From contig JAHZKX010000062.1 of the NCBI GenBank assembly GCA_022600195.1, forward strand, positions 1-64,000: 64,000 bases of DNA, written 5' to 3'. Both the position numbers and the translations under genes were made by a program. The notes below the pieces were generated by a model, which saw only the letters and a program-made list of their open reading frames with translations, searched no databases and was not told the origin of the DNA. This document shows positions 1 to 64,000 of the stretch, one piece after another; the stretch's first letter is position 1; each line of letters starts with the position of its first letter. Origin of the DNA: Planctomycetota bacterium. GTDB lineage: Bacteria > Planctomycetota > Planctomycetia > Planctomycetales > Planctomycetaceae.

Positions 1-29
1 AACTTGACCACCAACCTTTTTGATATACG

Positions 30-71
30 AAAAGCCTTACTCAGACAGAAATGTTTGAGTAAGGCTTTTTT
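30..71. terminator. Bidirectional hairpin terminator
   Basis: A perfect 13-bp inverted repeat (31-43 pairs with 56-68) encloses a 12-base loop. A T-run follows on the + strand and a shorter T-run on the - strand. It lies just past the stop of the leftward gene at 101-340, so it can end that transcript, and it could also end a rightward transcript entering from before the window. Confidence 0.8.
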
Positions 72-100
72 ACGTACACAGAGAAATGAAATGTCAATTT

Positions 101-340
101 CTACAAGAATACGCTCATGATAATGAGCGTGAAGAGTAGCAGATTCAGGAATAAGAATACTCTGAATAGATGTTGATTGAATGAGTATTTTCCATATTCA
201 TTCGGCTTACCTGCCAAGTCCCAAAAATTCACGCCGAGTTTATCTGAAATGATGCAGGCGCTGATAAAAATGAGAGCAATCAAAAGCGTCAATTCAAATT
301 GGCTCAGGTTCCAAAACCAAGGAAAGCCATGCATCATCAT
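101..340 (-). CDS. Small two-helix membrane protein, hypothetical
   Basis: This is a 79-residue protein of unknown function. Two hydrophobic stretches are visible, at about residues 15-33 and 58-78, separated by a short polar loop, so it is probably an integral membrane protein with both ends on the same side. The ATG lies only 15 bases after the stop of the FecR-like gene, so the two are probably co-transcribed, and the hairpin terminator at 30-71 follows directly. The Shine-Dalgarno sequence is weak. The gene context and the clear transmembrane pattern support it as real, but I recognise no family and cannot assign a role. Confidence 0.55.
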   Translation of the reverse strand: MMMHGFPWFWNLSQFELTLLIALIFISACIISDKLGVNFWDLAGKPNEYGKYSFNQHLFRVFLFLNLLLFTLIIMSVFL

Positions 341-355
341 GATTATTGAAGCTCA

Positions 356-2035
356 TTACTTTTTCGCTGTTTTTTTCACAGCTTTCTCATCAGGGAGCTT
401 GGGATACTTAAAATTTGTCACCGAGTTCCAGGTGTGTCCTATGCGGAGTTCATCGAAGATATATTCTCCCTTGCCTCCCGCATGAATTAAGACTTGATCA
501 AACACTGAGTCATCATTTTTAGGCTTGGAATAAAGGGTCCATACCAGGGGTTCACGCCTGATATCGGAATCTTCGTCTGTGTAGACACGTAAAAAGATCT
601 GGTCTGGTGACTTTTTGCTGGCAACAATTTTTACCGCAAAGAAATAGTTTTTATCGACTTGCAGCTTTGGTGCCACATTGAAAGGTTCCCGGTTATGCGA
701 TAGCGAAGTATACCTGGAAGAATCCATCCCGAATAATAGTTTTCGACCATCTCGAGGCCAATTGAGAGTTCGCAGGGAGATGCTTCCATACTGGGTTTCC
801 GATTCAGGAAGTTTTTTCGATTTATTGATAAAAAAGCTGAGATAATAGATAGCGTCTAAGTCCATCCTGATCGGTTTCTTTAAAGAACGCCAGGCATTTT
901 TAGACGCCCCCATTTTCAAAGCACCAGTTCGGGCGGCTGTCTTGGCCCTGGGGAATACCAGAGATGTTTTTGTTAAACAGCTACCATCTGCAGGGCGAGG
1001 ATCGTCTACTGTCAATCTCCAGTTGTTGTTCCAGCCAATTCCGGCGTTCCGCCATTCGGGTTTCTTATCAGTTCCCAGTTTTTCCGAGGCGCCAAAGCTG
1101 TCATAAGCAATCAGTTCATCTGGAGTGACCTCAGCCCCCGGTGGTTGGTCGCTTGTTTCTCGTTTGAATCTTTCGGGAGCGAGCGCAATGTCGGAACTGG
1201 AGTCCTGCCCAATTTGTTTGGCTGCTCCTGCTTGAATGATGACTGGATTATTGCTTGCTAAATCGTTTTTATTTTCTTGAATTCGCACTGCACCGTCAAA
1301 GACATGTACTTCCACATTGCCTGCTTCATCAACGCTCGTGCCGTACTCTGTACCAATATTATAGAGTTTCGCACGGGGAGTGGTCAGTTCAAATTCTTCA
1401 GCCAGTTCATGACCATGAAGTACAACGCGTCCCATGCTGACCGTAGCCGAGGTTGAAGAATCGATTCTCAGTTTTGTTGGACCTTCAATCACAAGACGCA
1501 CGCCGCTATCAAAGCGTAATTCTGCGACACCTTGCTCGAGAGACAGCTCACGTGTCAGCAAATTGTGTCCTTCAAATTTGGGCTGCTGTTCGCCAGACCA
1601 CTGACAATCTCTGGATCGTACCATTGTCGCTACTGGGGTAGCAGATTCCTGCGTTATTTCAACACTCTGTTTTGAATTGGAAGATCGATCGACAACCCAC
1701 CATTCAATCCCTAATACCATTACCGCGGATGCGACAATGAGAGATAAATATTTAAGATAGGGCTGAGGTGCTCTTTGGGCGCGAGTCTCTGTCACAGAAG
1801 CAGTTGGGTCTAAAGAATGATTTGGCAACTGACTGACAGCAAGTATATCCTGCTGTGCTTGGGAAAGCGTTCCCAGTCCCTGAAGAACATCAAGGTAGTC
1901 GTAATAGGACTGTCTGGCTTGCGGATCATTTTCCAGTTGATGCTGTAATTGGAGGTGCTTTTCTGCCGAAATTTCATTCGAGAAGAGGGCGTCAAAGAGT
2001 TCGTAGAGTTCTTTTTGAGACTTTATTGGTTCCAT
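356..2035 (-). CDS. FecR-like membrane-anchored anti-sigma-type protein
   Basis: The 559-residue protein has the layout of planctomycete FecR-like regulators. A helical N-terminal part (residues 1-70) resembles anti-sigma factor cytoplasmic domains. One transmembrane helix at about 94-115 follows, then a FecR-type beta domain at about 175-270 on the outer face. The C-terminal part (about 310-540) looks like a jelly-roll, concanavalin/LamG-like sensor. The ATG has AAGGG about 10 bases upstream. Such proteins are usually encoded next to an ECF sigma factor that they hold inactive, but no sigma gene is present on either side here. The small membrane protein at 101-340 follows it in the same transcript. 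The family call is fairly secure; the regulatory partner is unknown. Confidence 0.8.
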   Translation of the reverse strand: MEPIKSQKELYELFDALFSNEISAEKHLQLQHQLENDPQARQSYYDYLDVLQGLGTLSQAQQDILAVSQLPNHSLDPTASVTETRAQRAPQPYLKYLSLIVASAVMVLGIEWWVVDRSSNSKQSVEITQESATPVATMVRSRDCQWSGEQQPKFEGHNLLTRELSLEQGVAELRFDSGVRLVIEGPTKLRIDSSTSATVSMGRVVLHGHELAEEFELTTPRAKLYNIGTEYGTSVDEAGNVEVHVFDGAVRIQENKNDLASNNPVIIQAGAAKQIGQDSSSDIALAPERFKRETSDQPPGAEVTPDELIAYDSFGASEKLGTDKKPEWRNAGIGWNNNWRLTVDDPRPADGSCLTKTSLVFPRAKTAARTGALKMGASKNAWRSLKKPIRMDLDAIYYLSFFINKSKKLPESETQYGSISLRTLNWPRDGRKLLFGMDSSRYTSLSHNREPFNVAPKLQVDKNYFFAVKIVASKKSPDQIFLRVYTDEDSDIRREPLVWTLYSKPKNDDSVFDQVLIHAGGKGEYIFDELRIGHTWNSVTNFKYPKLPDEKAVKKTAKK

Positions 2036-2795
2036 ATTACTGCAACCCTTCGATCGTAAATTTTTCTTGTAACGAGTCAGACTTCGACGAACACTTGTTT
2101 GAAGACATTGAAAGTACTCTTGTTAGACAAGGGGCAGGGTAGAACACGTCATAACCTTAATGTTTACAAATGGTTACGAATATGATTTCTCAGGCATGCG
2201 AATTATGAATTTAGGCAGGTCAGAGAAAGATGCGCACTCATTGCTTTCGTACGTACCAAGTCACTTTATTATGAATCACATTTTTTGATAAGAACAAAGT
2301 GTAATCACTGGGATTTAATAATCCATATTTCTCTACCTGTTATTGTCGTTCTATTTACCTCATATACTGCTTTATTTAATAATTTATCTGAAATGTTTTG
2401 TGATTTAGCGTTCACTACTTAACTTGTTGGGGATTTCTGGTTTATTGAGAACCAAGCCAATACACTCTTTCTGAAATCAGGAGACGCAATTTGGATTCTC
2501 CAAGTGCAACACAGGTTAACTCGTGAATTCACTATAAACCAAGGGGATTAAGCTAAGATTGGTTCCCCCAAAACTTCTGGAATATCTACATATACGATTT
2601 ATCAGTCTGAGAATCGAGTTCAAGCATATGATTTAGGAATAGCATATACGAATACCCTCACGTTTTACAAAATGACGCGTCTTCAAATTTCAAGTTTTTT
2701 ATTACATCGATTTTCCAATTAAGATAGGATTTCAGCGAGGAATCTTTATTCGTACTTTCTGAACTGATTATTCCGCCTCAAGCAGGAGAAGCGAA
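2036..2795. other. Long AT-rich intergenic region
   Basis: About 760 bases lie between two divergent genes (the FecR-like gene to the left, the TIM-barrel gene to the right). The stretch is AT-rich, has stops in all frames, and shows no recognisable gene or RNA. It probably holds the promoters of both flanking genes. I looked specifically for the ECF sigma factor that normally accompanies a FecR-like protein and did not find one. Confidence 0.6.
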
Positions 2796-3731
2796 ATGGA
2801 CTTAACCAGACGAAATTTTCTCTACACAGGCAGCGGCGCTATTGTGGCTTTCGGTTTGGGAACTGTTTCGCTCAAAGCGGATTCTCAAACTAAAAAACAG
2901 GTTGCCAACCCGCTCGATGGAGCACTGGGCATAACGACTTCCTCGTTTTCGGGGCACATTGCTCGACGGACAACAAAGGGGAAGATCACGCTGCTGGAAC
3001 TTCCGCATATTCTGCGGAATGAATTAGGGATGACGGTGATTGATCTGAATACGTCGACTCTGGCGTCAACCGACAAAAAATATCTCGATCAGGTGCGTAC
3101 GGCAGCAGATAAGGCGGGCTGCATTCTCACTAATTTAAAAATGAACCAGCGTAAGCTGGATATGAACAGTGCCGATGCAGCAGTTCGTAATAAAGCACTC
3201 ACCACTTACAAAAAATCAATCGATGCTGCCTCCCATCTGGGATTGAAATGGGCGCGACCGTTGCCGTTGGCCAAGCGGCCCGATATGAAAATTCATGTCG
3301 CCAGCTATCGGGAGTTATGTGACTATGGAGCTGAGCGGAATGTGCAAATGCTCGTTGAAAATTATGGTTGGATGCAAAATGATCCGGCTTCGGTGGTGAA
3401 GCTGGTCAAAGCGATCGGTGATAATGTGGCGGCGTGTCCGGATACCGGCAACTGGGACAGTAACCCCCTCCGTTATGCCGGTTTGAAAGAAACATTCCCC
3501 ATCGCCGTCACCTGCGATTTCAAAGCCCGCGCGATGGGACCAGAAGGGGAGCACGCACTGTACGATCTCAAACGTTGTTTCGAGATTGGTTGGATGGCCG
3601 GCTTTCGCGGACCGTGGTGCTTTGAGCATGCTCACAAAGAGCGAAAGACACTCTTCCGTGATCTCGCAATGTTACGCGACATGTTGCAAGGCTGGATGAA
3701 AGACGCAGCAAAAGAGAATTCCTCTTCTTAA
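2796..3731 (+). CDS. Tat-exported TIM-barrel protein (sugar phosphate isomerase/epimerase family)
   Basis: The 311-residue protein begins with a twin-arginine signal (TRRNFL followed by a hydrophobic run to about residue 29), so it is exported folded across the membrane. The rest matches AP endonuclease family 2/xylose-isomerase-like TIM barrels, which bind divalent metal and act on sugars or sugar phosphates. Candidate metal ligands are seen in 'VENYG', 'CPDTGNWD' and 'WCFEHAH'. The start has a strong Shine-Dalgarno sequence (AGGAG, 7 bases before ATG). Proteins of this kind are numerous in planctomycetes and are usually linked to carbohydrate degradation. The substrate cannot be told from the sequence. 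Confidence 0.85.
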   Translation: MDLTRRNFLYTGSGAIVAFGLGTVSLKADSQTKKQVANPLDGALGITTSSFSGHIARRTTKGKITLLELPHILRNELGMTVIDLNTSTLASTDKKYLDQVRTAADKAGCILTNLKMNQRKLDMNSADAAVRNKALTTYKKSIDAASHLGLKWARPLPLAKRPDMKIHVASYRELCDYGAERNVQMLVENYGWMQNDPASVVKLVKAIGDNVAACPDTGNWDSNPLRYAGLKETFPIAVTCDFKARAMGPEGEHALYDLKRCFEIGWMAGFRGPWCFEHAHKERKTLFRDLAMLRDMLQGWMKDAAKENSSS

Positions 3732-3801
3732 CAGATGGGAAACCTTTTATTGCCTGTTCCAGATTTCAATTCTTGAACCGGGAACGTGATCTGAAACAAG
3801 A

Positions 3802-4247
3802 TCAGGGCAGCGGAGTTTCCTGGTAGGATGTTTCAATCCATTTTCCTTTGCGTTTGACCCAAGATTCCAGTATCTGTACGTGTTTTGTAAGTTCCTTGCC
3901 TGCAAACGTCCCTTCAATATTTGCTTCGTATGTGATGAGGGCAGTCCGGGGCGTTGTGTGAATAATCTTTTTTGGTTCCGCTTCGAATTTTGTGAGTTTC
4001 AGTTCCGGAAGCGCTTTTAACTGATCTGTGCGATTAAAAAAAATTGGAAAGCAGGAGCTATCGACAAATGATTGGGATCGGTCATCTCTCGAATGGTCTC
4101 TTTATCCCGTTTTGAGAAAGCCATGTCCAGTTTCTTGACGGCTTTGAGAAGGTCTGCGTTTTGTGCTTCTGTTTGTTCTTCCGCAAACAATGCAGTGCTC
4201 ATGATGAGACTGCAAAGTGTGTAGAGGGTCCTATAGGGAATTGACAT
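3802..4247 (-). pseudogene. NTF2-like (SnoaL/DUF4440-type) secreted protein, frameshifted
   Basis: The gene starts well (AAGGA, 7 bases before ATG) with a signal peptide (ends near 'ALFAEE') and a helical start typical of NTF2-like proteins ('LLKAVKKLDMAFSKRDKETI'). The reading frame breaks at a run of eight A on the + strand (4036-4043; eight T in the coding strand), giving a premature stop at 4017. Reading on in the +1-shifted frame gives a coherent C-terminal half ('NRTDQLKALPELKLTKFEAE' through 'GKWIETSYQE') to a stop at 3802. Adding one T would give a continuous 148-residue protein. This could be a decayed gene, a sequencing error in a homopolymer, or a gene rescued by transcriptional slippage. 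Confidence 0.8.
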
Positions 4248-4320
4248 GGTCTGTTCCTTTTTAAGTAGATATTTTTGTTAAAAAAATGTCGGACAAACAT
4301 CTTCGTCTCAAAACGTTTGG

Positions 4321-4860
4321 TCAAGGAATCAATTCATATTTGCTTTCCACAAAGCCATTTTCAAATGAGGTGGTTTGAACGTGGTGGAAATGTATGTCTT
4401 TGTCTAATTTTCCAAACAGGGGAGTCCCGCTGCCGATGAGAACGGGGACTCGGAAAATAGTAAGTTCCTGAATCAAGCGGTCTTTGAGAAAACTTTGGAT
4501 GGTTTTGCCACCATCAACGTAGAGGTGCTGGTGACCTGCTTCTGTCAATTCCTGGACCAGTTCTGCAGGATGGCACGATTTTACCTCGACCGTGGACGAT
4601 AATTTGCTCGGAATTCGAATCTGTTTGCTGGTGAGTACGATTACCCGTTTACCAGTATAAGGCCACTCTCCAAAGGAAATAACCATGTCGAAGGTCTTGC
4701 GACCGATCACCATGACGTCAACGGAATCCATAAAGTCGTGAAAGCCAAAATCTTCAGCTGAGTCAGTTTCGCCGTCGGCTCCAGGCAACCAGTCAAGTTC
4801 TCCATTTTTTCTGGCGATAAAACCATCCAGGGTGGAGGCAATGTAAACGGATACTTTCAT
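4321..4860 (-). CDS. Dihydrofolate reductase family protein (RibD C-terminal-like)
   Basis: The 179-residue protein matches the RibD C-terminal/DHFR-like fold seen in YwjB and YyaP-type proteins. The diagnostic parts are 'YIASTLDGFIA' at the start, 'VMVIGRKTFDMV' in the middle, and the nucleotide-binding 'HLYVDGGKTIQSFL' near residue 120. It probably binds NADPH and reduces a small cytoplasmic substrate, but members of this family are mostly uncharacterised and it is not the folate enzyme FolA. GGGAG lies 7 bases before the ATG. It follows the metallophosphoesterase gene by 27 bases, so the two probably form an operon. Confidence 0.88.
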   Translation of the reverse strand: MKVSVYIASTLDGFIARKNGELDWLPGADGETDSAEDFGFHDFMDSVDVMVIGRKTFDMVISFGEWPYTGKRVIVLTSKQIRIPSKLSSTVEVKSCHPAELVQELTEAGHQHLYVDGGKTIQSFLKDRLIQELTIFRVPVLIGSGTPLFGKLDKDIHFHHVQTTSFENGFVESKYELIP

Positions 4861-4887
4861 TTTTTTGCTCCCGCTGGGTTACTCTTA

Positions 4888-5877
4888 CTATAAGTCGGTA
4901 TCAGCTTGTATCGGTGGTTTTTCCTCTGCGATATTATAATCGCGTTCTTCGACGGGGGGATGTCCCAATGGGCCGAAGGTGCCAAATTCTTCGCATTGGT
5001 CGTTGCCAAGAATAAAGTTCACATCGATGCCCTCTTTTGTGACATCACAGCGGTGGAAGCCAAAACGTGTGTCTGCTTCGGGCCAGCGTTCAGAAAGTTG
5101 CCCCGTATTTCCCGCTGGTTGTGTGCGATACAGGCGGATGTTATCCACAATTTGCACGGGACGACCTGTGTGGACGTGTCCACAAAATAAAATTTCGACG
5201 TTGGATGCTTTCAGGATTTCCCACATCCGCTGGCGATGGGGAGGGTCAATCGAGAAGTACCAGTTATCATATTCGTCTCCCTTGGTCAGATCCCAGGCGG
5301 GTTCATCAGGGTGTTCCATAAAAGGCCAATAATGCATGACGGCGACATGATGTTTTGCCGGGGGCAGGTGGGGGAGTCGTTCCATCATGTTCCAGAAGCG
5401 TTGTTCGTGTGGCAATCCAGTACCTGCCAGGGCGGCGTAAAACCCCGTGAAGCGAACGCCACGATGCAGAAACGACCATTGCAACGGGCCAAAATAGTTG
5501 CTGAATAAATCCAGGCGTTTGGCCGTCATATTCAAGTCAGGATCGTGCCAGCCCAGTCCTTTGGGGTCCCAGCGATTTTTGACTCCATTTTGAGTAGCAT
5601 GTTTATTGCCGACATCCATGTTGCCGGGAATCACAAACGTAGGGAAGGGGAGCGTATCGAGGTCTTCTCGGGCCTGTTGATACTCAAATTCATGTGTATC
5701 GCCATCACGTGTCAGATCGCCGCCATGCAGGAGCAGATCCGCATCTGTGGCAGCAATCTGTTGTTTTATGGCTGCCCAGCGTTTGTTGATGGCGGGACGG
5801 AATCGATAGGAGCGGGCCGTTCCCATGTGGCTGTCATTGACATGCAAAAACGTCCAATTTTGCTCGTGATGGTTCAT
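4888..5877 (-). CDS. Calcineurin-like metallophosphoesterase
   Basis: The protein is 329 residues from the chosen start. The two-metal phosphoesterase motifs are present in order: D15-x-H17 ('NDSHMG'), 'GGDLTRDGD', 'GNMD' in place of the usual GNHD, 'MHYWPF', and 'FCGHVHTGR'. The enzyme is expected to hydrolyse a phosphomono- or diester in the cytoplasm; no signal peptide is visible. The reading frame is open for 27 more codons upstream, but the ATG at 5877 has AGGA at 5-base spacing and puts the first beta strand near the N-terminus, so I prefer it. The substrate is unknown. The Met in the GNHD motif is a mild variation. Confidence 0.88.
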   Translation of the reverse strand: MNHHEQNWTFLHVNDSHMGTARSYRFRPAINKRWAAIKQQIAATDADLLLHGGDLTRDGDTHEFEYQQAREDLDTLPFPTFVIPGNMDVGNKHATQNGVKNRWDPKGLGWHDPDLNMTAKRLDLFSNYFGPLQWSFLHRGVRFTGFYAALAGTGLPHEQRFWNMMERLPHLPPAKHHVAVMHYWPFMEHPDEPAWDLTKGDEYDNWYFSIDPPHRQRMWEILKASNVEILFCGHVHTGRPVQIVDNIRLYRTQPAGNTGQLSERWPEADTRFGFHRCDVTKEGIDVNFILGNDQCEEFGTFGPLGHPPVEERDYNIAEEKPPIQADTDL

Positions 5878-6054
5878 GAAAGTCCTGTTTAATTTCATAT
5901 TCGATTTTGACCACGATTGGCAATTGCTATTGCATCCCTGGGATCGAATGAATAACAATACTGAGAGAAAGCCTTAATGATATCGGTGCTCCTCTCTCTG
6001 GTTTTTCATTCTACTTAAAATAATCGCTGGTACGATTAAAAAAGGTCATAAACG

Positions 6055-6261
6055 ATGGTTTGCACACATTTAAAAGAGCTCTATCAACTTTGTGAAAAAA
6101 ATCAGTTGAGAATCGGCGGGACTGACCTGGTTCACATTATCTGTAAACAGTGTGAACAGGAAGAGACCTGCCCCTCCACTTTGATGGATGAATATGATTC
6201 CAAGTTCCCGGAAATAGAAGAGAAAGTGGAATCCAAGCCAGGCACCGATCATTCGGGCTGA
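6055..6261 (+). CDS. Small Cys-rich protein, possible zinc ribbon
   Basis: This is a 68-residue cytoplasmic protein with five cysteines (3, 13, 30, 33, 39). C30-x-x-C33 plus C39 and C13 could form a zinc site. The C-terminal third is acidic. It is divergent from the metallophosphoesterase gene and has AAGG 9 bases before its ATG. I do not recognise a named family, and the function is unknown. Its regular codon structure and Shine-Dalgarno sequence suggest a real gene. Confidence 0.7.
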   Translation: MVCTHLKELYQLCEKNQLRIGGTDLVHIICKQCEQEETCPSTLMDEYDSKFPEIEEKVESKPGTDHSG

Positions 6262-6305
6262 AATAGTTTGTGATTGTCGTATCGATCCGAAAAACCGGTA
6301 AGGGA

Positions 6306-7448
6306 TTATCGGATCATAATGCAGGAAGGCATGGGCATGGAAATCGGCTCACCCACTGCAGTCAGTTTTCCGGTTTTATCATTGATTTGAAATACGACCA
6401 CATTATTGCCGGGCATATTCGCACAGAGCAGGAATTTACCGTCCGCTGTAATCGCCAGGTTTTGTGGTCCTTTGCCCAAACTCGGTTCTATTTCGAGTAA
6501 AGACAATTTTCCGTCATCATCAATTTCATAAGCGGCAATGCTGTCATGACCACGATTTGTTCCATAAAGAAACCGACCGTTGGGCGTGATTTTTAAATCA
6601 GCTGTATGACTTGTTTCAGTAAAATCTTCAGGAACGGTTGAGATCGTATCTCGTTCAATGAGTGTGCCGGTCTTTGGATCGTAGGAGAAATGACTTACTG
6701 AGTTTTTGAGCTCATTGATAACGTAAAGTTGTTTCCCATCGGGATGGAACGTCATATGTCTCGGTCCACCACCGGGCACCGTTCTTACATAAGGTTGTGG
6801 ACTGGGAGAAAGTTTGGCCGTTTCCGGATCGATTTGAAAAGACAATACTTTATCAATTCCTAAATCGGCGGCGAAAACAAATTTCTGATCGGGACTGATC
6901 ACAATGCTATGGGCATGTGGTTCGTTCTGGCGTTTGGTATCAACGCTGGAACCTTTATGTTGAATAATGGATACCGCTTCTCCCAGAGAACCATCTGCTT
7001 TTACGGGTAAAGAAGCGACGTTACCAGAAGAATAATTGGCGACAACAACAGCTTTACCTGACTTGTCGATGTCCAGGTAACACGAAGCTGTGCCATGAGA
7101 TGATTGTTGATTCAAAAACTTTAATTTACCGCTGCGGCCTTCTAATTTGAAAGCGGCGACATTTTCATTATCTTTGCCACCAAATTTTTCCGCGTTGATG
7201 GAATAGAGATACTTGTTGTCTGGTGAAACGGTCATGAAAAAGGGATGCTCGACTTCTGTGTTGCGTGCGACCTCTTTCAATTCGCCCGTTTTGGGATTCA
7301 TTTGAAAGGCGTAAATGGCTCCTTTTTCGCCGGGGGCAAAAGCCGAGATGAATACGAGTGGCTCTTCAGCTGCTGCTTTCTGGGCAGTATTGCTGAAAAC
7401 CATACCTGCAAGAAGAGGAAGCATAAATATTACTTGTTCGTATGACAT
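6306..7448 (-). CDS. Lactonase family protein (seven-bladed beta-propeller)
   Basis: The protein is 380 residues with an N-terminal signal peptide (hydrophobic run ending near 'AQKAAAEE'), so it is exported. The body is a repeated propeller with YncE/Pgl-type blades, for example 'FFMTVSPDNKYLYSI', 'GGGPRHMTFHPDGKQLYVIN' and 'GKGPQNLAITADGKFLLCA'. The family includes 6-phosphogluconolactonase of the cytoplasmic YbhE type, but secreted planctomycete versions may act on other lactones or only bind. The ATG at 7448 is preferred because GGAG lies 7 bases upstream and it starts the signal peptide cleanly; an upstream in-frame start exists at 7487. The gene follows the rhodanese gene by 89 bases. 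Confidence 0.88.
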   Translation of the reverse strand: MSYEQVIFMLPLLAGMVFSNTAQKAAAEEPLVFISAFAPGEKGAIYAFQMNPKTGELKEVARNTEVEHPFFMTVSPDNKYLYSINAEKFGGKDNENVAAFKLEGRSGKLKFLNQQSSHGTASCYLDIDKSGKAVVVANYSSGNVASLPVKADGSLGEAVSIIQHKGSSVDTKRQNEPHAHSIVISPDQKFVFAADLGIDKVLSFQIDPETAKLSPSPQPYVRTVPGGGPRHMTFHPDGKQLYVINELKNSVSHFSYDPKTGTLIERDTISTVPEDFTETSHTADLKITPNGRFLYGTNRGHDSIAAYEIDDDGKLSLLEIEPSLGKGPQNLAITADGKFLLCANMPGNNVVVFQINDKTGKLTAVGEPISMPMPSCIMIR

Positions 7449-7537
7449 TGGAAACTCCCGTTGTGGGGTCAAAGGTGAATTGATCAACGTTGTGATCGAA
7501 TTATATCAATCTGAATTTATCACTGCCACACTGTCGA

Positions 7538-7867
7538 TCAATATCGCGGTTTGGAATTATCAATCTGACAGGACCAGGCATCGATGCCTCCCTGCATACT
7601 TTTGACATTTGTGAATCCTTCCTGCAATAACCAGGACGTCACCTGCATACTGCGCATTCCATGATGGCAGAAGACAATGATCTCTTCAGAGCGATGTTTG
7701 TCCAGCTCGGAGACGCGCTGTTGAATTTCGCTCATGGGTAATAGTTGGGATTCTGTAATATTGACCGTATTGTATTCGTCCTGCTCCCGGCAATCGAGCA
7801 ATAAAAAACGGTGGTTACTGTCGAGTTTTTGTTTGACCGACTGGCAGTCAATTTCCAGGGGATCCAT
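7538..7867 (-). CDS. Rhodanese-like single-domain sulfurtransferase
   Basis: The 109-residue protein is a complete single rhodanese domain with no signal peptide. The active-site loop is 'CHHGMRS' with the catalytic Cys at residue 67, and the N-terminal 'LLLDCREQDEY' motif is typical. It is expected to carry a persulfide and move sulfane sulfur in the cytoplasm, like GlpE or PspE. It sits between a sulfatase gene (77 bases upstream) and the lactonase gene in the same direction, so the three may be co-transcribed. The link to sulfate release is only suggestive. Confidence 0.9.
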   Translation of the reverse strand: MDPLEIDCQSVKQKLDSNHRFLLLDCREQDEYNTVNITESQLLPMSEIQQRVSELDKHRSEEIIVFCHHGMRSMQVTSWLLQEGFTNVKSMQGGIDAWSCQIDNSKPRY

Positions 7868-7944
7868 CAGGGGCTTTCAGTAAAGAGATTACGTATTCTA
7901 TCCAGCATTCGGAGAGCTGAATGGATTGGAGTATTTTGTGTCAA

Positions 7945-9426
7945 TTATTTGGTGGATATTGTCTTCAACGTCGGGGGAACCGGGTTCTCAATCTTTCCTG
8001 GTTTGCGTTGATTGGCACCCGGACGCTTGTTATCCCCCAGATCAGCGCGTCCTTTTTCTGCGAGCGCCATGAGTTCTTTCACGATTTCAGGATGCTGATC
8101 GGCAACATTGTGCTCGGAACTAATATCTGTCACCACATTAAACAGAAGTGGTTTCGAACTTTGACCCTTTTTAAAGTGCGGGTGTCTGCTGAATTCTTTG
8201 AGTGGCACGAATAATTTCCAGGGGCCTTTACGCACGGCCTGTAACTGATCCATGGCATAATAGTAAAAGACATCATAAGGCGTTTTAGCGCCCGCTTTCC
8301 CTTCAATCAACGGGAGAATGTCATGGCCATCAATGATACGATCCTGGGGTACTTTGCCATCAGCCAGATCTGCAAAGGTAGGCAAGAGGTCCATTGTGGT
8401 TGCCAGTTCGTTACACACGGTTCCCTCTGGAACTTTGCCCGGCCACCACATGATTGTAGGCACGCGGAATGCACCTTCTGAAGTGGTATAGCCACGTCCG
8501 TACAAAGGCTTGTTCGTGCCTCGCTCTGTCGTTTCCATGTTCCTGGCCATCGGCGACCCATTGTCTGACGTCCAGATGACGAGTGTATTCTCATCGATAT
8601 CCAGCTCAACCAGTTTGTCCAAAATTTGACCGGTTGACCAATCGAGTTCTTCAATGCTGTCTCCCCAAGGACCATTTTTACTTTTGCCGCGGAACGCTTT
8701 GCTGGAGAAAGGTTCTTTGGTACTGCCGGGCATGGCTTGTGGAAAATAAAGGAAGAAAGGCTGGTCTTTATTTTGTTCAATAAATTCAACGGCTTTCTCG
8801 GTGTAGTCCTTGGTCAACAAATTGCGATCGACGCCCGCTGCAATGACCTTGTCATTCAGCATCACGGGTAGAGGAGGCCAGCGGTTCCCATCCAGTCGGT
8901 CGCCAATACGTTTTCCGACGGCTTGAGTCATATCGTCACTGTAAGGAATGCCGTAGAAGTAGTCAAAACCCTGCTTGGTAGGCAGGAACGGAGGTTGATC
9001 TCCCAAATGCCATTTTCCGATCATGCCAGTTTTGTAACCTTGCTTTTTCAAGACTTCCGCGACTGTAATTTCCTCTGGATTTAATCCATAAGGAGAAATA
9101 GGGCGTAATACTTGACCGTCGCGAGGATTCCAATGCATGCCCACCCGTTGAGAATAACAGCCTGTCATAATTGAGGCCCGCGAGGGAGTGCAGACACCGG
9201 CGGTAACACAGAAGTGTGTAAACTTGCGACCTTCCCTGGCCATGCGGTTTAAACTGGGGGTGCGGTTGACTGTGGAACCAAATGGTTCGATATCACCATA
9301 TCCCAGATTATCACAAAAGATAACGATGAAATTAGGGCGTTTTGCCTGTGATGCGGCAGAGACTGATGCGGCTGGTATCACAGACAGCAAGCTTGCCAGA
9401 CAGAAAAAAGGGATCAAATATTTCAC
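7945..9426 (-). CDS. Secreted sulfatase (type I, Cys-type)
   Basis: This is a 493-residue sulfatase with a signal peptide (about residues 1-25). The catalytic segment is C79-T-P-S-R83, the CxPSR motif whose Cys is turned into formylglycine. Metal-binding residues are seen in 'IFCDNLGYGD' and 'IWTSDNGSP', with 'GKWHLGD' between. It should cleave sulfate esters, most likely from sulfated polysaccharides outside the cytoplasm. It starts at a GTG with AAAGGA 7 bases upstream. It is divergent from the Nramp-like gene and leads a possible transcript with rhodanese and lactonase genes. The exact substrate cannot be inferred. Confidence 0.93.
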   Translation of the reverse strand: MKYLIPFFCLASLLSVIPAASVSAASQAKRPNFIVIFCDNLGYGDIEPFGSTVNRTPSLNRMAREGRKFTHFCVTAGVCTPSRASIMTGCYSQRVGMHWNPRDGQVLRPISPYGLNPEEITVAEVLKKQGYKTGMIGKWHLGDQPPFLPTKQGFDYFYGIPYSDDMTQAVGKRIGDRLDGNRWPPLPVMLNDKVIAAGVDRNLLTKDYTEKAVEFIEQNKDQPFFLYFPQAMPGSTKEPFSSKAFRGKSKNGPWGDSIEELDWSTGQILDKLVELDIDENTLVIWTSDNGSPMARNMETTERGTNKPLYGRGYTTSEGAFRVPTIMWWPGKVPEGTVCNELATTMDLLPTFADLADGKVPQDRIIDGHDILPLIEGKAGAKTPYDVFYYYAMDQLQAVRKGPWKLFVPLKEFSRHPHFKKGQSSKPLLFNVVTDISSEHNVADQHPEIVKELMALAEKGRADLGDNKRPGANQRKPGKIENPVPPTLKTISTK

Positions 9427-9665
9427 GGGAGCATCCTTTGTAACTATGCTTCAATCAGGCCTTGAAGAGCCCGTCTATAGTATGGGTGAACGATATCGGC
9501 TGGGGAGATACCGCCATTCTTTCTTAAATAGTACACCGACTGTTTCCAAAATAAAACCGGACAAACTCTGAAATCGATTGTGAATCACATCAGGATTCGC
9601 ATAATAAATAGCAAATATGTTGCATTTGACTAACTTTGAATCACACCAGAAGGATACCCGGTAAC

Positions 9666-10955
9666 GTGACTGAAGAGCAAACAACAACTGTAAAACTACA
9701 TTGGTGGCAGCGGATTGGTCCCGGATTAGTCACAGCCTGCGTAGTCATCGGCCCCGGTAGTATCTTGACCAGTTCCAACCTGGGAGCGAAAGATGGATAC
9801 AGCATGATCTGGGTCGTGCTGGTCTCTGTAATTTTCATGCTGGTTTATACTTCATTGGGGGCCAAGCTGGGCGCGGTCACCAATGAATCTACTTGTACGT
9901 TGCTGGCGCAAAAAGTGGGCAGGCCTTTAACGGTGCTGGTGGGATGTGGAGTCTTTTTCATTTCCGCCGCTTATCAGTTTGGAAATAATCTGGGTGTGCA
10001 TTCTGCCATTGAAAATTATACTGACTTAAAATATGGAATTGTGTTTTTCAACGCCATTTCGATCGCCTTTTTGTTCGGCTTTAAGAATCTCTATAAACTG
10101 ATCGAGCGCTTGATGTCAGTTTTTGTTGGATTGATGCTGGCCTCCTTTGCCATCAACCTCTTCTTTGCAAAACCCGATTTGGTAGAAATGGCGCAAGGTG
10201 TGATCCCCAGCCCTGGTGAAGACGGTAAGTCAATTCTCAACATATCACTCCTGGGGCTTGTAGGTACTACATTCGTCATCACTGCAGCCTTCTATCAATC
10301 TTATCTAGCACGGTTCAAAGGCTGGACTGTCCGAGATCTTAAAGATGCTCGTATCGATTCCCGTATCAGTGCTGGTATTATGGCACTCATTACGATCATG
10401 ATCATGGCTACCGCAGCCGCGGTGCTTCGTGGTCAAGATCTAAAAGGCGTGGGTGATGTGGGGAACGCCTTGAAACCTCTATTTGGTGATAAAGGTCAAA
10501 TTTTATTCTGTGTCGGTCTGTTTTCCGCCGCTTATTCTTCCTTCATTGTAAATTCCATGATAGGCGGATTTATCTTGTCAGATAGTTTGGGGCTGGGTAG
10601 TACACCGCAGGATAAATCGACGCGTATCCTGACAGCAGTCGTTTTATTGACGGGGATGTTTGTTGCACTCTATGTTATCGAATCGGGAATCAAGCCAGTT
10701 GCTGCTATTGTGGCAGCGCAGGCCGTGACTGTTGTCGCTGCACCTCTGGCCGCTGGTGGACTGCTCTTGTTAACCAGCAGTAAGAAAGTCATGGGCGAGT
10801 ATCGTAATGGCGTCGTGATGAATATATTTGCCAGCATCGGTTTTGTATTACTTTTGGGCATGGCCTGGTATATTGCTACGGAAAAAGTAATTCCACAAAT
10901 TCAAAAAATGCGGGGACAATCAGTAGCAGTCGCCTATCTAGATCATTCTAAGTAA
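9666..10955 (+). CDS. Nramp family transporter-like membrane protein
   Basis: This is a 429-residue multi-helix membrane protein with the Nramp fold signature ('RIGPGLVTACVVIGPGS' in helix 1). Canonical Nramp metal transporters carry DPGN in helix 1 and a Met-Pro-His motif in helix 6; here helix 1 reads GPGS and no such helix 6 motif is visible, so the substrate may not be Mn or Fe. I place the start at the GTG at 9666, with AAGGA 11 bases upstream; a TTG at 9636 is the alternative. A sulfatase gene follows after 32 bases, suggesting an operon. Confidence 0.88.
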   Translation: MTEEQTTTVKLHWWQRIGPGLVTACVVIGPGSILTSSNLGAKDGYSMIWVVLVSVIFMLVYTSLGAKLGAVTNESTCTLLAQKVGRPLTVLVGCGVFFISAAYQFGNNLGVHSAIENYTDLKYGIVFFNAISIAFLFGFKNLYKLIERLMSVFVGLMLASFAINLFFAKPDLVEMAQGVIPSPGEDGKSILNISLLGLVGTTFVITAAFYQSYLARFKGWTVRDLKDARIDSRISAGIMALITIMIMATAAAVLRGQDLKGVGDVGNALKPLFGDKGQILFCVGLFSAAYSSFIVNSMIGGFILSDSLGLGSTPQDKSTRILTAVVLLTGMFVALYVIESGIKPVAAIVAAQAVTVVAAPLAAGGLLLLTSSKKVMGEYRNGVVMNIFASIGFVLLLGMAWYIATEKVIPQIQKMRGQSVAVAYLDHSK

Positions 10956-10987
10956 AACAGCACTTCTCAGTAGAAAATCAAAGTCGT

Positions 10988-12397
10988 ATGAAAACCTTAG
11001 TTCAATTTCTTTGTATATTGATTACTGTTCTTTCGTTGAACTGTTCCTTGCTTACGGCTGCAGAGAGGACAGATAAACGCCCTAACATCATCTTTGTGCT
11101 ACTCGACAATGTTGGCAAAGACTGGTTTCGCAGTTATGGCAGCCAGGAAAATCAGACGCCGAATATTGATCATCTGGCTTACACCGGGCTCCGGTTCCGT
11201 AATTGTTACGTGACGCCTGTTTGCAGTACAACACGACATATGTTGCTCACAGGCCGCTATCCCTTTCGCTCGGGTTGGCACACACATCACGATCCCGCCA
11301 TTTATGGGGGGGGCTATTTTGACTGGAACAGAGAAATCTGTTTTGCCCGTATCCTCAGAGACGCCGGTTACGATACCTGCATCTCAGGTAAATGGCAGAT
11401 CAATGATATGTTTGACCCAGCTCAGAAAGATGCACTCAAGCAGCATGGCTTTGATGAGTATTGTCTCTTCCCCGAAGGAAAAAAAGGACACCCGGCACAT
11501 AAAAAACGTTACTGGGATCCGTACGTCATTCAAAATGGTCAACGATTAGAGACGAAAGGAAAGTTCGGCCCGGATATCTTTACCGACTATTTGATCGAGT
11601 ATATGAAAACGCACCGAGACAAACCATTCTGTGCGTACTACTCTGCAATTCTCACTCACATACCTGTGGTGCATACGCCGCACAATGTAGGACAGGATTT
11701 AACAGCTCGTGAAAAATTTGCGGGGATGTTGAATTACTCCGATTTTTTGATTGGTCGGTTGGTCAAAGCCATGGATGATCTGGGGATTCGAGATAACACG
11801 ATTCTATTTATCGTTCCCGATAATGGCACAGACAATGGAACCGATCAGAATGCGGAACAAAGTCTGGGAGGTCGTATTAACGGTCGACTTTCCGGGGAAG
11901 GAATTTATTCGCTCAAAGAGCAGGGCATCAATATGCCCTTGATTGTGAATTGTCCAAAACTGGTGGGATCAGAACGAATCAGCGATGACCTGATTGACGT
12001 TTCCGACATCCTGCCGACATTAGCCGACCTGGCAAAGGCTCCTCTTCCGAAAGGTGTGACCATTGACGGGAGATCATTTGCGCCACAAATTCTGAACCAG
12101 CCTCTAAAAACACCCTGGCGACCCTGGTGTCTGACTCAGTATTACAAACAACGGGTCGTGCGAGACGAACGCTTCAAACTCTATTCTTCCGGGGAATTTT
12201 ATGATCTTTCAGAAGACCCGCTTGAACTGCATGATCTAGCAGATGCTGAGCGCTTACTGACAGACTTCGCCACTTCGAAGTCGCATAGGCAACTCCAGGG
12301 TGTGCTGGATTCGCTTCCAGAGAACAGTAAATTGCCTTGGGAATTTCGCAGTATTTCCGCACGAAAAATCCGTGCAGCAGAAGCCAAACAGAAATAG
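10988..12397 (+). CDS. Secreted sulfatase with variant CxTxR active site
   Basis: This 469-residue sulfatase-family protein has a signal peptide (about residues 1-25) and the usual sulfatase N-terminal fold ('RPNIIFVLLDNVGKDW'). The active-site segment is C79-S-T-T-R83: the Cys and the Arg are kept, but the Pro of CxPxR, normally part of the formylglycine recognition motif, is Thr. 'ISGKWQIND' and 'IVPDNGTDNG' supply metal and sulfate contacts. It may be an active sulfatase converted by an atypical route, a phosphohydrolase or lyase of the same superfamily, or inactive. It follows the Nramp-like gene closely. Confidence 0.88.
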   Translation: MKTLVQFLCILITVLSLNCSLLTAAERTDKRPNIIFVLLDNVGKDWFRSYGSQENQTPNIDHLAYTGLRFRNCYVTPVCSTTRHMLLTGRYPFRSGWHTHHDPAIYGGGYFDWNREICFARILRDAGYDTCISGKWQINDMFDPAQKDALKQHGFDEYCLFPEGKKGHPAHKKRYWDPYVIQNGQRLETKGKFGPDIFTDYLIEYMKTHRDKPFCAYYSAILTHIPVVHTPHNVGQDLTAREKFAGMLNYSDFLIGRLVKAMDDLGIRDNTILFIVPDNGTDNGTDQNAEQSLGGRINGRLSGEGIYSLKEQGINMPLIVNCPKLVGSERISDDLIDVSDILPTLADLAKAPLPKGVTIDGRSFAPQILNQPLKTPWRPWCLTQYYKQRVVRDERFKLYSSGEFYDLSEDPLELHDLADAERLLTDFATSKSHRQLQGVLDSLPENSKLPWEFRSISARKIRAAEAKQK

Positions 12398-12965
12398 TTC
12401 GCGTTTCTGTGTCGGCACAATGATTAAATGATCATGACTGGAAGGAGCAGGTCTAATTCATTGGTTTCTTTGAACTTGCAAAGTTTTGAGAAACTCCGTG
12501 AATGATTTGCTGGAAATCCACTTTCATCACTATTTCACCTGACTGGAACCAGGATCTCGTGAAATTCACGAAATTCCGCCAAATTGTGAAATCTGCTCTT
12601 TAAGTTCGATAAAGCTCGTATATGATGGGAAAGCAACAAAAGGCTTGGTAAACAGGCTATAATAGTCTGTTTTCAGTTTCCTACCCTATTCTCAGTGCCA
12701 CACAGATTAGCATGTTGGTACAGCGAGTCGACTAAAAGCCACCCAAACAAAAAGGTGGGGAGAATCCAAATCAAGGAGGTTCGGGCGCTATCGGTGCGGA
12801 ACCTTATATGAATAAATGTGTTAGATCTATTTACTGTAGTAAATTGATTCTAAAACAATTGAGATTCACACTGTGCCATTCATCACAGCAAATTCAAAGA
12901 TCTGAATGATCTTTCAAAGCATATTGACCAAAACTTAGATGAAAAGAAATTGGAGATTTTAAAGG
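12398..12965. other. Intergenic region with paired hairpins
   Basis: No gene is seen in these roughly 570 bases. Two stems lie close together: CCACC/GGTGG (12739-12743 with 12754-12758), and GGTTC/GAACC (12778-12782 with 12799-12803) enclosing CGC/GCG. The surrounding sequence is purine-rich. This could be a structured 5' leader of the DUF309 gene or a small RNA. I do not recognise a known riboswitch class. Confidence 0.4.
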
Positions 12966-13526
12966 ATGGTTTATCCTGTTGCAGATGTCGTTCGTTTGTT
13001 ACCGTCGTCCCGGTTGCCGGAATATACTTTTGTTCCCAGCAAAAACCTGCCACACCCCTATCGTGATCCGAAGGGGCATAGTTATGGTAACAAACCAAAA
13101 CCACCTAAGGCCCTCACCGAAGATAACTGGGTGGAACATCGAAATTACCTGAATGCGATCGATTTTTTCAACCTGGGTTTTTACTGGGAAGCGCATGACG
13201 AATGGGAACGCCTCCTGCGTGTCTGTGGACCAGATTCCATTCCGGGTCGATTCTTAAAAGGACTGGTCAAGCTTTCTGCTGCCGGTATCAAAGTGCGAGA
13301 AGGCAGTATTCACGGCGTTCGTCGACATGCTGCTTCCGCCGGTGAAGTCTTCGCCGATGTGGCAGCCGAATCGAACTTAGACCATTACTGCGGACTCGAG
13401 CTAACCAAGCTGCAATTTGCCGCTGATCGCGCTGCACAGCTTCGGTATCCGGATGATTTGACATTGGGTGAACCAATCAGGGTGTTCCCGTTCCTGTTGG
13501 AACCAGAACCATTTCCCCTCGGGTAA
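12966..13526 (+). CDS. DUF309 domain-containing protein
   Basis: The 186-residue protein has the DUF309 helical core from about residue 60 to 150. The family signature is '[14 protein letters not shown]' followed by '[18 protein letters not shown]', where an EAHxxWE motif sits on a helix. The family is a small all-alpha fold found in bacteria and chloroplasts with no known biochemical role. There is no signal peptide, so it is cytoplasmic. The first 55 residues are Pro-rich and less conserved, so an internal start is possible. GGAG lies about 13 bases upstream of the ATG at 12966, which is longer than ideal. Confidence 0.82.
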
Positions 13527-13560
13527 ATGACTTGATTCGGAAAAATGACTTGATTCGGAA
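13525..13560. repeat. 18-bp perfect tandem repeat, two copies
   Basis: Two identical 18-bp units (13525-13542 and 13543-13560) begin inside the stop codon of the DUF309 gene. A short imperfect hairpin (about 13557-13576) follows and could act as a weak transcript end. It is probably a replication-slippage duplication. Confidence 0.7.
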
Positions 13561-13660
13561 ATGAGTTCATTCCGATCGGCAAGGTAGCACATCGCTAGCT
13601 AAGTTTTGTGAAGCCTTGCGCGCGTTGCTTTCCTCACCGTTGGCAATCAGATCATCTGAT

Positions 13661-14956
13661 TTAGCGAAGGGTGCCACGCAGGGTACTGCCAATGCGACCG
13701 TGTGTCGATTGAAACTTCCATGCAAGATTTTTCATGACTGCTCGCAGCGCGCGTTGGTTTACCGGGATCCCTTGAAACACGCTTTTAACATCAACCAAAA
13801 CAGTATTGTTATCGGCGTGATAAGAATGACCTAAGGCAAAAAGGTTTGTATCAACGCCTGATGCGTCAATGACATTAATTTGTTTGTACTTCGGAAAGAC
13901 AGTCAAATGTGACCCTCCCTCACCCAGTCTTTCGTGCCAGAACGAATTCGCAACACGCGATGCTTTCAGAGCCAAATCTTCCGATGAAGAATAGATGGTG
14001 AATCGCTGGGCTGTCTGTACTATGTGTGGCGCAATCGAATTTTTGAATAGTTGCGCGTCGATATCAGGTGCTGTCAAAATGACTTCGTTAAATAACGGCT
14101 GGGGTTCTTTTGAATGGGCCAATTCTTGAGAAAGATTTTTTAGCGCACGTGATAAAACCCGATTTCCCATGCTGTGTGCAATGAGATGGATTTTGCGCGC
14201 TCCTGACTCACGTGCAATCGACTCAATAAATAGCGTCACATTTTCATCACACCATTGTGCGGTCCGCCCATCTTCTTTGTAAGCCCTCAGAGTCCCCTTC
14301 GCTTTGGAAGGCCAGCTATACATCAAAGGGGCTCCCTTAAATTTTAAGTCGTGAGCAATTTGAGCAGTTCTGCGTGCAGCATCTTCAAAGGAGTTATTGT
14401 ATCCGTGAATAAAGATAAATGCTTCGCCACCAATACTCACTTCACCGTCGGGAGTCTGTTCGACTTCGATCGAGTCTTGGATTGTTTGTTGCAACGATGA
14501 CAGGAAATCCCTGCCTGAAGCAGGTTCTACCGTCTTGAGCACGATATGTTTATCTGGGTTTTCGCGAAATTCCAGCTTCCAGAATTTTGGAGATTCCAGT
14601 TTCCCAGCTTGATGATTTTTGGGAATGCTGACATCACAATATCCGAGAGATAAATTGGCACGTTCTGATCCAAAAAATTTCTTCGGTTCAAAAGATCCCG
14701 TCAGGTTTCGATCCGTACCAAAAAAGACACGCACGGTTTCATGCATCGCTTTACCTGCAGGAGGCAGATTGTCTGGAGGCGAAGGGGCCTCTGGATGGCT
14801 TTCCTCTTCTGAAGGATCAACAGATGCTGGCATGGGAATGGTTGAATTCGTCGCTTGCTCCTCTGCCTCTTGCCGAGAGCCTTTGTCGCTGTTGCATCCT
14901 GCGAAGGAAAGAAGCCCCATTAAGGTCAGCGTAATAAAGATTCTGGGAGCGTTCAT
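13661..14956 (-). CDS. DUF900 alpha/beta hydrolase lipoprotein
   Basis: The 431-residue protein starts with a lipoprotein signal whose lipobox is LSFAGC (Cys21), so it is membrane anchored outside the cytoplasm. A low-complexity Pro/Glu linker (about 22-65) leads to a DUF900 hydrolase domain: 'VFFGTDRN', the oxyanion-region 'FIFIHGYNNSFEDAA', and the nucleophile elbow 'LIAHSMGN'. A Ser-His-Asp triad with Asp in 'LTAPDIDAQLF' and a C-terminal His ('LGHSYHAD') is likely. The reaction is probably ester or amide hydrolysis of an unknown substrate. The ATG at 14956 has AAGGA 6 bases upstream and is preferred over one five codons earlier. Confidence 0.88.
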   Translation of the reverse strand: MNAPRIFITLTLMGLLSFAGCNSDKGSRQEAEEQATNSTIPMPASVDPSEEESHPEAPSPPDNLPPAGKAMHETVRVFFGTDRNLTGSFEPKKFFGSERANLSLGYCDVSIPKNHQAGKLESPKFWKLEFRENPDKHIVLKTVEPASGRDFLSSLQQTIQDSIEVEQTPDGEVSIGGEAFIFIHGYNNSFEDAARRTAQIAHDLKFKGAPLMYSWPSKAKGTLRAYKEDGRTAQWCDENVTLFIESIARESGARKIHLIAHSMGNRVLSRALKNLSQELAHSKEPQPLFNEVILTAPDIDAQLFKNSIAPHIVQTAQRFTIYSSSEDLALKASRVANSFWHERLGEGGSHLTVFPKYKQINVIDASGVDTNLFALGHSYHADNNTVLVDVKSVFQGIPVNQRALRAVMKNLAWKFQSTHGRIGSTLRGTLR

Positions 14957-15252
14957 CGTGCATCCTTGCATTTTGAATAAAGTTTGAACTGCGAGTTCGG
15001 AATAGATATCTTGGAGAATCAGAAAAGTAATGCATTTTGATCATCGGCTCAAGACGAAATCGATGGTTGACAGGACTTCAGTCTCATGAATTTCTCTTTC
15101 TTGCCTGAGTCGAGTTCTTTGGGCTTAACTTCTGTCCTGAGTTGGTTTAATTTGAATACTACAATTCGAGAAGCAAATTGAGCAAAGTGAATGCGAATTC
15201 GTTTTTTCATGTATCTCTTTCAAGACAGATCACAGACAGTCAGGAAATTAAA

Positions 15253-16704
15253 TTGATAAGCAATTTTGGTAAACTCATTTGTCTTATATCTACTGCCTTG
15301 TACTGCCACACAACTTTGGTTGCAGCAGAAGCAAAATCAAAGCCGAATTTCATCATTATTTTTGCAGATGATCTGGGGTATGGTGACCTGGAATGCTATG
15401 GCCATCCAAAGTTCAAAACTCCCAACCTGAATCGAATGGCGGCAGAAGGAGCACGTCTCACTCAGTTTTATGTGCCTGTCCCCTATTGTGCACCATCGAG
15501 GGCGACCTTGTTGACTGGTCGTTATCCCTGGCGGCATGGCCTCTGGTTTAATCCGGCTCCAGATGGAGCACGGTTTAATAAAGACGTGGGCATTGCAGAC
15601 AAAGAGCTATTATTGAGTGAAGCACTAAAGGAGAATGGCTACGCTACAATCTGTGTCGGAAAGTGGCATCTCGGTCACAATCCTCCATTTTATCCGACGC
15701 GGCATGGGTTTGATGACTATCTGGGCATTCTCTATTCGAATGACATGCGCCCCGTCAATTTAATCAAAGGGGAAAAGGTTCTCGAATACCCCGCCATTCA
15801 GGCGAACCTGACGCAACGCTACACAAACCGCGCGATTGAATTTATTCGTGAAAACCAGAAGCAGCCTTTCTTTTTGTATTTACCACATGCGATGCCTCAT
15901 AAACCGTTGGCCGCTTCAGAAGCTTTTTATAAAAAGAGCGGGGCAGGATTGTACGGCGATGTGATTGCAGAACTGGATTGGAGTGTTGGCGAAATCTTCA
16001 AAACTCTCAAGGAACTCAGTCTGGATGAGAATACGTTCGTGATTTTTACTTCAGACAACGGTCCCTGGTTTGGTGGTCACACCGCAGGTCTCTCAGGAAT
16101 GAAGTCGACAAGCTGGGAAGGTGGTCTGCGTGTGCCCATGATCGCGCGTTGGCCTGGTAAAATTCCTCCGCAGCAGGTAATCGATACTGTCAGCGGGTCG
16201 ATAGACATCTTCCCCACGATTTTGAATCAGGCTGATATCAAACTACCCACAGATCGCGTGATTGACGGAAAGGACTTGTTTCCCGTTCTGACCGAAAATG
16301 CGGATTCGCAGCATGAAGCCTTGTACTCAATGAAAGGGAATTCTCTGTTTACTGTGCGGAGTGGTCCTTGGAAATTGCATGTGAAACCCTCACCACGTCA
16401 GCTTCTCGCCAATCAGGGGAAAGACTGGATTGACCCTCGCGGCCCCGATGGCGTGACGATTATTGCTCCTTATGAACAGGCCATGCCCGATCAGCCACCC
16501 GGACTCATTAAAGGGGATCAGCCGGTAGCGATGATGTTGTTCAATCTCAAAAATGATCCCGCAGAGCAACATAACGTCGCAAAACAAAATCCGGAAGTCG
16601 TCGCCCGATTGAAAAAACTATATGACAAAATGGATAGCCAGGTTCCCAATGGTATCCGTCATTTTAATCGACAGCAAAAGAAACGACCTGCGCGTCAAAA
16701 GTAA
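15253..16704 (+). CDS. Secreted sulfatase
   Basis: The protein is a type I sulfatase with a signal peptide ending near 'TTLVAAEA'. The active site is C-A-P-S-R with the Cys at residue 79 from the chosen start. Other conserved parts are 'IFADDLGYGDLECYG', 'VGKWHLGHN' and 'FTSDNGPWFGGH'. It should remove sulfate from an extracellular sulfated compound. No ATG starts the signal peptide. I choose the TTG at 15253, with AGGA 7 bases upstream; the frame is open to a TTG at 15178, which would add 25 residues before the signal sequence. There is no close neighbour in the same direction. Confidence 0.9.
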   Translation: MISNFGKLICLISTALYCHTTLVAAEAKSKPNFIIIFADDLGYGDLECYGHPKFKTPNLNRMAAEGARLTQFYVPVPYCAPSRATLLTGRYPWRHGLWFNPAPDGARFNKDVGIADKELLLSEALKENGYATICVGKWHLGHNPPFYPTRHGFDDYLGILYSNDMRPVNLIKGEKVLEYPAIQANLTQRYTNRAIEFIRENQKQPFFLYLPHAMPHKPLAASEAFYKKSGAGLYGDVIAELDWSVGEIFKTLKELSLDENTFVIFTSDNGPWFGGHTAGLSGMKSTSWEGGLRVPMIARWPGKIPPQQVIDTVSGSIDIFPTILNQADIKLPTDRVIDGKDLFPVLTENADSQHEALYSMKGNSLFTVRSGPWKLHVKPSPRQLLANQGKDWIDPRGPDGVTIIAPYEQAMPDQPPGLIKGDQPVAMMLFNLKNDPAEQHNVAKQNPEVVARLKKLYDKMDSQVPNGIRHFNRQQKKRPARQK

Positions 16705-17415
16705 TTCGCATCCTGATTTGCTTTGGAGTATCAAGCGATGCCAGGGCGCATCCTGAAGAAAGAACCCTTCGTGCTAAGGTACTCGTTTCTAATGGCTTTG
16801 GAGACATTACAATAAACCTGGACACAGGCTAGAACTTGTTGGTGCTTCTCATATCTCTACTTCCATATCTCTACTTCTCACTAAAGTAACTGTCGTCTCT
16901 GTCGTGTTTGAATTTTTCAACCAACGTGCGAGGACTGGATCTGGTTACTTTCTATCGATGATTCATGTTCAATCTTCAAGTCATTTCAGACATGTTCAGT
17001 AACTGTTCTTAAAGTGTGTTAGAAATTTTTGGTTAAATCGTCCACACTCGGTTATGCCTGAGTTTCCAAAATCCAACGCTTGTCGATGGTCTGGCGTAGG
17101 TATAATTAGTCTATACAGCAGAAGATCAGAGTTAGGTTTGTTGAGTGTTTCAACAGTAGGGTCAGCCATGATGTCTTTTTACAACATACGTTGCCTGGAT
17201 GTAGAAAAAGCACAACAGTACTTGTTAAGAAAGTATGAATTTCAGAAGTGATGATATTTTATAAGTCGCTTCTTTGAAAGGGTTTGTTGGCATTGTAAAT
17301 CGGAAGTAAATGATTCTGGACAAAAATGGTCCACTCTTTGCGTCTATTCAATGTTCTTAACAGTTCACTGTTTAACAGCTTTGATAGTCAACAGACAGAA
17401 AGAGAGAACGACGGC
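16705..17415. other. Intergenic region, about 710 bases
   Basis: No convincing gene is present. A short open frame (17168-17251) and a longer one (17054-17251) have no family match and no good ribosome site. A consensus -10 box lies at 17101-17106. The rest looks like unstructured AT-rich spacer. Confidence 0.4.
17101..17106 (+). promoter_or_regulatory. Candidate -10 box (TATAAT)
   Basis: A perfect TATAAT is preceded by TTGTCG at 15-base spacing, so the -35 match is imperfect. It could drive the STAS-domain gene 310 bases downstream, leaving a long leader. Sequence evidence only. Confidence 0.3.
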
Positions 17416-17856
17416 ATGGCTTCAAAACGCGATCGAATGAGTGTCTATGTGCGTGAGGGAGTGACCGTCCTGGATTTCGGTACAATGGAAATCTGGGATG
17501 GAGCCGACCTGTCATTGCTTCGTGAAACTCTGACACGCTTAGTGGATCAAGAAAAATGTAATTCGATTGGTGTGGAATTATCCTTTGTGAAATACATTCC
17601 TAGCGGCTTTTTCGGGATGCTTTATGATCTCTATGAAAAAGGGATCGCAGTTACGCTTTACAGTCCACAACCAAATGTTGCCAGCATGCTCTGGTTCAAA
17701 CAATTCTGTCAGCATACCGAAGACGGGCGTTTTTTATTAAAGAGTGATCAAGTCTCTGGTCATGACAACTCGACCGAGGAGCAGGTGAGGACAGAAAAGG
17801 AAAAGTGGGAAAAAAGTCTGAAACAATCGAGTGATTTTTCAACAACCGCTTCCTGA
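17416..17856 (+). CDS. STAS-like domain protein
   Basis: The 146-residue protein resembles anti-anti-sigma/STAS domains: 'VREGVTVLDFGTMEIWDGAD', then 'LLRETLTRLVDQEKCNSIGV', then 'LSFVKYIPSGFFGMLYDLYEKG'. The usual phosphorylated Ser sits in an ID.SG.G loop; here the matching loop reads 'YIPSGFFG', so Ser is kept. It is cytoplasmic and may take part in partner switching. The ATG at 17416 is chosen because the domain follows directly and GAGAG lies about 9 bases before it; the frame is open to 17326. It converges with an HDOD gene, and no kinase or phosphatase partner is adjacent. Confidence 0.75.
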   Translation: MASKRDRMSVYVREGVTVLDFGTMEIWDGADLSLLRETLTRLVDQEKCNSIGVELSFVKYIPSGFFGMLYDLYEKGIAVTLYSPQPNVASMLWFKQFCQHTEDGRFLLKSDQVSGHDNSTEEQVRTEKEKWEKSLKQSSDFSTTAS

Positions 17857-17916
17857 ACAAAGGCGAAACAGAAAGCCGCTGCTTTGGTTTCTACTCCATA
17901 CTAAAGTCGGCTCAGT

Positions 17917-18840
17917 CTATTCGTTGCTGATTAACGTCGCGTGTTTTTCCAGGCGGTTTTTCAACGAGAGATAATTTCGGGCCGCCGTTGATTCTTCCCT
18001 GAGTTCGCTATCAATTTGCTCTGCGATTTCAAACAGATTGAACTCAGGCCAGGCTGCATTTAATGTCAGTAGTTGATTTAATCCGTTAGGGTCTTGTCGG
18101 AGCGGGTCAGGAATCAACGAAGCCACAGCAACCGCTGCTGCAGGTGACTTTCCTAATTCCGGGTCAGTGAGCAGCTTCAACCCTTCATGATGCAGGAAGA
18201 CGCAACAAATCAGCTCATCGGGAAATGACCAGTCCAGCATCACATTCGCGGCAGCAGCACAATGATCCCAGTTAAATTGCTGGCGTTCATACTCATTTAA
18301 CAAATAAGGGTTGCTATCCTGGTTGATTGTAAACTGCAGATAAAAGTCGAATAGTTCTTTTGACAAGACCGGCAAGAGAAAATCCTGTAGCATGGCTGCC
18401 GAGAATGCGACATCCGGATCAACTTTCATAAGCCGTGCAATTTCCCTTGCCGTCAATGCGCGTTCCAGATTCGTGCTCCAGAAATTGGGAAGATTGATTA
18501 ACTTTGAATCATTGGTCGACATGGCTTGTTTTAAACCAGTCGTGACTAAAAAGAGTTTTGTCGAGCGAATACCCATCAGGGTGATCGTTTGTTGAATGGA
18601 AGAGACTTTTCGCCGTAGAGCAAATGCACTGGAATTGACCATCCGTAATAATTCACAAGAAATTCCCGCATCAGTTTCAATGATTTTACTGAGTACTTTG
18701 GGCGTCGATTTGGGATCTTCTGCTTTCTCCGAAAATTCCATTACCGCTTTAGGCAGCATCGGTAATTTGATTTGAGAAGGCAGTGGGCTTTGTTTTCCGT
18801 CGCCAATCAGGTTTTTTCGTAATTTGGTCCAATCAGTCAT
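17917..18840 (-). CDS. HDOD domain signalling protein
   Basis: The 307-residue protein carries an HDOD domain from about residue 20 to 230. Family features are 'LPKAVMEFSEKAEDP', 'LSKIIETDAGISCELLRMVN', and 'TITLMGIRSTKLFLVTTGL'. HDOD proteins are HD-like folds that usually lack catalysis and act in signalling linked to chemotaxis, c-di-GMP or stress. No other domain is attached. It is encoded convergently with the STAS-like gene, 60 bases away. The exact process it controls is unknown. Confidence 0.88.
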   Translation of the reverse strand: MTDWTKLRKNLIGDGKQSPLPSQIKLPMLPKAVMEFSEKAEDPKSTPKVLSKIIETDAGISCELLRMVNSSAFALRRKVSSIQQTITLMGIRSTKLFLVTTGLKQAMSTNDSKLINLPNFWSTNLERALTAREIARLMKVDPDVAFSAAMLQDFLLPVLSKELFDFYLQFTINQDSNPYLLNEYERQQFNWDHCAAAANVMLDWSFPDELICCVFLHHEGLKLLTDPELGKSPAAAVAVASLIPDPLRQDPNGLNQLLTLNAAWPEFNLFEIAEQIDSELREESTAARNYLSLKNRLEKHATLISNE

Positions 18841-19183
18841 ATTATTCTCAATCGCTTAGCTCGAAGATGCGACAACTGGTCACGGTTTTTTAACTCGGTT
18901 TTGTCTACAGATACGCTCTTACCGTATTAAAAGTTTAGCTTAAAGATGATGTCGGGGAGTGGATCTTTTTATACATATTTTGTCTTCTGACATGGATTGA
19001 ACCACTTTCGAAAAGTTTTCAATGGTTTCCTTTTTGATACAACAATTAAGGCGGATTGAAATGTTTTCATAAGTTGTTAAAATTGAGAGACTTACATGCA
19101 ATACTCGATACTCCTTGCATTCGAGAAGTGATCGGTGTTTTTTGTACAGAAGTCATATCCCTCAATTTTCCAGGACTAAAACT
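18841..19183. other. Intergenic region between divergent genes
   Basis: About 340 bases separate the HDOD and M42 peptidase genes and should hold both promoters. An inverted repeat ATGCAA (19096-19101) / TTGCAT (19115-19120) with a 13-base spacer lies 63 bases before the peptidase start. No gene is seen. Confidence 0.4.
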
Positions 19184-20242
19184 ATGGATGCGCAATCGCT
19201 GGATTTTTTAAAAAAATTGCTCCACACTCCCGCACCTTCCGGCTATGAAGGTCCAATTCAGGAGGTGGTTCGTGAATATGTTGGCAGCTTCACCGATGAA
19301 CTGAAAACAGACCTGCATGGAAATGTGATTGCAGCCGTCAATCCAGGTGCGAAACGGCGGGTCATGCTCGCCGGACACTGTGACCAGATTGGTCTGTTAG
19401 TTCAATACATTGATGATGAAGGTTATCTGTGGGCAAATTTGATAGGTGGTTGGGATATTCAGATGTTGCTCGGACAAAATATGCAGGTCCATACGGCTTC
19501 CGGTCCCGTGCATGGTGTCATCGCCCGCAAGGCGATCCACCTGTTGACTCCTGAAGAACGAAAGACCGTTCCGGAAATTAAAGATCTCTGGATCGACATC
19601 GGTGCCAAAAGCAGAGACGAAGCACGCGAGAAAATTGCCATCGGAGATCCGATCACCTTTGAATTGGGATTTCGTCCTATGATGAATCAACTGGCATCAG
19701 CCCCAGGTATGGATAACCGGGTGGGCGTCTGGGTCGTGATGGAAGCCTTGCGTCAAGTCAGTGAAAAGTCACCACATGTCGGCGTATTTTCTGTTTCCAC
19801 AGTTCAGGAGGAAATCGGGCTCAGAGGCGCACGGACCAGTGCTTTTTCGATTGAGCCCGATGTGGGAATTGCCGTGGATGTCACTCATGCCACCGATTGC
19901 CCTACCGTCAGCAAGAAGGAGCATGGCGATATCAAAGTGGGTAGCGGACCTGTTGTGTATCGAGGACCAAATGTAAATCCGGTCGTATTTTCATCATTAT
20001 CTCAATTGGCCAGTAAAAATGAAATATCCTGTCAGATTAATGGCATCTCACGACCTGCAGGTAATGATGCCAACGCAATGCAATTGAATCAGGGAGGCAT
20101 GGCAACGGGAATCGTGGCCATTCCCAACCGCTACATGCATAGCCCTGTGGAAGTCATCTCATTAGACGATCTGGATCATGCCGCTCGATTACTGGCAGAG
20201 TTTTGTCTGAGCATTGATGAAACGACAGACTTCACACCCTGA
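19184..20242 (+). CDS. M42 family metallopeptidase (glutamyl aminopeptidase/endoglucanase-like)
   Basis: The 352-residue protein matches the M42 family of large multimeric, two-metal aminopeptidases. Metal and catalytic segments are 'VMLAGHCDQIGLLV', 'PGMDNRVGVWVVMEAL' (bridging Asp), 'STVQEEIGLRGA' (catalytic Glu-Glu), 'VDVTHATD', and a C-terminal 'RYMHSPVE' His ligand. It should trim peptides in the cytoplasm. The ATG at 19184 has AGGA 8 bases upstream and starts the N-terminal helix before 'TPAPSGYEG'; the frame is open to 19115. It converges with hemL. Confidence 0.92.
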   Translation: MDAQSLDFLKKLLHTPAPSGYEGPIQEVVREYVGSFTDELKTDLHGNVIAAVNPGAKRRVMLAGHCDQIGLLVQYIDDEGYLWANLIGGWDIQMLLGQNMQVHTASGPVHGVIARKAIHLLTPEERKTVPEIKDLWIDIGAKSRDEAREKIAIGDPITFELGFRPMMNQLASAPGMDNRVGVWVVMEALRQVSEKSPHVGVFSVSTVQEEIGLRGARTSAFSIEPDVGIAVDVTHATDCPTVSKKEHGDIKVGSGPVVYRGPNVNPVVFSSLSQLASKNEISCQINGISRPAGNDANAMQLNQGGMATGIVAIPNRYMHSPVEVISLDDLDHAARLLAEFCLSIDETTDFTP

Positions 20243-20278
20243 TTCAGGATTCACATTCATCTATGAGATGGATTTCAA

Positions 20279-21574
20279 TCAGGCAATTTCCTGTAGCACT
20301 TCCCCTGCCGCCTGGATTGTTTGATTGATATCATCATCATTCATCATCGCGGAAGTGAAGTTCGCTTCAAACTGACTGCAGGGAAGATAAATGCCCCGAT
20401 CCAACATGCCTTGAAAATAGCGAGCGAAAAGGTCGGTATCATTTCGAGCTGAGATCGTATAGTTGGTCACTTTGTCTGGATTGAAGAACAGGGTAAACAT
20501 GGAACCGCATTCTGACAGCGTATGAGGTAATCCGGATTTTGCAGCAGCAGTACGAAGTCCTTCAGTCAAACGTTGTGTTTTCTCTTCCAGTTGAGGATAG
20601 GGATTCGTTTCTTTCAGGCATTCCAGTGTCGCAATTCCCGAAGCCATTGCAATCGGATTCCCTGAAAGCGTTCCCGCCTGATAAACTGTTCCAACAGGTG
20701 ATATCGTATCCATGATTTCCGACTTGCCACCATAAGCTCCCACGGGCATACCGCCACCAATCACTTTCCCCAGCATACAGATGTCGGGGGTAATGCCGAA
20801 CCGTTGTTGTGCGCCACCCATAGAGACACGAAAACCGGTCATCACTTCATCCATGATAAAAACCGTTCCGTTTTGTGAGCACAGTTCGCGGATCGTTTCC
20901 AGAAACCCGGGTTCCGGGAGCACAACGCCCATGTTTCCGACAACTGGTTCAAGAATCAGACAGGCGATTTGATCACCCTGTTGTTCGAAAGTTTCCTGGA
21001 GCTGATCGAGATCGTTATATTCGAGCACCAGTGTGTCAGCAGTGCATCCTTGCGGGATACCAGGGCTGGAGGGAGTTCCTAAAGTCAAAGCCCCACTGCC
21101 GGCCTGAACCAGAAGACTGTCAACATGCCCATGATAACAGCCGGCAAATTTGATGATTTTATCTCGTCCCGTAAATCCACGCGCCAGGCGAATCGCACTC
21201 ATGGCCGCTTCTGTACCAGAATTGACCATGCGGACTTTTTCCACACAGGGAACCAGTTCGGTCACAAGCTCGGCCAGTTCTGTTTCCAGTAAAGTAGGGG
21301 CACCAAAACTGGTTCCCTTTTTAAGCGCTTCTTCGATTCGGGAGATCACCCGTGGGTGGCGATGCCCCAGAATATGAGGTCCCCAGGAACCGACAAAATC
21401 GATGTATCTGTTTCCATCAATGTCATAAAGATACTGACCTTCACCACGATCGATGATCAGCGGGTGCCCACCTACTGCTCCAAAAGCGCGTGCTGGGCTG
21501 TTGACCCCTCCCGGGATCACTTTCAAGGCTCTTTCAAATTGTCTTTCACTTTGAGTGCGTCGACTGGATGACAT
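20279..21574 (-). CDS. hemL: Glutamate-1-semialdehyde 2,1-aminomutase
   Basis: The 431-residue protein is a full-length PLP enzyme that converts glutamate-1-semialdehyde to 5-aminolevulinate, the C5 route to heme. It shows 'KVIPGGVNSPARAFGAVGG' at the N-terminus, 'NSGTEAAMSAIRLAR' for cofactor phosphate binding, 'MDEVMTGFR' with the Asp that contacts the pyridine ring, and the PLP lysine K270 in 'MLGKVIGGGMPVGA'. Length and all motifs are normal. The gene begins 14 bases after the PQQ-type propeller gene, so the two are likely co-transcribed. Confidence 0.97.
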   Translation of the reverse strand: MSSSRRTQSERQFERALKVIPGGVNSPARAFGAVGGHPLIIDRGEGQYLYDIDGNRYIDFVGSWGPHILGHRHPRVISRIEEALKKGTSFGAPTLLETELAELVTELVPCVEKVRMVNSGTEAAMSAIRLARGFTGRDKIIKFAGCYHGHVDSLLVQAGSGALTLGTPSSPGIPQGCTADTLVLEYNDLDQLQETFEQQGDQIACLILEPVVGNMGVVLPEPGFLETIRELCSQNGTVFIMDEVMTGFRVSMGGAQQRFGITPDICMLGKVIGGGMPVGAYGGKSEIMDTISPVGTVYQAGTLSGNPIAMASGIATLECLKETNPYPQLEEKTQRLTEGLRTAAAKSGLPHTLSECGSMFTLFFNPDKVTNYTISARNDTDLFARYFQGMLDRGIYLPCSQFEANFTSAMMNDDDINQTIQAAGEVLQEIA

Positions 21575-21588
21575 ATTCTCTTAAATCC

Positions 21589-22860
21589 TTAATTCGTTTT
21601 GGACGTCTCGGGTGTTTTTGGGATTTCCTGTTCAGTTTTTAGTTGCAAACATTTCAGTGTTTTCTCATCTCGTACAAAGAGCCGTCCATTGGACAGCGCC
21701 GGCAGTGCCCGCGTTGTTGAATTGAGAACTCGAGCACGCCCCAGTTCTTTATATTTTTCCCGGGATGCTTCTGCCAGAACCAGTGTGCCATCTGTTTTCA
21801 TTAAAATCAATTTATTGTCTGCTTCAAGCAAAGTCGCATAACCAAAATCGTCCTGAGACCAGTTCACTTTTTTTGTTTGTGGGTCGAAACAGAGCAGCCG
21901 GGTGGGGCCGATGTCCTGACGACCATCGATACCGATTAAAGTTCCACCATATTCAATGGGCGTTGTATATTGACTCGACATGATCTCATGATTCCGCCAG
22001 ATTTCGCTGGTATTTAACTGATCAATTTTACCCCAGAAACTACCTACACCGTAACTGGATGTTGCAAACACATAGTCTCTGACTAATACCGGGCTTGCGC
22101 CATTGACTGTCGGTCCTCGTTTTCCAAAAGGAAATTGAAACAGGACATTTCCCGTCTGTGGATCAATTCCTGTCAGATGGGAACGAGTGATGAAGATCGC
22201 ATAATATCGCCCGTGTAGAAATGCGGCAATCGGAGAAGAATAGCTGGCATCATCCTGCATAGACTGCCAGAGCATAATTCCCTGATCGAGAGAGAACGCA
22301 ACAATACCTGCGTTTTTACGTTTGCCTCCCACATTCACAAGCAATTTGTCTTGCACAATGATGGGAGAACTTCCCACGCCAAAATAACCTGCTTTGACTT
22401 GAAAGTCCCTGTGTGTCTCACGTGACCAGATTTTTTTACCCGTTTTGAAATCCAGGCACTGCAGACGACCGGCAATTCCGAATGTATAAACCCGGTTCTT
22501 GTGAATCAAAGGAACAGCGATCGGGCCATTATTGGGATTATACGTACCATTATAATTTACTGTGCCAGACTGTTTCCAGAGTACTTCCCCCGTCTCAGCC
22601 TGCAGGGCTTCTACCGTTTCCTGATCGCCGATGCGATGAAATAAAATCGCAACGTTATTTAAAACAGCCAGACCAGCATATCCACTGCCGACATCACGCT
22701 GCCAATTGACAGTCGGGCCAGCTTCTGGCCATGTCGCGTCCAGTGTTTCGCCGATAGCATGACCATTCCGTGAAACTCCAAGTATTTGAGGCCAGTCGCC
22801 GGCATAACTGATTGAAGTTGTGAAAAGTATCGTGAATAAGAAGGTTTTTAGAAAACGCAT
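21589..22860 (-). CDS. PQQ-binding-like beta-propeller repeat protein
   Basis: The 423-residue protein has a signal peptide (cleavage near 'SISYAGDWPQ') and tandem PQQ/outer-membrane-assembly-type propeller blades with the recurring pattern 'LQAETGEVLWK', 'LDFKTGKKIWS', 'IDPQTGNVLFQFPFG' and 'FDPQTKKVNWSQ'. These repeats form an eight-bladed propeller that may bind a quinone cofactor, but in planctomycetes most such proteins have no known enzyme activity. It is probably periplasmic. hemL follows after 14 bases. The rightward AarF-like gene is divergent. Confidence 0.88.
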   Translation of the reverse strand: MRFLKTFLFTILFTTSISYAGDWPQILGVSRNGHAIGETLDATWPEAGPTVNWQRDVGSGYAGLAVLNNVAILFHRIGDQETVEALQAETGEVLWKQSGTVNYNGTYNPNNGPIAVPLIHKNRVYTFGIAGRLQCLDFKTGKKIWSRETHRDFQVKAGYFGVGSSPIIVQDKLLVNVGGKRKNAGIVAFSLDQGIMLWQSMQDDASYSSPIAAFLHGRYYAIFITRSHLTGIDPQTGNVLFQFPFGKRGPTVNGASPVLVRDYVFATSSYGVGSFWGKIDQLNTSEIWRNHEIMSSQYTTPIEYGGTLIGIDGRQDIGPTRLLCFDPQTKKVNWSQDDFGYATLLEADNKLILMKTDGTLVLAEASREKYKELGRARVLNSTTRALPALSNGRLFVRDEKTLKCLQLKTEQEIPKTPETSKTN

Positions 22861-23059
22861 GTTTCCGGCTCCGCGTTCCAGGTGAATAGTGACAAGATTT
22901 CTTCGAATCGTATTTTAATAGGATCAGGGCTTTGCTGCATAGGAAGCTCTGTTATAGTCTGGTAAGATAAAAAGTAAAACCGAACTGAATACCGAACTGA
23001 ATGGACAGCGCTTACGGAAACAGTAATTTGTGAGATCGCTTTCTTTGCAGGAGAATCCC

Positions 23060-24727
23060 TTGGAATCTAACCCATTACGGTTATTAAGAAATTTACGAAG
23101 AAGCCGCGAAATTGTAACGGTTCTTATGAATTATGGTTTTGATGACCTGGTTGATCAACTGGGGTTAAGACGATATCTCCGCTGGGGTCGAAGACTCTTA
23201 TTCTGGAAACGTTCCGAACCAGAAGTCAAATTAACCCGTGCCAAACGTATTCGGCTCGCTCTGGAAAGCCTGGGCGTCACGTTTATCAAATTCGGTCAGG
23301 TTGTGAGTACGCGCCCCGATCTGGTCCCGCGAGATGTTGTCAGAGAGTTATCAAAGCTACAAGAAAGTGTCCCTTCGTTTCCCAGTGATGTCGCGATCAA
23401 GATTGTAGAACGGGAACTGGAAGGTTCGATTGATACTCTCTTTGCAGCATTTGATCATCAACCGTTAGCAGCAGGCTCATTGGGACAAGTGCATCGTGCC
23501 CGTCTCCATGATGGGACGGAACTCGTGGTGAAAATTAAACGTCCTGATATCGATCGGGTGATCGAACAGGATTTGAGCCTGATGTATGAACTGGCAACCA
23601 TGATTGAACGTCATTTTCCGGATGCAGAAATATTTGATCCGGTCGGTCTGGTCAATCAGTTTTCCCGCACGATTCATCGGGAACTTCAGTTTATGAGAGA
23701 GGCACGTTCGACCGATGAATTTTATCGCCTGTTTCAAGACGATGCCACGTTATATGTTCCCAAAATATACTGGGAGTTGACACAAGGCGATATCATTACG
23801 ATGGAGTATATCGACGGCTATCGGATTGATAATGAGAACGAGTTAAAAAATCTTCCCATCAGTGCGCATGAAGTCGCCGCCAATGGCGCCCGTATTTTTA
23901 TGAAAATGACGTTTGAATTTGGGATTTTTCACGCTGATCCACATCCGGGTAATTTTCGAGTCATGCCCGATGGTTCAATATGTTTGATCGATTATGGCAT
24001 GATTGGAGTTATCGAAGAAGAACGCCGTGATTTACTGATCGACATGTTATTGAATGTTGCTAGAAAAGATACCACTCGTCTGGTCGAAGTCGTTTTAAAC
24101 ATTGGTAAGACAAAAAGAGATGTTGATCATCAACTGCTGCGCGCGGACCTGCGTGATTTTATCGGTAACTATTACGGTATACCCCTGGATCAAATCAAGG
24201 TAGGGGTGATGTTGACTGATTTTATCAATATATTGGCAATTCACCGAATCCGTTGTCCTGTTGACATCATGTTGCTGATTCGCGCTTTGATTACTCTGGA
24301 AGGAGTCGCTTCCCACATTGCTCCTGATTTAAATATTGCACAGGAAATGGAACCTTACGTCTACAAGATTTCTTCCGAGCGATATCACCCCCGTGCGATT
24401 GCCAGTCGGATGTGGACAGAAGCCCGCAGCCTTACAAAAGTCATGCATGATCTTCCTGAACAGATCGGGAGAACCCTGGGAAAATTAAGCGACGACGAAC
24501 TAAGAATTCATCTGGAGCATAAAGGGATTGATCATCTGACAACCGAAATGGATCGTTCCGGGAATCGGCTGGCCATTGGAATGGTGATGTCCGCACTCAT
24601 TTTGGCATCGGCGATTACGATTTCCTCCGATTCGCGTCTGGTTTATGTCAGTATTCCCATTTTTATGATGTCGAGTCTCTTGGGGATCTGGTTGATCTAT
24701 GGAGTGTTCCGCAGTGGCCGACTCTGA
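23060..24727 (+). CDS. AarF/UbiB (ABC1) family atypical kinase
   Basis: The 555-residue protein is a member of the UbiB/ABC1 family tied to quinone synthesis. It has the KxGQ-type motif 'FIKFGQVVSTRPDLVP', an Ala-rich nucleotide loop 'PLAAGSLGQVHRARL', 'VVKIKRPDI' with the kinase lysine, 'FHADPHPGNF' as catalytic loop, and 'LIDYGMIG' as the DFG-like motif. Two C-terminal transmembrane helices (about 500-550) anchor it. A GTG at 23030 extends the frame, but the TTG at 23060 has AGGAG 6 bases upstream and is preferred. There are no ubiquinone or menaquinone genes beside it. Confidence 0.92.
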   Translation: MESNPLRLLRNLRRSREIVTVLMNYGFDDLVDQLGLRRYLRWGRRLLFWKRSEPEVKLTRAKRIRLALESLGVTFIKFGQVVSTRPDLVPRDVVRELSKLQESVPSFPSDVAIKIVERELEGSIDTLFAAFDHQPLAAGSLGQVHRARLHDGTELVVKIKRPDIDRVIEQDLSLMYELATMIERHFPDAEIFDPVGLVNQFSRTIHRELQFMREARSTDEFYRLFQDDATLYVPKIYWELTQGDIITMEYIDGYRIDNENELKNLPISAHEVAANGARIFMKMTFEFGIFHADPHPGNFRVMPDGSICLIDYGMIGVIEEERRDLLIDMLLNVARKDTTRLVEVVLNIGKTKRDVDHQLLRADLRDFIGNYYGIPLDQIKVGVMLTDFINILAIHRIRCPVDIMLLIRALITLEGVASHIAPDLNIAQEMEPYVYKISSERYHPRAIASRMWTEARSLTKVMHDLPEQIGRTLGKLSDDELRIHLEHKGIDHLTTEMDRSGNRLAIGMVMSALILASAITISSDSRLVYVSIPIFMMSSLLGIWLIYGVFRSGRL

Positions 24728-24794
24728 TCGTAAGACCGGTTCTCTGCCATGCCCTGCCTTTGATTGATCGAAGAAGAGCGATAGAGTTCCTGTT

Positions 24795-27700
24795 TCACTT
24801 CCCGTAGATTTTCGATTTCGGATCGCCGCCCGACAACAAATATGCCATCAAATCTCTGACTTCATCACCATTGAGCGTATTCAACATCTCCTTTGGCATC
24901 TGAGACACAGAAGAAGGCAGGATTTCTTCTACATCTTCAACAGATAGTGAAATCGGTTTGACTTTTACATCGGCTGGATAGACTACCACAGTGCCATCAG
25001 CAAGCGAAACAAGTCCCGTTAAAGTGCGTCCGTCCGTTGTCAATACCGTCGATGACTGATATTGATCCGAAATCACCTTGCTCGGCTCAATGATGGATTC
25101 AAGAATGTATCTGGCATCGAATTTATTCTTAACCGTCGTCAGGTCTGGACCAACGTCTCCGCCGAGTCCATTAAATCGATGACATGCGGCACAGCGCAAC
25201 GCGTGGAAAAGGTTGCGTCCATTCTTGAAACTCCCCCCCTTCATTTTTCCCTGATTAGCGTGTCGGCTTGCTTCACTTAGCGTCCATTTTTGACCGGGAC
25301 CCTGGGGCGCGATGATTTCAAAATCGGGAACGGGGTTGAAATTCTCACCGCTGATATCTGCGACGGCGCCACGATCGGCATTGCTCATGTTACCGAGGGC
25401 TTCGTCACGCATATTGGCCAGAAACTTGCCGTAACTGTTGCCGCCGGGATACTTGGCGGCAGCGTTGATGAACTTGATGTAAGAGCGACGTTGGTCTATC
25501 GTCCAGCCTTTACGCAAACTACGAAGCATGAAGGCATAATTGATTTCGTGTGTCGGCGGATGATTGGCGAGCATCTCCAGCACGCGACGCCCATAGTTTT
25601 TATTGCGACCGGCGAGTTCGGTCCAGTCAGGAATTTCTGCCTTGCCTCGGTTTGCGATAAGGTTGATGGCTTTCGAAACGATATTCGGTGCTTCCAGATA
25701 AACTAATACGCGAACTAACTCGGTGTTTACATTTTTACTCTTGTTTGGCAAATGAGGGTCGAGTGCGGCAATCACCTGCTTGCGTTGTTCAGCCGTTGCT
25801 TTGCCAAGACGGATAAAGGTCAGGGCATAAGCACGAAGCAGGCCAAGAAACTGGGATTCGCTCAACTCTGCGGGGTTCAACTTAAGGAGTGCGGCGATTT
25901 GGTCCTTACGATGCGATTCATCCCCCATTCGGGCGAGAGCAACCGCACCGGAAATGTGAGCCTGGGCATTTGTCTCCGAAAAGACTTTTGCCGCCCATTG
26001 ATCAACGGGCTGAGATTCGACAGCGATGCGTGCTGCGTTGCGTAACCATCGGTCTGAACTGGAAAGATGAGGCCAGGCAGTATCAATCGCGGCGGTGTCT
26101 TGTTTGCCATGAAACGCTTCCAGGCTCCGACGGAGCTTCCGCGCATCTGCACCTGCAATTTCACCTGCAACTGGTTCCGTCGATTTGTCACCAACGTATG
26201 TAATACGGAACAGTGCCGACTGAGTACCACGACCGCCGATTGTGAAATACATCGCACCATCCTGACCAATAATCGCGTCGGTCACAGGCAGCGGTTCGCC
26301 ATAGCAGAACGCTTCCTGCTGGCCACGATAACCGGCACCATCGGGTGTGAGATGAATGGCGTAAATTGTGCCGAACGTCCAGTCCAATGCGAAAATCGCG
26401 TCCTGGTATTTTGCCGGGAATTTTGCTCCGATGCCATTGATCACGCCGGTGGGAGAGCCCGGGCCAATATTCACTACAGCAGGCAGGCTATCTTCGTAAT
26501 ATTCGGGCCATTTCCCGGAACCGCTGCGCCAACCATAGTCTGATCCACTCACAGCGTGGTTGATGCGCGTAGGGCGATACCAGGGCGTTCCCAGATCCCA
26601 TTCCATATCTGCATCGTAGGTGAAAAGGTCACCGAATCGATTGAGGGCGACATCGTATTGGTTGCGGTATCCGATGGAAATGAGTTGATGTGTTTTTTTG
26701 ACCGGATCGAATTTTGAAACCCAGCCGCCAGGAGCAAGTCGACCTCGCGCATGGCCGTTGGCATCCCACTCGCGTGGCAAAAGCAGGTCTTCATTCCAGG
26801 TTGTTACGTTCGAACGAACGATTGAATCTTTCGGAGGTGTTTGAGCATGATTACCGCCAATCACGTAGAGATGTTTTCCATCCTCAGCCACAATCACACC
26901 GTGGTTGCCATGCTCACCACCGCTACGCCCACTAGGCAGCACTTCAGACGTGTCGAGCCTGTCATCGCCGTTGGAATCAGTAACCTTGTAGAGGTGACCG
27001 CCGCTCTTGTGAAAATAGAGCGCGTTGTTGTGCCATGTCAATCCCTGCGCTCCCGAGAGATCGACTGGCATTTTTTTTACTTCAACATCCGGATTCTCAG
27101 ATTGACCGGTCACGGTAATTCGATAGAGCCCTTTGTCCCCTTGATCGCTTGCTAACAAACGTCCTTTACCATCCGTAGTAAGCGAAACCCAGCTGCCTTG
27201 CTCATCTTTGGGAACTTCGTATAACAACTCAACTTTGAAACCTTTGGTGACTTTGATGCCCGCAGTAATATCCTCGATATCGAGACCGCTCGGGCTTGAA
27301 ATTCCTGGCTTACCCCAGGGACCACTTCCAAAGTTGCCCATTTTTTTCAGTTTCAGGTTCCAGCCAGAATCATCAAAGTTGAAGAGCTTCCAGCCTTTGG
27401 CTTCGGAATTTGTGATTTTCCAATCGGGAGTCGAAATGATCTGTTGTTTCTTTCCTTCTGTAGTTTCAATTTCGAGTTTGAAAATGAATGCAGCAACTCC
27501 ACCATTATTATTGGCTCGTACCGCAATTTGATTTGAGCCGGCTTGAATGAGTTTTTTAGCATCATTCTTCATGACAGGATTGCCCCAGTCTGTCGCGGTG
27601 CCAGCATCTTTTCCGTTGATCCAGACTGTTGCTCTGTTATCACAGGTGAAATAGAGCCGTGCAGCTTTGATTGGGCCGGAGACTTCAAATTTTTTGCGAA

Positions 27701-28556
27701 GGTAGATTGGATCATTACTTGTGGGTTGATCGGTGCGCCAGACCCAGGTGGGAGAGGGTTTTTCTGAAACCCAGCCAAACCTCTTGTTCGTGCGAGTTTT
27801 TGTTTTCCCAATTTTTTTGGATGGGGGTGCTTTTTTCGTGTTTTCGACTGCCGCTTTGAGAACCGCAGCAGCTTCTGCACCGGCTAAAGGGCGGTATTGC
27901 AGGTTCTTGAACTCGACTCTCATCGGAGGTCCGGCATGTAGTTGCAGGCCGAGAACACCTTTTAAAAATGCTTCGGGATGATTATCAGTCAGGTCGATCG
28001 TGTTGACACCATTGATCTGGTGGATCAGCCGGTTTCCGACGGCCACGATTCGAATTTCGTTCCATTCCCAATCGACGAGTTTCTGGTTTTTGTCGCCAAT
28101 CTCCGCAACGACTTTCGGCTTACCTTCCGCACCAGCTTCGACTCGTTGGAAGCGTTGTGCGATAATCCCACGCCCCGTTTTCTCGCCATACATCATGCCG
28201 AAAAATTCGGGTTTCGGGTGCAGATCGGCCTGATAACCTTTGAGAATGAATTTCTCCGGATCGACTAACTCACTGCGATATTGAACACCCGAGTTGTTAC
28301 CTTTAAAACGAACGGTGGCCTTGAACTCAAAGTCACTCACGTTTCCGTCTTGCCAAACCAGGAAGGTGTTTGGTTTGGCTGGTTTTTCTGGAGTCGTTTC
28401 CCCGACAATCGCCCCGTCCTGGACGGTCCAGAAACCTTCTCTTCCGACCCAACCCGTGAGGTCTTTGCCATTAAAAATATTTTGAAATTCCTGAGCGTTG
28501 ACCGCACTCGTAGTGCATAACAGAAAAATGACCAGAAAGCAGACGGGTTTTCGCAT
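24795..28556 (-). CDS. Giant secreted DUF1080 / dehydrogenase-propeller / cytochrome c protein (PVC type)
   Basis: This 1253-residue protein has a signal peptide (about 1-21), then a DUF1080 (3-keto-disaccharide hydrolase-like) domain at about 22-222, a Lys/Pro linker, a galactose-binding-like jelly roll at about 260-410, and a PVC-type glucose/sorbosone-dehydrogenase-like propeller from about 435 to 800. A helical repeat region precedes a C-terminal cytochrome c domain with heme motif C1122-A-A-C-H1126 and a candidate axial Met near 1220 in 'SSVSQMPKEM'. Such proteins are typical of Planctomycetes and Verrucomicrobia and probably oxidise carbohydrates in the periplasm. The domain order is normal for the group. 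It is converging with the AarF-like gene. Confidence 0.9.
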   Translation of the reverse strand: MRKPVCFLVIFLLCTTSAVNAQEFQNIFNGKDLTGWVGREGFWTVQDGAIVGETTPEKPAKPNTFLVWQDGNVSDFEFKATVRFKGNNSGVQYRSELVDPEKFILKGYQADLHPKPEFFGMMYGEKTGRGIIAQRFQRVEAGAEGKPKVVAEIGDKNQKLVDWEWNEIRIVAVGNRLIHQINGVNTIDLTDNHPEAFLKGVLGLQLHAGPPMRVEFKNLQYRPLAGAEAAAVLKAAVENTKKAPPSKKIGKTKTRTNKRFGWVSEKPSPTWVWRTDQPTSNDPIYLRKKFEVSGPIKAARLYFTCDNRATVWINGKDAGTATDWGNPVMKNDAKKLIQAGSNQIAVRANNNGGVAAFIFKLEIETTEGKKQQIISTPDWKITNSEAKGWKLFNFDDSGWNLKLKKMGNFGSGPWGKPGISSPSGLDIEDITAGIKVTKGFKVELLYEVPKDEQGSWVSLTTDGKGRLLASDQGDKGLYRITVTGQSENPDVEVKKMPVDLSGAQGLTWHNNALYFHKSGGHLYKVTDSNGDDRLDTSEVLPSGRSGGEHGNHGVIVAEDGKHLYVIGGNHAQTPPKDSIVRSNVTTWNEDLLLPREWDANGHARGRLAPGGWVSKFDPVKKTHQLISIGYRNQYDVALNRFGDLFTYDADMEWDLGTPWYRPTRINHAVSGSDYGWRSGSGKWPEYYEDSLPAVVNIGPGSPTGVINGIGAKFPAKYQDAIFALDWTFGTIYAIHLTPDGAGYRGQQEAFCYGEPLPVTDAIIGQDGAMYFTIGGRGTQSALFRITYVGDKSTEPVAGEIAGADARKLRRSLEAFHGKQDTAAIDTAWPHLSSSDRWLRNAARIAVESQPVDQWAAKVFSETNAQAHISGAVALARMGDESHRKDQIAALLKLNPAELSESQFLGLLRAYALTFIRLGKATAEQRKQVIAALDPHLPNKSKNVNTELVRVLVYLEAPNIVSKAINLIANRGKAEIPDWTELAGRNKNYGRRVLEMLANHPPTHEINYAFMLRSLRKGWTIDQRRSYIKFINAAAKYPGGNSYGKFLANMRDEALGNMSNADRGAVADISGENFNPVPDFEIIAPQGPGQKWTLSEASRHANQGKMKGGSFKNGRNLFHALRCAACHRFNGLGGDVGPDLTTVKNKFDARYILESIIEPSKVISDQYQSSTVLTTDGRTLTGLVSLADGTVVVYPADVKVKPISLSVEDVEEILPSSVSQMPKEMLNTLNGDEVRDLMAYLLSGGDPKSKIYGK

Positions 28557-28662
28557 GGTAGTATCCCGGTTAAAAGGGCGAGTTATGATCGATCAAGTAA
28601 AAAAACATTATTGAACTGATTCAGGTGATGAGGTATTTCGTGACCTGAACGACTTTGATGAT

Positions 28663-28704
28663 ATCCGGTTCAGAACATTCGTTATCCGGTTCAGAACATT
28701 CGTT
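28663..28704. repeat. 21-bp perfect tandem repeat, two copies
   Basis: Two identical 21-bp units (28663-28683, 28684-28704) lie in the spacer between the mcsB stop and the start of the giant cytochrome gene. The 21-bp length keeps frame on the - strand, but no gene is supported there. It is probably a slippage duplication. Confidence 0.75.
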
Positions 28705-28813
28705 CGAAATCACTTTCCATCCTAACATTAGATCCCCAGACATGTCGAGCGCGTGGTGCGATACATGTCCTGATCGACGCGGAAATTTGAAGCAGTAACC
28801 GGAACAGGGTCGT

Positions 28814-29878
28814 TCAATTGGAACTGCTGGCGTCGCTGATTCGTTGACGGAGATAATTGGCGCGGGCTGCATTCCGTTCACCGGATTCCAGTTCGCCTCC
28901 TTGCAATTTCTGCAAGTGAGCGGGTTGGGTGAAAATGAACATCTCATTCACAGTCGAGATCGGCAAATCTTCAATCAGCCCCAGATTCACGCCCATCCGC
29001 ACACTGGAGAGCAGGTGCATCGTTTCTTCTGAGCTTATAGTTTGTGCGGTACTTAAAATACCATAAGCACGCGAAACCTGATCGTGCAGTCCCTGGCGGT
29101 TTTCTTTGATTAACGAATTTCGCACGCGTCTTTCATAAGAGATGATATTGGGAACGACTTCCTTGATACTGTCGATCAACTGGTGTTCAGTTTGCCCCAA
29201 GGTGACCTGGTTGGAGATCTGGTAGAAGTCACCCATTGCCTGGCTACCTTCGCCGTAAAGACCGCGCACTGCCAGATTGATTTTTTGTAACGCCTGAAAA
29301 ACTTTTTGAATTTCTTTGGTAATCACCAGTGCAGGCAGATGCAGCATCACACTTACTCGAATTCCCGTACCCACGTTTGTAGGACAGGCAGTCAGATAGC
29401 CAAATTCTTCACTGAAGGCATACGTGAGTTCCTGTTCCAGCAGGTCATCGATCTGGTTGATGGTGTCCCAGCACTCATTAAGAGAAAAACCGCTCCGCAA
29501 AACCTGTAACCTGAGATGATCCTCCTCATTGACCATGATGCCAATGTTTTCTTCGCTATCCAGGCCAACTCCACGAGGGCCCGTACGTTCAGAGTGTTCG
29601 CGGCTGATCAGCTGTCGTTCTACAATGAACTGTCGGTCAAGAGTTCCTAAGTCATTCACATCCAGATAGGACAGCTTTACATCCATAGGAAGCGATGTGA
29701 TGATCGGGCGCAGCAGGAGTTCAATTTCGCCCAGAGTCGTTTCTGTGCAGCGATTAATAAAGGGGAATTGTGCCAGGTTTCTGGCCAGGCGAATCCGACT
29801 GGACATCACAATATCCGAGTCCGGACCGATACCTCTCAGCCATTCACCACTTGTGCGAGTGAACGCGTCCAAATTCAC
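28814..29878 (-). CDS. mcsB: Protein arginine kinase McsB
   Basis: The 354-residue protein belongs to the guanido phosphotransferase family, McsB type. It lacks the N-terminal domain of creatine kinases and starts directly with 'IVMSSRIRLARNLAQFPF'. It carries 'NEEDHLRLQVLRSGF' and the catalytic 'CPTNVGTGIRVSVMLHLP'. McsB phosphorylates arginines on proteins, marking them for ClpCP in Firmicutes. The start is a GTG with AAGGAG 7 bases upstream. In Firmicutes the gene sits with ctsR, mcsA and clpC; none is present here. An 18-bp palindrome lies 23 bases upstream of the start codon. Confidence 0.93.
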   Translation of the reverse strand: MNLDAFTRTSGEWLRGIGPDSDIVMSSRIRLARNLAQFPFINRCTETTLGEIELLLRPIITSLPMDVKLSYLDVNDLGTLDRQFIVERQLISREHSERTGPRGVGLDSEENIGIMVNEEDHLRLQVLRSGFSLNECWDTINQIDDLLEQELTYAFSEEFGYLTACPTNVGTGIRVSVMLHLPALVITKEIQKVFQALQKINLAVRGLYGEGSQAMGDFYQISNQVTLGQTEHQLIDSIKEVVPNIISYERRVRNSLIKENRQGLHDQVSRAYGILSTAQTISSEETMHLLSSVRMGVNLGLIEDLPISTVNEMFIFTQPAHLQKLQGGELESGERNAARANYLRQRISDASSSN

Positions 29879-29901
29879 CCTGGTTCTCCTTATTAATATA
29901 A

Positions 29902-29919
29902 TGAACTGATATCAGTTCA
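29902..29919. promoter_or_regulatory. Perfect 18-bp palindrome upstream of mcsB
   Basis: TGAACTGATATCAGTTCA is fully self-complementary and centred 32 bases before the mcsB GTG, just upstream of its ribosome site. This is a good position for a dimeric repressor. It does not match the CtsR heptad repeat known for mcsB operons in Firmicutes. As RNA it could also form a 9-bp stem with little or no loop, which is less likely. Confidence 0.5.
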
Positions 29920-30315
29920 ATTGACTGGAAATCTGGTCTCTCACACGCATTCTATCTCGCGTGACATTCATTCACAAACGGTGTAAACTCATGGAACGAA
30001 TACCATACTCATTCAGTCTGCGAAAGCAAAGCCTAATAAACTTCGAACTCAATGAAAGCTCTCTAAGATTGAACACTTTTTCATTTTATGCAAACAACGG
30101 CAGTAATTCCATTCCTCTCATGTGATTCAGAATCTTAAAAACAGGAAAGCCTGATTTTAATTGTAGGTGAGAATGGGACATTTTTGAGATTTTTGAGAAC
30201 TGAGCCTCTACACAGCTTGTCTCAGAGATAGGAAATGTTCATAAGAGAGTCCACTCTCAATATTTGAGAAACCGGGATGCTTGTTCATCCACAGACAGTT
30301 CAAATAAGATAATCC
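29920..30315. other. Intergenic region before trpE
   Basis: About 400 bases separate divergent mcsB and trpE. I looked for a Trp-rich leader peptide or an attenuator and saw none; a short CAGG/CCTG hairpin near 30140-30155 is too weak to count. No gene is seen. Confidence 0.4.
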
Positions 30316-31824
30316 ATGAAATACCTCCCCGATTTTGAATCTTTTGAAACGCTTTCTGATCAGTCAAATCTGGTACCCGTCTATCGGCAACTAACGGCAG
30401 ATACATTGACTCCCGTGAGTGCTTATCAGTTGCTGGAAAAAGGCCCCTATTCCTTTCTGTTCGAGAGTGTTGTCGGCGGCGAGCAAATCAGCCGGTACAG
30501 CTTCCTGGGAGCGAATCCTTTTTTGATGGTGGATGCTTACGAAAAGCGGATTGTCATTCAGCACGCGGGAAAAACAGAGGAGCGAACGGTTGACGATCCC
30601 CTGCAGGAATTAGAGACAATTCTCGGGCAATATCAGGCCGCAGAGCTCCCTTCACTTCCGCGTTTTTGTGGCGGCGCAGTGGGATATGCCGGTTACGATG
30701 TGATCCGTTATTCTGAAAATTTACCGAACGCGCCCGAGAATGACCGCCAGCTTCCCGATCTTTCATTTGCCTTATACGACCATATGGTGGTCTTCGATCA
30801 GATTAATAAAACAGTGCTCGTCGTTGCCCACGCGCATGTCGAACCAGATTTCGAACAGAAAGATTTACAGGCAGCCTATCAATCAGCCTGTGAGCGTATT
30901 GATGAAACGTGCCATCGTTTCCAAAACGGAGATGCCACTGTTCTCAAGATGGCCGACATCAATGTAGATGCTCATACCGAACCCGATTTAAACTGGACGT
31001 CAAATTTCTCACAACCGAAATTTGAATCCGCGGTTGAAGCCTGCAAGGAATATATTGTTGCAGGAGACATCTTTCAGGTCGTTTTAAGCCAGCGTCTCAA
31101 GCTGGAAACTCCAGCAACTCCCCTGGACATATACCGCAGTTTGCGTGTTGTTAACCCCAGCCCTTTCATGTTTCTGCTCAAAACTCCTGAGGTTGATCTG
31201 GTGGGCAGCTCGCCGGAAATTATGGTCCGCGTGGAAGACCGAATCACAACCGTACGGCCTCTGGCGGGAACAAGAAAACGGGGCAAAACCGAAACGGAAG
31301 ATAAGCGACTGGCAGAGGAACTGCTGGCAGATCCCAAAGAACGCGCCGAACATGTCATGCTGATTGATCTGGCGAGAAATGATGTGGGACGAGTATGCGA
31401 ATTTGGCTCGGTAGAACTCTCTGATGTCATGGTTGTGGAACGTTACAGCCATGTGATGCATATTACGTCTAATGTGACAGGCAAGTTAACCGAAGAACGC
31501 TCTGCATTAGATGCACTCAGAGCGGGGCTGCCTGCGGGAACCGTTTCTGGCGCTCCTAAAGTACGGGCGATGGAAATCATTGACGAATTTGAACCACACC
31601 GACGAGGTCCTTACGCAGGAGCCGTTGGCTATCTCGATTTTACCGGGAATATGGACACGTGTATTGCACTCAGGACACTGGTTATGCAAGGGTCGACGGC
31701 TTATGTTCAAGCCGGCGCCGGGATCGTTGCCGACAGTGTTCCGGAAACGGAATATTATGAAACATTGAACAAGGCAAAGGGGTTGCTCAAAGCGATTGAA
31801 GTTGCAGAAAAACAACTCAAATAA
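30316..31824 (+). CDS. trpE: Anthranilate synthase component I
   Basis: The 502-residue protein is a full-length chorismate-using enzyme that makes anthranilate with the glutamine amidotransferase TrpG. N-terminal allosteric parts are present ('[20 protein letters not shown]', '[14 protein letters not shown]'). The catalytic C-terminal half has '[10 protein letters not shown]', '[13 protein letters not shown]', '[12 protein letters not shown]', '[13 protein letters not shown]', '[20 protein letters not shown]', and '[14 protein letters not shown]'. The start is an ATG with no clear Shine-Dalgarno sequence. trpG is not adjacent, and the next gene encodes an Nramp-like protein 97 bases later. 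Confidence 0.96.
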
Positions 31825-31921
31825 TTTCGATGAGAGTTCATTCCGTTTGAATTCTTTCGACTCTGAGCAATGTTTCGGCAGCACCCCGTTTTGTCGAAAT
31901 CAAAAGTGAAGTAGGAGTACG

Positions 31922-33607
31922 ATGGAATCGCAACAGGAGAATCAACCGCTCAATTCCTCCCCTGGTACCGAAAAAGCGGAAACCGTCGAAGCCCCCACCG
32001 ACTTCTGGGGAATTGTGAAGCGTTTGGGGCCCGGGTTGATCATTGCTGGCAGCATTGTGGGATCGGGCGAATTGATCGCCACTACCAAAACCGGGGCTCA
32101 AGCAGGAATTGCTCTATTGTGGCTGATTATTGTCGGCTGTGTCATCAAGGTATTCGTGCAGATTGAACTGGGACGTTATTCCCTGACATGCGGCGAAACC
32201 ACACTGGCTGCTTTGAATCATGTTCCTGGCCCCCGTTTAGGATTCACACGCGATTCGAAAAAGCCAGCTCCGAACTGGATTCTCTGGTTCTGGCTGATCA
32301 TGAGCATCTGCACGATCGGACAGCTCGGAGGAATCGTAGGCGGCGTAGGACAGGCATTGGCGCTGACTCTGCCGATCCAGGGAGACTACCTCAAAGCCAT
32401 TCAGGTTCCGTCAGAAAAGGAATTTGTGAAGTATCTGAAACTGGAAGAAGAATTAAAGAACGAAAAGAGTACGTTAAGTTCATTAACCCCGGCAGAACGC
32501 GAACGTTATCTGCGTGGCCATGCCAAAATCAAGGAACGGATAGAACGAATTCAAGAAAAAGGACAGGTCATTCTTCAGAAAATTCGTAACAAGGAAAAAC
32601 TCGTTGATGCAAACGGAACTTCATTGATCGAGCCCCAGACGTGGGACGACAAAATATGGGCCGGTGTCATTGCCATCATCACTTCATGCATGCTTTTTTA
32701 TGGCCGTTATAATTTGATAGAAAACTTATCGACGATACTAGTGGTGTCATTCACATTCATCACAATAGGAAACGTCATTTCACTCCAGACGTCTGAAGTC
32801 TGGACCATTTCAACAGAAGAGATTATCCGCGGGCTCTCTTTCGGAGTTCCGGACGCCTCCGACGGAATGACTCCCTTACTGACGGCGCTGGCTGCTTTTG
32901 GAATTATTGGCGTTGGAGCAACCGAATTAATTGCCTATCCATATTGGTGTCTGGAAAAAGGATATGCGCGATTTACCGGCCCACATTCAGAAGACGAGAG
33001 TTGGGCACGACGCGCCAAAGGCTGGATGCGCGTGATGAAAATAGACGCATTTGCTTCCATGTGTATTTATACTTTTGCAACACTTGCCTTTTTCCTGATG
33101 GGGGTAGCTGTCCTGCATAAGGAAGGGTTAGACCCCGATGGAATGCGAATGGTTAGCACGCTGGCGGAAGCCTACGTGCCGGTGTTCGGTGAATACGCGA
33201 AGTGGCTTTTCCTCGTGGGAGCAATCGCCGTTCTCTACTCGACCTTTCTGGTTGCCAATGCAGCGAATGCGCGCATCTTCTCGGATGGGTTACGATTTTT
33301 TGGAGTAGTAGACGACCGCAAACCGAATGCCGTGCAAAACTGGGTGAAGGTTATGTCACTCATTCTGCCGTTACTTTGTCTGGCAGTCTTTCTCACAGGT
33401 GCAAATCCGGTTCGGCTGGTCTTAATTGCAGGAACAATGCAGGCGATCATGCTGCCGATGCTCGGCGTCGCAGCCATCTATCTGCGTTATACCAGGATAG
33501 ACTCCCGACTGACGCCCGGGCGCATCTGGGATTTGCTGTTGTTCCTTTCCTGCCTGGGACTGTTAATTGCCGGCAGTTATGGAGTGTATAAACAACTCTT
33601 CGTGTAG
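31922..33607 (+). CDS. Nramp family-like transporter with cytoplasmic coiled-coil insert
   Basis: This 561-residue protein has the Nramp-like helix 1 ('LGPGLIIAGSIVGSGELI') and about 11 hydrophobic helices. An insert of roughly 90 residues (about 155-243) sits between early helices. It is highly charged and reads as a coiled coil ('LEEELKNEKSTLSSLTPAER'). The DPGN motif of metal transporters is replaced by GSGE and no Met-Pro-His helix 6 motif is visible, so the classical Mn/Fe site is absent. AGGAG sits 4 bases before the ATG. It follows trpE in the same direction but need not share its transcript. Confidence 0.86.
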   Translation: MESQQENQPLNSSPGTEKAETVEAPTDFWGIVKRLGPGLIIAGSIVGSGELIATTKTGAQAGIALLWLIIVGCVIKVFVQIELGRYSLTCGETTLAALNHVPGPRLGFTRDSKKPAPNWILWFWLIMSICTIGQLGGIVGGVGQALALTLPIQGDYLKAIQVPSEKEFVKYLKLEEELKNEKSTLSSLTPAERERYLRGHAKIKERIERIQEKGQVILQKIRNKEKLVDANGTSLIEPQTWDDKIWAGVIAIITSCMLFYGRYNLIENLSTILVVSFTFITIGNVISLQTSEVWTISTEEIIRGLSFGVPDASDGMTPLLTALAAFGIIGVGATELIAYPYWCLEKGYARFTGPHSEDESWARRAKGWMRVMKIDAFASMCIYTFATLAFFLMGVAVLHKEGLDPDGMRMVSTLAEAYVPVFGEYAKWLFLVGAIAVLYSTFLVANAANARIFSDGLRFFGVVDDRKPNAVQNWVKVMSLILPLLCLAVFLTGANPVRLVLIAGTMQAIMLPMLGVAAIYLRYTRIDSRLTPGRIWDLLLFLSCLGLLIAGSYGVYKQLFV

Positions 33608-33706
33608 CAATTTTCACGAGCAAATCGGTAGAAATCGAAATCGATGTTCAGTTTTCTTCGTGAAATTCAAAAAAGCGGCGAATATCTTAGAGGGGAGACA
33701 GGTTAA

Positions 33707-34054
33707 ATGTCAGGAGAGAAAACGATTTTCAAGAAAATCATCGATCGAGAAATTCCAGCGGAAATTATATATGAGGACGAATTCTGTCTGGCGTTCAACG
33801 ATGTGAATCCACAAGCACCCATTCACGTTTTGGTGATACCCAAACAGGAAATTGCTTCCATGGCGCAGTTGAATCATTCCGATCAGGAACTGGCGGGACA
33901 TTTAATGCTGACAGTCGCAAAATTAGCAAAGACGTTAGGACTGGAAAATGGATATCGTACAATCGTGAATACCGGGACAGAAGGCGGCCAGACCGTGGAT
34001 CATTTGCATCTGCATCTGCTGGGAGGACGTTCGCTGCAGTGGCCACCCGGTTAA
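33707..34054 (+). CDS. HIT family protein (HinT-like nucleotide hydrolase)
   Basis: The 115-residue protein is a complete HIT domain of the HinT/PKCI type. It begins with 'IFKKIIDREIPAEIIYEDE' and 'CLAFNDVNPQAPIHVLVIPK', and ends with the His triad 'DHLHLHLLGGR'. It is expected to be a cytoplasmic purine nucleoside phosphoramidase dimer. A purine-rich site (GAGGGGAGA) lies about 11 bases before the ATG. Length and motifs are normal. Confidence 0.95.
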   Translation: MSGEKTIFKKIIDREIPAEIIYEDEFCLAFNDVNPQAPIHVLVIPKQEIASMAQLNHSDQELAGHLMLTVAKLAKTLGLENGYRTIVNTGTEGGQTVDHLHLHLLGGRSLQWPPG

Positions 34055-34196
34055 AGTACCTTTGATTTATTTTATTTAGCCCTTGATTTTAAATTTAGAT
34101 AGCCTGAGTACAAAAATCGCATTGCGAATACCAGCATTGGTCGATCATAATAAATTGAAGTATTAAAATCAGTTCGAATGAGCAGAGGAAAGAATC

Positions 34197-34895
34197 GTGT
34201 TGAAATCGAAAAATGACTGGGGAATTCAGAGTCTGATCATCGGAAGCCTGTTGGCTTTTTTAATGACTTCCCAATCCGCAATCGCGCAAAACACTTCTAA
34301 AAAAACAAATGTCAAACAGCTCAATATTCAGGCGGATAAACTGCGTGATTCATTCATCAAGCAGTCTGCAGACATTGCCAGAAAATATTCGGATGCAGGT
34401 GATTATGAGAATTCACGTAAAATGCTGGAGTCGATTCTCAACATCAAAAAAGATGTACCCGGCGTCAAAGAAATGATCAAGCAGCTGAATGAAAAATTGA
34501 TGACTTCTAATTCGTCCGACTTCGAAATAGATGCGTCCCGCAATTGGAGCGTTCCCGCAGGTTTGGTTGCGAAAGGGAAAATGGTTCGCGTTATGTCAAC
34601 TGGAACTTATGATTTAAAAGCAGAGGTCAAAGTACCAGTCGGAGGGTTACCCAATAAAATTCCCATGAAAGATATAATCAGAGGAATTCCGACAGGAGCA
34701 TTAATGGGAGTTGTGGTTTCCCGGGATAAAGGGAAACCAAAAATCGGAAAACCATTCGTAATTGGTGAGAAGGTGGAATACGTTCCAAAAGACGATGGTC
34801 TCTTAATGATCGGCTTAAATTTACCAACCGGTCATCGCTCTTCTGGAAAAATTAAAGTCCGCATCAGTGGTTTTATCCAACGCAACGCGAAATAA
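34197..34895 (+). CDS. Secreted hypothetical protein, helical N-part and beta C-domain
   Basis: The 232-residue protein has a signal peptide (cleavage after 'SQSAIAQ') and starts at GTG with GAGG about 8 bases upstream. Residues 35-105 are helical and look like a single TPR-type hairpin pair ('YSDAGDYENSRKMLESIL'). Residues 115-228 look like a beta sandwich: 'WSVPAGLVAKGKMVRVMSTG', 'GALMGVVVSRDKG', 'VEYVPKDDGLLMIGLN', 'KIKVRISGF'. This pattern resembles LecA/PA-IL-like carbohydrate-binding domains, but that is a weak guess. No enzymatic motif is seen. Confidence 0.7.
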   Translation: MLKSKNDWGIQSLIIGSLLAFLMTSQSAIAQNTSKKTNVKQLNIQADKLRDSFIKQSADIARKYSDAGDYENSRKMLESILNIKKDVPGVKEMIKQLNEKLMTSNSSDFEIDASRNWSVPAGLVAKGKMVRVMSTGTYDLKAEVKVPVGGLPNKIPMKDIIRGIPTGALMGVVVSRDKGKPKIGKPFVIGEKVEYVPKDDGLLMIGLNLPTGHRSSGKIKVRISGFIQRNAK

Positions 34896-34920
34896 TTTGC
34901 TTTGGCCAGCTCAGCTATGA

Positions 34921-35202
34921 CTACTTATTGCGTGAGTGCATCTCAGCACGAACTTCTCGCTGAAGCAGTTCTGACATCTGGCTGCGTTCCTGAAGAAGAG
35001 GGGCAGCTTGTGATATCGCTTGACGCATGTCGCCGATAATCCCGCTTTCCAGTTCTTCGGTAGTGATCCCATCGCAGGCGTTCACACAAGCAACGACGCG
35101 GCGTACCAATTCCTGATTTTCGGGTGTATCTTCTCCAAGAATTTCTCCCTCACTGGAGATTACAAAATGGGGAGGATTAACGGATTGGCTCTCACCTGTC
35201 AT
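34921..35202 (-). CDS. Hypothetical protein, about 93 residues
   Basis: The protein has a short beta-like start ('HFVISSEGEILGEDTPENQ'), then 'VRRVVACVNACDGITTEELE', and a helical charged C-terminus. The middle resembles small proteins found in phages and bacterial genomes that carry a 'VACVNACEG' segment, with no known function. There is no signal peptide. The ATG at 35202 has GGAG about 10 bases upstream; an earlier in-frame ATG at 35235 lacks a ribosome site. It converges with the secreted hypothetical gene and stands alone. Confidence 0.65.
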   Translation of the reverse strand: MTGESQSVNPPHFVISSEGEILGEDTPENQELVRRVVACVNACDGITTEELESGIIGDMRQAISQAAPLLQERSQMSELLQREVRAEMHSRNK

Positions 35203-35603
35203 TCGCCGAGTGCTCCAAATTCTTTGAAAGAACATCAGGGATGGGCTGTGTTCTTTGGTTATGTTTCAGAAATGACCTGGATAAAGATCAGGATTACAAA
35301 ATTACCTGCTGTATAATCTATCGGCGAAGATCCAAGCCAGCATTGAATTTCTCTCGATGAAGGAGGGGAATTGCAGCCTGATTTTCTGAGATAAAAGCAG
35401 CCTGGAGAAACGTTGGTGCGAATGGGTAAAATGGGGAGATTGTTGGGTGGGCTCTCCTTGAAATACTAAACGGAATCACCTACCTGTACTAATGAATTGC
35501 CTCTGTGAAAAGACACATTTCCCTACAGAACACCAAAATTAATGAACCTCTCGACGGATCAAATTCATTAGTTTTAAGAATTAATAACTGACTGAATAAT
35601 CCA
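35203..35603. other. Intergenic region, about 400 bases
   Basis: No gene is visible between the small hypothetical gene and the end of pyruvate carboxylase. It contains no clear T-tailed hairpin for the pyc transcript. Confidence 0.4.
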
Positions 35604-38600
35604 CTACTCCAATTCAATCAGTAAGTCACCAGCTTCAACCTGCGTACCTGGCTCAGCTAAAACCCGACTCACAACGCCATCCTGCTCTGAAATGACACTG
35701 GTCTGCATCTTCATAGCTTCCAGCATCAGTATTTGATCGCCTGCTTTCACTTTGCTCCCGACCTTGACCGAAAGTGAGACGATCACACCAGGCATCGCGG
35801 ATCCAATCTGTTTGGGATTCGAACTGTCTGCTTTTAGACGTGAAGCATCTTGTGGTGTCAATGACTTATCAACAATTACAACTTCACGTGGCTGACCGTT
35901 TAATTCAAAGAAGACGGTGCGACAACCATCCGTATGCGGTTTTCCAACAGCAAGAAACTTGATGATCAAAGTTTTGCCCGGTGCAATATCAACCGAGATT
36001 TCTTCTTCCGGTTCCAAGCCGTTAAAGAAAGCGAACGTTGGTAATCCACTCGTATCATAATACGTATCAAGATGTGCTGAAAAATCTTCGAACACTTTGG
36101 GATACAGTAGATAAGAAACAACATCCTGATCGGTCGGCTTACGATGAATCATTTTCTGAACGGTTTTTGCAGCATCTTCAAAATCAGCAGGTGGAAGAAT
36201 ACTTCCCGGTCGTTCCGTCAAAGGTGCTTCGCCTCGCAAAATTCGTTTCTGAACATTTTCCGGAAAACCGCCCGGAGTCTGTCCCATTCGACCGCTAACC
36301 AGATCCAGAACTGATTCCGGGAATGACAAATCACGATCACCATTCACAACGTCATCACAAGACAGATCATTGGCGACCAGGAACAGTGCCATATCACCCA
36401 CCGCTTTCGAGGTCGGCGTGACTTTTACGATATCCCCCAGAAGTTGATTCACTTCCGCATACACATGACAAACTTCAGACCAGCGATCACCCAGACCAAG
36501 CGATTGAGCCTGCTGTAACAGGTTGGTGTATTGACCGCCCGGCATCTCATGCTCATACAGATTCGCTCCGGCAGGCAACACCGGGCTTTCAAAGGCAGTA
36601 TAAAAATTGCGAACCGCACGCCAGTATTCTGAAATATCATCCATATGCGTAACGTTCACCGTCGGCTGATGATCTGTAAAACGCTGTGCTTCAAGAATCG
36701 TATTCAAATTCGGTTGCGATGTACCACCCGACATCGAAGGCACAGCACCATCGGCAATATCTAATCCGACTTCCGCCGCTTTCAGAATCGAAGCAGCCTG
36801 ACCACCTCCCGTATCATGCGTATGAAAGTGGATCGGAATGCCAATCTCTTCTTTCAATGTTTTCACAAGCAACTGCGCGGCATAAGGTTTGCAAAGACCC
36901 GCCATGTCTTTAATCGCCAGAATATGTGCCCCCATATTTTCCAGCTCTTTGGCCATCTTTACGTAATATTTTAAATCATATTTCGTCTTGGCAGGATCAA
37001 GAATATCTCCCGTATAACAAATACTCGCTTCGCAGATCGCACCACTTTTCTGAACTTCCTCCATCGCAATTTTCATGTTGGGAACCCAGTTCAATGCATC
37101 GAATACGCGGAACACATCTATGCCCGCGTCAGCAGCTTCTTTCACAAAAGCGCGAACTACATTGTCCGGGTAATTGGTATACCCGACGGCACTCGAAGCC
37201 CGAATCAACATCTGGAACAGAATATTAGGCACTCGTCTGCGCATCTCCGCCAGGCGTTGCCAGGGCGATTCTTTCAAAAATCGCATGGACGTATCAAAGG
37301 TCGCTCCGCCCCACATTTCAAGCGAGAACAATTGCGGGCAGTTGTAAGCGTAAGCCTCTGCAATCTGCAGCATGTCATGTGTTCGAAACCGAGTTGCATA
37401 CAATGATTGATGTGCATCGCGAAACGATGTGTCGGTCAGCAGAAGTGGCTTCTGATCCAGAATCCATTTACCAAATTTTTCCGCACCCAGTTCCAGTAAT
37501 TTCTGCCGCATTCCATCTGGTGGAGAAATTTGTTTCTTGTTGAAAGCGGGCACTGGTGCCGGTTTTCGACGGACCGATTTCGGACGATCCTTTACCAGTG
37601 GGTTCCCATTCACAATGGTATCCGCCAGATACGTCAGTAACTTGGTAGCACGGTCGTGGCGTTTCGGGAATTCGAACAAGTCCGGCGTTTCATCGATAAA
37701 GCGGGTAAAACAATCACCCTTGATGAAGGTCGGGTTGGTGATCAACTTTAACAGAAACGGAATATTGGTTTTGACGCCACGAATTCGAAATTCCTGTAGA
37801 CATCGTTCAACTCGCGCGCTGGCTACTTTAAAGGTACGCGCCCAGATGGTAACTTTCACCAGGAGCGAATCATAATAAGGAAACACCATTGCACCCGAAA
37901 ACGCGGTACCAGCATCCAGACGCACGCCCATTCCACTCGCAGAACGGTAATGAGCCACACGTCCATAATCGGGCATGAAATTATTCGTAGGGTCTTCCGT
38001 CGTCACACGGCACTGCACTGCAAATCCATGTGTTTTGATCTCTTCTTGTGAATTAATACTGATTTCAGGGTCTGAAAGTTTTGAGCCTTGAGCGATCAGG
38101 ATCTGAGATTTGACAATATCAACGCCAGTCACTTCCTCTGTCACCGTATGCTCAACCTGAATCCGCGGATTCACTTCGATGAAGTAAAATTGGTTCGTAT
38201 CGGCATCCAGCAGAAATTCAACCGTTCCCGCACATTCATAATTCACACTTTGACCAATTTTCAATGCCGCTTCGCACAACGCCGTTCTGACATCTGGATC
38301 GATATTCGGAGCGGGAGCAATTTCCACCACCTTCTGATGACGACGCTGAACCGAGCAATCCCGTTCGTAAAGATGCACTAACTGCCCATGTTTGTCGCCG
38401 AGTAGCTGCACCTCAATATGCCGCGCGCGAGTGATAAATTTCTCGACGAATACATCCGGGCTCCCAAACGCTGCCAGCGATTCGCTGCGTGCCTGTTCAA
38501 AGGCGCCTTCGAATTCATCTTCGTTCTGAACCACACGCATTCCGCGTCCACCACCACCGTGGGCCGCTTTGAGTATAATCGGGAAACCTATGCTTTGTGC

Positions 38601-39056
38601 CGTCTTCAGGCCCGAAGCCGCATCGGTAATCGCTTCGCCACTTCCACCCAGAACCGGGACTCCCACCTGGTCCGCAATCTTGCGTGCGGATATTTTATCG
38701 CCCAGTTGCTGCAACGTTTCCACGCGCGGGCCAACAAAGATAATACCCGCGTCTTCGCAGGCCTGTGCAAACTCTGCATTCTCCGAGAGAAATCCATAAC
38801 CCGGATGAATCGCATCTACATTTTTCTGCTTCGCCAAAGCGATAATCGATTCGATATCGAGATATGATTTGACGGGATGACCCGGTTTGCCAATCTGGTA
38901 GGCTTCATCTGCTTTCGTACGATGCAGAGCATAGCGGTCTTCATGGGTATAGATTCCCACCGTGCGAATACCCAGTTCGTGAGTACTGCGAAAAATTCGA
39001 ATCGCGATTTCACTACGATTGGCAACAAGCAGTTTTTTGATTTTACACTCAGACAT
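35604..39056 (-). CDS. pyc: Pyruvate carboxylase
   Basis: This is a full-length 1150-residue single-chain enzyme that carboxylates pyruvate to oxaloacetate using ATP, bicarbonate and biotin. Domain order is biotin carboxylase (1-450; 'KAAHGGGGRGMRVV', 'EVNPRIQVEHTVTEE'), carboxyltransferase (about 535-830; 'TDTSFRDAHQSLYATR', 'HFHTHDTGGGQAAS'), PC-tetramerisation region, and a C-terminal biotinyl domain with K1116 in 'LEAMKMQT'. The ATG has AGGA 5 bases upstream. All key motifs are normal. It supplies oxaloacetate for the TCA cycle and gluconeogenesis. Confidence 0.97.
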   Translation of the reverse strand: MSECKIKKLLVANRSEIAIRIFRSTHELGIRTVGIYTHEDRYALHRTKADEAYQIGKPGHPVKSYLDIESIIALAKQKNVDAIHPGYGFLSENAEFAQACEDAGIIFVGPRVETLQQLGDKISARKIADQVGVPVLGGSGEAITDAASGLKTAQSIGFPIILKAAHGGGGRGMRVVQNEDEFEGAFEQARSESLAAFGSPDVFVEKFITRARHIEVQLLGDKHGQLVHLYERDCSVQRRHQKVVEIAPAPNIDPDVRTALCEAALKIGQSVNYECAGTVEFLLDADTNQFYFIEVNPRIQVEHTVTEEVTGVDIVKSQILIAQGSKLSDPEISINSQEEIKTHGFAVQCRVTTEDPTNNFMPDYGRVAHYRSASGMGVRLDAGTAFSGAMVFPYYDSLLVKVTIWARTFKVASARVERCLQEFRIRGVKTNIPFLLKLITNPTFIKGDCFTRFIDETPDLFEFPKRHDRATKLLTYLADTIVNGNPLVKDRPKSVRRKPAPVPAFNKKQISPPDGMRQKLLELGAEKFGKWILDQKPLLLTDTSFRDAHQSLYATRFRTHDMLQIAEAYAYNCPQLFSLEMWGGATFDTSMRFLKESPWQRLAEMRRRVPNILFQMLIRASSAVGYTNYPDNVVRAFVKEAADAGIDVFRVFDALNWVPNMKIAMEEVQKSGAICEASICYTGDILDPAKTKYDLKYYVKMAKELENMGAHILAIKDMAGLCKPYAAQLLVKTLKEEIGIPIHFHTHDTGGGQAASILKAAEVGLDIADGAVPSMSGGTSQPNLNTILEAQRFTDHQPTVNVTHMDDISEYWRAVRNFYTAFESPVLPAGANLYEHEMPGGQYTNLLQQAQSLGLGDRWSEVCHVYAEVNQLLGDIVKVTPTSKAVGDMALFLVANDLSCDDVVNGDRDLSFPESVLDLVSGRMGQTPGGFPENVQKRILRGEAPLTERPGSILPPADFEDAAKTVQKMIHRKPTDQDVVSYLLYPKVFEDFSAHLDTYYDTSGLPTFAFFNGLEPEEEISVDIAPGKTLIIKFLAVGKPHTDGCRTVFFELNGQPREVVIVDKSLTPQDASRLKADSSNPKQIGSAMPGVIVSLSVKVGSKVKAGDQILMLEAMKMQTSVISEQDGVVSRVLAEPGTQVEAGDLLIELE

Positions 39057-39410
39057 GAATATCCTAACTCTTTGTATACTTTAAGCTTGGCAGCTTGATT
39101 GAAGTTGTTTTCTCACTGGAAATTCCGACAGCCCAACGCTCACTAGAGTACATCCAACAGCCCGAAAATACAATGCAACAACGTCATCCAGCCACGCATT
39201 CTCAACGTTGGAAATCAACATTCTGTATCTAAGAATAATCTCACTAAACCCTCGTAATAAATAGCCTTGGAATGATTCATCTTGACCTGTTTTCCCTCTC
39301 CGATTAGTGTTCACGCCGTACAAAACAGTTCGACTGCCAACGCTTCGTTTTGAAGAGACAGCAGCAGCATAAGTATCATAGATATCTCGCCAAAAAAAAA
39401 AGTGAATCAA

Positions 39411-40403
39411 ATGGAAAAAAAACAGTGCGATCTTTGTGCAGGAACCGAATTTGAACAAGTCGGAGACCGGGATCGGCACGGCAATCAGTTGGCATCGGTC
39501 ATCTGCAAAACCTGTGGTCTGGTGGCACATGGACAAATTCCGACCGACGCAGAACTGGCCCGTTATTACGCCACCGAGTACCGCCAGAGTTATCACGGCG
39601 AGATGACCCCTTCGGATCGTCGTGTGATGCGTGCCTGGAAAAATGGCGAACGTATTTTTCAACAGCTTCAGCCCTGTGTAAACCCAAAGGCAGAAGTCTT
39701 CGAAGTGGGAGCCGGCATTGGCTGTACGGTCAAAGTTTTCGAATTGAACGGACATCAGGCCAGCGGCATCGAACCCGGAGAAGGCTTTCAGGCCTATTCG
39801 CAAGAAACATTGCTGTCGAACGTCGTCAGAGGCGACCTGTTTGAACAACCCCGCGATCACAATCGCGAACTGGTTCTGCTCGTGCATGTAATCGAACATT
39901 TCAATTCGCCGCGCCGCGCACTCGAATATATTCGAGGCATGCTCTCGGATACCGGACAGTTTTATATAGAATGTCCCAACATCGCGGCCCCTTTCGCACG
40001 TCGCAGCAAAATGTTTCATTATGCCCACATTCATAACTTCACTCCGGCCAGCCTGAAGATGCTGGCAGAAAGTTGTGGCTTCAAACTCGAACAACAGTTC
40101 GGCTCTCCCGAAAATCCGAATCTGCAAATGCTCTTTTCCTGTAGTGAAAAATCAGAACCCAAAATCGATACCACCAACTATCAGAAAACCATGCAGGTCA
40201 TCAATGGCGCCACTCCAGCACGCTATCATTTGCGCCCCTATTACTTCTCTTCACGTATGACAAAAGTCGCCAGCTACATCCGTGAGCACCTGACCGCCGA
40301 TCACTTCGTTGCGAATGTCGTTCAAAAATGTCAGCAGTCCGCTGCCACTCCCCAAAACGAACAGCAGCAAAACGGACCGGCAGAACACCGTTCTGCCGCC
40401 TGA
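39411..40403 (+). CDS. SAM-dependent methyltransferase with N-terminal zinc ribbon
   Basis: The 330-residue protein starts with two CxxC pairs ('CDLCAG' and 'CKTCG' around residues 5-35) that form a probable zinc ribbon. A class I methyltransferase domain of the Methyltransf_23 type follows: 'EVFEVGAGIGCTVKVFELNG' as the SAM-binding motif I, then 'LVLLVHVIEHFNSPRRALEY'. Such proteins often modify sugars, lipids or secondary metabolites and occur near glycosyltransferases, but none is adjacent here. A GTG three codons earlier (39402) is an alternative start. The long antisense frame over this gene is not real. Confidence 0.85.
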   Translation: MEKKQCDLCAGTEFEQVGDRDRHGNQLASVICKTCGLVAHGQIPTDAELARYYATEYRQSYHGEMTPSDRRVMRAWKNGERIFQQLQPCVNPKAEVFEVGAGIGCTVKVFELNGHQASGIEPGEGFQAYSQETLLSNVVRGDLFEQPRDHNRELVLLVHVIEHFNSPRRALEYIRGMLSDTGQFYIECPNIAAPFARRSKMFHYAHIHNFTPASLKMLAESCGFKLEQQFGSPENPNLQMLFSCSEKSEPKIDTTNYQKTMQVINGATPARYHLRPYYFSSRMTKVASYIREHLTADHFVANVVQKCQQSAATPQNEQQQNGPAEHRSAA

Positions 40404-40922
40404 GAACGTATTCACCTTTGTAGGCAACGTTTTACGACTCAGCCTCTCACGCAGGGCACCCCCAATTTTTGGTGCACAGTATTGCCCTTGATTCGGTCCT
40501 GGACAATCCCAATATGCGTTATATGCGTCGCGCGCGAGATGAGTATTTTGCGCACTGCTTTTTACGAACACTGAAGATCTCACTACTATAAAAGTCCCTC
40601 TGTTTTGAAAATCTTCACCTGTTAATTTTGCACCGGTTCCCGCTGTCTCGTACTTTATCGACGCGTATCGAACACGCTTCGACGCATATAAACCATCGTT
40701 CGAACACGGTTCGACAGCGATCAACCACGCCTCGCGCATCAAAATAAACTTGACACCCCCACGCCGTTTAACAAAATGATTCATAGTCAAAACACCGACA
40801 ATTTGGGTAAGCTCCAATACAATTCGTGCCGAACGCAGCGAGCAGGAACTGGAAAGAGAAACAAAAGGACTAGAATTAAGGCAGCCGTTGCCCCCTTAAT
40901 TTCAACAATTTAAGGTCATTCC
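40404..40922. other. Intergenic region with a spaced near-repeat
   Basis: No gene is supported here. A 16-bp sequence occurs twice with one mismatch (40668-40683, TCGAACACGCTTCGAC; 40700-40715), 32 bp apart centre to centre, which is about three helical turns. A TTGACA lies about 35 bases further on and could be a -35 box for the ankyrin gene, though its -10 is weak. Confidence 0.4.
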
Positions 40923-41444
40923 ATGACAATGAATAATTCAATACCAGACGATATACTTATCGCAATAGCATCTGGTGACGATGTATCGCTTGATGATATC
41001 ACAGATGCAGGTGTTGACATCAACTCACTCGGGAACCGTGTAGGTAGAACACCTATGATGGCTGCAGCATTTGCAGGTCGCTGCAGCCTGATAAAGAATC
41101 TCGTCGAAAATGGTGCAACTCTAGATCGTGGAAACGAATACGGCGTCACGTCGCTGCACGAGGCTGCAGCAATGGGCCACGAGGGTTCAGTCAAGACGCT
41201 GCTTGAATTGGGGGCGAATATTGAAGCTGAGACTAAATTCGGCAATACACCTCTAATGATGGCTGCTGCTCATGGGCATAGGCAGGTTGTGGAAATGCTT
41301 CTCGAATTGGGAGCCAATGTCAATCACTGCGACAAGTCGGGTGCAACGGCCCAGATGATTGCAGAGGAGAAGGGCGAAAACGAAGTCGCTGAGTGGCTAG
41401 GTCTGGCAGCAGATTCCGATGCAAGTCATAGCAGTGAGGAATAG
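40923..41444 (+). CDS. Ankyrin repeat protein
   Basis: This is a 173-residue protein made almost wholly of ankyrin repeats, about four between residues 35 and 160 ('GRTPMMAAAFAGRCSLIKNL', 'GVTSLHEAAAMGHEGSVKTL', 'GNTPLMMAAAHGHRQVVEML', 'GATAQMIAEEKGENEVAEWL'). There is no signal peptide or catalytic domain, so it is a cytoplasmic protein-binding scaffold with unknown partner. It lies alone between long gaps, so no operon context helps. Confidence 0.9.
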   Translation: MTMNNSIPDDILIAIASGDDVSLDDITDAGVDINSLGNRVGRTPMMAAAFAGRCSLIKNLVENGATLDRGNEYGVTSLHEAAAMGHEGSVKTLLELGANIEAETKFGNTPLMMAAAHGHRQVVEMLLELGANVNHCDKSGATAQMIAEEKGENEVAEWLGLAADSDASHSSEE

Positions 41445-41787
41445 TTCTTGAGTGTGGTTACCCATTTGAATTAACGTAATGTTCAGTTCGTATAAAAGCT
41501 GACAAAAAAAGCCGTCTTCTCTCAGCGGCCTCTTTCTATTCCACGACCGAATGGCACTGTTGGCTTGTTTATAGACCGGACAGATGGGTAATACGCATGT
41601 AAACTGTTATGTGTCTTCCTTTAAGGGGGAGCATGTCAATCAAAGCGGAGCCTCACGTCAAAATGTGACTGGACCAGTCAGCTTTTAGTCTCCTGGTTTA
41701 ATAGTGGTACTTCCGCAACGGTGGTTGCGACGTTAAAGTCGATTAATGAGGAACTAACATCGCGAGAAATTGTTTTAGGTTTGAAGA
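41445..41787. other. Intergenic region, about 340 bases
   Basis: No gene is seen. A short GCCG/CGGC stem followed by a mixed T-rich run (about 41510-41535) could be a weak terminator for the ankyrin gene. Confidence 0.35.
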
Positions 41788-42333
41788 ATGATAGAACTGA
41801 AAATGGTTCATATTAATGAATATGAATTAAGCGATTGCCAACGGTCTCAAATTCAATCTCTTCTCAAGGATAGTTTTCCTGGCTATTTCGAAGACAGGAT
41901 TTTCTTTAAGCAAATGTCCCGAGAAAGGATCCTGGCATATTCTGACGGATTACTCATCGGACATTTGGGCCTCGAGTATCGTGCGATTAAAATCGGCGAT
42001 CAATTGGCCTCCATCTTTGGCATTATCGATCTCTGTGTCAAAGAAGAATATCGACGACAGGGGGTCGCTACGGAATTACTGAGAACAGTAGAGGGAAAAG
42101 CAGTTGCAAACGACATCAATTTTTGTCTGCTGTTCGCCGATGAGCACAAGCTATATCAGAACTCTGGATACACGTTGCTTAAAAATGATTGTACCTGGTT
42201 CGGAATTGAAGAGTGTAAAAGCATTGGGTTGATAAAAGAGAGATTGACGGACTGTATGATGGCAAAGAGAATTTCGGGGGAGATTCCCTGGGATGAAACG
42301 CATACCGTCGATCTGTTAGGCCATCTGTTTTAA
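41788..42333 (+). CDS. GNAT family N-acetyltransferase
   Basis: The 181-residue protein has a GNAT fold with the acetyl-CoA loop 'EEYRRQGVATELLRTVEGKA' (R/Q-x-x-G-x-A type) at about 90-108 and beta strands 'LLIGHLGLEYRAI' and 'SIFGIIDLCVKEE' before it. It should transfer an acyl group from acetyl-CoA to an amine on a small molecule or protein. The substrate is not clear. It is cytoplasmic and starts at ATG with no strong Shine-Dalgarno sequence. Confidence 0.9.
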   Translation: MIELKMVHINEYELSDCQRSQIQSLLKDSFPGYFEDRIFFKQMSRERILAYSDGLLIGHLGLEYRAIKIGDQLASIFGIIDLCVKEEYRRQGVATELLRTVEGKAVANDINFCLLFADEHKLYQNSGYTLLKNDCTWFGIEECKSIGLIKERLTDCMMAKRISGEIPWDETHTVDLLGHLF

Positions 42334-42476
42334 ACAGGGTGACAAAAAATGTCAGGGCACAGATATCATAATTCTGCTCAGTCATCATTATTCTAATTAG
42401 CATTTATCTAAAGAGAAAAATGCGCCCCTTCAATTCGCGATCGCCTTCACGTTACCGCGCGAATGACCGCCTTTCG

Positions 42477-43610
42477 CTATTGGAAGAGTTCCGTATCCGG
42501 GTGGAAGTGCCTCCAAACTGCCCACATTGGCCCGTTGTAGATGAACGTGCGATTGAGTCTCCCGTGCTCCCTGGTATCACCAAAGACATCAACATCGGTG
42601 ACTTCGATTTCCTGGCCGTCCTTCATACGATCAAAGCCGACGAAGAGGTCATGTTCCGGAATGTGTGCGATTGCAATGCTCTTGTCACCAACTTTTGTGT
42701 TGATAATCCCGTTTTTCACCAGGTAATCTCGAGTGTAGGCTTTGGCGTCCGTTCCGTCTTTGATTCCAATGACCTTTTCCTTGGAGGGAAGCCGATCATC
42801 CTTGAGGTCAACAGTCTTGAACATCCAGTTCTCGCCCGAATGTGCGACTTCAAGGGGCATCAGTTTGTTGAGCAGCTTTTCCATCGGATTTCTCAATGGG
42901 TTGTAAAGTACCTCACCATCGGGAAAGAGTTCTTGAAAGGCCTTCCACGTCATTTCTACAAGTGGCAAGGGTTCCAGTTTGCGCCTGGAGAGCTCGCAGG
43001 TATTCGTGATCTGCTGGATGATCTCGCCACTCTTGGTATCCCATAGAAGTAAGTTGTTGTTGGTCTGGGCAAGTACTTTCAGTTCCATTGGCTTGCCCTC
43101 CAGATCGTTCACATAGGGAACCGGAAGGTTGGTTAAGACGCAGTACGTCAGTACGACTTCGTCGCCGCCATAGTCTCCGCCAAAGATGTGAGAGACCCAT
43201 AGGTTTTTTTGTGGGAAGGCCCTCGTTACGCCGTTGTAATCGATGACGTACACAGTGTCCTTGGACTGCAAGTAGTCATCCGCCTCTACCTCTGGAATGG
43301 ATTTGTAGACCGCGGTGCGCTGCTTTGCACGGAAGATCATGTACGGAGCCAGGTATTTGGTCGCCAGGAAGCAGCCTGCCAGGAACGCGCCGAAGATCGC
43401 AATCATCCAGTTTTGCAGGACGTTCTGTTTAGTATTAAGAAAAATAGCTACCACGAATAGCGTGATTGAAAGGACCATGATCCACTTGTGGAATCGAAAA
43501 TAAAAGACCAAAAATTTCTTGCCAATGCGAAATAGCTGACCTGCATCAGTAAGGATAAGTACGCCAGCCAGTGCCAACAAAGCTGACATAACCATCAGCG
43601 CGATTAGCAT
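42477..43610 (-). CDS. DUF3179 membrane protein
   Basis: The protein is 377 residues from the chosen start. Three transmembrane helices fill the first 95 residues, followed by a DUF3179 domain at about 120-350 with typical 'VYVIDYNGVTRAFPQKNL' and 'DEVVLTYCVLTNLPVPY' (the family carries a conserved Cys in this segment) and 'LLLWDTKSGEIIQQ'. DUF3179 has no known role. The ATG at 43610 has GGGAGAG just upstream; an in-frame earlier start at 43625 is less good. A long rightward frame on the opposite strand here is a shadow. Confidence 0.88.
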   Translation of the reverse strand: MLIALMVMSALLALAGVLILTDAGQLFRIGKKFLVFYFRFHKWIMVLSITLFVVAIFLNTKQNVLQNWMIAIFGAFLAGCFLATKYLAPYMIFRAKQRTAVYKSIPEVEADDYLQSKDTVYVIDYNGVTRAFPQKNLWVSHIFGGDYGGDEVVLTYCVLTNLPVPYVNDLEGKPMELKVLAQTNNNLLLWDTKSGEIIQQITNTCELSRRKLEPLPLVEMTWKAFQELFPDGEVLYNPLRNPMEKLLNKLMPLEVAHSGENWMFKTVDLKDDRLPSKEKVIGIKDGTDAKAYTRDYLVKNGIINTKVGDKSIAIAHIPEHDLFVGFDRMKDGQEIEVTDVDVFGDTREHGRLNRTFIYNGPMWAVWRHFHPDTELFQ

Positions 43611-43791
43611 ATCTCTCTCCCACACATCTCATTTATGAATCTTGAACCGAGCACACAAGCAGTCAATAGAGCAAACTATACTCTGATCTTGTTGCTACTT
43701 CCATCGATTCAGAGACATTTAGAAAAACACTCTGTAGAGATGTAAGAGAAATCACTATACAGCGTGAAGGCAGCGTGCAGGACACCCCCCT

Positions 43792-44925
43792 TCAGTTCGC
43801 GTTCGTCTTCACATCACCGGGCGGGGTGATCTTGGCAGCAGGCCCCAGCGGGCGTTCGTCCTGATGTGGGAACGCTTGGATCGTCGTCACGATCTGTTTC
43901 TGCTGTTCGAACTCTTTGCCGTTGGCCAGTTTGACAGTCGTCTCCAGGAAACGGTCGATTTTCGATTCGAGCGGCAGCCCCGTTTTACGGTCGATCAGAC
44001 AGGTGCCAAAAGTCTTGCCACCTCGAATGTGCAGTTGCACCGAATTACCTTTTTGATTCATCGGGCTGTTGATTTTCGAAGCCGCGATATCGCCGGCGAT
44101 ATTGATCGTGGCGGTTTTGTCATTCAATTCGCGGAGCGTGTATTCCGTTTTGAGCACCATCGGAATCGGCTGCGTCAGACGCCGGGTTTTCATCCAGGTC
44201 TCGCCCACACGAATCGCGCCCCCTTTGTGATTCTCATCAATGTTGTAAGGTAACAGGCCGATACTGTCGTCAATGAAATTCGCAATGCCATCATCGCCCG
44301 ATGATTCTGCGATTTTCGCAAGCACCGTTTCCAGTTGTTCGGGAGGCGTGTTCTGCAGGCAGCGTTTGAGAAACTCATCAAAGCCCACCAGTTCCACAAT
44401 TTTGTTGTCGGGGCCAATCCAGAATGAAAACCCGTTATTCACCAGACGCTGATAGGCCTGCACTTCAGGAGGTGCAGGGCCCGTCGAACGGTTCGAATCG
44501 TAGCTCACCTGTTCGCCGGCAATGTTGTGTGAATATTTCACACCCGTATAAACGACCTTGAATCGCTTGCGACCATCGGCGTGAATCTCCTCCACCGTCA
44601 AAGCCAGTATCAGCTCCAGTTTCGATTTACTATGAGAGATTCCCGCTGTCGAGGCCTGTGAAAGGGTCTGTTCCACGGTTTTGATCATCGGGAAACGCTG
44701 GTTGACAGTCAGGTTCAATTCCAGAACTTCGACTTTTTCTTCGCTCAATGAGGCATTCTGCACTTCGATTTTCGTTTCCAGCGGCGGAGCAACCGCAGCC
44801 GGCTTGGCGGGAGTGTTCTTGATTGCCTCAGCCATTTTCTGCTGACGCTTCGTCCAGAATGACCAGCCCGTCCCCGCAAGAATGGTAATTCCAATGATCC
44901 AACTGATATAACGCTTGCCCTGCAT
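43792..44925 (-). CDS. DUF6263-like membrane-anchored hypothetical protein
   Basis: The 377-residue protein has one N-terminal transmembrane helix (about 8-25) and a Pro/Ala linker before a large beta-rich extracytoplasmic domain ('ILALTVEEIHADGRKRFKVV', 'GGAIRVGETWMKTRRLTQPI', 'TATINIAGDIAAS', 'IDRKTGLPLESKID'). This pattern fits the DUF6263 group found in planctomycetes, with no known function. It probably stays attached to the membrane facing the periplasm. It is divergent from the sulfatase gene at 45082. Confidence 0.75.
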   Translation of the reverse strand: MQGKRYISWIIGITILAGTGWSFWTKRQQKMAEAIKNTPAKPAAVAPPLETKIEVQNASLSEEKVEVLELNLTVNQRFPMIKTVEQTLSQASTAGISHSKSKLELILALTVEEIHADGRKRFKVVYTGVKYSHNIAGEQVSYDSNRSTGPAPPEVQAYQRLVNNGFSFWIGPDNKIVELVGFDEFLKRCLQNTPPEQLETVLAKIAESSGDDGIANFIDDSIGLLPYNIDENHKGGAIRVGETWMKTRRLTQPIPMVLKTEYTLRELNDKTATINIAGDIAASKINSPMNQKGNSVQLHIRGGKTFGTCLIDRKTGLPLESKIDRFLETTVKLANGKEFEQQKQIVTTIQAFPHQDERPLGPAAKITPPGDVKTNAN

Positions 44926-45081
44926 GGCGACTTTGTCCAGAATAGATTAACAAAACTAATGAATAGCATTTCTGACCGCTTTTGACGTACAAAAGTTATC
45001 AGTATTAGCGATTTAGGGAAAGATGAATTCATAACCGAATTCATTGCCGAAAACCGGGTTTCATTCAGACAGGGGTAGATT

Positions 45082-46518
45082 ATGCACGGGCGGATTCTTT
45101 TCTTTTTGGCGGCAGCACTCTTATTACCCCACTCTCAAAGTGAATCGGCAGAAGAGCCACCCCCCAAACCACCAAAGCGTCCGAATATCGTCTTTCTGCT
45201 CAGTGATGACCAGCGACCAGACACCATTGGAGCCCTCGGAAATCCGGTGATCAAAACACCCCATCTGGATCAATTGGTCAAACAGGGCACCAGTTTTACC
45301 CGCGCTGTCTGTGCGAACCCGATCTGCACACCGAGCCGTGCTGAAATTCTGACGGGCGTCAGCGGCTTTCATAACGGTTCGATGGATTTCGGAAAGCCGA
45401 TCAAGAAAGAGCTTCCCACCTGGGCCACCACCATGCATAACGCGGGTTACAATTCGTGGTATGTGGGGAAGTGGCACAATGATGGAAAGCCTATCCAGCG
45501 CGGCTATGATGAAACACTCGGACTGTTTACCGGCGGCGGTGGTCGCTGGGCGGTTCCCACCTATGATGGCAACGGCGTTCTGGTCACCGGCTATCGTGGC
45601 TGGGTCTTTCAGGATGACAAACGAAATTTCTTTCCAGAAAAAGGGGTCGGGCTTTCGTCCAATATCAGCGAACACTTTGCCGACGCCGCCATTGAATTTA
45701 TCGAGCGTAAACATACAAAGCCTTACTTCCTGCATGTCTGCTTCACAGCACCACATGATCCACTGTTCGTTCCCATCGGATACGAAAAATATTATGACCC
45801 CGACAAAATACCCCTACCAGCTAACTTTCGCGGCGAACATCCTTTCGAGCACGGCAATCAATACGGACGTGATGAAGTCTTACTTCCCTTTCCACGTACC
45901 AAGAAGGTCGTGCAGCATGATCTCTCCCTGTATTACTCGGTGATTTCACATTTAGATGCACAGGTGGGACGCGTGGTAGAAGCATTGAAAAAAACGGGTC
46001 AATGGGAAAATACGATTCTGATTTACTCCAGCGATCATGGTCTGGCAATGGGTAGTCACGGCTTACGCGGAAAACAGAATATGTATGAGCATACCGTCGG
46101 CGTACCCATGATTCTGGTGGGACCGGGCATTACCGCCAACCAGCGTTCCGAGGTGCAATGTTATCTGCGCGACTTATATCCCACATCCTGTGATCTGGCA
46201 GGAATTTCCATTCCGAAAAGTGTGGAAGGCAACAGTCTCAAGCCAGCCCTCGAGGGCGATAAAAAACAGATTTATGACGAAGTCTATTGCTACTTTCGCA
46301 ACTTTCAAAGAATGATTCGCACAGACCGTTGGAAATTAATCGTTTATCCACATCTCAAACGAGTCCAGCTTTTCGATTTGAAAAATGATCCACTTGAACA
46401 GCATGACCTTTCGGATGAAGATGAGTTTCAGAAAATCCGCACAACATTACATCAGAAATTAAACGCCTGGCGAAAGCAGCAGAACGACTCCTCTCTGCAA
46501 GCGCCAAAAGATTCCTGA
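45082..46518 (+). CDS. Secreted sulfatase
   Basis: The 478-residue type I sulfatase has a signal peptide (about 1-22) and a Pro-rich spacer. Its active site is C82-T-P-S-R86, with 'FLLSDDQRPDTIGALG' and 'IYSSDHGLAMGSHGL' supplying metal ligands. The latter is typical of the iduronate-2-sulfatase/heparan-N-sulfatase-like branch, whose members desulfate glycosaminoglycan-like sugars. It should act outside the cytoplasm. Neighbours do not indicate a polysaccharide locus. Confidence 0.93.
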   Translation: MHGRILFFLAAALLLPHSQSESAEEPPPKPPKRPNIVFLLSDDQRPDTIGALGNPVIKTPHLDQLVKQGTSFTRAVCANPICTPSRAEILTGVSGFHNGSMDFGKPIKKELPTWATTMHNAGYNSWYVGKWHNDGKPIQRGYDETLGLFTGGGGRWAVPTYDGNGVLVTGYRGWVFQDDKRNFFPEKGVGLSSNISEHFADAAIEFIERKHTKPYFLHVCFTAPHDPLFVPIGYEKYYDPDKIPLPANFRGEHPFEHGNQYGRDEVLLPFPRTKKVVQHDLSLYYSVISHLDAQVGRVVEALKKTGQWENTILIYSSDHGLAMGSHGLRGKQNMYEHTVGVPMILVGPGITANQRSEVQCYLRDLYPTSCDLAGISIPKSVEGNSLKPALEGDKKQIYDEVYCYFRNFQRMIRTDRWKLIVYPHLKRVQLFDLKNDPLEQHDLSDEDEFQKIRTTLHQKLNAWRKQQNDSSLQAPKDS

Positions 46519-46661
46519 AGCGAGCAGAGCATTGTTGAAAAAGAGACCTTTATAGAAAGATTACACTGGAATTTCAGGATCGTCTCGATAGAGTGAGTTT
46601 ATCTTTCATCTCTGTTAAGGGGCGCGGGCCTCTTCTCCTCCTTATCATAGAGAGATTTGAC

Positions 46662-47525
46662 ATGAGCTCAAAGCGATTCCCAAAACGCGGTTTCACATTG
46701 ATTGAATTGTTGGTGGTCATCGCCATCATTGCCATTCTCATCGCGTTGTTACTACCCGCAGTACAGCAGGCCCGAGAGGCGGCGCGCAGAAGTACCTGTA
46801 AAAACAACATGAAGCAAATCGGTCTGGCACTGCACAACTATCACAGCACGCATCAGTGTAATCCCTTTGGTCATATGGGCCTGCATTCGACAGGCGCCAG
46901 TTATCGGTTCTGGACGTTCCAGTCAATGCTCCTCCCTTATCTCGATCAGGCCAACTTTTACAATGAGCTGGATTTTAAGACTCCCAGTCCTGCCTTAGGC
47001 TGTTTCGGAGCACTCAACAGCACTTCAAATCGTGGTGGAAATATTATCCCGATTTTTCTCTGTCCCAGTGATCCTAATGCTGGACAGGCGAGAGATGAAG
47101 GCAGCTTCGGCAAACATGTGCCTTCGGACTATCTGGGCGTTTCCGGTACAACCAGGACTGCCTTTGATGGCATACTTTTTAAAGGGAGTAAAACCAGAAT
47201 TCGAGACGTGACCGATGGGACAACAAATACTCTCATGGTCGGCGAACGCGGAATACCACTGGATTTACTCTACGGGTGGCCTATTTGTGGCAGTGGCGAT
47301 GACCAGGCCGGCGATCGAGACAATATTCTCTCTACAAATTTGGGGCTCAGTCCGGGAGACTCGAATACTTCCGCGCACAATGGCCACTTCTGGAGCAAAC
47401 ATATCGGCGGCGCGCACTTCCTACTGGCAGATGGCTCCGTGCGTTTCATTAGCATCAATCTCGATTTTAATTTACTGCAGGATCTATCTACTATCGCTGG
47501 AGGCGAAGTCGTTGGCGAATTCTAA
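46662..47525 (+). CDS. DUF1559 pseudopilin-like protein
   Basis: The 287-residue protein starts with a type IV pilin-like prepilin segment ('[20 protein letters not shown]' after a short basic leader), cleaved before Phe by a prepilin peptidase and N-methylated. A helix ('[20 protein letters not shown]') and the DUF1559 globular domain follow, ending in the planctomycete H-X9-DG motif ('[12 protein letters not shown]'). Such proteins are very numerous in planctomycetes and may build fibres or crateriform envelope structures. The ATG at 46662 is preferred, with an AGAGAG site upstream. A lipoprotein gene overlaps its end. Confidence 0.93.
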
Positions 47526-48009
47526 TATTCAGCCCTGTAAAAATAATCTGAGCAGATTCCAATGGCATCGTCTCTATTCAAGAACAATGCTCTGGCTCTT
47601 CTGCTTCACCAGTGGGATGTTCCTGAGCACGCTTCCCGGCTGTGGCACAAGCACCAAAGGCATTGGTCGGCTGCCTGTTACCGGAACCGTTGTCAGAGAG
47701 AACTCGACTTCGGTCGTGAATGGAACCATCAGCTTCCTCCCGAAAGGTAAAGGACCTGCCGCCACAACCCAAATTAGAGACGGCGCATATCAGTTCAATC
47801 GAGAGGATGGCCCCATTCAGGGAGAATATCGCGTGCTGGTCTCAAGTCAGGCAGACAAGAGTCCGACGGATTCAACAACTGATCCGGATGAGGCGAATGT
47901 GGTTTCAAGAAAAGTCAATTCCACCGAGTGGACTTTTTCTACCATCATCATGCCCGACGCTCGAGAGTTATCGCCCTTTGTGCTGGAAGAAAGCCCCTCA
48001 ACAAAGTGA
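47512..48009 (+). CDS. Small lipoprotein downstream of DUF1559
   Basis: The protein is about 165 residues from a TTG with GGAGG 8 bases upstream, which overlaps the end of the pseudopilin gene; the ATG at 47587 is an alternative that starts the signal sequence directly. The lipobox is 'LSTLPGC', so it is lipid-anchored. The rest is a carboxypeptidase-regulatory-like beta fold ('[20 protein letters not shown]', '[13 protein letters not shown]'). Lipoproteins of this kind routinely follow DUF1559 genes in planctomycetes. The function is unknown. Confidence 0.72.
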
Positions 48010-48390
48010 GCCTGTCGCCACAGAGCGTCGCTGATTCATACCCGATTTTTCCGCGGCTCCGGAAGATTTCGAAAGTGGAACCGTTATCAGATCAAGGCCG
48101 CTTTTTGAATCGGCAGGAATGACCTGAAGACATGCCTCGACCGCTGTAAAAATGAGTTCATGCTGATCTCATTCTGATGGCGCACTTTTCAAAAATGTTG
48201 AAAATACAATCAGAGTCACTCAGCATTCGTAATTCTTTAAATATTTATAAGTCGTTATATGAATGAGGTTTAGTTGCCTTGTTTATGGGCCTGAGATACG
48301 AATCGGCATAATTGGCATCTTTTGCGCTTTCCTCTTAAAGCGTTCACATCACAACGCGGGCAGTTCTGATTTACCAAAAGGGGAAGAGTC
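48010..48390. other. Intergenic region, about 380 bases
   Basis: No gene is visible. It precedes the repeat-rich secreted protein and probably contains its promoter. Confidence 0.4.
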
Positions 48391-50679
48391 ATGATGATCC
48401 AGAAAAAAGTCCACTACCTGAAACATTACTTTCGCTGCTTGCTGTCACTGGCTTTGATGGCGGGAATCTGCGGGTCACCACTGTTGGCGGCAGATTCATC
48501 CAGAAAGTCTTCCAGACGCAGCAGTTTAAAAAGTTCCTCCAGCAGATCAAGTCAACCACAACGTTCACAATCGTCTTCAAAACGTTCCAGTCGGTCACAA
48601 AGCTCCAGCCAGTCGAAAAGCAGTCGGCCCCAAAGTAGTCAGCCCCAAAGTAGTCAGCCCAAAAGCAGTCAGTCGAAAAGCAGTCGATCCCAAAGTAGTC
48701 GAACACAGCGCACACAGCCGAAGTCAACACCTTCGACTTCCAAACGTTCCTCTCGTTCTTCACGACCTGCTTCAAAAGTCACGCCACAAAGATCAACACC
48801 CAAAGTGAGCAATCGCGGAACCGGAAAATCACGACCCTCCTTCAAGGTAACGCCGAAAACAACGCGACCTGCTTATAAGATTCCTCAGACAAGCAAACGT
48901 CCGAGTGTAAAAGGGATTTCCAAAACTCCACCATCGCGCGTGCCCAGTCTCAAAATTCCGAACCGAAAACCAGGCACGACAAAAGACTTACCCAAGCCCG
49001 GAAAAGGAACCTTCGTTCCGAAACCCGGAAAAGGAACCTTCGTTCCGAAACCAGGTAAAAATAACGTGAAGCCAAAACCGGGCAAGAACAATGTGTTCAA
49101 ACCAGGCAAAGGTACATTTAATCCCAAACCCGGAAAAGGAACCTTCGTTCCAAAACCCGGAAAAAATAACATGAAGCCAAAACCGGGTAAGGACAATGTG
49201 TTCAAACCAGGTAAAGGTACATTTAATCCCAAACCCGGAAAAGGAACCTTCGTTCCGAAACCCGGAAAAAATAACGTGAAGCCAAAACCGGGCAAGAACA
49301 ATGTATTCAAACCAGGCAAAGGTACATTTAATCCCAAACCTGGAAAAGGAACCTTCGTTCCGAAACCAGGTAAGGGCATCAATGTTCCCAAGCCAGGTAA
49401 AGGGAACAAAGTTCCGAACCTCGGCAAAGGCAATCAGTTTCAGCCGATTCCTCCATCCAAAAAATGGATCGGTAAAAATGGTGTTCCTCTCAAGAAAGAC
49501 TTGTTTAAAGGTAAAAACATCAAACCAATCAACGCGAGTCTCCAGAAACAGTTGAAAGCCGGAAAATTAAATTCTCTGATCAACAGCAAGAAAAGCAAAA
49601 AGTGGAATCTCAAGAAGCAGTTTGATCTGCACAAAAAAGGCGACGTCGCACGACAGATGCACTTCCACAAGAATTTGCTTAAGCACGGCGGTTGGAGAAA
49701 TCGAACGCTGTTCGGTCGCATGTCACTCTCATACACCAAATCACACTTTGGTTGCTGGTACGCCGGCCCTGGTGTGTATCCCAGCTACTGCTGGAGCCCA
49801 CACTGGAGCGAGTGGGTTGACTGGTGCTGGTGGGACTGGTGTCACCCCATCTGTGATCCGCGACCACTCTTCTGTCGTCCTGTCATCTGTGAACCATGTG
49901 TTGCCTGGGACTGGTATGAATGCCCTGTCTGGCAGCCACTGCCCATCGTGACCTGTGGTACCTGGGTTGACGTTGAACCCATCGTGATCAATACCGGCCT
50001 CGACTTGCAGATGTTGGCAGTACGGTTTGTAGATTCGGGACACGCAGAAGAAGAACTCGGACCTCGCTTCCGTGTCTGGTTCCGCAATAACAGTAACGTT
50101 GACATCCACAAACCGTTCAATGTAATGCTGTTGGCTTCCAATTCACATGAATTATCAGAGGGTGTACCCGAAGCGGGATCACGCGTTGATAATATCGCCG
50201 CGGGTCAGATTCAGTCTGTCGATATCCGTCTGCCTTTTGCAGCCAGCACAATGTCAACCGATGCAGAAGGAAATGAAGTTCCTTTCGAACAATTGCATGT
50301 CTTGATCGATTCACATCGTGAAATTCCTGAAGCCTTCGAAGAAAACAATGGTGCTGTGATGGCACGCGTTGATGTCCTGTCTGTCGATCCTGCTCTGTTT
50401 TCAACCGACACAGAAGTCGTCGTGAGTGGGGGAATGGTGAATCTGGCAGGCGAAGGTCTGGGACCGGAACCCGGTAAAGTGCTTGTGTCACTCAATGGCA
50501 TGAATTTTGAAGCGGAAATCCACGGCTGGTACGATCTCGGTGTTCGCGTCAAGATGCCCGAACTGCCTCTCTTAGATGCAGCAGAGGCAACCTTGATCGT
50601 GGTCCGAGGAGATGGAGCCGCTTCGAATCCAATCGAAGTACAATTTGCACCACTGATGGCGGAAGTCGTCGCTGAATGA
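48391..50679 (+). CDS. Secreted repeat-rich protein: Ser/Arg tail, PGK repeats, Trp/Cys belt, CARDB and TIG domains
   Basis: This 762-residue protein has a signal peptide (about 1-34) and GGGAAGAG before its ATG. Residues 37-125 are Ser/Arg/Lys/Gln-rich. Residues about 195-350 carry sixteen PGK units plus one degenerate unit, in a near-identical 35-residue (105-bp) super-repeat copied three times. A Lys-rich stretch follows. Residues about 450-530 are packed with Trp and Cys ('WSEWVDWCWWDWCHP'). The C-terminus has a CARDB-like domain (about 535-665) and an IPT/TIG-like domain (about 670-755). It is strongly basic and probably lies in or on the envelope, binding an acidic polymer or cross-linking. 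The function is unknown. Confidence 0.85.
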   Translation: MMIQKKVHYLKHYFRCLLSLALMAGICGSPLLAADSSRKSSRRSSLKSSSSRSSQPQRSQSSSKRSSRSQSSSQSKSSRPQSSQPQSSQPKSSQSKSSRSQSSRTQRTQPKSTPSTSKRSSRSSRPASKVTPQRSTPKVSNRGTGKSRPSFKVTPKTTRPAYKIPQTSKRPSVKGISKTPPSRVPSLKIPNRKPGTTKDLPKPGKGTFVPKPGKGTFVPKPGKNNVKPKPGKNNVFKPGKGTFNPKPGKGTFVPKPGKNNMKPKPGKDNVFKPGKGTFNPKPGKGTFVPKPGKNNVKPKPGKNNVFKPGKGTFNPKPGKGTFVPKPGKGINVPKPGKGNKVPNLGKGNQFQPIPPSKKWIGKNGVPLKKDLFKGKNIKPINASLQKQLKAGKLNSLINSKKSKKWNLKKQFDLHKKGDVARQMHFHKNLLKHGGWRNRTLFGRMSLSYTKSHFGCWYAGPGVYPSYCWSPHWSEWVDWCWWDWCHPICDPRPLFCRPVICEPCVAWDWYECPVWQPLPIVTCGTWVDVEPIVINTGLDLQMLAVRFVDSGHAEEELGPRFRVWFRNNSNVDIHKPFNVMLLASNSHELSEGVPEAGSRVDNIAAGQIQSVDIRLPFAASTMSTDAEGNEVPFEQLHVLIDSHREIPEAFEENNGAVMARVDVLSVDPALFSTDTEVVVSGGMVNLAGEGLGPEPGKVLVSLNGMNFEAEIHGWYDLGVRVKMPELPLLDAAEATLIVVRGDGAASNPIEVQFAPLMAEVVAE
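48985..49440 (+). repeat. PGK-encoding tandem repeats, 105-bp period
   Basis: The DNA coding for the PGK segment repeats with a 105-bp period; equivalent points fall at 49096, 49201 and 49306. The copies are nearly identical at the DNA level, so they were recently duplicated or are kept alike by recombination. Confidence 0.85.
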
Positions 50680-50724
50680 CGGAAGTGTGCGACAGGTAGC
50701 TTGGAGCTATCTCTATTTCCGAAG

Positions 50725-50757
50725 AGGGAGCAGGCATTATGTCTGCTCCCTTTTTTT
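50725..50757 (+). terminator. Rho-independent terminator after the repeat-rich gene
   Basis: A 9-bp stem (AGGGAGCAG / CTGCTCCCT, 50725-50733 with 50743-50751) with a 9-base loop is followed by a run of seven T. It lies 46 bases after the stop at 50679. Confidence 0.9.
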
Positions 50758-50876
50758 CTGGATACTCGATTCCCTTTCCTCTACAATAGCACAATACCCA
50801 TACCGCACGCTTCAATAACCAGACTCATGAGGTCCTTCTCCTGACAACATTTCTCCGGGAATTCTGGCTGTTTGGA

Positions 50877-51644
50877 TTGAAACAGGCTTCGGCCTGTATC
50901 TTCGGTGGATTTCTACTGGCGGTGATGATCATCACGCGGTTCTGGTATCCCATTGATTTTCTCGATCGTTACGATTTTCTGTTTCTGGCTGCCGTCGCGT
51001 TTCAGGTTTTGTTACTCAGCTTTCGTCTGGAATCGCCGCGCGAAGCAGTTGTGATTTTAATCTTTCACATCGTCGCCACGGTAATGGAACTCTTTAAGAC
51101 TTCAGATGGCATTCGCTCCTGGCAGTATCCGGAACCATTTCTGATCGGCATTGGAAATGTCCCCTTATTCGCCGGCTTCATGTATAGTGCGGTAGGAAGT
51201 TATATTGCCCGCGTCTGGCGCATTTTTGATTTTCGTTATTCCCATTATCCACCAATGTGGAGCACGGTCGTGCTGGTGACATTAATTTATATCAACTTTT
51301 TTTCGCATCACTATGTGTACGACATTCGCTGGCTCTTAATTTTTGCCAGCATGCTCATGTTTGGGAGAGTGAGCATCTATTTCAAAATGGACACCGTGCA
51401 TCGCCACATGCCTCTCATTATTGGCTGGTTACTGGTGGCTCTGTTTATCTGGTTTGCAGAAAATCTGGCGACCTATTCCCATATCTGGATTTATCCCACT
51501 CAGGAAAAGCAGTGGCAAATGGTGCCCCTCTCCAAATTGACCGCCTGGTATCTGTTGATGATGCTCAGTTTCGTGCTGGTGTCGCTCGTCAATCGTCCCA
51601 CTCTGTTCAAAGACGATCAGGAGCGGGATTTAAATTTATCTTAA
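50877..51644 (+). CDS. DUF817 integral membrane protein
   Basis: The 255-residue segment matches DUF817, a family of about eight-helix membrane proteins of unknown function. Family signatures are '[20 protein letters not shown]', '[20 protein letters not shown]', '[16 protein letters not shown]' and '[20 protein letters not shown]'. The TTG at 50877 is the first standard start in frame, but the frame continues upstream as '[15 protein letters not shown]', which is also typical of the family. The true start is probably the CTG at 50841, preceded by GAGG at 8-base spacing. It converges with a lipoprotein gene. Confidence 0.9.
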
Positions 51645-51661
51645 GCATCTTTGCAGCTTTG

Positions 51662-52081
51662 TTAATCAATCAGCTTCAACTCAATTTCATTTTCCGACTC
51701 GGAAACATTCACAACCAGAGGCGTACTGCTTGGGTTGGTATATTTTACCGGAATCGCACTTTTCATCGAAACACCCTCTGACGTTGTTTGATAGGCGTTC
51801 ACAGTAACTTTGTGCTCTCCGGGAAGGACACCATCTTTATTCCCAAACGTACTCAATTCAAACTTGCCAGAAGCGTCCGCTTTGCCGGTTGCCGGTTTCC
51901 TCCCTTGAGTGGGATAGAACATAATGGAGGCATCAGGCACAGGTTTCCCCTGATAGGTAACAACTCCTGAGACTGAAATCGTGGGTGGTAAGTCCGCATC
52001 CCGGTTCCCACTACAACCCAGAAATACAATTAAGCCCAATACGGTCAATGCTGGTTTCATTAACAGATGGATCGAATGCAT
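51662..52081 (-). CDS. Lipoprotein with carboxypeptidase-regulatory-like domain
   Basis: The protein is 139 residues from the ATG at 52081, which has AGGAG 6 bases upstream. The lipobox is 'IVFLGC', so it is lipid-anchored outside the cytoplasm. The mature part is a single beta sandwich ('VSGVVTYQGKPVPDASIMFY', 'PGEHKVTVNAY'), as in lipoproteins that follow DUF1559 genes across planctomycetes. It lies 113 bases after the pseudopilin gene in the same direction. No activity is known. Confidence 0.85.
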   Translation of the reverse strand: MHSIHLLMKPALTVLGLIVFLGCSGNRDADLPPTISVSGVVTYQGKPVPDASIMFYPTQGRKPATGKADASGKFELSTFGNKDGVLPGEHKVTVNAYQTTSEGVSMKSAIPVKYTNPSSTPLVVNVSESENEIELKLID

Positions 52082-52194
52082 GAGTTGCTCCTGTTGAACT
52101 ATTAAGATCGAATCGATTGTTATCAAGAACAGATTGACTGACTGAAATCCCTCAATTTAATTTACCTGAATTTCCTGGTGCAAAATCAGGATGA

Positions 52195-53148
52195 CTAATT
52201 GGGGAGGCCACCCAGGGGCAAGCCATCTTGAGGATTCCCCAATTGTTGATAGGTCAGAAAATCCATGTTTTCACTCAGAAAGTGAACGCTGCCATCGACC
52301 ATCAGAAATTGGGCGCCCCCTTCATGGTAACTCGAAAATGCAAATCCATCGGTCCAGCCGTGAGCGCCAGAACTGATGCGAGCCTGAGCACTGCCACAGA
52401 CTTTAAAAGCGTGATTGATCGGAAACGCGGTGGTCATCGGAGAATGCCACGCTGCCCAGGAAGACCAGGCATGGAAACCAGGAGAATTTTCGCCGACAAA
52501 GAGCACATTCGAAGTCCCGTCTACTACATCTCGCATTCTGATCGTGCGGTTGGGGGTCACCACACTTCCCCCGCCACCACTGACCCTCAGTCCCATACGA
52601 CGGTCGAACATTCCGTGTGGCAGGGGAGAAGTGGCTGAAGTCAGATCGTAGCCCCTGCCATCCACACCTTTATAAGTTGTGACAGCAATATTATTTCGGG
52701 AAGCAGCAGGGCAGGTCGCCGGATAACACCAGTTTGACCAAACCTGATTGCTACCACTCACACGGTCGGCGGTCGGGTCACTGGGGCAGCGATAAACGAT
52801 CACGGGAGTTTGTGCGATCGTTAAATTTCCAGCATCAACAATATTTCCACTGAAGTTAATCTGATTATAAAGGGGGGCTTGATCAATATAGGGTAAAACC
52901 AATGCACGCCAGCCAAAGGAATTCCCGGTATCACCATGACTGATCGGAAAAACATTGTGCGCATCATGGTAATTATGCGTGGCCAGTCCCATCTGTTTCA
53001 AGTTGTTTTTACATTGGCTACGGCGTGCTGCTTCTCTTGCTTGTTGTACCGCAGGCAACAAAAGAGCAATCAGGATCGCAATAATCGCAATGACTACCAA
53101 TAGCTCGATCAGTGTGAATCCACGCTTATTGTAGAGGACATTTCCCAT
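52195..53148 (-). CDS. DUF1559 pseudopilin-like protein
   Basis: The 317-residue protein has a pilin-like start ('[20 protein letters not shown]'), the helix '[20 protein letters not shown]', the DUF1559 domain, and an H-X9-DG motif ('[12 protein letters not shown]') near the C-terminus. It is the second such protein in this window, and the N-terminal 60 residues are nearly identical to the one at 46662. It is expected to be inserted in the inner membrane and processed by a prepilin peptidase. GGGAAG sits before the ATG. It lies between a GntR regulator and a lipoprotein, all leftward. Confidence 0.93.
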
Positions 53149-53297
53149 CTTTCTTCCCTTTCAAACTCAATGAAAGTGCGACACAGGCCCACCCGAAATC
53201 TGGCATTTTTACAATACTTTCGAAAACCAGGCAGTATTAGACAATAAATAAAACGAAGAACTTATAGGCATCAAGTTCCCCTCTCAGAGGAATTTGT

Positions 53298-54491
53298 TTA
53301 TCTCATCTTTACTTCACTGATGGCACCAAGCGTCGTGCCATGATAGACTTCCGCAGGAATTATATACGAATCTGAAGATTCGATCGGGATCCCTCCACTA
53401 CGCATCTTGTTAAGTAGTTGTGCCGCACGATGGCCCAGTTCTGTTTCGTCGACGGTGACCGAAGCAATATGTTGTTGGAGTACGCTGTGGCGAATTTTGT
53501 CGCCGACTCCAATCAACGAAACCTCTTCCGGCATACGGATTCCCATTTTGTTTAAATGCAGATAGAGCCGCTCTGCCATCGAATCGAACGTTGTAAAGAT
53601 GGCTGTCGGTCGGTCTTTACTTTCCATCAGGCGTTTTAATGTGCTGGCAATATCGGCATCGAGCTTCTGCATATCGATCACGCCGTCTTCGCCAAAATAA
53701 CAATGGTCTTGTGGTAACTCGCAGCCTTCCTCGGCTAATGATTTTTGAAAACCATCCAGATACGTATCTGTCGAGTGAGTGCAGTGCGGGGCAAAAAAAG
53801 CAAACTGCTTATGACCTGATTCCACCAGGGCTTTGCCCGCCAGTCTGCCAATCTCATTGTAGGGCAGTCCTAACAGGGGCGCGACAATGCCCTCGACCGG
53901 ACGGTGACAGAGGACAACGGGAATCCCAGCTTTTTGTAACTGGCGAATTTGATATGCGGGAGTGGGAGGGGTGCTGGCAGGGACAATCGCGACGCCTCCT
54001 ACCTGATTATCAATCAATTGCAGAATCGCATTGCCCTGCTTGTCGATATTATTTCGAGTGCAACAAACCATCATCTGGTTTTGTGATTCTCTTGCTGATT
54101 CTTCAAAACTGTGTTGCAGCGATGGATAGAAACCAGATAAGACTTCAGGGATGACCAATGCTAGGATATCGAGTCCAGAAGCAAGTCTCTGGCGCGCATT
54201 TTCATGCACGAAAGTTCCTTTTCCCTGAACGCGGGTAACCAACCCTTCACGCTCCAGCATGCCCATGGCCTGTCTGACAGTACTACGTGCACTTTCAAAT
54301 AAGTTCGCTAACTGTTGTTCAGAAGGAAGAGCGGTTCCGGGTTGAAGTTGTCCTTCTCGAATCTGCGTTTTGAGAAGTTCCTGAATGCGCTCGTATTTTG
54401 TCTGAGTGGAATCAGCAGATCTGCCAGCTGAAAATGAGGTCGCATCAAAGGTTTCATCTTTGAATATCAAAGTTCGATCATCCCTATTCAA
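53298..54491 (-). CDS. GntR-family regulator with LacI-type sensor domain
   Basis: The protein is 397 residues. Residues about 30-105 form a GntR-type winged helix ('YERIQELLKTQIREGQLQPG', 'LPSEQQLANLFESARSTVRQ', 'GLVTRVQGKGTFVHE'). Residues about 115-385 are a LacI/periplasmic-binding-protein-like sensor ('LDILALVIPEVLSGFYPSLQ', 'AGIPVVLCHRPVEG', 'EVSLIGVGDKIRHSVLQQ'). This AraR-like layout usually senses a sugar. The start is a TTG; the first 28 residues are extra to the domain. It precedes a DUF1559 and a lipoprotein gene in the same direction and may control them. Confidence 0.9.
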   Translation of the reverse strand: MNRDDRTLIFKDETFDATSFSAGRSADSTQTKYERIQELLKTQIREGQLQPGTALPSEQQLANLFESARSTVRQAMGMLEREGLVTRVQGKGTFVHENARQRLASGLDILALVIPEVLSGFYPSLQHSFEESARESQNQMMVCCTRNNIDKQGNAILQLIDNQVGGVAIVPASTPPTPAYQIRQLQKAGIPVVLCHRPVEGIVAPLLGLPYNEIGRLAGKALVESGHKQFAFFAPHCTHSTDTYLDGFQKSLAEEGCELPQDHCYFGEDGVIDMQKLDADIASTLKRLMESKDRPTAIFTTFDSMAERLYLHLNKMGIRMPEEVSLIGVGDKIRHSVLQQHIASVTVDETELGHRAAQLLNKMRSGGIPIESSDSYIIPAEVYHGTTLGAISEVKMR

Positions 54492-55173
54492 GAACTCTTA
54501 TTTCCTCGGTACAAGACTCTGATTCTGAATGAATCGATGAAAGGTACATACAATATCATACGACTTTGCAGTTCTCATAATACTGTGGTCTGTTGATCAG
54601 TCAATTAGAAAATGGAAAACAAAGCATTTTAACAGTATTTATCCAAGCTGAGACAGACTTTGAACCAAGTTCGCAAAAAAGATCCAAAAACAAGTTCTGA
54701 AATAAATGTCTGTACAATATTAATACAATTGCAGAGTTTTTAGGAGTGATTTGTTTCTCTGGGACGTACCACGATTCAGTTCGATTCGGAAATGGGACCC
54801 CCTTCGCGGTGTCACTCGTACCGTTCCTTTTTGAAGTGTCCCTCTAGTTTATGTTGTTAAGAGCCTATAATGCTCGTAAAGGGAAGTTTGACCGGGATTC
54901 ACAGCAGAAAATTCGGTCATCCCGGGTTTCCTCGTGGAATCCTGCTTGCATCCCGTGAAAAAACTGTTTCTACTATTTAGGTAGTGTTTATTGCGTAAAG
55001 TCCCGCCTACAAAGAATATGAGGGATAACTCCCTTTTCGTCTTGGGTTTATCCTGTACCACAGGTTTATTATCGCGTCTCCAGAACCATTTGGATCGAGT
55101 TGATTTTTATCGAAACCATTATGATTCAATGGGAAGCGTTCTAGAATTAACGAAGCTCACAGCAAATTGAATC
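54492..55173. other. Intergenic region before the four-gene cluster
   Basis: About 680 bases separate the GntR gene and the GcvH-like gene (divergent). A perfect TATAAT occurs at 54866. I looked for a glycine riboswitch before the GcvH-like gene and saw no match. The short leftward open frame at 54849-55061 is not supported. Confidence 0.45.
54866..54871 (+). promoter_or_regulatory. Candidate -10 box for the cluster
   Basis: TATAAT is perfect, but no good -35 box lies 17 bases upstream. If used, it would give a leader of about 300 bases before the GcvH-like gene. Confidence 0.3.
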
Positions 55174-55626
55174 ATGCCCGACGATCTTGTCTTTATGATG
55201 GGGAATTTTGAGGCCCGAATTCCTCAGGACCGTGTTTATAGTAAGTCACACCTGTGGTTCAAGCGGGGGGAAGCGCATTGGCGCGTCGGTTTTTCTGCCT
55301 ACTCGGTTCGGTTATTACAGGATGTCTATTTTCTGGATTGGGCCATTGATCCGTTTACCAATGTTCAGGAAAAACAAAAAATTGGTGAGATTGAGAGTTC
55401 CAAAGCATTATCCGACTTGTATGCCCCTTCGGCTGGCCGAATTTTGGAATTCAATGAAGAACTGTTAAACGATCCTTCCGCCATCAATCAGGCGGATAAT
55501 TACGAAAAAGGCTGGTTATTTGAGATGGAGTCAGAGGAGCAGTGGTTGACCCCGACAGAGTACCTGCAAATATTAGATGATGGTTGGGAGCAAACCCAAC
55601 GATTGATTAAAGGACAACTCAACTAG
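55174..55626 (+). CDS. GcvH-like lipoyl carrier protein
   Basis: The 150-residue protein matches the glycine cleavage H-protein fold. The lipoyl lysine is K77 in '[20 protein letters not shown]', and '[20 protein letters not shown]' plus 'GWLFEM' are typical of the C-terminal part. The N-terminal half diverges from standard GcvH ('[20 protein letters not shown]'). The rest of the glycine cleavage system (gcvT, gcvP) is absent. Instead it starts a rightward run with a ferredoxin, terpene cyclase and prenyl synthase gene (44, 45 and 85 bases apart). It may carry intermediates or electrons for that pathway, or be a lipoate storage carrier. Confidence 0.88.
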
Positions 55627-55670
55627 AAAACGAATCCTCGTTTCAGTTTTGTGATATAAAGGTTTTCGGA

Positions 55671-56735
55671 ATGGCGGATAAAAAATTAACAGTGGTGATC
55701 TCTCAGGCGCAGGGGAAAAATCCCGCGAAGCGTGAGCTGGAAGAATCGCTGGCAGCCGCATTGCTGATGGAATCCGATTTGGAAGTTTCACTGGTGCCTC
55801 ACCTTTACGATCTTTCTCCTGATCATACGGGAACCATGTTTCTCCAGGCCATCCCCGGCGATATGGTTGTCCTCTCCTGGTTATATCCGCGGGCCAGTCA
55901 CTGGGTACTCGACCGACAGGGAGTCCGCGGCCATGAAGGGCTGGTGCTCTTAAAAGAAGAGATCAATGAAGAGGAACAGGAAGATCCCGAAGCCGAAGAA
56001 AATAAATCGACCCCGTTTGAAAATCCCGAACGTCAGCAGACGATTCCCGATCGAAAAATTTATAACATCGATTTACGCGTCAGCTCCAATCCCGATGACT
56101 ATCTGAAAGAAATTAAACGCCTCGCTCAGGATGCACAGGTGCAAACATTTCAGTTGGGAAATCTGATCCAGGAAACACCCAAACCGGCGCAGCTCGAAAA
56201 ATATCTGAAGCCGCTGGACATCATTAACGCCCAAAATAACAACACCCCTAACAATAACGGTAGCGCCAATAACGCGGCTGACCAGTTAGAACCCACCAAG
56301 CGCCGCTGGTATCCCGTCATCGATTATGGTTTGTGTACGAATTGCATGGAGTGTATCGATTTTTGTCTGTTCGGCGTCTATGGCGTTGATCAGGGCGGAC
56401 AGGTTCTTGTGGAAGAACAGGATAGCTGTAAAAAAGGCTGCCCCGCCTGCAGTCGTGTCTGTCCCGAAAACGCCATCATCTTCCCGGGACATAAAACACC
56501 GGGCATTGCAGGCGCCGATGGGGAAGTGGCCGGCTTGAAAATTGATCTCTCCAAACTCTTTGGTGCCCCCGATGCACTCGAAATGGCAGCCAGAGAACGT
56601 GATGTCGAACTCGTCGCCGAAGGACGAGATGCCGTGGGCCTGTCCGTTGGAGTGCCCAAACGCCTCAAAGTATCTCAATCAACCAGCGATGAGCTAGACG
56701 ATCTCATTGACAGCCTGGATTCCATGGAATTGTAA
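55671..56735 (+). CDS. 8-Cys [4Fe-4S] ferredoxin with large N-terminal region
   Basis: The protein is 354 residues. Residues 1-95 form a compact region of unknown family, 95-125 a Glu-rich linker, 130-185 another folded part, and 187-205 an Asn-rich linker. Two iron-sulfur motifs follow: C222-x2-C-x2-C-x3-C232, and C253-x3-C-x2-C-x3-C264, with an expanded second loop. It should carry two [4Fe-4S] clusters and act as a cytoplasmic electron carrier. It is the second gene of the cluster. The large N-terminal part sets it apart from simple ferredoxins and may dock a partner enzyme. Confidence 0.87.
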
Positions 56736-56780
56736 GACTTCACTTATGCAATTAAGAACTCTGGCCAGTAAGATAGCGGA

Positions 56781-58643
56781 ATGAGTGAAACAGTTTCCTA
56801 CCAGAGAATTCAACAAGCTTACCAGCGGGCACGCACAGAATTGCTTTCTGCACGGACTGAAGCTGGTTACTGGGAGGGAGAACTTTCCACATCAGCACTC
56901 TCGACAGCAACAGCCGTCATGGCACTGGAAATGATTCGCCGCCACCGTCCGCAAGACGACCACACACTCGATACCACTATCGCGCAAGGCATACACTGGC
57001 TGGCCACCCATCAAAATGAAGACGGCGGCTGGGGCGATACCGTCAAAAGCATCAGCAATATTTCCACCAGCATGCTCTGCCATGCGGTCTTTCATGCGAC
57101 CAAGAATACAGAAAAATTTGCAGCCATCGTCGTGAATGCCAAACAGTATATCGATCGCATTGGCGGCGTCGAAGCAGTCATTGCCCGCTACGGAAAAGAC
57201 AAAACGTTTTCCGTGCCCATCCTCACACATTGTGCACTCGCAGGCTTAGTCGAATGGAAAACCATCCCTGCGCTACCGTTCGAATTGTCCTGCCTGCCCG
57301 CTCAGTTCTACAAAACAGTAAGGCTCCCCGTTGTCAGCTATGCATTGCCCGCTTTGATTGCCATCGGCCAGGTCAGGCATCATTTCTGTAAACCCAAAAA
57401 TCCGATTCTGCGTCTCATTCGAAATGTCTCGATTCAGAAGAGTCTGCAGAAACTGATCTCCATTCAACCCAGCAATGGTGGATTCCTCGAAGCGGCTCCC
57501 TTAACCAGCTTTGTGACCATGAGTCTCGCGGGCATGGGCTTAGTCGATCATCCGGTGGTGCAGAAGGGACTCCAGTTTTTGCTCGATTCCGTCAAGCCCG
57601 ACGGCAGTTGGCCCATCGATACGAATCTCGCCACCTGGACGACCACGCTCTCTGTGAATGCGATTGAGGGCACGCTTTCCGAATTCGAAAAAGCACCCAT
57701 TCGTCAGTGGTTGCTGAATCAGCAATACAAAGAAATGCATCCCTATACCTCAGCCGAACCAGGAGGCTGGGCCTGGACTGATCTGCCCGGAGGCGTGCCC
57801 GACGCCGACGATACCCCCGGTGCGATTCTCGCGCTCTTGAATTTGAATTCTGAAGAGGCCGAGGATCAGCTCTCTACCGAATTACGAACCCCAATTTACA
57901 ACGGCGTCAAATGGTTGTTGGATCTCCAGAACAGTAATGGCGGGTGGCCCACATTTTGCAAAGGCTGGGGCACACTTCCCTTTGATCAGAGTGCCGCCGA
58001 CATTTCCGCGCATGTCATTCGTGCCTTGCAGGCCTGGCTCAATACAGAAGCGACCGACGATGAAACGTCACTCCGAAAACGCGCGACACGCGCCGTCGAG
58101 CGTTCGTTCAAATATTTGGCTTCCGTACAACGCGTCGATGGTTCCTGGTTGCCACTCTGGTTTGGTAATCAACATATCGACAATGATGAAAATCCGGTCT
58201 ACGGCACGGCCCGCGTTTTAGCTGCTTATGCCACACAGGAAAAACAAAAATCAACACAGGCCACACAAGCGGTCGAATTTCTGAAAACAGTCCAAAATAC
58301 AGACGGCGGCTGGGGCGGCGCGAAAGGAGCACCCTCCAGTGTGGAAGAAACCGCGCTCGCCGTGGACGTTTTGCTGTTGATTGGCCTCGATCCAGAGAGC
58401 ACCACAATCGTAAAGGGGCTGAACTGGTTACTCGAACAGGTCGAGAGTGGCACATTTACCGAATCCACGCCAATTGGCTTTTACTTTGCCAAATTATGGT
58501 ATTTCGAACAACTTTATCCAATTGTCTTTTGTGTTTCCGCCCTGCATCGAGCGGAAATGGTTTTGAAAAAATGTGCGGATGCTAATTTAAGATCGTCGCT
58601 AGAGGGCGAAGATTACCGTATAATATGCGCCGAGGAAAAATAG
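56781..58643 (+). CDS. Squalene-hopene-cyclase-like class II terpene cyclase
   Basis: The 620-residue protein has the length and repeat pattern of squalene-hopene cyclase. The catalytic acid motif is D341-A-D-D344 ('PDADD'), which protonates the substrate. QW-type motifs appear at 'QNEDGGWGD', 'VKPDGSWPID', 'QNSNGGWPTF', 'VQRVDGSWLPLW' and 'VQNTDGGWGG'. It should cyclise squalene or another polyprenyl substrate in the membrane interface. Differences from typical SHC exist, so the true substrate is unsure. It is the third gene of the cluster, just before a prenyl synthase fusion; no squalene synthase is in the window. Confidence 0.88.
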   Translation: MSETVSYQRIQQAYQRARTELLSARTEAGYWEGELSTSALSTATAVMALEMIRRHRPQDDHTLDTTIAQGIHWLATHQNEDGGWGDTVKSISNISTSMLCHAVFHATKNTEKFAAIVVNAKQYIDRIGGVEAVIARYGKDKTFSVPILTHCALAGLVEWKTIPALPFELSCLPAQFYKTVRLPVVSYALPALIAIGQVRHHFCKPKNPILRLIRNVSIQKSLQKLISIQPSNGGFLEAAPLTSFVTMSLAGMGLVDHPVVQKGLQFLLDSVKPDGSWPIDTNLATWTTTLSVNAIEGTLSEFEKAPIRQWLLNQQYKEMHPYTSAEPGGWAWTDLPGGVPDADDTPGAILALLNLNSEEAEDQLSTELRTPIYNGVKWLLDLQNSNGGWPTFCKGWGTLPFDQSAADISAHVIRALQAWLNTEATDDETSLRKRATRAVERSFKYLASVQRVDGSWLPLWFGNQHIDNDENPVYGTARVLAAYATQEKQKSTQATQAVEFLKTVQNTDGGWGGAKGAPSSVEETALAVDVLLLIGLDPESTTIVKGLNWLLEQVESGTFTESTPIGFYFAKLWYFEQLYPIVFCVSALHRAEMVLKKCADANLRSSLEGEDYRIICAEEK

Positions 58644-58728
58644 TTCCCGCCAAAGACCCCAATAAGATGTTGAATCCATTACTGAAATCATCGCTCAATT
58701 GAGCTACTTATTATAAGAGGAGTGTTTT

Positions 58729-60567
58729 GTGTCCATTGCGCCATTAGACCAGGAAAGTTCTGGTAACAGCCCTGCCTCCGGCAAGACTGAAGAGCACTCT
58801 TCTGCAGAGAAAAAACCGGTCAAACGGAAACGCCAGAGTACCAGCCACCTCAAAGCGGTTCCCGATACCCTCGCACTGCGCGAAGAGATGAAAGCCGCAG
58901 CCGAAAAGTATGTCGAGCAGCTCGATTTCTCCAACCCTTTTACAAAAACCACATTGGAAAAATGGTCGCGGGATTTACTTGATCAAATGAATCAGCCTGA
59001 AAAGTTTCTGGGCTTCATGATGGTCTTAATCGGAAACTTTTTCTGGAAGCGACAATTTCTGGCGATTCCTTTCGAACGACGCCTGCTGTTATTGCCCCAC
59101 TGTTTGAAACACGCCGAAGGTTGTCCCGCGGAATACGATGAGTTTGGTCTCGACTGCGAAAAATGCGGCGCGTGCTCCATTGCCGATTACAAAGTCAAAG
59201 CCGAAAAGCTCGGCTATAAAGTGCTCGTTGCTGAAGGGTCTCCCGTCGTTCTCAAAATTATCATCGGCGGTTACGTCGATGGGATTTTAGGAGTCGCCTG
59301 CCTGAACGTTCTGGAGAAATCCATCGATAAAGTGTTGATCGCAGGCGTGCCCTCCTACGCGATTCCTCTGCACTCGGGCGACTGTAAAAATACAAAAATG
59401 GATGAGCCCTGGATCTGGGAAGTCCTGGAAGAATACCAACCGTTGGAAGAACCGCTCACGCGCAGTTATCTGCCCACCATGCGGGCCGCCAATGCACTGT
59501 TTGAAGAAAACTTCGATCAGATCTTGCCACCACTCCGCACGAAAACAGAAGCAGCCGCAAAGACACCGCTCGGCAAAACAGAAACCATCGCCTACGACTG
59601 GCTCAAACATGGCGGCAAACGATTCCGCCCCTTCATTACACTCGCCGCCTACGATGCTCTGGTGAAAGATCAATCATCGACGACCGAAGAAAAAGAAACC
59701 GGTCAGGCTTACCCGCTGGGCGTGCAAAAAGCGGCAATGGCCATCGAAGTCTTTCACAAAGCGTCCCTGATCCATGATGACATCGAAGACGATGATCAAT
59801 ACCGTTATGGCCGCGAAACCCTGCACCGCCAGCATGGCACCGGCATGGCCATCAATCTGGGCGACTACCTCATTGGTATCGGCTATCGTCTGTTGAATGA
59901 AGCCCGCGCCGACATCGGGGCCGAAGCAGCCGCCGATCTGGTCGAAAAAATGGCAGCCGCCCACATAAAACTCTGTGAAGGGCAGGGTGCCGAAATGGCC
60001 TGGCAGGAAAGCCAGTCGTTTGAGCTGGCTCCCCTCGACGCCTTGCAAATTTACGCCCTCAAAACATCCCCGGCTTTTGAAGCCGCCTTGTATGCGGGAA
60101 TTCGCATGACCGGTTCCACTGGCCAGTACGAAGAGTTAATCTCTTCGTTCTCCCGACATATCGGCGTCGGTTTCCAGATTCTAAACGATCTCAAAGACTG
60201 GAACGGCGACGACAATAATAAACTCATCACAGGTCAGGACGCACTCGCCATGCGACCAACGCTACTGTTGGCACTGGCTCTGCAAACAGCCGACGATCAG
60301 CAGAAAGCAGACCTGAAAGATATTCTGCAAGGCAATCCCTCCGACGGCTTGCGAATCGGCCGTCTGCGTAAAATCTATCAGGATTGCGAAGTCTTCACAA
60401 AAGCAGAAACCCTGGTGGATAAATCCCGCGCCCGCGCTGAAGCCCTGGCAGAAAGCGTCGAGAACGAAGACTTCAAACAACTCCTGAAGTTCTTCTGCGA
60501 ATCCGTACTGGCCGAGGAACTACCAGAAGCAAAGCCAGAACCCAACGTCCTCATGCCTCTCGTCTAA
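58729..60567 (+). CDS. DUF116 - polyprenyl synthetase fusion protein
   Basis: The 612-residue protein has a basic Ser-rich N-terminus (1-50), a DUF116-type Cys-rich domain at about 75-240 (C125, C132, C143, C146, C149, C191, C219), and a polyprenyl synthetase domain at about 255-600. The prenyl synthase shows 'KHGGKRFRP' and the first Asp-rich motif D350-D-I-E-D354. The second motif reads N486-D-L-K-D490, where the family normally has DDxxD. It should condense isopentenyl units; product length is unknown. It starts at GTG with AGGAG 7 bases upstream and ends the cluster. Confidence 0.87.
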
Positions 60568-60873
60568 TCATCACAAAAACAGATCTTAAGATAGCTGGCA
60601 AGCCCGAATGGTATTCGGGCCAAACAATGCGAGCAGGAATCTGACAGCCAAACAGGGCAATGTATGTAAAAGCCTTGTTCTCTTCTCACACCTTTTATCT
60701 CCCCGACAACATTGCGGCGGGAGTGTTGCGCCGGTTATAAAAGAAGTCGGAATTAATTAAATTGGGATGCCGGACCAATCTGATTTAACATGTCCCGTAT
60801 CTCGAACATTAAAAAAAATGACCATACAGGGTATGTAAATTTCTGAAATCGATTGATGAAAAATTAGGACATC
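60568..60873. other. Intergenic region after the cluster
   Basis: About 300 bases without a gene. It holds the strong hairpin at 60603-60621 and a short CATAC/GTATG inverted repeat near 60824-60836. Confidence 0.5.
60603..60621 (+). terminator. Strong hairpin without T-run after the cluster
   Basis: An uninterrupted 8-bp stem (GCCCGAAT/ATTCGGGC) with a 3-base loop lies 36 bases after the last stop of the cluster. No T-run follows, so it may stabilise the mRNA 3' end or be a rho-associated stem rather than an intrinsic terminator. Confidence 0.5.
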
Positions 60874-63543
60874 ATGCAACATTTCATTTCTCAGTTTTTA
60901 GCCGCTGTAATTATCTTCCACATCTTTGCACCCTCGTCTGTTTCTTCCAGGGAACCACTTGCGCGCGACTCCCTTGTCTTCAGCGAAAAAGAGGGGATCG
61001 TCTCCGTCGAAGCGGAGCACTATTTCGAACAGACGCAACACGACGTTCGCGCATTTTATTTGACACACTCCAGGCAGAAACCAGACATCAAACCAGATGG
61101 TGATCCACCGCACGTTGCCGGGGCAAGTGGGGGAGCCTATCTGGAAATCTTGCCGGATACGCGCCGAACTCATAGCGACAAATTAATCAAGCAAAAAAAC
61201 TTTTCACCGGAACCCGGTAAAATGGCTGTGCTTCATTACAAAGTGCATTTCAAAACGCCAGGGCGGTATTATGTCTGGGCGCGTGCTCATTCTACAGGTA
61301 CGGAAGATAACGGCCTGCACGTGGGTATCGACGGAACGTGGCCCGCCAGCGGGCAAAGATTGCAGTGGTGTCAGGGCAAACGATCGTGGTGGTGGGAAAG
61401 CAGGCAGCGTACGAAAAAAGAACATTGCGGCGAACCCTACAAGGTATTCCTGGACATTAAAAAGGCCGGTACGCACCTGATCCAATTCTCGATGCGAGAA
61501 GACGGCTTCGAGTTTGATAAGTGGTTGATGACAACCGACCGAAACTTGAAACGTCCGCAGGGAAAAGGGCCTTCTTCGGTTGTCCATCAAGGAACGTTGC
61601 CCAAACCATTTCCGTATGTGAAGGTAAAGCGAAGTCAGCAGGCGACTTTGAGCAAGGAACCTGGCACGAGTCCGACAAAATCCACCAGTTCCCAACCGCT
61701 GCAAATGCCACGTCAGCCGAACGGCGATGGCAGCGCTACGATCAGTGGCGAACCCAAGCAGTGGCACAAGGTCACACTATCTTTGGCTGGGCCTTATGCT
61801 CACGAAAAAGACAACGCGCCGAATCCATTTACCGATTATCGAATGACCGTGTTGTTCACGCACTCCAGCGGAACCAGGTACACGATTCCCGGATATTTCG
61901 CTGCAGATGGCAACGCAGGTGAGAGTTCCGCAGAAGCAGGAACGGTTTGGAGAGCCCATTTCGCTCCGGATCAAACAGGTTTGTGGAAATACCAGATTTC
62001 ATTCTCGTCTGGCAAGAACGCAGCGCTGAATGCGAAGGTCGCTACGAAAAATCTCGCACCCTACGACGGTGTTTCCGGGCAATTTGAGGTGGCGGCCAGC
62101 GACAAAGAGGGGAAAGACTTTCGAGCGCATGGATGGCTTCAGTATGTTGGCAAGCACTACCTGCAACACGCCGGATCGAAACAGTACTTTTTGAAAGTCG
62201 GTGCAGATGCACCCGAAACATTGCTCGCTTACAAAGACTTCGACAACACAATCGCCGGTAAACCAAAAGGAGTCCCGTTGAAAACGTGGGGGCCGCATGT
62301 GAAGGATTGGAAGGCCGGCGATCCGACTTGGAAAGACGGCAAGGGCAAGGGGCTGATTGGTGCGATCAATTACTTGTCTGGCAAGGGCTGTAATGCATTT
62401 TCGTTTCTGACGTACAACGCAGGCGGCGACGGGGACAATGTCTGGCCTTTTATCCATCGCGATGACAAGCTGCATTATGACTGTTCGAAACTTGACCAAT
62501 GGGGCATTGTGTTTGACCACGGAACCAACCTGGGCATGTATCTCCATTTCAAGATGCAGGAAACAGAAAACGATGACCATCAAACAAAAGGTAAAAAACA
62601 AGTACCCGAATGTCTGGATGGTGGCAATCTCGGCGTGCAGCGAAAACTTTATTGTCGCGAGTTGATCGCCCGTTTTGGTCACAACCTGGCATTGAACTGG
62701 AACCTCGGCGAGGAAAACACCCAAACGACAGCACAACAGCAGGCGATGATTGATTACATCGCCGACCTGGACGCTTACAATCACAATATTGTCGTTCACA
62801 CGTTTCCAGGGCAACAAGATCAGGTCTATCGGTCGCTCATTGGAAAAAAGTCGAAGCTGACGGGTATGTCACTGCAAAACAGCGAACTGGAAACCACACA
62901 CGCTCAAACGGTGAAATGGGTTCGCGAGTCAGCCAAAGCCGGCAAGCCGTGGGTCGTCGCCTTTGATGAATCGGGGAGTGCCGCTCACGCTCAATGCCCC
63001 GACCTCGGCTACAACGGATTCGATGGACGCGACCGCGAAGGCAAGATGATTTATACGCAGCACAAAGTCCGCAAACAAACCTTGTGGGCCGTGCTGATGG
63101 CGGGGGGAGCAGGCAACGAATACTACTTCGGTTATAAATTTGACCAGAACGATCTCAAGTGCGAAGACTGGCGCAGTCGCGACCAAAGCTGGGACTACTG
63201 CCGCATCGCTGTCAATTTCTTCCACGAGCATCACATCCCATTCTGGACGATGACAAACGCCGATGAACTGGTTGGAAATCCAAATCATGGCGTATCGCGA
63301 TTCTGCTTCGCCTCGCAGGGAAACCTCTACCTGGTTTACCTTCCACAAGGCGGAACCACGAAACTCGATCTGTCTGATGCAAAGGGCAATTTTAACGTCA
63401 AGTGGTTTAATCCTCGTGCTGGCGGCGACTTAACAACAGGTTCCGTGAAGTCAATTACTGGTGGAGGGAAAGTCAACCTGGGATCACCTCCTGTGGATCC
63501 CAAAGAGGACTGGCTAATCGTAGTTCGCAAAAAAAGTAAATGA
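60874..63543 (+). CDS. Secreted DUF5060-type glycoside hydrolase candidate
   Basis: This 889-residue protein has a signal peptide (about 1-24). A carbohydrate-binding-like beta domain follows at about 40-215 ('[13 protein letters not shown]', '[15 protein letters not shown]'). A DUF5060 domain at about 290-375 and a large barrel-like catalytic region at about 400-780 ('[17 protein letters not shown]', '[14 protein letters not shown]') come next. The last 95 residues resemble the 'collagen-binding' C-terminal domain often joined to such enzymes. It is probably an extracellular polysaccharide-degrading enzyme related to apiosidase-type families, but the substrate is unproven. AGGAC sits before the ATG. 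Confidence 0.8.
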
Positions 63544-63829
63544 TCCGTTTTAAAAAGAGAGAAAAAGTTCAGAAGTGAGTAACCGGGGGCTCTATCCAAT
63601 CTAACTCAGTTTGAGCTACACAGTGCTAGCCGTCCTTTCTTTCATTGCGTGCTTTTCGTGGTAGTAAAAAATCAGGAACCTGTAGTCATGCTGTCATAAA
63701 AAAGCGAATTAGTTCACAGGCGATTGGCACTACGGGCACGCATGCCGTTACAATATGCGATATTCTGAGTAGGCAATGGTTCCACCACATCCCAATAGAA
63801 AATTTCGGTCCACAGATGCGAGAGACACC

Positions 63830-64000
63830 ATGACGCAACAGACTTATTGTCCCCACCGTTTACTTCTTGGTTTTTCAGCCGCCCTGCTCGCGGTGTGCTT
63901 ACTTTTCCCAAACAAGGCATTGCCCGCAGACAAACCCGGCGGGATCACATCACTCTCAGAGATCCTGCCTGGCAAGCCCTGGCCGGAGCGCAGGAAGGAA
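63830..64000 (+). CDS. Exported protein, N-terminal part only
   Basis: Only 57 codons fall in the window; the gene continues past its end. The start ATG follows 'GAGAGACACC' and encodes a signal peptide (hydrophobic run 'LLLGFSAALLAVCLLF', cleavage near 'ALPAD'). The mature part begins with Gly/Pro-rich sequence. The function cannot be told from this fragment. It follows the DUF5060 gene by 286 bases. Confidence 0.7.
   Translation, partial: MTQQTYCPHRLLLGFSAALLAVCLLFPNKALPADKPGGITSLSEILPGKPWPERRKE

Follow-up and report, generated by a model that had tools for sequence, protein, structure and literature searches.

A cluster of lipoyl-carrier, ferredoxin, cyclase and prenyl synthase genes

In the window, i.e. 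the whole stretch of 64,000 nucleotides analyzed, four genes follow one another on the forward strand with gaps of 44, 45 and 85 bases, confirming the co-directional arrangement that had been noted. They encode a GcvH-like lipoyl carrier paralogue (H; 55174..55626), a ferredoxin with a long N-terminal region (Fd; 55671..56735), an SHC-like class II terpene cyclase (56781..58643) and a fusion of DUF116 to a trans-polyprenyl diphosphate synthase with GTG start (58729..60567; subsequently designated DPS), which was assigned by Pfam, alignments and a structure model. A terminator scan found no terminator-like site on the forward strand in the three intergenic gaps; over both strands, 15 such sites were detected vs. 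7.8 in shuffled sequences. The promoter scan was uninformative, as promoter-like sites were at chance level (5 vs. 5.9 expected). The H, SHC-like and prenyl synthase proteins all score below the NCBIfam cut-offs of their respective families; established here are protein families at the domain level, motif conservation and co-inheritance.

H possesses a GCV_H domain (PF01597, E = 7e-20) and a lipoyl-lysine motif, as seen by Pfam, in an alignment of 21 sequences and in alignment with PDB entries. Residues E74 and K77 are invariant in 21/21 sequences, and the K77 region can be aligned to H proteins in the PDB. K77 (codon 55402..55404, forward strand), located within a 12-residue motif, is the predicted lipoate-bearing residue by analogy with the family. 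Against the GcvH equivalog model H reached 75.8 bits, below the cut-off of 115.85. The gcvP gene, correctly noted before as missing from the cluster, is located elsewhere in the genome on contig C41. Since a gcvH-like ORF adjoins gcvP there, a role of H in glycine cleavage is disfavored, and the view that H is a paralogue distinct from the gcvP-linked H protein is supported.

Fd contains Pfam Fer4 domains, and its dicluster Fe-S domain (56307..56486) carries eight cysteines (C222, C225, C228, C232, C253, C257, C260, C264) that are invariant in 16/16 aligned sequences. By eye, the N-terminal region of Fd resembles a small CxC protein of distant loci, minus the cysteines of the latter. The SHC-like protein comprises both cyclase domains (PF13243 SQHop_cyclase_C, 6e-41; PF13249 SQHop_cyclase_N, 2e-29) and has squalene-hopene cyclase 1gsz as top match in the PDB. 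Its DADD sequence (57801..57812), which corresponds to PD-VDD in an alignment with SHC, represents the DxDD motif of class II cyclases; D341, D343 and D344 are invariant in 13/13 sequences.

The DUF116 domain of DPS (58987..59424; PF01976, E = 1e-36) is rich in conserved cysteines. In an alignment of 40 sequences, 39 taken from the 52 listed DPS ORFs plus that of the window, C132, C146 and C149 are invariant, while C125, C143, C191 and C219 are conserved in at least 90%; in a second alignment of 24 sequences the conserved cysteines are present in 22–23, the exceptions being L032 and L086. The polyprenyl synthase domain (59587..60345; PF00348, E = 3e-43) contains the first aspartate-rich motif DDIED (DDxxD; 59776..59790), whose residues D350, D351 and D354 are invariant in both alignments (24/24 and 40/40). 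The second aspartate-type motif reads N/D-DLxD by eye. A structure model of DPS (pLDDT 85.8) exhibits the trans-polyprenyl diphosphate synthase fold, with GGPP/polyprenyl synthases as top Foldseek matches; all listed matches were prenyl synthases, making this search uninformative for DUF116.

Co-inheritance of the cluster with genes at other loci

The four-gene cluster belongs to a larger module whose genes are inherited together. Its further parts, seen at other loci, are a radical SAM enzyme (c5), a toroid with one domain (c3), a GTPase of the CobW type and a small CxC protein. In the genome of the window, the radical SAM enzyme, the toroid and the GTPase are encoded on contigs C49, C39 and C70, respectively, and the proposal that the four genes form the whole system is accordingly not supported. 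The c5 proteins share the CxxxCxxC motif, with C58, C62 and C65 invariant in 13/13 sequences, as well as C269, C288 and C328; the copy of genome G000 lies outside this alignment and scores 653 bits.

DPS was detected in 70 of 294 planctomycete genomes (34 of 92 family labels) at a threshold of at least 130 bits, which includes the paralogue of genome G087 and partial matches, among them those of G028, G075, G098, G242 and G280. Strong matches to the radical SAM enzyme (>450 bits, the next being 259; 77/294 genomes pass 1e-60) occurred in 59 of these 70 genomes and in none of the others. Cluster-type H (at least 160 bits, the next being 107; 279/294 pass 1e-8, mostly with ordinary GcvH) was present in 52 of the 70 vs. 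none elsewhere, and the c3 toroid (E ≤1e-12) in 65 vs. a single other genome. Co-occurrence was assessed by Fisher tests, the p-values of which ignore phylogeny. Moreover, the pairwise distances of DPS, SHC, c3 and radical SAM proteins correlate over 42 loci, including the duplicate pair L062/L116 (r 0.65–0.96, 0/999 permutations each, uncorrected for shared ancestry). The searches for Fd (24 genomes) and CobW (20 genomes) covered mostly genomes picked as DPS-positive, and therefore absence outside this group is tested by G087 alone. This genome, which belongs to the genus of G105, provides a natural loss control: it has no strong match to H, CobW, Fd, the radical SAM enzyme or c3, and its DPS is a paralogue retaining 3/7 conserved cysteines.

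The association was also addressed in 61 DPS neighborhoods, i.e. the window and 60 neighborhoods from 59 of the other 69 DPS-positive genomes (G105 twice; G028, G035, G051, G075, G089, G098, G240, G242, G277 and G280 were left out). The pairs L052/L121, L062/L116 and L088/L109 each represent an identical sequence retrieved twice. All four genes are found in 34/61 neighborhoods, in 33 of them on a single strand, and H-Fd-SHC-DPS is contiguous with gaps <600 bases in 11 (the window, five genomes of the same genus, L077, L082, L084, L087 and L088). The association thus extends beyond the genus of the window, and these counts argue against chance adjacency of unrelated genes. Although the genes are dispersed in several relatives, neighborhood conservation, co-occurrence and distance correlation contradict chance, to which we give practically no credence. 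That the four genes belong together is supported. Companions within the 61 neighborhoods are SHC (49), Fd (47), c3 (39), H (38), the c5 radical SAM enzyme (30), CobW (27) and the CxC protein (26); SHC, scored in neighborhoods only, is missing from 12. Another radical SAM protein (c24) occurs in six (L038, L040, L042, L056, L065, L068), all from genomes lacking c5. The set Fd-rSAM-DPS-toroid-SHC was found in ten Bacteroidota-titled loci, and the same core plus H and the GTPase in one Verrucomicrobia-titled locus. Judged by record titles, the core extends to several phyla besides Planctomycetota, with Parabacteroides- and Tannerella-titled genomes among its carriers. The gene set is old and common to many planctomycetes and some other bacteria.

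The lipoyl protein had been assigned a central position, which is not borne out. In 18/70 DPS-positive planctomycete genomes, including incomplete ones, and in all 10 distant genomes searched, a strong cluster-type H match was lacking, and because of the latter H looks accessory. In G167 and in the Bacteroidetes-titled locus L135, CobW is present although strong H is lacking. CobW-family proteins are metallochaperones. H, Fd and CobW might, together with a cysteine desulphurase, form an LbpA-like maturation or sulphur-delivery team for the radical SAM enzyme that never touches a lipid. A NifS-like gene in 14/61 neighborhoods agrees with this idea, and so does the GcvH-like protein LbpA, which according to PMC6067878 serves sulphur oxidation. 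Like H, LbpA of the sHdr system is described there as a lipoyl protein outside glycine cleavage, located beside Fe-S/Hdr-like parts. However, the present module includes isoprenoid enzymes, no hdrB, hdrC, hdrD or LplA-like lipoate ligase gene was recognized on viewing the arrays (as opposed to a dedicated search), and distant genomes manage without cluster-type H. We consider such a team unlikely.

A polycyclic polyprenoid lipid as the proposed product

We slightly favor the view that the module makes a polycyclic polyprenoid lipid tailored by radical/iron-sulphur chemistry, with the cluster forming one block of it. DPS would elongate a prenyl diphosphate, and its DUF116 part may serve as an Fe-S or metal/redox domain. 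Binding and cyclization of the chain would fall to the SHC-like protein, by DxDD acid catalysis, and to the c3 toroid. The partner radical SAM enzyme would receive low-potential electrons from Fd and may modify the lipid. H and the CobW GTPase would be accessories, seen for the most part in Planctomycetota and in some Verrucomicrobia-titled loci, most likely acting on behalf of Fe-S/radical enzymes as dithiol/acyl (or sulphur) carrier and as metal-loading chaperone, respectively.

The original prediction of a redox module acting on an isoprenoid or hopanoid is retained in part: Fe-S/radical and isoprenoid enzymes are co-inherited, and the redox proteins may act on the lipid itself, but the hopanoid part is not supported. 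Hopanoid (hpn) clusters combine SHC (HpnF) with the radical SAM protein HpnH and thereby likewise join an SHC-type class II cyclase and radical SAM chemistry on an isoprenoid. A divergent hopanoid pathway acting on squalene would fit the DxDD-bearing SHC-like domains and the appearance of HpnH among weak matches of the radical SAM enzyme. In contrast to hpn clusters, the module adds a DUF116-prenyl synthase fusion, a one-domain toroid, a ferredoxin and a lipoyl protein, and every array has a dedicated prenyl synthase. The SHC-like protein scored far below the hopene cyclase families (127.9 bits vs. a cut-off of 431.1 for TIGR01507; 152.3 vs. 322.7 for TIGR01787), as did the two c5 proteins scanned against HpnH (34.1 and 41.6 bits vs. 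225.05). These family scores disfavor a hopanoid pathway, which we regard as very improbable.

For the putative cyclase c3, a precedent is MstE, which PMC9401909 describes as the monodomain class II cyclase behind merosterolic acid, with a prenylated aromatic acid as substrate. Unlike MstE, c3 most resembles, among PDB structures, Rab geranylgeranyltransferase beta and domains of the SHC type, and could be a protein-prenyltransferase-like binder instead of a cyclase. In the open-licence PMC papers searched, no description of the module was found. The DUF116-polyprenyl synthase fusion itself was noted in 2015 for Psta_0175 in one sentence of section 3.6 of PMC5898192, where DUF116 is predicted to bind metal and function in electron transfer; none of the other module genes is described in that section. 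The set of about seven co-inherited genes supplies candidates for making a membrane lipid or lipid cofactor not yet seen, and it puts DUF116 and a GcvH paralogue into a testable context.

Chorismate-lyase-like and membrane Fe-S proteins near DPS

The product could also be a chorismate-derived redox-active meroterpenoid, i.e. a quinone-like lipid, for which a chorismate-lyase-like enzyme would provide the aromatic head, DPS the tail and SHC/c3 the rings, with HemN-like and c5 radical SAM enzymes for tailoring and NapH-like membrane Fe-S proteins as users. A gene for a UbiC-like (chorismate-lyase-fold) protein lies near DPS in 18/118 neighborhoods (the window and L031–L147; L088 and L109 are one genome). 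Its top Foldseek matches were the DUF98 protein 2nwi (TM 0.64/0.79) and chorismate lyase 1g81 (TM 0.54/0.64), in agreement with a UbiC-like fold. FeADH, HemN-like, H, Fd, SHC, DPS and UbiC-like genes are united in one locus in L088/L109 and in L101. Genes for PQQ-like propellers and for membrane Fe-S proteins of the Fer4_5 type lie inside L069, L110, L127, L128, L133, L135 and L139, accompanied in all but L139 by a Tat-type Fe-S protein (on the opposite strand in L110); the Fer4_5 proteins were NapH/NosR-like by profile in 3/3 loci tested (L069, L127, L135), below cut-off. DPS-positive genomes account for 49/59 HemN-like (E ≤1e-90) and 35/43 UbiC-like (E ≤1e-5) genome occurrences. However, DPS-less genomes carry these genes as well (10 and 8, respectively), for which reason the set was rejected as an obligate module part, and G087 retains both, which therefore can act alone. 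Moreover, Pfam supports the UbiC-like family weakly (2/6 members, best E 0.021), its sequence matches in the PDB are weak, and UTRA ligand-binding domains share the fold and score similarly. The flavoenzyme bears a WxWxIP motif, which we take to be halogenase-type. By eye, no dedicated aromatic UbiA was identified among three UbiA homologues encoded in the genome, which neighbor what are presumably an MqnE-like gene, cytochrome-oxidase/heme-A-type genes and an inositol-phosphate-synthase-like gene. A chorismate-derived product is thus a doubtful, if tangible, alternative.

Returning to the polyprenoid lipid, a bolder and rather improbable version would be a new class of cyclized isoprenoid redox cofactor distinct from both menaquinone and hopanoids. 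It would be produced by a DUF116-prenyl synthase, class II cyclases and radical SAM enzymes, with NapH-like membrane Fe-S complexes as its users, and be common to planctomycetes, verrucomicrobia and gut/rumen Bacteroidota. For comparing lipids, G105 and G087, which belong to one genus, form a naturally occurring plus/minus pair.

Four same-strand genes in the window

Four open reading frames on the plus strand of the window encode a GcvH-like lipoyl carrier (55174-55626; subsequently designated H), an eight-cysteine ferredoxin (55671-56735), an SHC-like class II cyclase (56781-58643) and a polyprenyl diphosphate synthase fused to DUF116 (58729-60567; designated DPS). Their coordinates confirmed the gaps of 44, 45 and 85 bases, and the gene names of the original prediction agreed with Pfam and NCBIfam, in whose scans the GcvH-like, SHC-like and prenyl-synthase proteins did not reach the curated cut-offs. 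The top NCBIfam match of the prenyl synthase domain was the family 2 encapsulin cargo polyprenyl transferase, with 130 bits vs a cut-off of 450. A terminator scan returned no terminator-like site on the plus strand of the three gaps, and a promoter scan returned 5 promoter-like sites vs 5.9 in shuffled sequences.

Alignments showed the family motifs to be retained. K77, the lipoyl-lysine position, and E74 were unchanged in 21/21 cluster-type H proteins, all eight cysteines were kept in 16/16 ferredoxins and the class II DxDD motif (D341, D343, D344) was present in 13/13 cyclases. What these motifs mean for activity is established family knowledge, which, judging from sequence, presumably applies here. 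The DDxxD motif of DPS was found in 24/24 and 40/40 sequences of two alignments, and C132, C146 and C149 of DUF116 in 40/40 of the latter. Two cysteine-poor paralogues stood out in the former: L032, the copy of genome G087, retains three of the seven conserved DUF116 cysteines and lacks four, and L086, a second copy in G105, lacks all seven.

Co-inheritance in Planctomycetota

A DPS search of 294 planctomycete genomes yielded 70 with the fusion or part of it at ≥130 bits, and 61 neighbourhoods were compared (60 from 59 of these genomes, plus the window). The anticipated association of the four genes held in this set: they occurred together in 34/61, on one strand in 33 of those 34, and contiguously in the order of the window in 11/61. 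Counted singly, the cyclase was found in 49/61, the ferredoxin in 47/61, a one-domain toroid (c3) in 39/61, H in 38/61, a partner radical SAM protein (c5) in 30/61, a CobW-type GTPase in 27/61, a small CxC protein in 26/61 and a NifS-like gene in 14/61. A common order in more distant families is H, CobW, CxC protein, ferredoxin, radical SAM, DPS, c3 and cyclase. The CxC protein, which by eye we take to resemble the N-terminus of HdrA, had no Pfam or NCBIfam match (one member scanned); the N-terminal region of the window's ferredoxin is similar to it, but without its cysteines.

Across the 294 genomes, strong c5 matches occurred in 59 with DPS and none without, cluster-type H in 52 and none, and c3 in 65 and one; in that one (G010), c3 lies 144 bases from a contig end. 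Among sets picked from DPS-positive genomes, profiles matched the ferredoxin in 23/24 and CobW in 18/20. Profile searches of G087 returned no ferredoxin, CobW or strong c5, c3 or H match, and the cyclase was absent from its DPS neighbourhood; G126 had neither CobW nor strong H, and G167 had CobW without strong H. Eleven DPS-positive genomes lack c5, six of which (G041, G107, G114, G145, G219, G284) carry another radical SAM protein, c24, in the DPS neighbourhood instead. This replacement was seen in L038, L040, L042, L056, L065, L068, L110, L114, L117 and L137; for the one c24 member scanned, the nearest NCBIfam was a B12-binding radical SAM type, below cut-off, and a MiaB-type match was also weak. 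Distances of DPS, cyclase, c3 and c5 correlate (r 0.65-0.96; 42 loci) and 0/999 permutations reached the observed value, with shared ancestry contributing.

Other phyla and a putative function

Scanning the GTDB contig collection gave at least 80 DPS loci, with phyla taken from record titles, which can be wrong for MAGs. Among the matches listed, titles included Verrucomicrobia, Kiritimatiellota, Lentisphaeria, Candidatus Zipacnadia and Bacteroidetes/Bacteroidota. Ferredoxin, c5, DPS, c3 and cyclase co-occurred in at least 12 loci (L124, L127-L130, L132-L135, L138-L140), ten titled as Bacteroidota-group, L133 as Planctomycetes and L139 as uncultured bacterium. The Verrucomicrobia-titled L115 carries every gene of the set, H, CobW and the CxC protein among them, and L112 has H, CobW, CxC protein, ferredoxin and DPS. 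Since cluster-type H was missing from 10/10 distant genomes searched, whose completeness is uncertain, the lipoyl protein looks accessory and not part of the core; 9/10 had some H match, the best scoring 102 bits, as ordinary GcvH does. That H, ferredoxin and CobW are pure maturation factors appears quite improbable to us.

At the level of the module, domain-level family membership, motif conservation and co-inheritance are established, and as a kind of system it belongs among isoprenoid biosynthetic modules. DPS would provide a polyprenyl diphosphate, whose chain the cyclase and c3 may cyclise or bind; the ferredoxin would supply electrons for radical SAM tailoring, DUF116 may be redox-active or metal-binding, and H and CobW may support the pathway in some lineages. 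We lean slightly towards this broad reading. A 2015 paper (PMC5898192) noted the fusion by itself and argued from other contexts for a redox or metal-binding DUF116; GcvH-like proteins acting outside glycine cleavage are likewise known (PMC6067878). No description of the module was found in the literature searched.

Near the core, L069, L110, L127, L128, L133, L135 and L139, titled as different phyla, encode PQQ-like propellers together with membrane Fe-S proteins of the Fer4_5 type, and all but L139 also have a Tat-type Fe-S protein (on the other strand in L110). The Fer4_5-type protein gave NapH/NosR matches below cut-off in 3/3 tested, and NuoE/F-like proteins were found in L133, L135 and, by eye, L139. 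An aromatic redox lipid as the product seems unlikely to us. A UbiC-like protein of chorismate-lyase fold (model pLDDT 90; top structural matches 2nwi and chorismate lyase) occurs near DPS in 18/118 neighbourhoods, mostly directly after it, and L088/L109 (one genome) and L101 unite iron alcohol dehydrogenase, HemN-like, H, ferredoxin, cyclase, DPS and UbiC-like genes at a single locus. The tie of the HemN-like and UbiC-like genes to the module is weakened, because they occur in 10 and 8 DPS-negative genomes, respectively, and G087 retains both.

Related genes elsewhere in the genome

Profile searches of the window's own genome located c5 at C49:104900-106090, c3 at C39:22439-23365 and CobW at C70:270310-271404. 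Contig C49 also bears a separate minus-strand run (L177, 7507-13274; about 77.5-83.3 kb of C49) in which an iron alcohol dehydrogenase gene is joined by those for a BamB-like propeller, a HemN-like radical SAM protein, a UbiC-like protein and a WxWxIP flavoenzyme; its HemN-like/UbiC-like portion reappears in further families, even where the DPS module is missing. A second GcvH-like reading frame adjoins gcvP on C41, and the window's H is thus a separate paralogue. Elsewhere in the window, 48391-50679 encodes a protein in which a Ser/Arg/Gln-rich stretch is followed by numerous, nearly identical KPGKGTFNPKPGKNN-type repeats, and related reading frames are carried by L071-L073.
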